IMG/VR virus record: IMGVR_UViG_3300017989_000312
Span: 1-30,943 of that record
Direction: 5' to 3' (one strand)
DNA length: 30,943 bases
DNA from: a virus
A program made the translations under genes and the position numbers. The notes under the pieces were generated by a model, which saw only the letters and a list, made by a program, of their open reading frames with translations, did not search any database and was not told the DNA's origin. Below are positions 1-30,943 of this stretch, piece by piece; within the stretch, counting starts at the first letter, position 1; each line of letters starts with the position of its first letter.

Positions 1-2
1 AA

Positions 3-620
3 GAGGCCCTCGGCATCACCATGGGGGCCTTCCAGTCGCTCGGCAAGGCGTTCTTTTACGGCGACAATGCCACCTTCGGCCTGAGTGATTCGTACCCAGG
101 GTGTTTGCAGACGTACGATTCCACCAACATGGTGGTCGACGCTACGGGCACCACCGACGACGTGGCGTCGAGCGTCTGGTTGGTCCGCTGGGGACTCCAG
201 GACGTCAAGTGGGTCCTGGGCGAGGGCGGCAAGGCCGAGGTCTCCGACGTGATCGAGGTCCGCCTGACCGACGGCAGTGGCAATCCCTACATGGGATACC
301 ACCAAGAGCTCTACTTGCGGCCGGGCCTGCAAGTCGGCTCGGTCTACTCGCTCTGCCGGATCAAGAAGCTGACCACCGACAGCGGCAAGGGCCTGACCGA
401 CGCCCTGATCGACGAGGCGATGGCCAAGTTCCCGGCAGGCAAGCCGCCCACCGCCGCCTACATGACCACGCGGAGCCGCCGCCAGTTGAAGAGCAGCCGG
501 ACGGCGACGACGCCCACCGGGAAACCGGCCGAGTGGCCCGACGTGATCGACGGCCCGGAAGGCTCGATCCCCATCTACTCGACCGACAGCATCTCCAACA
601 TCGAGACGCTGGCCCTCTGA
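3..620 (+). CDS. Major capsid protein, 5' end cut off by window
   Basis: Reading frame is open from base 3 to the TGA at 620, so the ATG at 21 is probably internal and the gene starts outside the window. The residues running up to 620 resemble the C-terminal half of the major capsid protein family found in BPP-1-like and many planctomycete phages: a Trp-rich core (SVWLVRWGLQDVKWV), then GNPYMGYHQELYLRPGLQVG and a VYSLCRIKK strand, an 'LIDEAMAKFP' helix and a 'TTRSRRQLK' stretch. It would form the HK97-fold shell of the head. The next gene looks like the matching cement protein, which supports the call. Family assignment is from remembered pattern, not from a search. Confidence 0.72.
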   Translation, partial: EALGITMGAFQSLGKAFFYGDNATFGLSDSYPGCLQTYDSTNMVVDATGTTDDVASSVWLVRWGLQDVKWVLGEGGKAEVSDVIEVRLTDGSGNPYMGYHQELYLRPGLQVGSVYSLCRIKKLTTDSGKGLTDALIDEAMAKFPAGKPPTAAYMTTRSRRQLKSSRTATTPTGKPAEWPDVIDGPEGSIPIYSTDSISNIETLAL

Positions 621-682
621 TCGCTGATCGTCGCGTCCGTCCGGTGTCGGAGCCACCGCTCACCTAACCGAGGATTTTTGCC

Positions 683-1108
683 ATGGACCGCGCACAACCG
701 AAAGTCAAGCACACGACGTTCGAGGAAACCAAGGCGCTGGGGACCGCGGACGGGACGGTCACCACCACCGGATTCGACCTCGGCGCGATGAGTGCCCGCG
801 GGGCCTTCCTCGCGGAGCCCTTGGAGCTGGTCATCGAGGCCCCGGCCTTGAACACGACGCAGCTCCCGGATGCCGATACGAATACCTACTCGATCGAGAC
901 CGACGACAACCCCGGGTTCTCGTCGGCAAAGATCATCGCCGACAAGGTGATCCTCCAGACCGGGGCCGGCGGCGCCGGCGCCGCGGCTGTCACCGCCCGC
1001 TTCCGGCTGCCCACCGACGTCGAGCAATACGTTCGGGTCAAGTCGGTGCTGGCGGGCGGAACCGGCGACTGCTCGGGCGCCGACATGGTCGTCTCGCTCC
1101 GGTTCTGA
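683..1108 (+). CDS. Capsid cement (decoration) protein, Bbp16-like
   Basis: A 141-residue protein with no Cys-rich or membrane segment except one Cys near the end. It has a beta-rich layout: a DLGAMSARGAFL start, the strand 'SAKIIADKVILQTGAGG', then 'ARFRLPTDVEQYVRVKSV' and a C-terminal 'MVVSLRF'. The LP..(V/L)QxYVRVK pattern is what I know from Bbp16-type cement proteins that trim the capsid of BPP-1-like phages. It follows the capsid gene by 62 bases, has GAGGA eight bases before the ATG, and is the usual neighbour of that capsid gene. Function is inferred from pattern and position. Confidence 0.6.
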   Translation: MDRAQPKVKHTTFEETKALGTADGTVTTTGFDLGAMSARGAFLAEPLELVIEAPALNTTQLPDADTNTYSIETDDNPGFSSAKIIADKVILQTGAGGAGAAAVTARFRLPTDVEQYVRVKSVLAGGTGDCSGADMVVSLRF

Positions 1109-1157
1109 GGCCGTACCCAAAACCGTCGACGGAGGCCAGCCGGCGCGGGAGCTCCCC

Positions 1158-1535
1158 ATGGCCAGCCCAATCCACGCCGCCGTTCGCTGTGCCCTGCGGA
1201 GCGCCCGCGCCGTGGCCTACGTCGACGCCGTGTACAAGCGGGGTTCCGAATCCTGCCCGATCCAGCCGATCAAGTCGAGCGTCGACGTCGAGCTGATCTC
1301 CGGCGACGGCTCGGTCACCGTGGCCAAGGTGATCCTGTGGCGCGTGCTGGCCGAGGAGCTGGTCATCCAGGGCCAACGCGTCGAGCCGGCCGAGGGCGAC
1401 CGCATCGAGGAACAGGTGGGCACAAGCAAACACACATACGAGGTGCAGACGGTCGGGGGCGAGAGTTGTTTCGAGCCAGCCGATCCCGCGCATCAAGGCT
1501 TCTTGATCCGCAGCCGGCTGGTGCAGACGGAGTGA
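1158..1535 (+). CDS. Probable phage neck / head-closure protein
   Basis: 125 residues, starting at ATG with GGGAG eight bases upstream. The second half (EGDRIEEQVGTSKHTYEVQT, ending in an FLIRSRLV strand) has the 'P-x-x-G-D-x-I ... Y-E-V' layout common in small head-tail connector or stopper proteins. Position between cement protein and the tail-terminator-like gene fits that job. No catalytic motif is seen. Could equally be an unassigned structural protein. Confidence 0.45.
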   Translation: MASPIHAAVRCALRSARAVAYVDAVYKRGSESCPIQPIKSSVDVELISGDGSVTVAKVILWRVLAEELVIQGQRVEPAEGDRIEEQVGTSKHTYEVQTVGGESCFEPADPAHQGFLIRSRLVQTE

Positions 1536-1545
1536 CGAGGAGGCA

Positions 1546-1621
1546 ACCACGAAGGACACGAAGAGCACGAAGAACGAGCTAGTTTGATTTCTTTCTTCGT
1601 GCCCTTCGTGGTCTTCGTGGT
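1546..1621. repeat. Imperfect inverted repeat of CACGAAG units
   Basis: Two 29-nt arms (1546-1574 and 1593-1621) pair at 26 of 29 positions around an 18-nt loop. Each arm holds three CACGAAG-like units. The element fills the gap between two structural genes, and its right arm ends just before the AAAGGA ribosome binding site of the next gene. Related hairpins occur at 4737-4809 and 12836-12871, and a lone arm at about 13022-13050. It lacks a T-run, so a terminator role is not evident. Confidence 0.75.
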
Positions 1622-1633
1622 GAAAGGAAATCC

Positions 1634-1873
1634 GTGAACGCTGTATTGACCTTCCTGACCTGGCTTGTGCGGCTGGTGGCCGACTGGCTGCTGCTGGCGG
1701 CCAGGGTGCGGACGATGCTGACCAACGACCTACCGCACCTCCACGCGGAGCAACAGGCCCAGCGCGGGCTGATCGGCGTCAACCACGACCTGATCACCGA
1801 GCAGATCGGCTACTGCCGCGGGCGCGTTTCCGCCGGCGAGTGCCGCGAGCCCTCAACCCTCGACCCTGAATGA
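1634..1873 (+). CDS. Small membrane-anchored phage protein, unknown function
   Basis: 79 residues from a GTG start with AAAGGA five bases upstream. Residues 3-25 (AVLTFLTWLVRLVADWLLLAA) form one hydrophobic segment followed by basic residues, so an N-terminal membrane anchor is likely. The last codons run into a CCCTCAACCCTCGACCCTG repeat and the stop overlaps the next start (ATGA). I do not recognise the family. It sits among neck genes, so it may be a minor late protein, but the call rests on RBS, coupling and open frame only. Confidence 0.5.
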   Translation: MNAVLTFLTWLVRLVADWLLLAARVRTMLTNDLPHLHAEQQAQRGLIGVNHDLITEQIGYCRGRVSAGECREPSTLDPE

Positions 1874-2328
1874 GCTGCCTCCACGGACAAGTCGCCGACG
1901 CGGTCGTCACCGAGCTTGACGGCGAGAGCTGGTCGCTCGAGTTCACGGCCATGCGCGCCTGGCGATGCCGCCACAAGCTCGACGAGCTGACAACGCTCCG
2001 GGTGACGGTGCTCCCTGGCCCGTCCTCGGTCGAGACGCTCACCCGAGGCAGGGACACGGAGAAGTACACCACGGACATCGTGATCCAGAAACAGGTCGAC
2101 CCGGACGACAACACGGCCGTGGACGCCCTGGTCGCCCTGGCCGAGGAGATCCGGGCCCATTTCCGGAGCAAGAACCTCTCGGCCGGCTCCCGCGCGATGG
2201 CGTGCGTCGACCCCCGGGAATTCCTGCCGACCAGCAAGGCCGGGATCAGCCCCGACCTGTTGGACAACGACCGCGTTTTCAACTGCGCGTTGAGGCACCA
2301 CTGGCAGATCCTCGGCGCGCCGTCCTGA
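1870..2328 (+). CDS. Probable tail terminator / tail completion protein
   Basis: 152 residues, ATG overlapping the previous stop (ATGA). Beta strand 'LTTLRVTVLP', then 'TTDIVIQKQV' followed by a helix 'VDALVALAEEIRAHF' gives the fold order seen in small tail-terminator or neck proteins of siphophages: a strand with a conserved V-Q-K motif, then a long helix. Position after the connector-like gene and before a gp10-like gene matches the head-to-tail order. No single diagnostic motif, so the assignment is by layout. Confidence 0.5.
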   Translation: MSCLHGQVADAVVTELDGESWSLEFTAMRAWRCRHKLDELTTLRVTVLPGPSSVETLTRGRDTEKYTTDIVIQKQVDPDDNTAVDALVALAEEIRAHFRSKNLSAGSRAMACVDPREFLPTSKAGISPDLLDNDRVFNCALRHHWQILGAPS

Positions 2329-2358
2329 CCCCTGAACCCTGGCCCCTGGCCCCTGAAA
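2326..2358 (+). repeat. CCCTG-type heptamer repeat upstream of a start codon
   Basis: CCTGACCCCTGAACCCTGG followed by two further TGGCCCC-like units fills the whole gap between the 1870 and 2363 genes. The same type of repeat precedes starts near 1870, 3947, 13085, 22194 and 26587. No Shine-Dalgarno sequence is present here, so this repeat occupies the place of one. Confidence 0.7.
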
Positions 2359-2362
2359 ATGC

Positions 2363-2764
2363 GTGATCGGCTACCGCGTCACAACCCGCAGCGACGTCAA
2401 GAAGGTCATCCGCAAGATCCGGCGGGAGAACCCGCGCACGCTCGGACACGCGGGCGGCTACATCCGGAAAGTCGCGTATCGATCGATCCGGCCGCGCAAG
2501 GACAGGACGAAACACAGCCCGAAAGGGAGTCCGCCGTACACGCACACCAAACGGCTGCCGAAGTCGATCCTCTATTTCGTCGACAAGCGGCGCGACAGCG
2601 TGATCATCGGGCCGAGTCATCGGCTCATCGGGATCGCAGGTGCCGAGCACGAGCACGGGGCCGACTGGCGGAAGCCGATGCCCGACAAACGCCCGTTTAT
2701 GCAGCCAGCACTTGAAAAGACGGCCCCCAAGCTGCCCAGGCAGTGGCAGGGCTTTTTGCGATGA
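2363..2764 (+). CDS. HK97 gp10-like head-tail joining / minor tail protein
   Basis: 133 residues, very basic, starting at GTG 2363. The ATG at 2359 is in another frame that does not make a plausible protein. The C-terminal half has 'RDSVIIGPSHRL', 'HEHGADWRKPMPDKRPFMQPAL', which is the V-x-G-P-x ... H-x-x-G ... P-x-R-P-F-x-x-P-A-L signature of the HK97 gp10 family. These proteins act at the head-tail junction or tail completion. Context (between terminator-like and tail tube genes) is what is normal for this family. Confidence 0.75.
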   Translation: MIGYRVTTRSDVKKVIRKIRRENPRTLGHAGGYIRKVAYRSIRPRKDRTKHSPKGSPPYTHTKRLPKSILYFVDKRRDSVIIGPSHRLIGIAGAEHEHGADWRKPMPDKRPFMQPALEKTAPKLPRQWQGFLR

Positions 2765-2785
2765 CACCTTGAAAGGAGCAACACC

Positions 2786-3202
2786 ATGGCCGCGGGAGAC
2801 ATGCAACTGACCCTCGACGGGGACATGGCTATTGACGCCGGGACCGGCCAGGCGACCACCGTCCGGGACAACGTGGACGAGGTCAAGTTGACCATCTCCA
2901 AGGCGATGTACAAGTGGCTGAAGCGAGGCAAGAAGTGGCAGGGCGCCAAGCCTACCGCCGCCGAATGCAGCATCGACGCGAAGTCCTGGAAGTTCGAGGG
3001 CGACGCCCTGATCACGATCCTCAAATCCGCCTTTCTCAACAACACGATTGTGGGGATCTACGCCAAAGACGCCTCCGGGGAAGGCATGGACGCGGATTTT
3101 TATCTGACCGAGTGGGGCGAGAGTCAGGACAACGTAGGAGGCGTGGAAATTTCCTGGAAGGCCGAGGCGACCGACGAGCAGCGTGATCCGCAGTATCACT
3201 GA
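2786..3202 (+). CDS. Major tail tube protein
   Basis: 138 residues with AAAGGAG ten bases before ATG. The chain has the feel of a siphophage tail tube monomer: N-terminal 'DMQLTLDGDMAIDAG', an alpha/beta middle with 'VDEVKLTISKA', a 'SWKFEGDALITILKSAFLNN' helix, 'GMDADFYLTEWGESQD' and a final beta strand 'GVEISWKAEAT'. It would stack as hexamers to form the tail tube around the tape measure. It lies between gp10-like and chaperone genes, the standard place. Confidence 0.65.
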   Translation: MAAGDMQLTLDGDMAIDAGTGQATTVRDNVDEVKLTISKAMYKWLKRGKKWQGAKPTAAECSIDAKSWKFEGDALITILKSAFLNNTIVGIYAKDASGEGMDADFYLTEWGESQDNVGGVEISWKAEATDEQRDPQYH

Positions 3203-3255
3203 CGATCAGGGGACAGGTTACAGGGGACAGGGACGAAACAACGGAGCTTGACATC

Positions 3256-3885
3256 ATGAGCGAACAGACGGGAACGGTCACCATCGTGATCAGCGCCTCG
3301 GGCGTGACGATCCAGGGCGTCATAAGCAGAGAGGCATCGGGCGGCGTGCCACCGCAGAACAAGGCCCTGGACGCGGGCAACTCGGGGACGCTCTCGACGC
3401 GGACCAACGACACGGACGGCGAGCTGACGCTCGAAAGTGGCCACGACATCGAGACGGGCGACGTGATCTGCATCGGCTGGACCACCTCGGGCGTGGTCTC
3501 CTGCGCCCGTCTGGCCACGGTGGGCACCGTCTCGGGTAACACGGTCCCATTCTCCGGCGCGACCGGTGACGTCCTCCCGACCCAGGGCACGTCGATCGTG
3601 GCCGACGAGGTGGTCGATCTCGACGCCGACTGGGACGGCGACAAGGCCACGCTCTTTGGGGCCCAGTTCAAGGACGGCGCCGGCATCGCCATCTACGAGG
3701 ACTCCGGCAACAACGTCCTCAAGGCATTTGTGGCCCAGGCCGCGCAGGACGTGATGCTCTACTGGTCCAACTCGACGCTGACGAACCCGATCACGGGGAA
3801 CGCGGTCGACGAGGTGCGGATCGCCAACCTGTCCGCCGTGGCCAACACCTACAAGCAAACCGGGATCTACCAGTCCGACACGTGA
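3256..3885 (+). CDS. Phage structural protein, tail-associated, unknown role
   Basis: 209 residues, ATG with GGAG nine bases upstream. Composition is rich in Gly, Thr, Ser, Val and Asp with alternating hydrophobics, as in beta-sandwich virion proteins. It includes 'SGTLSTRTNDTDGELTL', 'TGDVICIGW' and 'DADWDGDKATLFGAQF'. There is no membrane segment or enzyme motif. Placed between tail tube and chaperone, it may be a second tail tube or tail decoration protein. I do not recognise the family with certainty. An inverted CAGGGGACAGG repeat precedes the gene at 3205-3233. Confidence 0.5.
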   Translation: MSEQTGTVTIVISASGVTIQGVISREASGGVPPQNKALDAGNSGTLSTRTNDTDGELTLESGHDIETGDVICIGWTTSGVVSCARLATVGTVSGNTVPFSGATGDVLPTQGTSIVADEVVDLDADWDGDKATLFGAQFKDGAGIAIYEDSGNNVLKAFVAQAAQDVMLYWSNSTLTNPITGNAVDEVRIANLSAVANTYKQTGIYQSDT

Positions 3886-3946
3886 TCAATCGGCGGCGGG
3901 CTTGCGTGGCGCGCTGGCCACCCGAATCAACACCCTGGACCCTGAA

Positions 3947-4516
3947 ATGGCAAGATTCACCGACGCAGCCGCCGAGGAGTGGGAGATCGACATCACCGCC
4001 GGGACGATCAAGCAGCTCCTCCAATCGGAGCTGAAGATCGACCTGGGCAAGCCGGACGAAGGGGACCCGCCGCTGGTGACGCGGGTGCACAACGACGTCG
4101 GCTTCCTGGTCGACCTGCTCTGGGAGCTGTGCCGCGAGCAGTGTGAGGCGCGCGAAATCAAGCCGATCGACTTTGCCCGGCGCCTGAAGGGCGAGGCGTT
4201 GGCCGGCGCGTACGTCGCCCTGAAGGAATCCTGGGCGGATTTTTTCCGCTGCCTCCGCCCCGACCTGGCGGAGGTGATCGAGCGGGCCGGGGCGTGGGCG
4301 GAGAAGTTGGCCGCGAGCCGGGTGGCGAAGATGCAGGGGCCGGGATACGAGGAGGCGGTCAACAAGGCGCTCGCCGCGGCCGAGGCCGTGCTGGACGAAG
4401 AGCTGGCCGCGGCGCCGGAGAGGGTCCGCGACGTGATGCGTCGACCTGGGAAATCTGCTGCCAGCTCGCCGCCATCGCCGGATGTGATCCCACTCCCCGA
4501 ACGCTCCGAGAGCTGA
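3947..4516 (+). CDS. Tail assembly chaperone (gpG-like)
   Basis: 189 residues from ATG 3947, which directly follows an ACCCTGGACCCTGAA repeat. A further upstream in-frame start at 3902 would only add residues encoded by the repeat. The N-terminus 'MARFTDAAAEEWEIDITAGTIKQLL' is typical of the chaperone family in planctomycete phages; a helical acidic and Ala-rich middle follows. Such proteins bind the tape measure during tail assembly. The gene sits right before the tape measure and overlaps a second frame (4447-4737), as in lambda G/GT. Confidence 0.65.
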   Translation: MARFTDAAAEEWEIDITAGTIKQLLQSELKIDLGKPDEGDPPLVTRVHNDVGFLVDLLWELCREQCEAREIKPIDFARRLKGEALAGAYVALKESWADFFRCLRPDLAEVIERAGAWAEKLAASRVAKMQGPGYEEAVNKALAAAEAVLDEELAAAPERVRDVMRRPGKSAASSPPSPDVIPLPERSES

Positions 4517-4737
4517 CGTGGATGGCGGAAAGTAAGGACCGGGCCGCGTGGGCCCGGACCTCGGCAATCCTGGCCCAGATATATAACGCCAACCGGGGCG
4601 AGGGCGACAAGCCGATCGACCCGATGCGATTTTGTCCATGGTACGACCCGAAGAAGAGCCTCCCGCCCCCGCCGGATGAATTGGACCGGGAGTTCCTACG
4701 CAAGGCCTTTCCCGAGCACACGCCGGTCAAGAAATGA
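4447..4737 (+). CDS. -1 frame extension of tail chaperone (gpT-like)
   Basis: In the -1 frame relative to the 3947 gene, coding-like sequence begins near 4438-4450 as 'ASTWEICCQLAAIAGCDPTPR', goes on with 'LRELTWMAESKDRAAWARTSAILAQIYNANRG' and ends at TGA 4737. Upstream in this frame the composition is not protein-like, and there is no good start or ribosome binding site near 4430, so a frameshift from the 3947 gene is the likely route. TGGGAAAT at 4447-4454 lies at the junction, but in the zero frame it reads GGG-AAA, which is not the ideal register for a lambda-type slip. The mechanism is therefore uncertain; the extension itself is well supported. Confidence 0.6.
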   Translation, partial: WEICCQLAAIAGCDPTPRTLRELTWMAESKDRAAWARTSAILAQIYNANRGEGDKPIDPMRFCPWYDPKKSLPPPPDELDREFLRKAFPEHTPVKK

Positions 4738-4809
4738 GCCGCGAAGAACACGAAAAGCACGAAAAAGGATCGTCGTCGTCCTTTTGTGGTTTTCGTGTTT
4801 TTCGTGGCT
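4737..4809. repeat. Second CACGAA-type inverted repeat
   Basis: Left arm AACACGAAAAGCACGAAAAA (part of 4737-4769) pairs with TTTTGTGGTTTTCGTGTT (part of 4779-4809) around a short GTCGTC loop. It fills the whole gap between chaperone and tape measure genes. Same unit (CACGAA) and same location type as 1546-1621. Confidence 0.7.
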
Positions 4810-4820
4810 GATGATTTGCC

Positions 4821-6764
4821 ATGCCCAGCGCCTCAGAAATCCGAGCCGGGGCCGCCTACGTCGAGCTCTACGCTCGAACGAACCCGCTCGTCCGCGGGCT
4901 GAAGTCGGGCGAGCGGCTGCTGACGGGCTGGGGCCGGCGCATCCAGCGGATGGGGATGATGACCATGGCGGCCGGCTCGGCGATCGTGACGCCGATCCTC
5001 TGGGCCGCCAAGTCATTCGCCGCCGCCGGCGACCAGCTCCACAAGATGAGCCTCCGGACCGGCGCCTCGGTCGAGATGCTCTCGGCGCTCTCCCACGCGG
5101 CGGCGATCGGCGGAACCGAATTGGAGAGCATCGAGAAGGCGATGAAACGCCAGGCCAAGACGGCCAACGACTACCAGCGGGGCCTCTCGACCGCCGTCGA
5201 GGCGTACGACGCGCTGGGGATCTCGGCGGTCGACGCGGAAGGAAACCTCAAAAAGCCCGAGGCGCTTTTCAAGGAGACGATCGCGGCCCTGTCCGGCCTG
5301 GAGAACCACACGCAAAAGGCGGCCCTGGCCCAAGAGCTGTTCGGGCGGGCCGGGACGCAGCTCCTCCCCATGCTCCACGACGGCGAGGAGGGGATGGTCG
5401 CCGTGATGGAGGAAGCCGAGCGGCTTGGTCTGATCCTCTCGAAAGAGGACGCCGAAGCCGCCGCCCAACTCACCGACGCGATGACCCGGCTCCAATCCGT
5501 CCTGTCCATGGTCTGGAAGCGCGTGGGGGCGGCCGTGGCCCCAATGCTCAGCGACCTGGCCGACCGCATGGCCGAGGCCTCCTCCAAGGCGATCGACTGG
5601 GTCAAGGCCAATCAGCCGTTGATTGTGCTCCTCTTGAAGATCGGCGCCGGGCTGATGGCCGTGGGCGCGGGCCTGATGGTGCTGGGCCCGGCCGTGATCA
5701 CCGTCGGCGCCGGGATGGGGATGCTGGCGTCGATGATCACCATGGCCGGCGCGGCGGTGGGCGTGCTGGGCACGGTGCTGGCCGCGCTCCTCTCCCCGAT
5801 CGGCATGGTTACCGCCGCGGTGATCGCCCTGGGGAGCTGGTGGTTGCACACGACGGGCAGATTCCGCGCGGCCGGCCGTTGGCTCGGTGGCGTCTTTGGG
5901 CAGCTCCGCGACGACGCGGTCGAGGCATTCGGCGGGATCATGGACGCGCTCAAAGCCGGCGACTGGCAAGCGGCCGTGCAAGTGCTCTGGTCACTGCTCA
6001 AGCTGGAGTGGACCAAGGGCGTCAACTGGCTGATGGACAAGTGGGCCGGATTCCGCGACTCCTTCTTGGACGTGTGGAACGAGGCGACCACCGGCCTTGC
6101 GATGATGTTCAACAGCGCCGTCGCCGGGCTGCAAAAGATCTGGGTCAACCTGAGCACGTTCATGGTGGGCAAGTTCTGGGAGGTGGCGCTGGAAATCCAG
6201 AAGGCGATGGCCCAGATGATGCCCGACTGGATGGCCAAACGCCTGGGGATCAACAAGCAGTGGCACGGCTTCGCCGCGGGCATGGCCCAAAAGGCTACCG
6301 AGATCGCTATCGAGCAGGAAAAGGCGAAGCGCCTGAAGGCGATCGACGAGGAGCGGGCCCAACGCGAGGAGATCTTGGCCGGGGACCTCAACCGAAAGCA
6401 AACGGCGCGCGACGATCGGCGGGCCGCCCAAATGGCCAGGCGGCAGAGGGAGGCGGCCGACGCCCAGGCCGCTTTTGACAACGCGGTGGCCGCGGCCCGC
6501 CGTCGACGGGCCGAGGGGCCCGGAGCGCCGGGGATCCGCGAGCAGTACGGCGACATCATGGGCGGCGCCGCCGCGGCGGGCAAGTCGGGCGTGTTGGCCG
6601 CCAGCTCGACGGCCATGCTCAAGTACCTCTCGGCCGCGGTCGAGGGCGGCGGCACCGCCGAAGACCGCACGGCCGACGCCACCGAGGGGTCGGAAGAGCA
6701 GCTCAAGAAGATCAACCAGAGCCTCCAGACCAACAAGCTCGTCTGGGTCGGCACCGTGGGCTGA
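4821..6764 (+). CDS. Tail tape measure protein
   Basis: 647 residues. N-terminal 'AAYVELYARTNPLVRGLKSGERLLTGWG' followed by a Met/Ala-rich helix is the standard tape measure opening. Residues about 60-180 hold the domain with 'LHKMSLRTGASVEMLSALSHAA' and 'LAQELFGRAGTQLLPML' seen in many tape measure proteins. A strongly hydrophobic block at roughly 265-345 gives two or more membrane segments. The C-terminal third is charged coiled coil (EIAIEQEKAKRLKAIDEERA). It sets tail length; at the usual ~0.15 nm per residue the tail would be near 100 nm (inference). It follows the G/GT pair as expected. No clear ribosome binding site is visible. Confidence 0.88.
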   Translation: MPSASEIRAGAAYVELYARTNPLVRGLKSGERLLTGWGRRIQRMGMMTMAAGSAIVTPILWAAKSFAAAGDQLHKMSLRTGASVEMLSALSHAAAIGGTELESIEKAMKRQAKTANDYQRGLSTAVEAYDALGISAVDAEGNLKKPEALFKETIAALSGLENHTQKAALAQELFGRAGTQLLPMLHDGEEGMVAVMEEAERLGLILSKEDAEAAAQLTDAMTRLQSVLSMVWKRVGAAVAPMLSDLADRMAEASSKAIDWVKANQPLIVLLLKIGAGLMAVGAGLMVLGPAVITVGAGMGMLASMITMAGAAVGVLGTVLAALLSPIGMVTAAVIALGSWWLHTTGRFRAAGRWLGGVFGQLRDDAVEAFGGIMDALKAGDWQAAVQVLWSLLKLEWTKGVNWLMDKWAGFRDSFLDVWNEATTGLAMMFNSAVAGLQKIWVNLSTFMVGKFWEVALEIQKAMAQMMPDWMAKRLGINKQWHGFAAGMAQKATEIAIEQEKAKRLKAIDEERAQREEILAGDLNRKQTARDDRRAAQMARRQREAADAQAAFDNAVAAARRRRAEGPGAPGIREQYGDIMGGAAAAGKSGVLAASSTAMLKYLSAAVEGGGTAEDRTADATEGSEEQLKKINQSLQTNKLVWVGTVG

Positions 6765-6807
6765 CGCGCTCGATGAAGCCCACACCAACAGCACCGACAC
6801 GCGAATC

Positions 6808-7611
6808 ATGATCATCGAAGACGCCAGCCAGCACCTCGAGGACAAGCAGGGCGTGCGCAAGTACGCCGTGCTGGACGTGGCCGAGGCCCACGTGGCCCGG
6901 GCCGGGGTCAACGCCATGGCCCCGCTGGTCTGGAACAACCTGATCAAGCAGACGGTCTCGGTCGACGAGCAGGGCGGCGACGTGTGGGAGGGGATCGTCC
7001 GCTACGGCACGCTGGAGCGAGGGGAGCAGGGCGACATCGCCTGGTCGTTCAACATCGCCACGAAGACGGTCAAGATCACCCACGGGCTGGAGCACATCAA
7101 GACCTATCCGACCAGCGGCGACCCCGACCCGCACAAGGGCGCGATCGGCGTGAGAGACGACGGAAACGGCCGCACGATCGACGGCTGCCAGGTCAACGTC
7201 GGGTACATGACCTGGGACGAAGAGCACTGGTATCCGGCCGCCACCGTGGCCACTCACGCCTTTATTACCAAGCTCGAAACGCTCATCGCCAGCGTGAACG
7301 AAAACGCCTGGCGGATCTGGCAGAAAGGCGAGCTGCTGATCGTCGGCATCCAATCGACTGGCAGCAAGAACAGCGGCCAGGACGTTGGGATCCGCTTTCG
7401 GTTCGCCACGGCCCGCAACAAGACGGGCCAGGAGTTCGGCGACGTGACGGGCGTTGACTGCGAGGGGCACCAGCACCTCTGGATCGAGTACGAGGAAGAG
7501 GAGATCGCGGCCGGGATCACCGCCCATCGGCCGGTCCGCGTCCACGTGGAGCGCGTCTACGATTATTGCGACTGGGACTCCGAGCTGCCCCTGCCCGACC
7601 CTTGGAGTTGA
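6808..7611 (+). CDS. Phage tail protein downstream of tape measure, unknown role
   Basis: 267 residues from ATG 6808 (the frame is open further upstream but that part is antisense-like composition overlapping the tape measure). Contains 'VWEGIVRYGTLERGEQGDIAWSF', 'VKITHGLEHIKTYPT', 'KGAIGVRDDGNGRTIDGCQVNVGYMTW'. I recall similar proteins (an FDT..QHIT.S type strand followed by a GAIGV motif) directly after tape measure genes in planctomycete prophages, where they are probably distal tail or baseplate components. No enzymatic motif. No Shine-Dalgarno sequence is evident. Confidence 0.5.
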   Translation: MIIEDASQHLEDKQGVRKYAVLDVAEAHVARAGVNAMAPLVWNNLIKQTVSVDEQGGDVWEGIVRYGTLERGEQGDIAWSFNIATKTVKITHGLEHIKTYPTSGDPDPHKGAIGVRDDGNGRTIDGCQVNVGYMTWDEEHWYPAATVATHAFITKLETLIASVNENAWRIWQKGELLIVGIQSTGSKNSGQDVGIRFRFATARNKTGQEFGDVTGVDCEGHQHLWIEYEEEEIAAGITAHRPVRVHVERVYDYCDWDSELPLPDPWS

Positions 7612-7614
7612 GCC

Positions 7615-8415
7615 GTGCCGACCGAGCTGGAAAAGGTGCAGCCCGGCCAGCCGTGGCAACCGAACGCGCCGTTTCACAACGCGGCGGTGGAGACGATCCG
7701 CACGGTCCGCGACTTTCTTGTGGGCAACAGCCCGGGCCGCAACATCTACAACCCGTCGATCGCGATGGTCCGCAACGACTCGGGCGGCGACCGCGACCAG
7801 CACGACGTCCTGGGCATCGGCGACTCGCTCGTCGACCCGGCCACCCGGCTGAACCAGTTCAAAACCCAGCGCCGGGTCAAGGGCCTGATGCCGAGCTGCC
7901 ACCACTGGGGCAAGCTGGCGATCCTCATCCGGCCGCTCAAAGAGGAGAAGATCGGCCCGGCGATCGTGGCGGGCCTCTCGGCCGCGCGGATCCGGATGAA
8001 CCACGCGGAGGACGACTACGCCGAGATCTGCCCGGGCGACCCGGCGATCCTCGAATCGTGCACCGGCGGTGGGAGCTGCAAGATCAAGCAGGTCGCCGGC
8101 ACCTCGGGCGTCCAGTGGGGCATCGTGGCGATCGACCAGTGCCACCCGGGGTTCGGGGTCGAACTGGCCCAAAACCACCCCGGCCGCTCGCTCGAATTCA
8201 ACGTCTGGGTCGGCCGCTGGGACGCGGCGGCGCACGACTGGGAGTACGACCGGACCACGACCTTCCGAGCGATCGACCATCGCTACGACGTCCCGTACCC
8301 CGCCAAGTGCAGTACGGGATTAGCCAAATGGCAACCGTCCGAGGAGCACGGCAGGATCGCCGAAATCTGGGCGCTCGACTGCTCATCGCCGGGCTGCTAC
8401 GGCTACGGAGCATGA
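7615..8415 (+). CDS. Phage tail / baseplate protein, unknown role
   Basis: 266 residues, GTG start three bases after the previous stop. Opens with 'QPWQPNAPFHNAAVETIRTVRDFL', a Pro/Asn-rich segment followed by a helix that I associate with planctomycete phage tail-tip genes. The middle holds the Cys-rich patch 'EICPGDPAILESCTGGGSCKI'. The end is beta-rich with 'SLEFNVWVGRWD' and 'WALDCSSPGC'. Tight packing with neighbours suggests one late operon. Function is not known. Confidence 0.45.
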   Translation: MPTELEKVQPGQPWQPNAPFHNAAVETIRTVRDFLVGNSPGRNIYNPSIAMVRNDSGGDRDQHDVLGIGDSLVDPATRLNQFKTQRRVKGLMPSCHHWGKLAILIRPLKEEKIGPAIVAGLSAARIRMNHAEDDYAEICPGDPAILESCTGGGSCKIKQVAGTSGVQWGIVAIDQCHPGFGVELAQNHPGRSLEFNVWVGRWDAAAHDWEYDRTTTFRAIDHRYDVPYPAKCSTGLAKWQPSEEHGRIAEIWALDCSSPGCYGYGA

Positions 8416-8416
8416 G

Positions 8417-9481
8417 ATGGGACGCCGCCGATGCTGCTGCGGATGCTGGAGTGCCTCGGACAACTTCAACCGCGCCGACTCCACCAACATCGGCTCCCGG
8501 TGGGTCGAGTGCAACGGGGATTGGTACATCACGGAGAACCAGCTCGGCGTGACGGGGATCGGCGACACGCTCTTCCTCCAACGGCCGCCGCGGTCCGTCA
8601 ACGGGATTGGCGAGGTCTACCTGCGAGACCTCACCCCGGGCCGGATCTACTCAATCGTCTACGGCGACGGATTCTGGAACGAACCGTACTGCCGAAATGA
8701 CCCGGAGGAGATCCGCTACGAGCTGCAATTTGAGACGTACGAAGTGGGAGGGATGCTGCGACTCGTCCGCGTGGCGGCCGGGGAGGGCGAGTCGATCGTT
8801 GCCTACGAGCAAATCGCCGATCTCTCGCCAAACCCACGACTCTCCCTCTGCGCGTCCCCTGAACGACTCAGCGGCTGGATCGACGGCGCCACTTACCCCG
8901 TCATCGATTGCGGGCAAGCGACCGGCCACTGGTGGGGCCTCGCCTCACGAGGCACCGGGGAGCACCTGTTCGACAACTGGCGACTCACCGAGCACTACGC
9001 CCAAAACCCCGACTGCCCGATGTGCTGGTGTGGATGCGACGGCTTCTGCATGCCCGACCGGCTGCGGTATACCTTCGTCGACGATAGCTACTGCACCCAC
9101 CTCGACGGAGTGACGGGACACCTCGACGGCCCCGGCGGCTGCGTGTGGGAATCGGACCCGATCGACGACATCTGCTACGACGACTTTAACGGACTGTTCG
9201 AGCCGTTCCGACTCCGGCTCACCAACCTCGACTCGGGCAATGAGTACACACCCGCGGTTGGCGGTTGGCGACTTGGGGCCCCGCGCTCGCCGGTCGGAGA
9301 CCCGGAGATCTTTCACGGCGAGTCGCTCGAAGGCTCGCTCTGCGATCCGCTCTACCTGAAGTTTGGGCCGTTCAGTTTCACCGACAACCCGATGGACGGC
9401 CTGTGTTGCGAGGGCTACTGGCCGACCGAACAGATCGAGGACGGCCAATCGGGCAGTTTCTACGTGGTGGTGACCTTATGA
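8417..9481 (+). CDS. Cys-rich tail fibre-like protein with lectin-type fold candidate
   Basis: 354 residues starting one base after the previous stop. After the Cys cluster RRCCCGCW comes 'DNFNRADSTNIGSRWVECNGDWYITENQLGV', a pattern typical of concanavalin/LamG-like jelly-roll domains found in planctomycete surface and tail proteins. Further on are 'FDNWRLTEHYAQNPDCPMCW' and 'CGCDGFCMPDRLRYTF'. A receptor-binding fibre or spike is a reasonable guess given it is the last gene of the tail module. The many Cys residues suggest disulfides or metal sites. Confidence 0.5.
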   Translation: MGRRRCCCGCWSASDNFNRADSTNIGSRWVECNGDWYITENQLGVTGIGDTLFLQRPPRSVNGIGEVYLRDLTPGRIYSIVYGDGFWNEPYCRNDPEEIRYELQFETYEVGGMLRLVRVAAGEGESIVAYEQIADLSPNPRLSLCASPERLSGWIDGATYPVIDCGQATGHWWGLASRGTGEHLFDNWRLTEHYAQNPDCPMCWCGCDGFCMPDRLRYTFVDDSYCTHLDGVTGHLDGPGGCVWESDPIDDICYDDFNGLFEPFRLRLTNLDSGNEYTPAVGGWRLGAPRSPVGDPEIFHGESLEGSLCDPLYLKFGPFSFTDNPMDGLCCEGYWPTEQIEDGQSGSFYVVVTL

Positions 9482-9483
9482 CC

Positions 9484-9855
9484 TCACCGGCTGTAAGCGT
9501 TGCCGACGCTCCTCGCCCAGACAGAGGCGGGCGTGTGCTCCCAATCCTCGCAGCGGGCGGCGAGCAGGCCGGCCTGCCGGTGGGCGGCATCGAATGCCGC
9601 CTTGCTGGGGAAATCGCCGCGCACGGACTGGCGGAAGTACCGATCGAGTCGGCCCTCCCAGGCCACGCGCCGACACTCGGCACAGCCCCAACATCGGACG
9701 TCGTCGGGGTGGACCGAGACCGGGCCGCCACACTCGCGACACCGGAAGCCATCGAACTGCGGCCAATCATCCAGTCCGGGACTGCGGCAGAGACACCAGA
9801 TCGACGCGGCCAGGAACAGAAAGAGACCAACGAGACAAAATTTTCGGAGCATCAT
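9484..9855 (-). CDS. Membrane-anchored Zn-ribbon protein, unknown function
   Basis: 124 residues on the minus strand, two bases after the convergent fibre gene. The start is set by AGGAGG (9865-9870 on plus) nine bases before the ATG at 9855. Residues 2-21 (MLRKFCLVGLFLFLAASIWC) form a signal anchor or lipoprotein-like leader. A CxxC...CxxC pair (FRCRECGGPVSVHPDDVRCWGCAEC) gives a Zn ribbon. The C-terminal half (AFDAAHRQAGLLAARCEDWEH) is helical. A 40-base gap separates it from the divergent 9896 gene. It may be a phage moron; the family is not recognised. Confidence 0.6.
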   Translation of the reverse strand: MMLRKFCLVGLFLFLAASIWCLCRSPGLDDWPQFDGFRCRECGGPVSVHPDDVRCWGCAECRRVAWEGRLDRYFRQSVRGDFPSKAAFDAAHRQAGLLAARCEDWEHTPASVWARSVGNAYSR

Positions 9856-9895
9856 CGTAGGAACCCTCCTGACCCCATTCTTGCCATATATACAC

Positions 9896-11239
9896 ATGAG
9901 TCAAGCGCTCTGCCAATGCGATCTACCGCCCGACGCCGCCGGTATCGACTGCCCGCGTCACGCGGTCTATAAGCCACGCCGGCTGGTCGAGTTGTGCAAT
10001 GCGGGGGCCCGCGGCGAGTCCCCGGCCGATCGGTACTGGACCGCGTGGGAAGAGGGGAGGGGCCCCGGCCAGCCGGGCGCCGCGGCGATCGCCGCCATCC
10101 CCCGCCACGGGGGCGCCCGGCTCTTGGCGCAGATCCGGGCCTACGTCCTCTCTCGCCGCCCGCTGTTCGATCCGAACGCCGACCTGGACAAGACACTCCA
10201 ATGGATGAATGCCCGGCCCTGGCCCCAGATCGAGCAGTCCGCCAGGATCTGCGCCACCTGCCCCGAATGCACCGGCCGGCTCTGCCGCCGATTCGGCAGC
10301 TCGTGTCAGGATCGCCAGCGATGGCTACGGCAGCTCCTGACGCGCTCCTGCGAGCGGGAGGAGGAACTCCAACGAACCAGCATACGACGCCTGGAAACGC
10401 CCTTCGTGACCATCGACGATCTACAACGGCAGACTCGAACACTGGTTGGGCGCCTCCCTCCCACGATCACCGACGTCGTGGGGATCGCGAGGTCGGGGTT
10501 GATCCCGGCGACGATCCTCGCCTGCCTGATCCACCGGCCCCTCTGGTCGCTGTCGACCACGGGCCTGAATGACTTGGGGACCACTTACCGGCTCCAAACG
10601 GCCGCCGCCCCGCCGGCCAAACGCCACGCGCTTCTACTCGACGATACCGCGTTCAAGGGTGGCGCGATGCGCCGCTTCCCCGCGATCCTCCGCGAGCACT
10701 GGCCCGACGCGCAGATCCTCCGCGCCGTGGTTTACTCGACCCCGGCGGCGAAGCGGTTTGTCGATCTGTCTGCCGCGGAGTTGCCGCCGCCGCATTATCT
10801 CGAATGGCACTGGAGCAATTCCCCCCTGGCCCATGCGTGCTGGGATTTTGACGGGCTGCTCTGTGAAGACTGTCTGCCGGAGGACGACGACGACGGGCCA
10901 CGTTACGAGCAATTCCTCGCCACCGCCCGGCCGCGATACTACGCGCGCCACACCACCCTGCCGCTCGTCGTGACCGCCCGGCTCGACCGGCCGCGTTACC
11001 GCGAGCTGACCCAAAACTGGCTCCGTCGACACGGCATCCGCTGCGACCGGCTGGTAATGGGCCCCTGGGGCTCACTCCAGGAGCGCGCGGCGCCGCTGGC
11101 CGTCGAGCGCTTCAAGTCGGCCCACTACCGGCAGAGCAAGCTCCGCCTGTTCATCGAATCGGACGCCCGCCAGGCCCGCGTCATCGCCCGCCTGGCCCAG
11201 AAACCGGTCTTGTGCCCCGCCGCCGGCGTCGTGTATTAA
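9896..11239 (+). CDS. Fusion protein: phosphoribosyltransferase-like plus HAD-like domain
   Basis: 447 residues from ATG 9896. Residues 1-150 are Cys-rich (CQCDLPPDAAGIDCPRHAVYK; CPECTGRLCRRFGSSC), probably Zn-binding. About 170-290 look like a type I PRTase: 'VVGIARSGLIPATILA' and the PRPP-loop-like 'ALLLDDTAFKGGAM' (residues 246-258). From about 312 a HAD-like phosphohydrolase begins with 'CWDFDGLL' (D317-x-D319) and later 'LPLVVTARLDRPRY' and 'LRLFIESDARQARVIA'. Such fusions could process PRPP-derived or nucleotide-like substrates, or act in surface glycan or nucleotide modification; the substrate is not visible. No Shine-Dalgarno; a TATATA lies just upstream of the start. Confidence 0.6.
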   Translation: MSQALCQCDLPPDAAGIDCPRHAVYKPRRLVELCNAGARGESPADRYWTAWEEGRGPGQPGAAAIAAIPRHGGARLLAQIRAYVLSRRPLFDPNADLDKTLQWMNARPWPQIEQSARICATCPECTGRLCRRFGSSCQDRQRWLRQLLTRSCEREEELQRTSIRRLETPFVTIDDLQRQTRTLVGRLPPTITDVVGIARSGLIPATILACLIHRPLWSLSTTGLNDLGTTYRLQTAAAPPAKRHALLLDDTAFKGGAMRRFPAILREHWPDAQILRAVVYSTPAAKRFVDLSAAELPPPHYLEWHWSNSPLAHACWDFDGLLCEDCLPEDDDDGPRYEQFLATARPRYYARHTTLPLVVTARLDRPRYRELTQNWLRRHGIRCDRLVMGPWGSLQERAAPLAVERFKSAHYRQSKLRLFIESDARQARVIARLAQKPVLCPAAGVVY

Positions 11240-11275
11240 GCGAATGGCGGCGGCGCGACGGGAGTGACTCGACCG

Positions 11276-12319
11276 ATGACTGACTCCAGCCTCCAGCCTC
11301 CGGCCTCCGGCCCCTATTGCTCCAAACCCTGGACCGACCTGGAGCTGGACGCCCGCGGCGCCCGGACGTGCTGCAGCGCGTGGCTCGACCGGGCCGCGTA
11401 CGTGCACGACTCCGACGAGGCCGACCCCTGGAAGCTGTGGAACGCGGAGCCGATCCAGCGACTCCGGCGGGCGGTGGCCGCCGGCGACCGCTCGCTCTGC
11501 CGGGGCTGCGCGTGGCTGCGGAGCGGGACACAGCCGCAACTGGACGTGGCGGATCCGCGGCCGGTCGTCGAGCACGGGCCCAAGGTGCTGGCCGACTGCG
11601 TCGACCGCACCTGCAACCTCCACTGCTCGAGCTGCCGGAAACAGCCGATCGGCCCGCCCAAGAATTGGCGGGACCTGGCCACCCGGCTGGAGATGGCCAT
11701 CGGAGCTTTTGGGGCGACGCTCGAAACCTACAGCACCAGCCAGATCGGCGACCCGTTTGCGTCGCCCGTCTCTCATCGTGCGCTCCGCTCGCACTGGCTC
11801 ACCTGGTCGCCGTGCAAGCTGATGATCTGCACCAACGCCCTCTTGATGCCGATCGTCTGGCCCAGATTGCCGCCCCAAGTCCGGGATCGGCTCCAGCGGG
11901 TGCACGTGTCGATCGACGCGGCCGACGGCGACACCTACGAGCTGCTCAGGCGCGGCGGCAACTGGGACCAGCTCACCCAGGCGCTCAACTGGCTGGCCAT
12001 GCTCCGCGAGACCGGCCAGCCCGAGGTGCTCCAGTACCAGTTTATCCTCCAGGCGGACAACTGGCGGCAGGCGCCGATGTTCATCGAGCTGGCCAAGCAC
12101 GCCCGGGCCTCTTGCGTCGTGTTCACCCACCTGCGGCGGAACTGGATGCCCAAAGACGTCTGGGCCGCCAAGACGATGGCCAGCCCCGACCATCCGGACC
12201 GGGCCGAATTCGACGCGATGATCGACGGCCCCGCGTTGCGTGACCCGATCGTCGATCGTCGCCACCTCCATCCGGACGTGATGCGTCAGGTGTGGGAGGC
12301 GGGCAACGCGAGACCGTAG
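11276..12319 (+). CDS. Radical SAM protein with N-terminal SPASM-like Cys motif
   Basis: 347 residues. ATG 11276 is preferred to GTG 11264 (GGGAG lies eleven bases before the ATG). Near the N-terminus Cys15, Cys32, Cys33, Cys75 and Cys78 form a SPASM-like auxiliary cluster region (YCSKPWTDLELDARG; LCRGCAW). Then comes 'CVDRTCNLHCSSCRK' with C113-x3-C117-x2-C120, the radical SAM [4Fe-4S] motif. 'WSPCKLMICTNALLMP' and 'RVHVSIDAADGDTYELLRRGG' fit the TIM barrel. The SPASM part precedes the barrel here, which I associate with enzymes of cell-surface or peptide modification. Substrate unknown. The first codons contain the CCAGCCTCCGGCC repeat. Confidence 0.75.
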   Translation: MTDSSLQPPASGPYCSKPWTDLELDARGARTCCSAWLDRAAYVHDSDEADPWKLWNAEPIQRLRRAVAAGDRSLCRGCAWLRSGTQPQLDVADPRPVVEHGPKVLADCVDRTCNLHCSSCRKQPIGPPKNWRDLATRLEMAIGAFGATLETYSTSQIGDPFASPVSHRALRSHWLTWSPCKLMICTNALLMPIVWPRLPPQVRDRLQRVHVSIDAADGDTYELLRRGGNWDQLTQALNWLAMLRETGQPEVLQYQFILQADNWRQAPMFIELAKHARASCVVFTHLRRNWMPKDVWAAKTMASPDHPDRAEFDAMIDGPALRDPIVDRRHLHPDVMRQVWEAGNARP

Positions 12320-12342
12320 GGTGCAGAGTGGAGGAAAGAGCC

Positions 12343-12723
12343 ATGGACAACACGACGCTGCTGCCCTGCCCGTTCTGCGGGACTCTGAGAGTCCACGTCC
12401 GACCGCTCGTCTACGAACCGGAGGGGGACGGGCTATGCGACGACGGCTATTACGTCGAGTGCATCGCCTGCGGCCCGGTCGGACCATCCTTTGCCGATCC
12501 GGAGAAGGCCGCGCGGCACTGGAACCGACGTAAGCCCGACTGGCACTTCAGCCAGTCTAACGGCGACCGCTGGCGAGTGAGCTTCTCGGTCGACGTCATC
12601 GTCGAAACAGGCCCGGGATCGCCCGGCGTGGAAGCGCTGGCCTGGGAGAAGTTCAAAGCCCACGACCTCGACCGATCCGCGCTGAGAGAGATCATCTGCG
12701 AGGACGCTCCCGTCACCGAGTAA
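12343..12723 (+). CDS. Lar-type restriction alleviation / Zn-ribbon protein
   Basis: 126 residues, GGAGGAAAG eight bases before ATG. The first 60 residues carry the Lar family pattern: 'LLPCPFCG' ... 'YYVECIACGPVGPSFADPEKAARHWNRR', i.e. CxxCG, then CxxCG, then an Ala-rich helix ending in a WNRR. Phage Lar proteins modulate host type I restriction-modification, though most family members are unproven. The last 60 residues (RWRVSFSVDVIVE ... CEDAPVTE) are not part of the core family. Confidence 0.75.
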   Translation: MDNTTLLPCPFCGTLRVHVRPLVYEPEGDGLCDDGYYVECIACGPVGPSFADPEKAARHWNRRKPDWHFSQSNGDRWRVSFSVDVIVETGPGSPGVEALAWEKFKAHDLDRSALREIICEDAPVTE

Positions 12724-13084
12724 ACCCCGGCCCTGGGCAGCCGGCGGGGGGAGGCCGCCATACCGACGATCCCCGCCGGTGGGGCGAAACACGAATTAAC
12801 GATATGAGTCTTGGACTCAAGGGCTCAAAACCCCATTTCGTGCTTTTCGTGGCCGATCCCCAAGCACGAAACGGCAGATTTGCCCCTCAGAACCATGGTT
12901 TTGGACACGCATTTTCGGCCAAAACGGCCGCTACCAGCTCGGAAGAGGGCTGGTGCCGGCGAGGCCGGGTGAAAACCACTCACCCAAACATACCGGCCCC
13001 GCCGGCACCAAGCGCCAACGGCACCACGAAGAGCGCGAAGGACACGAAGAGTTGAACCCTCATCCCTGACCCCTGGCCCCTGAA
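12724..13084. other. Gene-free gap packed with hairpins and repeats
   Basis: No convincing gene. It holds a CACGAA hairpin (TTTCGTGCTT at 12836-12845 pairs with AAGCACGAAA at 12862-12871), a long stem (12952-12968 with 12993-13009, 16 of 17 pairs) with an inner GGGTGA/TCACCC stem, a lone CACGAAG arm near 13022-13050, and a CCCTG repeat directly before the 13085 start. It may contain transcript ends or processing sites. Confidence 0.6.
12952..13009. terminator. Large two-layer hairpin, possible terminator or processing site
   Basis: Arms GGTGCCGGCGAGGCCGG and CCGGCCCCGCCGGCACC pair except for one A/C position; inside, GGGTGA pairs with TCACCC. No T-run follows, so intrinsic termination is not shown. 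Confidence 0.4.
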
Positions 13085-13795
13085 ATGCTCCTCGACCTCC
13101 ACAAGAAATTCTGCGAGATCCACATCCCGAGGACCGGCGGCGTCGCCCGGGCGATCGCCCTGAAGCCGTGGCTCTCGGCCCATTGTCGGATCGACCTGAT
13201 CGACCGGCACTGGACGGCCCAAGAGATCCGCGAGCAGATCGGCGCCGATTTGTGGGACACGCTCTACCGGTACGCAGTGCTCCGCGACCCGCGGGAGGTG
13301 ATCTCCAGCGACTACCGGCTCACGCTGGCCGACGTTCACCACATGCGGCACCACGGGGCCGAGTTCACCGGCCTCTGGCGGCGAAAGGTCAACCTGCTCG
13401 CCTCTGACCCGAGTTTTGCCAACTTCGCCCGCCGCGAGTATTTGCGGCCGATGCCGCCGGGCGGGTTGTGGGAGCACTGGTGTCGGGGCCACGGGCTCTA
13501 CCGGGGGCTCGACCTGGGCGTGGAGCTGATCCCCTACCCGGAGCTGCACGAGCGCTGGCCGGCGATCTGCGAGCGGATCGGCATCCAGCACACGCACCCG
13601 GCCGGCCGCTCCGACCGCTGCCCGATGAGCGATTTGCACCCCTGCCCGATCTGCTTCTTGCCCGAGACGAACCGGTCGGGCGGTCATCCGCCCGCGTACC
13701 CGCGAGAGCTGGGCCTGGAGATCGACCGCCATTTCCGCGGCGACTTGAAACGGCTCGGGTTGACCGAGCGGCTGGCAGCGGTCGAAGGGGGTTGA
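13085..13795 (+). CDS. Sulfotransferase-family protein
   Basis: 236 residues; ATG directly follows a TGGCCCCTGAA repeat. 'CEIHIPRTGGVARAI' (residues 10-24) matches the 5' phosphosulfate (PAPS) loop of sulfotransferases (H-I-P-R/K-T-G-G), and 'YRYAVLRDPREVISSDYRL' (about 60-80) matches the 3' phosphate motif (R-D-P ... S-x-Y). These are the key PAPS-binding elements. The C-terminal part (CPICFLPETN) has extra Cys. It would transfer sulfate to a glycan or peptide. In the phage it could alter the host surface or a virion part. Codon use looks like the neighbours. Confidence 0.72.
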   Translation: MLLDLHKKFCEIHIPRTGGVARAIALKPWLSAHCRIDLIDRHWTAQEIREQIGADLWDTLYRYAVLRDPREVISSDYRLTLADVHHMRHHGAEFTGLWRRKVNLLASDPSFANFARREYLRPMPPGGLWEHWCRGHGLYRGLDLGVELIPYPELHERWPAICERIGIQHTHPAGRSDRCPMSDLHPCPICFLPETNRSGGHPPAYPRELGLEIDRHFRGDLKRLGLTERLAAVEGG

Positions 13796-13829
13796 GCGTC
13801 ACGCCCCCTCTCGGCTGTCGAGGCGGCGG

Positions 13830-14096
13830 CTAAGCCGCGTCGGGCGGATCGCCTGAGCCATCGCGCGGCAGGCCGCCGCCGTGCGGTTGCATCTTGAGCA
13901 GGTCCGGATGCGTCGAGGCCTCCAGGAGGCCGCGGATCTCCTCCAGCATGACGTCGGGCGTCAGCGCGGGGTCGAGCTGCAGGTCGACCACGCCCGGCGG
14001 TGTGTCCTGGCTAAGCTGCTGATGAGACACCGGGCAGCGGAGCACCCAGCCCCGCAGCAGCTCCCCAAACCGCTTCCGTGTGATCAGCATCGCCAT
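13830..14096 (-). CDS. Small conserved-looking protein, unknown function
   Basis: 88 residues on minus, start ATG 14096 with GGAGG twelve bases upstream. 'MLITRKRFGELLRGWVLRCPVSHQQL' then 'PPGVVDLQLDPALTPDVMLEEIRGLLEASTHPDLL'. The frame extends further upstream but with implausible composition. No domain recognised. It lies in the minus-strand pair between the cargo genes and integrase. Confidence 0.45.
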   Translation of the reverse strand: MAMLITRKRFGELLRGWVLRCPVSHQQLSQDTPPGVVDLQLDPALTPDVMLEEIRGLLEASTHPDLLKMQPHGGGLPRDGSGDPPDAA

Positions 14097-14287
14097 GGCG
14101 TCGGAAATCCTCCCGCGACCCCGAAAGTCACGCGAATCAAAAGCGGGGCGACCGACGACCGCTCTCCACATCGGGTGACACGCGGATCGAAAACGCCGCC
14201 CGCCGCCCGGGACAATTGTACAGGTGTCAGGGGCCAGGGGCCAGGGAAGTACGCCACCGCCGGGGCGGGCGGTGCTCGAGCCGGGGG

Positions 14288-14980
14288 CTAAAACTGGTCG
14301 CGGACCCAGGCCTGGTCGTCCTCGCTCAACTTCTCCATCGAGAGCGAGATCTCCGAGCCGTCCGCCTTGCGGAGGGTCACCGTGCCCATCGACAGGCGGA
14401 CGAACTCGGCCTCGACCGTGAACTCGCCCGACGTGTCGGTCCACGTGCGGAAGTCCGGGGCCGGGGGCTCGGGATCCTCGACCTCCTCCGGCGGCGGTGC
14501 AGCCAGGCCGGTCGGCTCCCCTCCGTCCATCGCGAGCAGCTCGTCGACCGCCCGCTGAGAGCCAAACACAGGGTCGCCCGAAAGGCTTACGAAGATCGGC
14601 GCCCACTGGTCGCGTGACCGGTCCAAGACCGCGACGACCTCCCAGGGCTCTCGTACGACGGCCCCGAAAGCGTTTTGGGCATCGACCACGCCCGTCACCA
14701 CGCACCCAAAATACTCGTCGGTGTCACACACGACCCGGCTTTGAACAAAATCCCAGGGGTACTCCGCCGAGGAAGGCGACCGAAGACGCCCCTCAAGCAC
14801 CGTCTTGGCGAACTGGACCCCGGCCGCCCGGGAACCGGACCGAAGCTCCTCCGCGTCGGAAACCGGCTGCGTGGCCGACGGCGCGGAAGGGGTTGGGCCG
14901 CCCCCGCCTCCGCAGGCAAAGATGCAGGCCGCGAGAACAACGGCCGAGACTGCCCCCAATGCACGAATCCACGACCGCAT
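14288..14980 (-). CDS. Lipoprotein with C-terminal SHD1 domain
   Basis: 230 residues on minus. ATG 14980 is preferred to 14995 because GGGGAG lies seven bases upstream of it. The leader 'MRSWIRALGAVSAVVLAACIFAC' has a lipobox (LAAC, Cys19), so the protein is probably an outer or inner membrane lipoprotein. Residues about 177-230 ('FRTWTDTSGEFTVEAEFVRLS' ... 'VTLRKADGSEISLSMEKLSEDDQAWV') match the SLA1 homology domain 1 (SHD1), a domain characteristic of planctomycete surface proteins. A Pro/Glu-rich linker precedes it. Its presence in a phage region suggests host-derived cargo or a region boundary. Confidence 0.75.
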   Translation of the reverse strand: MRSWIRALGAVSAVVLAACIFACGGGGGPTPSAPSATQPVSDAEELRSGSRAAGVQFAKTVLEGRLRSPSSAEYPWDFVQSRVVCDTDEYFGCVVTGVVDAQNAFGAVVREPWEVVAVLDRSRDQWAPIFVSLSGDPVFGSQRAVDELLAMDGGEPTGLAAPPPEEVEDPEPPAPDFRTWTDTSGEFTVEAEFVRLSMGTVTLRKADGSEISLSMEKLSEDDQAWVRDQF

Positions 14981-15186
14981 GGCGAGACTCCCCATTCAAG
15001 GGCGGCCCGGCCGCGATCGAATGGGGCAAGACCCGGCCAGGCCGCCAGCCCAAAAACGGCTCCGCCCCCATGATGCGCCCCGCGAGCCGGCTGTCAACCC
15101 CCGCGGTAGCCGACCGCCAGCCCCGGCGGTGAGGACCACCAGGGAAATTCTGATCGTAGGGGCCGCGAGAATTCCCCAGCACTTTC

Positions 15187-15228
15187 CTTCTAATCCGCAG
15201 GTTGGCCGTTCGAATCGGCCCGGGCGTG
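15187..15228 (+). tRNA. 3' fragment of tRNA-Arg(UCU), probable attachment-site core
   Basis: Anticodon loop CTTCTAA (15187-15193), variable stretch, a perfect T arm (GGCCG-TTCGAAT-CGGCC, 15204-15220), then CGGGCGT (15221-15227) as the 3' acceptor strand. The partner 5' half (a GCGGA anticodon-stem strand or ACGCCCG) is absent upstream. The sequence therefore is only the 3' half of a tRNA-Arg(UCU) gene and stops matching at the anticodon loop. An integrase lies 0.9 kb away. This is a typical attP/attL/attR core for tRNA-targeting phages. Confidence 0.7.
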
Positions 15229-15614
15229 CTTGCCACCCACCGGCGGGGCCGGCGAGGGAGCAGCGGATACGCACTCCGCTGCTCTTTCCACCGCTCCGGG
15301 GGGGCCGAAGAGCCGCGAAAACCGAACAGCGGAGACGAAACCCAGGAAACGCCGGCGGGAAGGGGAGGCCGTGGCGGTCGCGAGGCCGTCACCCCGAAAT
15401 CGAACTGGCCCGGCTAGCCCCCGGGCTGGCCGACTTACCGGGGATCACCCTCCCCATCTCGCCCGGTACCGCCCGGGGCCGGCGCCGAGAAAGCCCGGCC
15501 CCCGGGCGGATCTTGATCCGCGTGCCCAGCGCGCCGGCCGAGTCCAATCCAGGGACCGGCCGCCCGCTCCGCGCCCCATCGCACCCCCCCCTCAGAGCCA
15601 TTTTTGCCGATTTT

Positions 15615-15652
15615 GCGGATATTACGCCACGCACATGGCGTAACACATCCGC
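15615..15652. promoter_or_regulatory. Strong dyad, possible operator or attenuator hairpin
   Basis: GCGGAT (15615-15620) and TTACGCCA (15622-15629) pair with TGGCGTAA (15636-15643) and ATCCGC (15647-15652). Perfect except for the A against CAC bulge. Located upstream of the integrase; protein-binding or RNA role is unknown. Confidence 0.5.
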
Positions 15653-15737
15653 GCCAAAGCCGGGCTTTCTTGAGCTTCGGACCTCCTCTCGCCCACGGGC
15701 GTCCGATTCCGGGCGCGGTTGTAACGGCCGCGGATGA

Positions 15738-15767
15738 TTGACGCGGACCGGCCCTCTCCGATAGATT
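15738..15767 (+). promoter_or_regulatory. Sigma70-like promoter
   Basis: TTGACG, 18-base spacer, TAGATT. The -35 is near perfect; the -10 matches 4 of 6. Same TAGATT box with the same spacing occurs at 20171-20200. May drive the integrase, about 380 bases downstream. Confidence 0.45.
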
Positions 15768-16146
15768 CGCGACCGATCGATGTAAGTCGGCCTCGCGGCG
15801 CTCTGACGGCCCGTCGGCCACTCCGGCTCTGCGAAGCCAACCGGTGAAGCTCGGTGCCTCACTCGGTACGAACCAGCCAAACCGCACAACGCGCGTAGGC
15901 GGCTGCGCGCACATGGAGCCGTCCCCATGGGTGACACGGACCGGTCGGGGCCAGGGCGAGGTGGGGCGAGTGGCGACACCGCTCTTCTGGGTACCGAGCC
16001 CCTCGCCCAGGCCCTCCGGTTAGACTGTTACGCCCATTTGAATGCTATGGTAACCCAGGGTAGGCACGCACTGATGATTGGCCTCGCCCTGGAAGATTTC
16101 CGTCGCACGGAGGCCCTGGCCACCTGTCGACTAAAGGAACCAAGCC

Positions 16147-17220
16147 ATGGCCCGCCAACCTGCCGCATCAAGCGGCGACCGGCCGCGGTTGCGCCTCGTC
16201 CGCGGCGCCGAGTGCGACCCGGAAGATCGCCGCGATTGGACGCTCCCCGAGTTCTACGAGCGTTTTGTCTTGCCCGTGTGCCACGAGGGGAAGGACCGGC
16301 AACCGCAGACGGTCCGCGCCTATCGCGGCTCGCTCAAGCTCTGGGCCCAGATCACGGGCAATCCGCCGCTCAGGCAGATCGACGACGTCACGTGTGCCGA
16401 CTTCGCCAAAGCCGTCAGTCAGCGAGCGGGACTCAAGGGCGCCGCGAAGGTGTCGCCGAACACGGTAATCAAGCACTGTACCCAACTGCAGTTCTGCCTG
16501 GACAAGGCGGGGCCCCGATCGCGCGGGAACCGGCTGGGGCAGAACATCCTCCCAGAGCCGCCGTATCTGGTACGGCCGAAAGGACGCCACAGGCTCCGCG
16601 ACCGGTTCACGCTCGACGAGATCACGGCCTGGCTCGACGTCTTGCCAACGACGGCCACGCTGCCCCGCTCGATGCGCGGCATCGAGCCGCCGCGCTGGTG
16701 GCGAGGCCTGATCCGGTTTGTCTACAACTCGGCCCTGCGCATCGACTCGGCCATCGAGGCCCGTCGCGAGTGGATCGAGGTCCGCGCGAAGCGTGGGCAG
16801 CCCCCCGAGCATTGGCTCTGCCTGCCTGCCGAGGCGACCAAGCCGCGCCAACCGCTGCAGGTCTATCTCAACCAGTCGGCCCGGCTGGCCATCGAGATGG
16901 TCCCCCGCTCGGAAGACGGGCGCATTTTCGCGTTTCCGGGCTGGCCGAGCTCGCAGAGCTGGCTCCAGGAGCTGAGGCGCCGCCAACTGGCGGAGATCCC
17001 CACGACGATCCTCCCCGAGGATCGCCGGCTGGGATTCCACGGCCTACGCAGGGCGACGCTCCACTGGCTGGCGGAGCGCAACCCGCTAGTAGCTCGGAAA
17101 GTGGCAGGGCACAGCGGCGGCGACGTGTTGGCCGATCACTACGTCGGAGCCGACGTGGTGATCCCCCTCTTGGAGCGATTGCCCCAGCCGGGCCCGGCGA
17201 GGCAGGGGATGCTTTTCTAA
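16147..17220 (+). CDS. int: Tyrosine-type site-specific integrase
   Basis: 357 residues, AAAGGAA eight bases before ATG. A core-binding domain (about 30-135) with 'RQPQTVRAYRGSLKLWAQITGN' precedes the catalytic domain. The catalytic set is visible: R198 in 'YNSALRIDS', K232 in 'EATKPRQPL', H298-x-x-R301 in 'GFHGLRRATLHWL', H322 in 'KVAGHSGGDV' and the nucleophile Y332 in 'ADHYVGAD'. It would integrate and excise the phage at the tRNA-Arg locus whose fragment lies upstream. Terminator-like hairpin follows at 17224-17247. Confidence 0.92.
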   Translation: MARQPAASSGDRPRLRLVRGAECDPEDRRDWTLPEFYERFVLPVCHEGKDRQPQTVRAYRGSLKLWAQITGNPPLRQIDDVTCADFAKAVSQRAGLKGAAKVSPNTVIKHCTQLQFCLDKAGPRSRGNRLGQNILPEPPYLVRPKGRHRLRDRFTLDEITAWLDVLPTTATLPRSMRGIEPPRWWRGLIRFVYNSALRIDSAIEARREWIEVRAKRGQPPEHWLCLPAEATKPRQPLQVYLNQSARLAIEMVPRSEDGRIFAFPGWPSSQSWLQELRRRQLAEIPTTILPEDRRLGFHGLRRATLHWLAERNPLVARKVAGHSGGDVLADHYVGADVVIPLLERLPQPGPARQGMLF

Positions 17221-17223
17221 CCT

Positions 17224-17247
17224 CCCCCGCCCCATCGGGGCGCGGGC
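17224..17247 (+). terminator. GC hairpin after integrase
   Basis: CGCCCC (17228-17233), loop ATC, GGGGCG (17237-17242), extendable by CCC/GGG. Starts three bases after the integrase stop. No T-run follows. Confidence 0.45.
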
Positions 17248-17381
17248 TTGTCCGACTGCTCTTCACTGGCGACTCGCCACCGAACCCGGGCGCCACTCGA
17301 TCGAGCGGGGCCGCTTGTGGTATCCGGCGGCTTGGACAAGTCCGCGCCCCGCTGGGTCTGCGGGATGGGCCCAACGGGCAA

Positions 17382-17470
17382 CGGCCGGGGAGCGGTGCCA
17401 ATCCCTGTGGGAGGGGCGGTCCCTCCCGGTGGAACCCGAATGCCGACGCACCGCTCACCGGCCGGATTTT
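17382..17470 (+). ncRNA. Structured non-coding element upstream of the Cas12-like gene
   Basis: A 17-bp outer stem (CGGCCGGGGAGCGGTGC at 17382 with GCACCGCTCACCGGCCG at 17448, one G/A mismatch) encloses an inner perfect hairpin GGGAGGG-GCGGT-CCCTCCC (17409-17427). TTTT follows at 17467-17470. The shape suggests a folded RNA with a terminator-like end. It lies between integrase and effector. It could be a tracrRNA or scaffold, an attenuator, or a transposon-end relic. No long match to the CRISPR repeat was seen by eye. Confidence 0.5.
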
Positions 17471-17509
17471 GATGGGGAGTCTAAACCAGGCCATGAATCC
17501 ACAGTTCGG

Positions 17510-17573
17510 AACCCGACCTGTCGGGTTGAAGCCGAGAAGAGCTGCGGACTTCGAGAGCCGTGTAGCGCTCGGC
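17510..17573 (+). ncRNA. Hairpin pair in the effector 5' leader
   Basis: AACCCGA-CCTG-TCGGGTT (17510-17527) is a perfect 7-bp hairpin. Then GCCGAG (17531-17536) pairs with CTCGGC (17568-17573) around a 31-base inner region. Together with 17382-17470 and the 17591-17628 hairpin they form about 250 bases of structured leader. Role not known. Confidence 0.4.
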
Positions 17574-17590
17574 AGAGGCACTCCCGTTTT

Positions 17591-17628
17591 GGCGCCGGCG
17601 TCCCACCCATGGGGCGCCGGCGCCTTTT
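17591..17628 (+). terminator. Intrinsic-terminator-like hairpin right before the effector RBS
   Basis: GGCGCCGGCG (17591-17600) pairs perfectly with CGCCGGCGCC (17615-17624), the loop can add CCC/GGG, and TTTT follows (17625-17628). It ends four bases before the AAGGAGG of the Cas12-like gene, so it could act as an attenuator of that gene or as the 3' end of an upstream small RNA. Confidence 0.6.
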
Positions 17629-17648
17629 GATGAAGGAGGCGGTTGAAG

Positions 17649-18947
17649 ATGAGTAAGCGGAAAGTGCGACCTACCAAGCTCAAGATCCATTTCACTAAAG
17701 AGGATCGGGAGACCGAGGCCCTGCTGTGGCATCTTAGCCACCAGATCAAGATCATGGTCAATCTGATCTGGCGGCTGTGGATGCTCTTTCACTGGGAAGC
17801 GGGGAGCGAAGACGATCTCCGCCTTTGGCGCGAGGCGTACAAGACGTGGGCCCAAGAGGGGAAGAAGGGCAAAAAGCCGCAATGTCCGGTCGCGTGTTTC
17901 CCGCCGGAATGCAGCAAAAGGATTCGCGCCGCGCTGACCGAGAGATTCCCTGGGATCCATGGCCGCGTCCGGGAACTGGTTTTGGACCGGACGCGAAAAC
18001 GGATCAACAAGATCCCTGCGAAGACGGGCGCGTTTTCGGGGTGGCTCTGCATTTTGCTGAACGAGCAGCGCCCCGGGTTCAGCTCGGATCCGCTGCCCAT
18101 TCCCCTCGACCGGAAGAACGGGCACCTGCTGGCACCGCAGTGCAAGTCGGACCCGTGGCGTCTCGTTGTCGGGCTGGATCGCGTCGCGCCGCGGGTCCGA
18201 AGCCCCAAAACCTCCCTCCGTTTGCGGACGTGGGGGCGACGGTGCGCTAGCGAGCGAGCCAGCCTGGAAAAGATCGTAGGCGGCGAGTACGAGTTTTGCG
18301 GGTCCGAGGTGGTCTACCGGCCCACTCGCCGCGAATGGTACGCGCACGTGATGTCCCGGCAACCCAAGGAAGCTCGGGTGGAGTTGGACCCGGGCCGGGT
18401 CGCAGTCTTGCATCCGGGCCGGAAACGAATTGCTTTGCTGAGGTTCGAGGGCTACACGTGGTGGATTGGCGGCCGTTATGGTCGGCACGTCGCCCACACG
18501 CGAAACGCGGTCCTGATCCAACTGTGGAGTCGCTCGGACGGGTATCGCAAGGCATCGACCGCCCGAAAGGGGCACGGCCGCAACAAGGGATTTCGCTTCT
18601 GGCTCAACAAACTTCGGAATCGGTGGCGGGACTTCGTCAAGACCCAGAATAACGAGATCGCTAAAGACCTGGTGGCCTTCTGCGAGAGGCATCGGGTCGG
18701 GCGCGTCGTCTATCGGCAGCCCACCGAGCACTACCGGTTGACCCGGTTCTTGGGACGCGCCGGGAGCCGCCCGAGGCGGTCCCACGCATACACCTGGGAC
18801 TGGCACCAACTGGGGAAGATCTGTGCGGAAAAGTGCACGGAAAAGGGGATCCTCTTTGAGGTCAGCAAGCGACCCGATGGTCGTTCTCGGCCGTTGAATC
18901 GATCGCAACGCCAGCGGGACAAAGAGGTTATGGTCAACGTGGTGTGA
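17649..18947 (+). CDS. Miniature Cas12/TnpB-like CRISPR effector, atypical RuvC
   Basis: 432 residues from ATG 17649, set by AAGGAGG nine bases upstream. N-terminal part (1-150) is basic and Trp-rich (LIWRLWMLFHWEAG) and holds 'FPPECSKRIRAALTERFPGI'. A WED-like part follows with 'PLPIPLDRKNGHLLAP' and 'FCGSEVVYRPTRREWYAHV'. RuvC-I is 'RVELDPGRVAVLHPG' (D247). A bridge-helix-like region 'NKLRNRWRDFVKTQNNEIAKDLVAFCE' leads to the RuvC-II place 'VGRVVYRQPTEHYRL', where the usual Glu aligns with R356 (E360 is the nearest acid). The end, 'QRDKEVMVNVV', fits the RuvC-III D-x5-N pattern (D424, N430). The CxxC Zn ribbon normally between II and III is missing. The stop lies in the first CRISPR repeat. 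Size and adjacency to the array suggest a type V-U/V-M-like effector; a domesticated TnpB is the alternative. Confidence 0.78.
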   Translation: MSKRKVRPTKLKIHFTKEDRETEALLWHLSHQIKIMVNLIWRLWMLFHWEAGSEDDLRLWREAYKTWAQEGKKGKKPQCPVACFPPECSKRIRAALTERFPGIHGRVRELVLDRTRKRINKIPAKTGAFSGWLCILLNEQRPGFSSDPLPIPLDRKNGHLLAPQCKSDPWRLVVGLDRVAPRVRSPKTSLRLRTWGRRCASERASLEKIVGGEYEFCGSEVVYRPTRREWYAHVMSRQPKEARVELDPGRVAVLHPGRKRIALLRFEGYTWWIGGRYGRHVAHTRNAVLIQLWSRSDGYRKASTARKGHGRNKGFRFWLNKLRNRWRDFVKTQNNEIAKDLVAFCERHRVGRVVYRQPTEHYRLTRFLGRAGSRPRRSHAYTWDWHQLGKICAEKCTEKGILFEVSKRPDGRSRPLNRSQRQRDKEVMVNVV

Positions 18948-19161
18948 GGAAGCGACAAACGTGGGGTGCCAACAGGGGTGGGTGAAGTAGTCGCGGATGA
19001 AGTCGGGGTGTGAGGAAGCGACGAACGTGGGGTGCCAACAGGGTGGTGGTCAAGTTTGGAGATGGCACGATCGGTGTGAGGAAGCGACAAACGTGGGGTG
19101 CCAACAGGGGTGTCGTTTAGCAGGGGGCGTCGTGCGAAGGTGTGAGGAAGCGACAAACGTG
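18941..19161 (+). CRISPR. Mini CRISPR array, 4 repeats and 3 spacers
   Basis: Repeats begin at 18941, 19007, 19073 and 19139, an exact 66-nt period. The repeat is 37 nt, starting GGTGTGAGGAAGCGACAAAC and ending GTGGGGTGCCAACAGGG. Repeat 2 has one change (A to G at 19023); repeat 4 keeps only the first 23 nt (19139-19161). Spacers of 29 nt are 18978-19006, 19044-19072 and 19110-19138, unrelated to one another and not seen elsewhere in the window by eye. The decayed last repeat suggests the leader side is to the left, so transcription with the effector gene is likely. There is no separate leader: the effector stop codon is in repeat 1. Confidence 0.92.
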
Positions 19162-19380
19162 AACCGCTATTGCGAATTGTGTGGGGCCCCGATCCATCGG
19201 GGTCGTTACTGCCCGGGCGACTGTGCCCGGTTCGTCCAGTTCTCCAAACGATTAAAGGAGGATCTGCATGACATCGACCAAGCACAAGGACCCGACCAAA
19301 ACGCCCTCCATCGCGCCCTACAAAGCCGCCTTGAAGCGGCTGGAGGAGATGCAGGGCCAAATGGGGGCCCAGCTATTTGA
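19159..19380 (+). CDS. Small Zn-ribbon protein starting in the last CRISPR repeat
   Basis: 73 residues from GTG 19159. AGGAAG (19145-19150), eight bases upstream, is part of the last CRISPR repeat. 'NRYCELCGAPIHRGRYCPGDCARFVQFSKRLKEDL' has CxxC-x9-CxxxC, a Zn ribbon of planctomycete style. The last half overlaps the next gene in another frame for 113 bases, so the true protein may be shorter or the overlap real. The same frame is open back through the array to 18997. It could be an accessory of the CRISPR effector, which lacks its own Zn ribbon, but that is speculation. Confidence 0.5.
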   Translation: MNRYCELCGAPIHRGRYCPGDCARFVQFSKRLKEDLHDIDQAQGPDQNALHRALQSRLEAAGGDAGPNGGPAI

Positions 19381-19798
19381 CAGAATCCAGGTTGCGGTGA
19401 CCGTGTTCGAGGATGCCGAATTCCGGGCACAGACGGGCAACGTGGACGATTCCCGCGCCGCCCGGTTCCTGGACGGCTTCTTCCCGGAGCTGTTTTTTGA
19501 TCACCCATTCGACGACCTTCGCGCGATCCTCAAGCATTTCCCCAAGCGGGCAAGGTGGGAGAAAGGCGACTTGCGCACGATGTGGAAAGCGGTCCTGGAT
19601 CACCAGTCCAAACGACCGGCTCAGCAAACGACGATCACGCGGCGGGTCATCAGTCAGGCGGAATACGCCGACTTGATGACCAAGTACCGCCGGCTGGAGC
19701 GAGAGAACGCCGAGCTGAAGGCCGAAAATGAAGCGCTCAAGACGCGCCTTTTAGCACACGAAAGCCAAAGGTCTCCCGAATTGGCCGGCATGTCTTGA
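19268..19798 (+). CDS. Helical protein with C-terminal coiled coil, unknown function
   Basis: 176 residues with AAAGGAGG seven bases before ATG, the strongest ribosome binding site in this part. Central section 'AARFLDGFFPELFFDHPFDDLRAILKHFPKRARW' is hydrophobic and aromatic. Residues about 130-165 (YADLMTKYRRLERENAELKA onward) are a leucine-type coiled coil, so it may dimerise or bind DNA. No known domain is recognised. It is next to the CRISPR array and in the same direction, so it could be an operon partner of the effector or the first gene of the early region. Confidence 0.65.
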   Translation: MTSTKHKDPTKTPSIAPYKAALKRLEEMQGQMGAQLFDRIQVAVTVFEDAEFRAQTGNVDDSRAARFLDGFFPELFFDHPFDDLRAILKHFPKRARWEKGDLRTMWKAVLDHQSKRPAQQTTITRRVISQAEYADLMTKYRRLERENAELKAENEALKTRLLAHESQRSPELAGMS

Positions 19799-19816
19799 GG
19801 CAAAGAGGAGCCGGTA

Positions 19817-20140
19817 ATGGAGCTGCTACCACCGAAACCGGGGACTTGCCCGATCTGTGCGACCGACCACCTGCCGAGCGAGCCGCACAACGCGCAGTCG
19901 CTCTACTACCAATACCGATTCCTGGCCAGCCACGGCCGCTGGCCGACGTGGGCCGACGCGGTCGCCCACTGTGCACCCGAGGTGCAGGCGCAGTGGCGCG
20001 CGGAGCTCGAAAAGCTCGACGCCTGGACCGAGCCGGCAGACGGCGAGCCGATCGCCGATCCGCCCGGCGAATCGATCCGCCAAGTGGTGACCGTCCCCTT
20101 GGCCGGCCCAGTGGTCGTCGAGATGCACCCCGAAAGCTGA
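19817..20140 (+). CDS. Conserved phage protein with CxxC motif, unknown function
   Basis: 107 residues, GAGGAG nine bases upstream of ATG. 'GTCPICATDHLPSEPHNAQSLYYQYRF' then 'HGRWPTWADAVAHCAPEVQAQWRAEL'. I recall very similar proteins with a 'CPxCAxxHxPxxPHNxxSLYYQY' start in many planctomycete and phage genomes, without known function. The Cys/His set suggests a Zn site. 18 bases after the coiled-coil gene. Confidence 0.65.
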   Translation: MELLPPKPGTCPICATDHLPSEPHNAQSLYYQYRFLASHGRWPTWADAVAHCAPEVQAQWRAELEKLDAWTEPADGEPIADPPGESIRQVVTVPLAGPVVVEMHPES

Positions 20141-20170
20141 GCCGCATGACACCTCCAGCCCAAACCGCCC

Positions 20171-20200
20171 TCGACTTGGCCCCGGCCCGCGCGATAGATT
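20171..20200 (+). promoter_or_regulatory. Sigma70-like promoter
   Basis: TCGACT, 18-base spacer, TAGATT. Same -10 box and spacing as 15738-15767. Would transcribe rightward into the tRNA-like sequence and replication genes. Confidence 0.4.
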
Positions 20201-20531
20201 CAGGAGCGCGGGGGGCTCGGGGCTCCGCGGAACGGACCCGCCAAAACGGAGCGCACGGAGGCTTCCCCGGGCTCTCCGATCTCAATCCGCGTGCGAGAGC
20301 GCGCTGCTCGAAACTCATCCCGGGCGGACCCTCGCCCGTCTTGGTGCGCGTGCCTGCCGGCTCGCAACGCAAGTCATACCTCTCCGGTTTGGCCTCCGGC
20401 CCGGGCACCTGTCTGCTACCATTATACCCCAACCAAAAGGAGGTGCCTATCAAAACAAGCGTCCATCCGTAGCTGCTACACCGACCGGTCGGCAAGCATC
20501 CATGGTCCTTGCTCCATCCGACCGGCCGGCC

Positions 20532-20602
20532 GGCAACCTGGCATCGGGCCACGGCGGTTACGCATTCCACGCCTGTCGGCGGGTTCAAGCCCCGCGGTTG
20601 CC
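20532..20602 (+). tRNA. tRNA-like sequence with irregular D and anticodon arms
   Basis: GGCAACC (20532-20538) pairs perfectly with GGTTGCC (20596-20602) as an acceptor stem, and GCGGG-TTCAAGC-CCCGC (20579-20595) is a perfect T arm with a canonical loop. Between them, TGGC/GCCA and GGCG/CGCC can pair, but the D loop is too short and the anticodon loop too long for a normal tRNA; ATTCCAC with anticodon TCC (Gly) is one option with a mismatched stem. Either a divergent phage tRNA, a decayed one or a tRNA mimic. Confidence 0.5.
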
Positions 20603-20632
20603 GCTCGAATTGGTTGAGAGTTGAGGGATCGG

Positions 20633-20791
20633 ATGCCGTTGTCGCACGTGATTCAATTGCTGTTGGCCGTGGCCCTGCTGGCGGCCTACGCGGCCGTGGG
20701 TGAGCTGATCGTCCGCGGTTGGACGCCGGACCGGCCGAGCGTGGAGCTGCTGCCGAGGGAGGCAGCCGTAGAGAGACTCAGGGACCGATAG
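20633..20791 (+). CDS. Small membrane protein, 52 residues
   Basis: ATG 20633 with GAGGGA seven bases upstream. 'MPLSHVIQLLLAVALLAAYAAVGELIV' is one membrane helix, followed by a charged tail 'RGWTPDRPSVELLPREAAVERLRDR'. Stop is 17 bases before the replication gene. Function unknown; small hydrophobic proteins are common in phage early operons. Confidence 0.5.
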   Translation: MPLSHVIQLLLAVALLAAYAAVGELIVRGWTPDRPSVELLPREAAVERLRDR

Positions 20792-20808
20792 ACAAGGAGG
20801 TGGCCAGG

Positions 20809-21846
20809 ATGGCCGGAGGCGTGTGTGACGAGCTGGGGCACCTCTTTCGAGAGCCGTCGATCGGCGCGGCCAGCAAGCTGGCCTTCTTGCGGTTGTGGGA
20901 GGCAGCGGGCAAGGAGCCGGGCGAGATCATGATCAGCCTGGCGGACCTCGGCCACGCCTACGGGAGGTCGCGACGCGCCGCGCGCAAGTGGATCGACGAG
21001 CTGGCCGCGGCCGGCCTGGTCCAGATCGACGATCACGACGATCGCCGCGGACGCGTCTACCTCACCGTGTGGAGTCCGCACCCGGGCCGCCGCGAGCGCC
21101 GGCCCGACCTGCAACAGCGGCTCCCGCTCAGTTTCGACCGGCCCGAACTGGCGGAGCCGGCCCCCCGGTCCGAGGGAAATCGGGCGGACGTTAGCGCGCC
21201 CAAAGGTCCGTCCGAGGCCGATCGGGCGGACGTTACCGCGCGCAAAGGTCCGCCCAAACCACCCCGGGCGGACGTTAGCGCGCACAAACGTCCGGCCACC
21301 CCGTGCGAGGGCGAGGGCGAGGGGAAACCCCACGCGCGGGCGCGCGCGGTCGACGTCGACGTCGTCAAAGAAGACAAAGTCTTACTTTCATGGTCGGCTA
21401 AGTCGACGTCGACGTCGACTGTCGACCAGAAGGAAACGGACCAAGAGACGGACGACGAGCCGGCCGTGATCTGGCGGGACGCGGTCGAGGACGCCTTTCG
21501 TTGGCTGGCCAAATTCCCGCGGCTCCGCGCCGGCATCAAAGACCCCCGCAACCGCTCGCTCTGGCTCAAAAGCAACTACCTGGCCCGCGCCGAGCTAAGC
21601 GAGCAGTGGCTCCGCGACTCGCTGGAGGCGATGGAGCAAGTCATCGCGTCCCGGGGCGGGAACCCGTGGGCCTACCTGCACACCTGCCTCGCGAATCGCG
21701 CCTGGGGTGAGCACCGGCCCGATTTCCAGCGGGGCGTGGCGGCCCGCGCGTTTCACGCCCGCCTGGCCTCGATCGATCTGACCATGGCCGACGACGTGAT
21801 CCGGCTCCGCCGGCATTTTGAGCGGGCCCCGCCCCTGCATCGATGA
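20809..21846 (+). CDS. Winged-helix replication initiation protein
   Basis: 345 residues from ATG 20809, AAGGAGG ahead (20794-20800). Residues about 15-90 form a helix-turn-helix/winged helix: 'ASKLAFLRLWEAAGKEPGE', 'MISLADLGHAYGRSRRAARKWIDELAAAGLV', 'RVYLTVWSP'. This is the layout of phage replication initiators (O/DnaD-like). Residues 125-166 are three 14-residue repeats starting RADV, encoded by DNA iterons. A low-complexity part (VDVDVVKEDK ... STSTSTVDQKE) encoded by GTCGAC repeats follows, then a C-terminal helical domain (AFRWLAKFPRLRAG). Initiator plus internal origin is the lambda O arrangement. Confidence 0.65.
   Translation: MAGGVCDELGHLFREPSIGAASKLAFLRLWEAAGKEPGEIMISLADLGHAYGRSRRAARKWIDELAAAGLVQIDDHDDRRGRVYLTVWSPHPGRRERRPDLQQRLPLSFDRPELAEPAPRSEGNRADVSAPKGPSEADRADVTARKGPPKPPRADVSAHKRPATPCEGEGEGKPHARARAVDVDVVKEDKVLLSWSAKSTSTSTVDQKETDQETDDEPAVIWRDAVEDAFRWLAKFPRLRAGIKDPRNRSLWLKSNYLARAELSEQWLRDSLEAMEQVIASRGGNPWAYLHTCLANRAWGEHRPDFQRGVAARAFHARLASIDLTMADDVIRLRRHFERAPPLHR
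21181..21425. other. Probable replication origin: three iterons plus AT-richer patch
   Basis: Three 30-nt iterons at 21181, 21223 and 21265 (exact 42-nt period) start CGGGCGGACGTTA and end near GGTCCG or CGTCCG; in iteron 3 CGGACGTT and AACGTCCG are a perfect inverted repeat. Rightward, GTCGAC repeats (21349-21363 and 21402-21425) flank the AT-richer stretch AAAGAAGACAAAGTCTTACT. All lie inside the initiator gene, as the lambda origin lies in O. Confidence 0.6.
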
Positions 21847-21888
21847 CCGGAGACTGGTGATCGCAGCTCGAACCCTCTGGAGCATCCG

Positions 21889-22197
21889 ATGGACCCCCCA
21901 ACGAAGCCGGCGAAGGTGATCAGGGACGTCAGTGCAAACCTGCGCAGCGCCCTGGCGTCCTACGACGCGCGGATGCTGACGCTGGCCCAGGCCAGCGCGG
22001 CCGTCGACGAGAGTCTGACGGAAATCGCGGCGTTGGTGCTCACCGCCGTCGAGCACGACGTCGACGCCGACATCTCGGTCGACGTGCTTGTCGGCTCGAC
22101 GCTGGTCCGCGTCTGGCCGAACCTCAGTCCTGTGTGCACCAAGGTCGAGCATCTCGCGCAACTAGCCCCAGCTCCTAACCCCCAGCCCCAAACATGA
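21889..22197 (+). CDS. Small early protein, unknown function
   Basis: 102 residues, weak TGGAG upstream of ATG. Helical start 'KVIRDVSANLRSALASYDARML' and 'AALVLTAVEHDVDADISVDVLVG'. The end runs through a (CCCCAGCTCC)-like repeat, and the stop overlaps the next ATG (ATGA). No domain recognised. Confidence 0.5.
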   Translation: MDPPTKPAKVIRDVSANLRSALASYDARMLTLAQASAAVDESLTEIAALVLTAVEHDVDADISVDVLVGSTLVRVWPNLSPVCTKVEHLAQLAPAPNPQPQT

Positions 22198-22541
22198 CTA
22201 CTCCCTGCGAACTCGTCACCAACGCCGCCGCGGTCCGGTCGATCCTGGCCCACGTGTCTCCGCCCGGCCGGCCGTCGATCGTCTCGTTCGGCCTGTTGAC
22301 CAAGCTCTGCACGGCGGTGCTGCCCGTCGAGGGGCCTGCCAGCAAATCCAAGCACGGCTGCGACGCCGTGACCATCCGATTTTCCGAAGCCGAGGAAAGC
22401 CAGCTCCGGGAACTGCGGGCCGCCGTGCTCGGGATGACTCAGAGTTTCGAGCGATTGATCTCCGTGCTCACCGGCTCCGCGCCGCTGGTGTTGCCCACGC
22501 CCCAGCAACTCAGGACTCGCGAGCGATGCCTGTTGAACTGA
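22194..22541 (+). CDS. Small early protein, unknown function
   Basis: 115 residues, ATG overlapping the previous stop. Contains 'RPSIVSFGLLTKLCTAVLPVEG' and a helix 'EESQLRELRAAVLGMTQSFERLISVL'. Not recognised. Translational coupling and codon usage support a real gene. Confidence 0.5.
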   Translation: MTTPCELVTNAAAVRSILAHVSPPGRPSIVSFGLLTKLCTAVLPVEGPASKSKHGCDAVTIRFSEAEESQLRELRAAVLGMTQSFERLISVLTGSAPLVLPTPQQLRTRERCLLN

Positions 22542-22924
22542 CCAAGCCGCTAGGGCGCAAGATCGGCCGGATCGTCGTGATCATCGATTTGGACGGCCTG
22601 ACCATCCGGCGCCCGGGCAAGAAGACGGGCGTCCGCTACGCCTGGACCGACCTGTTTCGAGGCCACCCGGGCGACGCGGCCGAGGCGTTTGCCCAGCCGG
22701 CGCCGAGGGGCTGGTGCCCCCAGCGAGGCGACGTCGTCTGGTGTCGCCCAACCGGCCGAGGCATCAAGCGCCGGCGCGTGCAAAGCGTCGTCGAAACCCT
22801 GCCGGAACCCCTGATCTTTGTCCGGAGCGGGAAAGGCGTCGTGCCGGTGAACCGCTCCCAGTGTCGCCCCGCGCCCCTGAAGACCGATGACCCGACCCAA
22901 ACACCTCTCCTTGGCGACGATTGA
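22526..22924 (+). CDS. Small early protein, unknown function
   Basis: 132 residues; ATG 22526 lies 16 bases inside the previous gene. Beta-rich start 'RKIGRIVVIIDLDGLTIRRPGKK' and 'GRGIKRRRVQSVVETLP'. It may be nucleic-acid binding because of the basic patches, but no family is recognised. Overlaps the next gene by 38 bases. Confidence 0.5.
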   Translation: MPVELTKPLGRKIGRIVVIIDLDGLTIRRPGKKTGVRYAWTDLFRGHPGDAAEAFAQPAPRGWCPQRGDVVWCRPTGRGIKRRRVQSVVETLPEPLIFVRSGKGVVPVNRSQCRPAPLKTDDPTQTPLLGDD

Positions 22925-23390
22925 ACTGCTCGAATCGATCGGCGTGCACTGCCGATTGACCGAGGGAGGTGTGCGCGTCGAGTGTCTGACGACGCCGGAG
23001 GAGATCGCCGCGGCGCTCCAGAGCCGGGCGGACCAGCTTCGCCCGCCGCTCGAATTTCGGGAGCGCCTCGAGCACAGCCAGTACGCGGGCGGTCCGCTGG
23101 ACGGCTGCCAGCACTACGGCCGGCGCGGTCAGGTGCTGTTGGTCCAGATCTGCCGCGGCCGCTGGGCGGTCTATTTTGTCCGACCCGACTGGCGGGCCCA
23201 GTACCTCGGCCGTCGACCGAGCGAGCGGGCGGCCCGGGCCCAGGCCGAGAGAAAACGCCCGGCCGCCCCGGTGTGCGTGGTGCCCAATCCGAGACTGCGG
23301 CCACGGAAGCCGTGGTCAAAGGTCACAACTCGAACCGAGAGGGAGACGTCATGTTGCGAGACACGGAGCGAGCGATCCTCCAGCGCGTGA
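22887..23390 (+). CDS. Early protein, unknown function
   Basis: 167 residues, start overlapping the previous gene. 'LSLATIELLESIGVHCRLTEGGVRVE' then 'HYGRRGQVLLVQICRGRWAVYFVRPDW'. The C-terminus is basic, Pro-rich, and overlaps the next gene by 40 bases, so the true end is certain from the stop but the tail may be loose. No domain recognised. Confidence 0.5.
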   Translation: MTRPKHLSLATIELLESIGVHCRLTEGGVRVECLTTPEEIAAALQSRADQLRPPLEFRERLEHSQYAGGPLDGCQHYGRRGQVLLVQICRGRWAVYFVRPDWRAQYLGRRPSERAARAQAERKRPAAPVCVVPNPRLRPRKPWSKVTTRTERETSCCETRSERSSSA

Positions 23391-23692
23391 TCCGATCGGA
23401 GGAGTCGGGCCGCTGGGCCGGCGACATCGAGCGGGGCCGCACGGTGGTCGCGGCGATCGACGCCAATTTCACCGGCGGCGAGCCGCGCGAAGAGGCGATC
23501 GCCGATCTGCTGGGCTGCCTGCTGACGGAGATCGACCGACTCAAAGACCGGGCGGCGGATGAGGCGGCCCGCAGCTCGAGCCTACGCCTCCCCACCCCTG
23601 GCCAGCTCGTCGACGGCGATCTCCCCCCCATAGACGCACCGGCCGAGGCCTACCGCGCCCCCAAGGATCCTCGTTGGGGGCCGGGACTCTAA
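23351..23692 (+). CDS. Early protein, helical, unknown function
   Basis: 113 residues from ATG 23351, GAGGGAGA six bases upstream. 'MLRDTERAILQRVIRSEESGRWAG' and 'EAIADLLGCLLTEIDRLKDRAAD' are amphipathic helices; the end is Pro-rich. Not recognised. Confidence 0.55.
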   Translation: MLRDTERAILQRVIRSEESGRWAGDIERGRTVVAAIDANFTGGEPREEAIADLLGCLLTEIDRLKDRAADEAARSSSLRLPTPGQLVDGDLPPIDAPAEAYRAPKDPRWGPGL

Positions 23693-23707
23693 CAGGAGGT
23701 GTTGACG

Positions 23708-23902
23708 ATGCTCTGGATCGTCGAGGTTGTGATCTGGATCGCCGGGGCCGCCGTGCTGGGCTACCTGGTCGGCCATGGCGTCGGCTACGTGCGCGGCGTC
23801 CGCCGCGCGAAAGAGCTGCTGACGAAGATCACCATCGAGGGCGACACGGAGCCCGACAACGAATCCTACGAAATGCTCCCGGGGAATCACCATGGCCGAT
23901 AG
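23708..23902 (+). CDS. Small membrane protein
   Basis: 64 residues from ATG 23708 with AGGAGG eight bases upstream. 'MLWIVEVVIWIAGAAVLGYLVGHGVGYV' is one membrane helix; the rest is charged. Function unknown. Overlaps the next gene by 11 bases. Confidence 0.55.
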   Translation: MLWIVEVVIWIAGAAVLGYLVGHGVGYVRGVRRAKELLTKITIEGDTEPDNESYEMLPGNHHGR

Positions 23903-24131
23903 GACGAAACGGATCATCCGGAGTCGAGGCGCGGCGATCCAGATCGCGTGGTCGGAGATCCGGCTGGCGGCGATGGGCGGAAACGCCACGGCACGCCGGG
24001 CGGGCGCCGGCCACCTCGGCGCGGCGGAGCACCTCTCGGCGTCGATCCGCGTGGAGATCGTCGAGATCGACGGCGACCAGGTGCACCTCGACGTCCGGCT
24101 GCCGAACCACGCGAGGCTCGAGGATCCGTGA
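23892..24131 (+). CDS. Small early protein, unknown function
   Basis: 79 residues, basic N-terminus 'MADRTKRIIRSRGAAIQIAWSEI' and a strand-rich end 'SIRVEIVEIDGDQVHLDVRLPN'. TGATG overlap with the following methyltransferase suggests coupled translation. No domain recognised. Confidence 0.5.
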   Translation: MADRTKRIIRSRGAAIQIAWSEIRLAAMGGNATARRAGAGHLGAAEHLSASIRVEIVEIDGDQVHLDVRLPNHARLEDP

Positions 24132-24865
24132 TGGCCGTCGGCTCCAAAAACGGCTCGGGCGTGTTTCAGCGGATCATCGGCTGGATGCCGCCGCACGACC
24201 TGTACGTCGAGCCGTTTTGCGGCTCGGGAGCGATCTACCTCCACAAACGCGCGGCGCGGCACTCGGTCTTGATCGACTCGGACCCGGCGGCGATCGCCAA
24301 GCTCGACCGAGTGCTGGGCGACGATCGGAGATCTCACACCGCCGCCGGCGACGGCGCCACCAGGCCGACCGTCGAGCTGGTTACCGGCGACGGGATCGCG
24401 TGGCTCGAAAGGTTTCGGCCGGCGAGCGATCTCGACGTGCTGGTCTACTGCGATCCGCCCTACGTGAGGGAGGCACGCCGCGATCCCCAGCGGGACTATT
24501 ACGGCGAGCACGATTGGACCGACGCGGACCACGCGCGGCTGTTGACCTTGCTCCTCCACGCCGAGTGGAACTGGCTGCTGAGCGGTCTGCCGAGCGATCT
24601 GTATGAGTCGATGATCGCCGGGCTGGAAGCCGAGCGGTTGCAGGTCTCGACCCGCGGCGGGCCGGTCGTCGAGTGTCTCTGGTCGAATTACGTCCGCCCG
24701 GCCCGGCTACACGATCCCCGCTACGCCGGGGCCGACTACAGCCAGCGTTGGAACCAGAGCAAGCGCCAGCGCCGTTGGGTGCGGATGCTGGAAGAGATGG
24801 ACGCCCGCGAGCGCCACGCGATGCTCGACGTGCTCAACGCGCATTTTAATACGGGTGAGGTGTGA
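24131..24865 (+). CDS. DNA adenine N6-methyltransferase, D12 (Dam-like) class
   Basis: 244 residues. 'YVEPFCGSGAIYLHKR' (residues 25-40) is the SAM-binding motif I and 'VLVYCDPPYV' has catalytic DPPY (108-111). 'WTDADHARLLTLLLHAEWNWLLSGLP' and 'LWSNYVRP' fit the D12 class fold. It would methylate adenine at N6, target site unknown. No restriction enzyme is next to it, so it is likely an orphan methyltransferase protecting phage DNA or regulating genes. Start ATG shares bases with the previous stop. Confidence 0.88.
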   Translation: MAVGSKNGSGVFQRIIGWMPPHDLYVEPFCGSGAIYLHKRAARHSVLIDSDPAAIAKLDRVLGDDRRSHTAAGDGATRPTVELVTGDGIAWLERFRPASDLDVLVYCDPPYVREARRDPQRDYYGEHDWTDADHARLLTLLLHAEWNWLLSGLPSDLYESMIAGLEAERLQVSTRGGPVVECLWSNYVRPARLHDPRYAGADYSQRWNQSKRQRRWVRMLEEMDARERHAMLDVLNAHFNTGEV

Positions 24866-24866
24866 G

Positions 24867-25199
24867 ATGGCGAAGCGAGAAGAAACCAAGGTCGGCAAGG
24901 TGCACGTGGTCGACGGTCGGCCGATCACCGAGCATGAAAAGTGCCGCTGGTGCGAGAAGCCGGGGGAGTATCTGTGCGATTTCCCGGTCGATCCGAAGTC
25001 CGGCAAGACGTGCGACGCGCCGATGTGCGAGGATCACCGGACGGTGATCTCCAGCGGGATCATGTGCAGCCGGCGACGGGGCAAAAAGGGCGGCTGCCGG
25101 CCGTTTTCCATCGACCATTGCCCCGACCACTCCTCGAGCGCCGTCACCCGCGGCGGTGAGGTCCCCGGTCACGTGACGGGCCCAGGTCCTGTCACGTGA
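24867..25199 (+). CDS. Cys/His-rich small protein
   Basis: 110 residues, one base after the methyltransferase stop. 'EHEKCRWCEKPGEYLCDF', 'GKTCDAPMCEDHR', 'GIMCSRRRGKKGGCRPF', 'DHCPDH' give several CxxC-type pairs, so a Zn-binding fold is likely. Similar proteins occur in many phages without known role. The C-terminus (VPGHVTGPGPVT) is encoded by two GTCACGTGAC palindromes. Confidence 0.6.
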   Translation: MAKREETKVGKVHVVDGRPITEHEKCRWCEKPGEYLCDFPVDPKSGKTCDAPMCEDHRTVISSGIMCSRRRGKKGGCRPFSIDHCPDHSSSAVTRGGEVPGHVTGPGPVT

Positions 25200-25200
25200 C
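25168..25200. repeat. Two GTCACGTGAC palindromes
   Basis: GTCACGTGAC at 25168-25177 and 25191-25200, inside the 3' end of the Cys-rich gene and just before the C5 methyltransferase start. Same family as the array at 26016-26190. Confidence 0.75.
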
Positions 25201-25223
25201 CCTGCCGGCGACGGAGTTGTGAC

Positions 25224-26027
25224 GTGGAGTTGATCTTGTCCTGTTTCCCGGGCGTCGGGATTTTTGATCGGGCTTTCGAGGCCGAGGGGTTTTGCGTCGT
25301 GCGCGGGCCGGACCTCTTGTGGGGTGGCGACATCCGGCGATTTCACCCGCCCGCGGGCAAATTCTGGGGCGTCAAGGGCGGCTCCCCGTGCCAGGATTTT
25401 TCCAGCGCCCGCCGGGCCCCACCGACCGGCGAGGGTGCGGAGCTGATGGGCGAGTTTGCCCGCGTGGTGACGGAGGCCTCGCCGGAGTGGTGGCTCTTGG
25501 AAAACGTGCCGAGGGCGCCGGACCTGCGGATCGACGGTTACAGTTACCAGCGGGTCGACGTCAACCAGGCGTGGTACTCGGGCGTCTCCCGGCTCCGGCA
25601 TTTTCAGTTTGGCAGCCGGTCGGGCGTGACGATCGACATCCCGCGCGGTGAGCCGGTGCGCGGAGCGGAGCCGGCCGCGCTGGCTTGCGACGGCCGAAGC
25701 TTTGGGGAGGTCTGCCGGTTGCAGGGGTTGCCCCTTGAATTTGACCTGCCACCTTTCACGGCACGCGAAAAGAAAAGAGCGGTGGGAAACGCGGTGCCGC
25801 TGGTGATGGGGCGGGTGGTTGCCCAGGCGATCCGCCGGGCGTACGGCCTGGACACCGGGCCGACGCCGGTCTTTGACGGCACCGGATGCGAGCGGCGCCG
25901 TTGTCTCTGCGGTTGCGGCCGTCGGGTCACGGAGCGAGCCCTCTATGCGTCGGCCACTTGCCGCAAACGGGGCCAACGCCAGCGGGAGAAAGCGTCACGC
26001 GCGACCGGCCGGCCCGTCACGCCGTGA
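25224..26027 (+). CDS. DNA cytosine C5-methyltransferase
   Basis: 267 residues from GTG 25224. Motif I is 'LILSCFPGVGIFDRAF', motif IV 'GGSPCQDFS' with catalytic C56, motif VI 'WWLLENVPR' (93-95 ENV), motif VIII-like 'SRLRHFQFG', motif X 'AVGNAVPLVMG'. It is short for the family, and the target recognition region between VIII and IX is small. The tail from about 222 has a Zn-binding 'RRCLCGCGRRV' and 'YASATCRKRGQRQ', a common phage add-on. Last codons run into the GTCAC palindrome array. Confidence 0.9.
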   Translation: MELILSCFPGVGIFDRAFEAEGFCVVRGPDLLWGGDIRRFHPPAGKFWGVKGGSPCQDFSSARRAPPTGEGAELMGEFARVVTEASPEWWLLENVPRAPDLRIDGYSYQRVDVNQAWYSGVSRLRHFQFGSRSGVTIDIPRGEPVRGAEPAALACDGRSFGEVCRLQGLPLEFDLPPFTAREKKRAVGNAVPLVMGRVVAQAIRRAYGLDTGPTPVFDGTGCERRRCLCGCGRRVTERALYASATCRKRGQRQREKASRATGRPVTP

Positions 26028-26190
26028 CCGATCGAGCCGTCACGGCGTGACCCGACGTGGGGTTACGGGGCGGCCGGCGGCCGGGTCACGATCCGATCCG
26101 CAGCGAGGTCACGGGTCGTGACCGAGCTCGGTCACCACACGTGACCAGCCTGGCCGGTCACACGTGACGGCCCGGGCCGTCACGTGTGAC
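26016..26190. promoter_or_regulatory. Array of GTCAC/GTGAC palindromes, possible operator cluster
   Basis: Six dyads of GTCAC-n-GTGAC: gaps of 3 (26016, 26039), 5 (26108, 26131) and 2 bases (26157, 26179). The 3-base and 2-base copies come as reverse-complement pairs, and the last two lie in a perfect 36-nt palindrome (26156-26191) around GGCCCGGGCC. Two zero-gap copies are at 25168 and 25191. Repressor binding sites, methylation control sites or a recombination site are possible. Confidence 0.7.
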
Positions 26191-26191
26191 C

Positions 26192-26475
26192 GCACGTCTC
26201 GGCCGGAAAACGCGGAAAACTGAACTGGCGGCGCGCGCCCGGACCTGCTACCGTCCGCCGCTCCGGCGGTGCGGAGGGCCTCCAATCGGAAGCCGCCGCC
26301 GAGCGCCCTCCGCCCGCCGGATTGGTCTTGCACGGGGCCAGGCCAGCCCGTACTCTTCTTACGGCGGCACACGATCCACGGGCTGGTTGGATGCCGCCAT
26401 TCTTGCGCGCCGCGATCGATCGACACCGCCGCACCACTCCCAGCGGCCAGGTACCGGCGATTCCCCATCCCAGGG
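26192..26475. other. Non-coding stretch with hairpins, promoter candidate
   Basis: No gene supported. GCGGAGGGC (26271-26279) pairs perfectly with GCCCTCCGC (26305-26313). TTGCAC (26329-26334), 17-base spacer and TACTCT give a weak promoter candidate. It lies between the GTCAC array and the terminator at 26476-26508. Confidence 0.4.
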
Positions 26476-26508
26476 CCGCGCGTGGGGTCCACCCCACGCG
26501 CGGTTTTT
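26476..26508 (+). terminator. Strong intrinsic terminator
   Basis: CCGCGCGTGGGGT pairs perfectly with ACCCCACGCGCGG over a CC loop, followed by TTTTT. A textbook rho-independent terminator for the rightward early transcript. ATCCGCGTGCCCAGCGCGC follows at 26510-26528. Confidence 0.8.
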
Positions 26509-26509
26509 C

Positions 26510-26528
26510 ATCCGCGTGCCCAGCGCGC
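26510..26528 (+). repeat. Second exact copy of ATCCGCGTGCCCAGCGCGC
   Basis: Same 19 bases as at 15516-15534; a variant is at 20285-20304. All sit in non-coding DNA after a hairpin. Function unknown. Confidence 0.65.
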
Positions 26529-26586
26529 TCCTGTCCCCTGTCCCCTGTCCCCTATCCCCTGTCCCCTGAACCCTGACCCCTAACCC
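26527..26586 (+). repeat. Tandem CCCTGTC heptamers before a start codon
   Basis: About eight units of the type CCCTGTC, then CCCTGAACCCTGACCCC, running up to the ATG at 26587. No Shine-Dalgarno sequence is present. Confidence 0.75.
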
Positions 26587-26889
26587 ATGACCCCCGACCA
26601 GCTTACGAGCATCCTCGACGGCCTCTACCGTGGCGAGAGCCAGCGGCAGATCGCGCGCCGGGTGCACGTGGGCCGGGACACGATCGGGGCCGTCGCCCGC
26701 GGGGAACCGGTGACGGTCGACGAGGACGACGCGACCCGCGCGATGGGGACGAGGCGACTACGCCGGCCGATCCGCTGCCCGGGCTGCGGGGCCAGGGTGG
26801 ACACTTTGCCCTGCCTCACGTGCGGGATCGAAGCGAGCCGCCAGGTCGACCGAGATCTTTGCCACCTCCAACCGCTGGGGAGCGACTGA
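26587..26889 (+). CDS. HTH plus Zn-ribbon DNA-binding protein
   Basis: 100 residues. 'LDGLYRGESQRQIARRVHVGRDTIGAVARGE' is a helix-turn-helix of transposase/Xre-like shape; 'IRCPGCGARVDTLPCLTCGIEA' is a Zn ribbon (CxxCG...CxxCG). I have seen the same HTH+ribbon layout in many planctomycete small proteins. Candidate regulator of the phage; it follows the terminator and palindrome cluster. TGATG overlap with the next gene. Confidence 0.65.
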   Translation: MTPDQLTSILDGLYRGESQRQIARRVHVGRDTIGAVARGEPVTVDEDDATRAMGTRRLRRPIRCPGCGARVDTLPCLTCGIEASRQVDRDLCHLQPLGSD

Positions 26890-27209
26890 TGATCGAGCTG
26901 TTGACGTTTGTGCTGACCGGACCGTGGACGTTTCTCGGGTGCATGTCGCTGGCCGTGCTGATCGTTGCCGGCGCGATCCTGGTGACCGCCGCGCTGGCCA
27001 ACTGCCGACCGCTCCAGGGGATCGTCCAGGTCCACAACCCGACGATCAGCGAGACGGTCGTGGACGACCATCACTCGACGCACCGCAGCACGGCGGTCCA
27101 GCCCACCGCGCGGACGGAGGTGCGCGTCAAGCAGGACGCGGAGGCCGACGCGGGCCTCGACGCCAGCGACACCGACTCGCAGTCCGTCGAGCAGCACGCC
27201 CCAGCCTGA
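26889..27209 (+). CDS. Small membrane protein, unknown function
   Basis: 106 residues. 'TFLGCMSLAVLIVAGAILVTAALANC' is one membrane helix; the rest is polar with His, Asp and Glu (VVDDHHSTHRS; QDAEADAGLDASDTD). Could be a holin-like or host-interaction protein, but nothing proves it. Confidence 0.5.
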   Translation: MIELLTFVLTGPWTFLGCMSLAVLIVAGAILVTAALANCRPLQGIVQVHNPTISETVVDDHHSTHRSTAVQPTARTEVRVKQDAEADAGLDASDTDSQSVEQHAPA

Positions 27210-27279
27210 CCACACGATGGTGCGTTAGCGCCGTCGCAACTCCAGCCTGCCTACTCCAGCCTACTCCGAGGTGCCTCCA

Positions 27280-27828
27280 ATGGACCGACTCGCTGCCCTG
27301 ATGACGTGTTTTGTCGCGATCCTGATTGTGCTGCTCGCTCTGCCGTCGCCCAGCCCGGCCGCGGATCCGGTACCGCCGCGCGTGCCGGGGGTCGATCGAC
27401 AGGAGCCGCAGACGCATCTTGTGCCGATCGTCCCGGAGAGCCGGGCGACGTGGAGGCCTGTGGCGTACCGGGTGACCGGCTACGGCCGGCCGTCGAGCTG
27501 CTCGCCGCAGTACGCGCAGCCGGCGACGTGCTCTCCGCAACCGGCGACGTGTTATCCGGTGCCCGCGCAGCCGGAGACCAGGCCGCCGATTGACCGGGGC
27601 CGCATCAAGGACCAGGTCGCCGGCGAATTCGACCGGCTGACGACCGACCTGGTGATGCAGTTTCGCGGTGAGCTGGCGGCCGCGATCGACCGCCTCCAAA
27701 GACGTCCCGACTGGATCGACGTCCGCGCGGTCGACGGTCTGACCGGGGCGGAGACGACCGAGCGGGTCCAACTGGGCAAACGATTCACCATCTACCATCT
27801 ACCGCCGGGGCCGGTGCCCGGGCGGTGA
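27280..27828 (+). CDS. Secreted Pro/Cys-rich protein, unknown function
   Basis: 182 residues from ATG 27280 with GAGGTG ahead. Signal peptide 'RLAALMTCFVAILIVLLALPSPSPAADP'. A repeat-like 'CSPQYAQPATCSPQPATCYPVPAQPE' block follows, then a helical part 'AGEFDRLTTDLVMQFRGELAAAIDRLQ' and an end with 'ERVQLGKRFTIYHLPPG'. Periplasmic or virion-associated role possible. Confidence 0.55.
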   Translation: MDRLAALMTCFVAILIVLLALPSPSPAADPVPPRVPGVDRQEPQTHLVPIVPESRATWRPVAYRVTGYGRPSSCSPQYAQPATCSPQPATCYPVPAQPETRPPIDRGRIKDQVAGEFDRLTTDLVMQFRGELAAAIDRLQRRPDWIDVRAVDGLTGAETTERVQLGKRFTIYHLPPGPVPGR

Positions 27829-27877
27829 TCGCTGAGAGTCATCGATGTCACTGCAACCTGTAGAAGAGGCAAGCCAA

Positions 27878-28084
27878 ATGAGCCAACTGCCCGACCTGTC
27901 CCCGACCGTGCGCGAAGTGCTGATCACCGAAGGGATCGGCGCGCACCAGACCGTGATGACCGAATCAAAGGGCAACATCGGCCATCAGAACGCGCTGCTG
28001 CGATCGATGGCGCTGAAGAAATTCGATGAGGTCGGGTCCATCGAGGCCCGGGCCGTCGAGACGGTGCTCGGCAAGATCACCTGA
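27878..28084 (+). CDS. Small protein, unknown function
   Basis: 68 residues; ATG 27878 is preferred to 27845 because AGAAGAGG lies about eight bases upstream of it. 'SPTVREVLITEGIGAHQTVMTESKGNIGHQNALL' and 'MALKKFDEVGSIEARAVETVL'. Resembles small conserved phage proteins by feel, but no family is assigned. Confidence 0.5.
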   Translation: MSQLPDLSPTVREVLITEGIGAHQTVMTESKGNIGHQNALLRSMALKKFDEVGSIEARAVETVLGKIT

Positions 28085-28097
28085 GACAACTCCAACC

Positions 28098-28141
28098 GCG
28101 GGCGGGGGTCGGACCTGTTGTGAGCGCTCATCCCCGCCCGC
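28098..28141. terminator. GC hairpin between two small genes
   Basis: GCGGGCGGGG (28098-28107) pairs perfectly with CCCCGCCCGC (28132-28141). No T-run; could be a rho-type end or mRNA stabiliser. Confidence 0.4.
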
Positions 28142-28168
28142 ACCTGTCAACCCGTCCGGAGTCGGCCA

Positions 28169-28504
28169 ATGAAGACGAGCGACGAATTGCGGGCCGTGGC
28201 CGAGGAGCATCAGCAAGCCGCCCAGACGCTCCGCCGCAAGCTGGGGGCCTCTCACGAGAACCTCGTCGGCGTCATCGTCGCCTCGGTCTCGGCCAAGATG
28301 TACGCCGGGCTGGCCGACGTGCTGGACATGCTGATGGTCGACCAGCAAGGCCCGCCCAGCGGGGCGGCGGAGGCCGCGCGTCGCCTGGTGGCCCGAAACC
28401 AAGAGATGCGAAAGGCGATCCTCAGTGGCAACTGGGAACGATTCAGCCAGCTCGTCGGCGGAGACGCAGACTCCGAACCCGACGCCGCTGGAGCGGGCGC
28501 TTGA
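28169..28504 (+). CDS. Helical protein, unknown function
   Basis: 111 residues, alpha-helical: 'DELRAVAEEHQQAAQTLRRKLGA', 'AKMYAGLADVLDMLMVD', 'AAEAARRLVARNQEMRKAIL'. The end is Ala/Gly/Asp rich. It overlaps the next frame by 80 bases. GGAG upstream of the ATG. No domain. Confidence 0.5.
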   Translation: MKTSDELRAVAEEHQQAAQTLRRKLGASHENLVGVIVASVSAKMYAGLADVLDMLMVDQQGPPSGAAEAARRLVARNQEMRKAILSGNWERFSQLVGGDADSEPDAAGAGA

Positions 28505-29087
28505 GGAGGCCCTTGACCTCTACAAGCGGAAGGGCCGCATCGAAGTGGCCATGGGGGCCTGCGCGCTGGAGTCGACGCGCCGCGGCTTGGACTGGGAACA
28601 CCGCAACGTCGAGCAAGACAGCGACCGCTGCAACGAGGTGCTCGACGGCGTGTTTGGCACAGAGGGAGGCGATGGGGCGGAGGAGGTCGACGAGATGGGG
28701 CACCTCATCGTCGGAGACGTGGTGATCAACCAGGCCTCGGGCGCCACCGCCCCACCCGGCGGCGCCGAGGCCGTGAAGGAGGCTCCCGACCACGGCCAGG
28801 AAGAAACGCCGTCGCCGGCGGTGACCGCGGCGGCCAACAACAGCAAAAGCCTCGGCCAGGTGATCGGCCAAATGGCGCGAACCGTGCTGTTGGCGTCGAT
28901 CGGCGGCACCGTGCTTGGCGCGGCGCTCTCCATGGCGTCCCGCGCGATGGACCAGCCGGATGCCGCCCCTGCAGCACCGCCGCCGGTGGCGTCGGCGCCC
29001 GGGCCGGCCCCGGAGCGGATCCCACCGCCGCGGGCGGACGTGCAGCCGGCTAGCCCGCAGTATCGGCGCATCACCATCGGCCCCTGA
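28425..29087 (+). CDS. Protein with a membrane segment and Pro-rich tail, unknown function
   Basis: 220 residues from GTG 28425. 'ALEEALDLYKRKGRIEVAMGACALES' and 'EMGHLIVGDVVINQASG'; near 145-175 'ARTVLLASIGGTVLGAALSMA' is a membrane segment. C-terminal part is Pro/Ala rich. The 80-base overlap with the previous gene means the start could be later. Could be a lysis-related or membrane protein; not recognised. Confidence 0.45.
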   Translation: MATGNDSASSSAETQTPNPTPLERALEEALDLYKRKGRIEVAMGACALESTRRGLDWEHRNVEQDSDRCNEVLDGVFGTEGGDGAEEVDEMGHLIVGDVVINQASGATAPPGGAEAVKEAPDHGQEETPSPAVTAAANNSKSLGQVIGQMARTVLLASIGGTVLGAALSMASRAMDQPDAAPAAPPPVASAPGPAPERIPPPRADVQPASPQYRRITIGP

Positions 29088-29216
29088 CCGGCCGATTTTG
29101 ACCGCACGAGGCCCGCGGCGATCGAGCTGACGCCTCCTGGCACCCCTTGTTTTCAAGGGCCGGAGAAGGGGCGTTTTGAACCGTTTTTGGAAGCGACTGG
29201 AGAAAGGGCGGACGCC

Positions 29217-29672
29217 ATGGCCAAGGCAGGCAAACCAAAACAGGCGGAGAAGCGCGCCCCGGCCCGGCTCGGGGACGTCGTGTGCTGGTACGCGATCAAG
29301 GCGGCCGCGGCCGCGATCTGCGGCCGACTCCGCCAGGGCGGACAGCGCGCCAAGCTGGCGGTCGGGAAGAGCTACCCGGTGAGTCTGAGGGTGACGGGGC
29401 TCGCCAACGGGACGGCGATCGACGAAGAGATCGCCGGCCGGGTGGTCCGCGACGAGGACAAAAAGACCTCGCGCGCCCCGGGAGCCGCTGATCTGTTGGC
29501 CGAGGCGTTGACGTGCGTCGCGGAGTCGGAGCGGACCAAGGTCGCCGACCGCCTCAAAAAGGGCACAGCCAAGCCGACCGACGCGACCCGCGCGTTGGCC
29601 GAGGCAGTGCTTGCCGCCCGCAAGACCGACGCCACCCGCGCCGGGGACGTGCACCTCACCCCGAGCAAGTGA
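29217..29672 (+). CDS. Basic small protein, unknown function
   Basis: 151 residues from ATG 29217 (an earlier in-frame start at 29187 is less likely). 'MAKAGKPKQAEKRAPARLGD' basic start, then a domain 'YAIKAAAAAICGRLRQGGQ', 'YPVSLRVTGLANGTAIDEEIAG', 'AADLLAEALTCVAESERTKVADRLKKG'. May bind nucleic acid. A CCCTTG-TTTT-CAAGGG hairpin lies upstream at 29145-29160. Not recognised. Confidence 0.45.
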   Translation: MAKAGKPKQAEKRAPARLGDVVCWYAIKAAAAAICGRLRQGGQRAKLAVGKSYPVSLRVTGLANGTAIDEEIAGRVVRDEDKKTSRAPGAADLLAEALTCVAESERTKVADRLKKGTAKPTDATRALAEAVLAARKTDATRAGDVHLTPSK

Positions 29673-29673
29673 C

Positions 29674-30501
29674 ATGCCCGCGCAAGTTGTCGGCCGACAC
29701 ATCTTCTACCAGGGGAGCGCCTGGGGCGAGACGATCGCCCCGGACAAATCGGCCCTGCTGCCCGGCCAGACGGCCGCGTTCGCCAACTACATCAGCTACG
29801 ACGGCGGGATCAAGGGGCTTTTTGTCGACGTGGCGGATCTGGCCGATCCGGGCGCGGTCTCGGCCGCCGATTTCTTGTTTGCGCAAGGCAACGATGACCG
29901 GCCCGTGTACTGGGGGCCGGCCAACGGCCCGCCCGACTCGGTGAGCGTCGCAGTCGGCGCCGGGGTCGACGGCTCCGATCGGATCAAGCTGCTCTGGAGT
30001 GCGTCCGCCTGCGACAACTCGCGTTGGTTGGAGGTGACCGTATTGGCCAACGCCAACACCGGCCTCGCCTCCGACGACGTGCACTACTGGGGGCTGGCGA
30101 TCGGCGACACCGGCGACCGCGAGACAGACGCGATCGTCGATTATGACGACATTGTTGAGATCCAGACACGCGTGAGTCCCACGCCAGTCGAGATCGGCAG
30201 CCCGTGGGATGTGAATCGCGACAAGTACATTTTGTTCGTCGACGTCTACGTGGCGTACATGCACCTGACCGACGCGGAGACGTGCCTGAGACTGATCACG
30301 CCGGCGCTCTGGCGTTTCACCGGTCGGTCGGTCGCCGGCCGGGTGTGCGTGATCGGGCGAGAGGCTGGCCGCGCAGTCGTGATCGGCCAGGAGGCGGGGC
30401 ACGTCTGCGTGATCGGACAAGAGGCTGGCCGGGCAGTCGTGATCGGCCAGGAGGCAGGCCAGGTCTGCGTGATCGGCCAACAGGCCGGCAAGATCTACTG
30501 A
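29674..30501 (+). CDS. Virion-type protein with dockerin-like EF-hand and VIGQEAG repeats
   Basis: 275 residues, start one base after the previous stop. Beta-rich first half. Then 'GDTGDRETDAIVDYDDIVEIQ' and 'DVNRDKYILFVDVYVAYM', D-x-N-x-D-x6-D as in dockerin or EF-hand calcium loops, common in planctomycete surface proteins. The end is a tandem of about 10-residue units (VCVIGREAGR, VVIGQEAGH, VCVIGQEAGR ...), encoded by 30-nt repeats with a 60-nt higher order (about 30338-30497). Such short repeats can form beta-solenoids in fibres. Possibly a tail spike or host-binding protein. Confidence 0.55.
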   Translation: MPAQVVGRHIFYQGSAWGETIAPDKSALLPGQTAAFANYISYDGGIKGLFVDVADLADPGAVSAADFLFAQGNDDRPVYWGPANGPPDSVSVAVGAGVDGSDRIKLLWSASACDNSRWLEVTVLANANTGLASDDVHYWGLAIGDTGDRETDAIVDYDDIVEIQTRVSPTPVEIGSPWDVNRDKYILFVDVYVAYMHLTDAETCLRLITPALWRFTGRSVAGRVCVIGREAGRAVVIGQEAGHVCVIGQEAGRAVVIGQEAGQVCVIGQQAGKIY

Positions 30502-30510
30502 GGAGATAGC

Positions 30511-30912
30511 ATGGCAACACCATCAGACATCGAGGGCGTGTGGCTCGAAAACGCATCGGCCACGCTGTTGGCCCGGGTGGTCGGCCCGGACAACGAGACG
30601 CCGATCAAGCAGGCGGATCTCGCATCCGCCAAGTACACCGCGTATTTGCTCGACGAGCACGATCCGGACGTCCAAACCCCGATCACCGGCCACACGGACG
30701 TCGACGTGCCGATCGCCGGGTTGATCCACGACACCCTCCAAGAGGATGCTCTATGGGGCGACCTGGACGAGACCGGCTACAACTTCAAGCACGTGCTCGA
30801 CGTGGCCACTGATCTGTTCACCCTAATCGGTCGGACCTACCGGATCACGTTCACCCTCACCCCGACGTCCGGCCAGCCGATCATCGTCCGCTTTCGTGGT
30901 TGCTGCGCATAG
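30511..30912 (+). CDS. Phage structural protein, unknown role
   Basis: 133 residues, GAGGAG-like sequence upstream of ATG 30511. 'KYTAYLLDEHDPDVQTPITGHTDVDVPIAGLIHDTLQEDALWGDLDETGYNFKHVLDVATD' matches a pattern I have seen in planctomycete phage genomes next to virion genes ('TITY ... HDPD ... GYNFRHVI'). No enzyme motif. It is last in the window and near the head genes if the genome is circular. Confidence 0.5.
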   Translation: MATPSDIEGVWLENASATLLARVVGPDNETPIKQADLASAKYTAYLLDEHDPDVQTPITGHTDVDVPIAGLIHDTLQEDALWGDLDETGYNFKHVLDVATDLFTLIGRTYRITFTLTPTSGQPIIVRFRGCCA

Positions 30913-30943
30913 CGGGTCCTTTTGACGGGGGTGGCCGGGGGGG

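Follow-up and report, generated by a model that had tools for sequence, protein, structure and literature searches.

A recurrent phage tail-region gene cassette that may add ribose and sulfate to a cysteine-rich fiber

The DNA analyzed here (the window) is the whole 30,943-nucleotide stretch of IMG/VR virus record IMGVR_UViG_3300017989_000312, whose source is a probable Planctomycetota phage. Positions 9896–13795 hold four ORFs, all on the plus strand and at the positions given in a preliminary description of this DNA, which had them follow the tail fiber gene. The ORFs were confirmed, but an antisense ORF (9484–9897) intervenes between the fiber gene and the first of the four. Genes of replication are found at 20719–21846, away from this tail-region cassette. 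The features relevant to the analysis are as follows.

8417..9481, + strand: Cys-rich tail fiber or receptor-binding-like protein, 354 aa; probable substrate
9896..10078, + strand: Cys/His domain at the N terminus of the PRTase-HAD protein (CxC..CxRH..K..LC..YW.AWEEGRGPGQ); candidate adaptor
10385..10815, + strand: type-I phosphoribosyltransferase (PRTase) domain, PRPP loop LLLDDTAFKGG
10840..11239, + strand: HAD phosphatase domain, motifs DFDG, VVTAR, K, and FIES
11276..12319, + strand: radical SAM enzyme with an N-terminal SPASM/twitch-like Cys region, 347 aa, CxxxCxxC
12343..12723, + strand: Lar-type restriction alleviation protein (PF14354, TIGR03655); probably a bystander
13085..13795, + strand: sulfotransferase, Sulfotransfer_2-like and divergent, HIPRTGG and RDP..ISS motifs

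The first ORF (9896–11239, 447 aa) had been read as a fusion of a PRTase and a HAD phosphatase. A Planctomycetota protein matches it over its whole length (31% identity, E 2e-66), and therefore we consider the fusion to be real. The PRTase domain matches the NCBIfam xanthine PRTase model at E 2.5e-7, which is under the model cut-off, and XGPRT in the PDB at E 2e-4, and a profile search reaches PDB purine PRTases at E 1.6e-11. For the HAD domain, matches were obtained with a PHROG polynucleotide kinase/phosphatase model (E 1.8e-4) and with the Pnkp1 phosphatase in the PDB (E 3.9e-5). Prediction of active-site structures, which had been suggested as a check, was carried out for this protein and yielded an AlphaFold model with a pLDDT of 92.9. 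The AF2 model of the PRTase domain matches XGPRT at E 2e-9; its best solved-structure matches are canonical XGPRT/OPRT folds, and no ribofuranosyltransferase entry is among the best 50 structure matches listed for the domain. All catalytic motifs are intact in 26 relatives, with RSG, DD..G, and W invariant in the PRTase alignment (A6) and HAD motifs I to IV invariant as well. At the positions aligned with Asp92 and Lys115 of XGPRT, which we take to be its purine-contact residues, the window protein has Phe and Thr, and the equivalents are not Asp and Lys in the 26-member family. A role in purine salvage was dropped because these positions are not conserved.

The second ORF carries the radical SAM motif as TCNLHCSSC and matches an NCBIfam radical SAM model at E 3.5e-10, which upholds its original assignment. 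Its Pfam match (E 0.01) is under the cut-off, and that of a relative at locus L054 is above it (Radical_SAM, E 6.9e-10). The match to the SPASM-like Cys region at the N terminus is weak, with E values of 0.04 for the window protein and 0.0039 for L054 that are both below cut-off. Over its full length, the window enzyme is 32 to 33% identical to the enzymes of L054, L058, and L059, each of which sits in a cassette with a PRTase-HAD and a sulfotransferase.

The protein encoded at 13085–13795 has no direct Pfam, NCBIfam, or PHROG match. Through its relatives, we assign it as a probable divergent sulfotransferase of the Sulfotransfer_2 type, in agreement with the preliminary description. The HIPRTGG (5′-PSB) and RDP..ISS (3′-PB) motifs are conserved in 19 relatives, among which H13, P15, G19, R67, and S75 are invariant and R16 is conserved in at least 90%. 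The family HMM also matches the Sulfotransfer_2 proteins of L073, L101, and L105, which reach PF03567 at 1e-10 to 2e-15. In a fold search, the top five PDB matches all belong to the sulfotransferase superfamily, although these matches are weak and not significant by themselves (E about 0.5–1.8).

The intervening ORF at 12343–12723 is indeed Lar-like, as first proposed, passing the curated cut-offs of PF14354 (E 7e-9; 36.2 bits versus 28.6) and TIGR03655 (E 8e-11; 42.1 bits versus 39.6). Its inclusion as a functional member of the block did not hold, since Lar was not seen beside any other cassette examined, and this gene is probably a bystander.

Overlooked at first was the most informative feature, a Cys/His domain of about 60 residues (CxC...CxRH...K...LC...WEEGRGPGQ) at the N terminus of the PRTase-HAD protein. 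No model for this domain was found in Pfam, NCBIfam, or PHROG. It was through this Cys motif that relatives were reached: the whole window proteins, used one by one as queries against viral contigs, gave no relatives, and tblastn searches of 50,697 records of cultured phages were likewise negative. An alignment (A1) of seven proteins with different enzymes has 18 invariant columns, and a regular expression for the domain finds 38 ORFs in the collected loci, some of which overlap, versus none in shuffled ORFs. One match (L007, Sedimentitalea) was judged by eye to be false. The domain is present in four viral contigs and in 6 of 392 Planctomycetota genomes. It is fused to PRTase-HAD, radical SAM, or glycosyltransferase proteins, typically with a Cys-rich fiber gene adjoining. 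A Cys-rich N-terminal module occurs on 17 of 18 tail-adjacent PRTase-HADs versus none of the six from polysaccharide clusters. The PRTase-HAD of L044 was observed to have no such module.

The fiber protein is itself unusual in composition, with 5.4% Cys versus 0.7 to 3.0% in 13 other window ORFs. Homologues occupy the same place in L002, L003, L004, and L087, and the C-terminal domain, encoded from 9017 on, shows a relationship to small Cys-rich proteins of Planctomycetota in a comparison of profiles built from few sequences (hhalign probability 95%, E 3.9e-8). The gene upstream of the cassette is Cys-rich (3–8%) in 20 loci. The link to the fiber is not universal, however, because a marine-type clade (L054, L058, L072, and L085) has no adjoining Cys-rich fiber gene (Cys 1–2%).

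A homologue survey had been proposed as a check, with the prospect that the genes would prove unrelated in other genomes and would each drift independently. The survey contradicts this prospect, as the genes co-occur in many distinct phages. The PRTase-HAD query led to 17 viral contigs; the radical SAM query led to five viral loci, all five of which have both a PRTase-HAD and a sulfotransferase; and the sulfotransferase query led to 36 loci, 15 with a PRTase-HAD. The gene order in one contig family (L084–L086) is that of the window, namely PRTase-HAD, radical SAM, one gene, and sulfotransferase. Moreover, PRTase-HAD and sulfotransferase divergence are correlated (rho 0.66, Mantel p = 0.0004) in a sample of 34 contigs or genomes that form 21 clusters at 70%. 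Given its recurrence in many unrelated phages, we conclude that the set is inherited as a genuine cassette rather than brought together by chance. In L003 and L045, a Sulfotransfer_4 protein (2e-35 and 5e-29) stands in place of the window-type sulfotransferase. Neighboring genes in related phages include PS_pyruv_trans, Methyltransf_24, a weak CTP_transf_3, and GT families, and PRTase-HAD homologues outside phages lie in polysaccharide clusters (L063, L064, and four plasmid loci).

We infer that the three enzymes encoded next to the fiber gene probably add ribose and sulfate to a target, and that this target is most likely the fiber itself. Specifically, the genes would constitute a cassette for glycan decoration, with expression alongside the tail genes, that places both groups on the Cys-rich fiber or its glycan in the cytosol, a sequence-based reading to which we give a probability of about 0.55. 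The PRTase domain would transfer ribose-5-phosphate from PRPP to an acceptor other than a normal purine, whereupon the fused HAD domain would remove the 5′-phosphate to leave a ribosyl group. The sulfotransferase would use PAPS as its sulfate donor, and some further change would be made by the radical SAM enzyme. Because the enzymes are predicted to be soluble with cytosolic donors, action on the phage's own fiber (or its glycan) before assembly is most likely, and the N-terminal Cys/His domain, with the fiber as its putative binding partner, would bring the enzyme to it. In the window's cassette, we found no glycosyltransferase that would assemble an acceptor glycan. The original suggestion that the enzyme mix transfers a group onto a glycan or the fiber thus fits the recurrent cassette, with Lar excluded.

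The same chemistry might instead alter LPS or exopolysaccharide on the host surface, perhaps as a means of excluding rival phages, such that the tail position reflects expression timing only. This would suit the non-phage PRTase-HADs in LPS/exopolysaccharide-type clusters, the surface-glycan functions of the pyruvyltransferase and glycosyltransferases near related-phage copies, and the marine clade. However, no membrane enzyme or flippase was recognized in the gene lists examined, the cassette is placed with late tail genes, and the Cys module, which is carried by tail-adjacent enzymes only, occurs next to fiber genes in fusions with various enzymes. We consider a host target unlikely. A lower probability still is assigned to production of a small nucleoside-like metabolite (a signal, toxin, or counter-defense compound) by the four enzyme activities. 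PRTase plus HAD chemistry would yield a nucleoside, and the PRTase fold is closest to that of xanthine/guanine PRTases, but the XGPRT-aligned positions noted above are conserved in none of the 26 members, the neighbors are glycan enzymes, and no ATP-grasp or amidotransferase partner was recognized. That the genes are independent passengers with no common pathway is very improbable: Lar is evidently unrelated, L050–L053 have a PRTase-HAD but neither partner, and L080 has the sulfotransferase alone, but plain independent morons were dropped in view of the reciprocal co-location, repeated gene orders, and correlated divergence. Finally, a role for the PRTase-HAD in nucleotide salvage or in the modification of DNA bases, suggested by the weak xanthine PRTase and polynucleotide kinase/phosphatase matches, is hardly credible for genes located in the tail region rather than with those of replication, with glycan-enzyme partners and with homologues in polysaccharide clusters.

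As an extension of the fiber-decoration reading, we tentatively raise the possibility, to which we give less than even odds, that decoration is modular. One Cys/His adaptor, common to Planctomycetota phages and to Planctomycetota surface-protein loci (RHS, small Cys-rich protein), would dock interchangeable enzymes (ribosyltransferase-phosphatase, radical SAM-glycosyltransferase, or GT2) onto a Cys-rich beta domain that fibers and host surface proteins have in common, and phages would swap fiber-tip chemistries as they swap fiber sequences. If the fiber-decoration reading itself is right, some phages diversify their receptor-binding fibers with ribose, sulfate, and other groups through plug-in enzymes, and fiber–receptor specificity deduced from sequence alone would need a different reading. 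Recurrent unannotated tail-region genes, and a Cys/His domain that lacks a model, would also gain a testable function.

The preliminary description had called the gene combination unfamiliar in a phage locus. We found no description of it in phages in the open-licence literature, although such an absence is weak evidence, but the pairing of a PRPP-using transferase with a HAD phosphatase has precedents in the PRPP-dependent ribofuranosyltransferases: gPRT with PRP of O-antigen (PMC11127046 and its ref. 2), the C and M domains of Cj1432 (PMC12096443), and CriT/CrpP of Hib Bcs3 (PMC10299916). As in the gPRT-PRP type, both activities lie in one polypeptide and are tied to glycan assembly, here through polysaccharide clusters outside phages and glycan enzymes beside phage copies. 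In contrast, the window enzyme, whose activity is predicted, has a PRTase domain that appears to be of the canonical type-I purine fold and that precedes the HAD domain. It also bears an additional Cys/His module at its N terminus and lies in a phage tail setting. XGPRT is the closest solved fold and shares the intact PRPP loop, whereas the window PRTase lacks the conserved purine-contact positions, is fused to HAD, and has a non-salvage context. The sulfotransferase shares 5′-PSB and 3′-PB motifs with Sulfotransfer_2 (PF03567), which members of its HMM family reach, and with Sulfotransfer_4 (PF17784), which can replace it, but scores below every curated model. In mycobacteriophage Maravista, virion glycosylation has been predicted from two glycosyltransferases and a capsid protein (PMC11256854). 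There too, phage-carried transferase genes are proposed to act on the phage's own virion protein, whereas the cassette described here would combine ribose, sulfate, and radical SAM chemistry with a Cys-rich fiber and an adaptor-like domain borne by the enzyme.

The window is an IMG/VR virus record of 30,943 bases. Re-location of its ORFs bore out the coordinates and gene calls of the preliminary description, which had placed PRTase-HAD, radical SAM, Lar-like, and sulfotransferase genes behind a fibre gene, and in a protein family search the matches to head, tail-terminator, and tail families were weak but agreed with one another.

8417-9481, fibre gene
9484-9897, minus strand, antisense ORF (137 aa) between fibre and PRTase
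9896-11239, plus strand, PRTase-HAD (phosphoribosyltransferase fused to a HAD phosphatase)
11276-12319, plus strand, radical SAM
12343-12723, plus strand, Lar
13085-13795, plus strand, sulfotransferase
14288-14995, minus strand, predicted lipoprotein with SHD1 domain (1.5e-16)
20719-21846, replication-initiation-like ORF
25224-26027, DNA methyltransferase-like ORF (PHROG 2.4e-18)

The N-terminus of the antisense ORF resembles a signal sequence or lipobox, and the ORF also contains a Cys-rich stretch. In phage L004, an SHD1 gene (10408-11502, minus strand) follows a Cys-domain gene, matching the window's SHD1 gene in relative place and orientation. The host is probably a member of the Planctomycetota, because the window carries an SHD1-domain gene, because a Planctomycetota contig (L061) has a tail-gene homologue (34%, E 8e-20) directly upstream of fibre and PRTase-HAD, and because the N-terminal Cys/His domain of the PRTase protein also occurs in Planctomycetota genomes.

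When 2.9 million viral contigs were searched with the PRTase-HAD alignment, 17 matched, of which seven carry a window-type sulfotransferase and two more a Sulfotransfer_4-type gene (L045, by family search; L048, by eye). The homologue co-occurrence proposed earlier as a check was recovered reciprocally: PRTase-HAD and sulfotransferase were present in all five loci found with the radical SAM alignment, and PRTase-HAD in 15 of 36 found with the sulfotransferase alignment, a set enriched in sulfotransferases by construction, so that the reciprocal fractions and not the pooled count form the test. PRTase-HAD occurs in 34 contigs or genomes, which fall into 21 clusters at 70% identity; among ten cluster representatives its identities correlate with those of the sulfotransferase (rho 0.66, Mantel p 0.0004). 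Loci L084-L086 share the window's gene order but carry a methyltransferase (PRTase-HAD, radical SAM, methyltransferase, sulfotransferase) where the window has Lar. Other cassettes combine PRTase-HAD with sulfotransferase, pyruvyltransferase, and radical SAM (L054, L057-L059, L069, L070), with sulfotransferase and methyltransferase (L030, in Planctomycetota genome G244), or with sulfotransferase (prophage-like L062).

The window radical SAM protein has a TCNLHCSSC motif and an SPASM-like region at its N-terminus. A family model search gave no direct family match for the sulfotransferase; 19 relatives share HIPR..G and R...S motifs, its family HMM also gathers clear Sulfotransfer_2 members, and its predicted fold leans to sulfotransferase, below significance. 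Tandem pairs of sulfotransferases within single cassettes (L072, L075, L076) suggest two sulfation sites.

Absent from the preliminary description is the Cys/His domain (residues 6-59 of the PRTase protein), which has 18 invariant columns among seven proteins, the last of them in WEEGRGPGQ. In L002-L004 a homologue of the window fibre gene immediately precedes it, and in L005 the preceding gene is a different Cys-rich tail gene. The part that follows the domain varies: the window and L030 have PRTase-HAD there; L003 has a radical SAM/SPASM protein whose C-terminal part is GT-like, with a Sulfotransfer_4 gene next; L005 has a region resembling a glycosyltransferase; L087 has GT2, with a sulfotransferase gene next; and L002 and L004 have no fused part. 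L003 also encodes a 1586-aa protein (14848-19608) with an apparent intein (CVPEDHEILTRDGW ... VIPTGNS). Six of 392 sampled Planctomycetota genomes contain the domain, accompanied by GT2 enzymes and small Cys-rich proteins, together with either RHS giants or large TPR-GT genes. In L030, L031, and L032 it adjoins 1300-2500-aa RHS/YD-repeat proteins and GT2 genes, and these look like host surface-protein modification loci. Profile comparison, with few sequences, relates the fibre C-terminus to the small Cys-rich Planctomycetota proteins (prob 95%, E 3.9e-8). Our most far-reaching proposal, at a probability of about 0.35, is that the domain may be an adaptor docking interchangeable decoration enzymes onto a common Cys-rich domain of fibres and host surface proteins.

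The fibre is favored as target because the gene directly upstream of PRTase-HAD is Cys-rich in 20 loci (3-8%, vs 0.7-3.0% in other window genes), because an N-terminal Cys module is present in 17 of 18 tail-adjacent PRTase-HADs (counting L030 as tail-adjacent, although it is a Planctomycetota genome locus beside an RHS gene) vs none of six in polysaccharide clusters, because the donors PRPP, PAPS, and SAM are cytosolic, and because no membrane partner was recognised in the gene lists examined. Two observations count against the fibre: the marine-type clade (L054, L058, L072, L085; CxC..PPNWQWC modules) lacks an adjoining Cys-rich fibre, and the L044 PRTase-HAD lacks the module. On these grounds, modification of the host surface is kept as a less probable alternative.

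In a 26-member alignment, the PRTase-HAD RSG, PRPP loop DD..G, and one Trp are invariant, and HAD motifs I-IV (DxDG, T.R, K, ES) occur without exception. Its profile matched purine PRTases (1.6e-11) and Pnkp1 phosphatase (3.9e-5) in the PDB, and the PRTase half of its AlphaFold model (pLDDT 92.9) matched XGPRT. The positions aligned with the XGPRT purine contacts Asp92 and Lys115 are Phe and Thr in the window and not D/K across the family; the sequences therefore argue against an ordinary purine acceptor.

Outside phages, PRTase-HAD lies amid glycosyltransferases and LPS genes (L063, L064; Rhizobium, Paracoccus, and Bosea plasmids), and by family search the phage copies neighbor glycan-tailoring enzymes. 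On Rhizobium plasmids L107 and L110 the genes after it encode glycosyltransferases and a VgrG tip protein of type VI secretion, so it may serve a phage-tail-like device too. Phages L045, L047, L048, and L049 pair it with cytidylyltransferase-like (in L045, CTP_transf_3 0.00028, below cut-off) and sialyltransferase-like genes (the latter by eye), which suggests acidic-sugar activation.

The papers searched contain no description of the shared Cys/His domain or of the joint, recurrent use of these chemistries in phage tail loci. Each single chemistry is already known, and the cassette would be a variation on virion or glycan decoration by phage-encoded enzymes. The chemistry is best read as decoration with ribosyl and sulfate groups, because of the glycan-gene neighborhoods described above and because known ribofuranosyltransferases (PMC11127046), including Cj1432 (PMC12096443) and Bcs3 CriT/CrpP (PMC10299916), perform PRPP transfer and then HAD dephosphorylation in one protein. 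Like them, PRTase-HAD joins PRPP-transferase and HAD phosphatase parts in a single polypeptide, with an activity predicted here from sequence.
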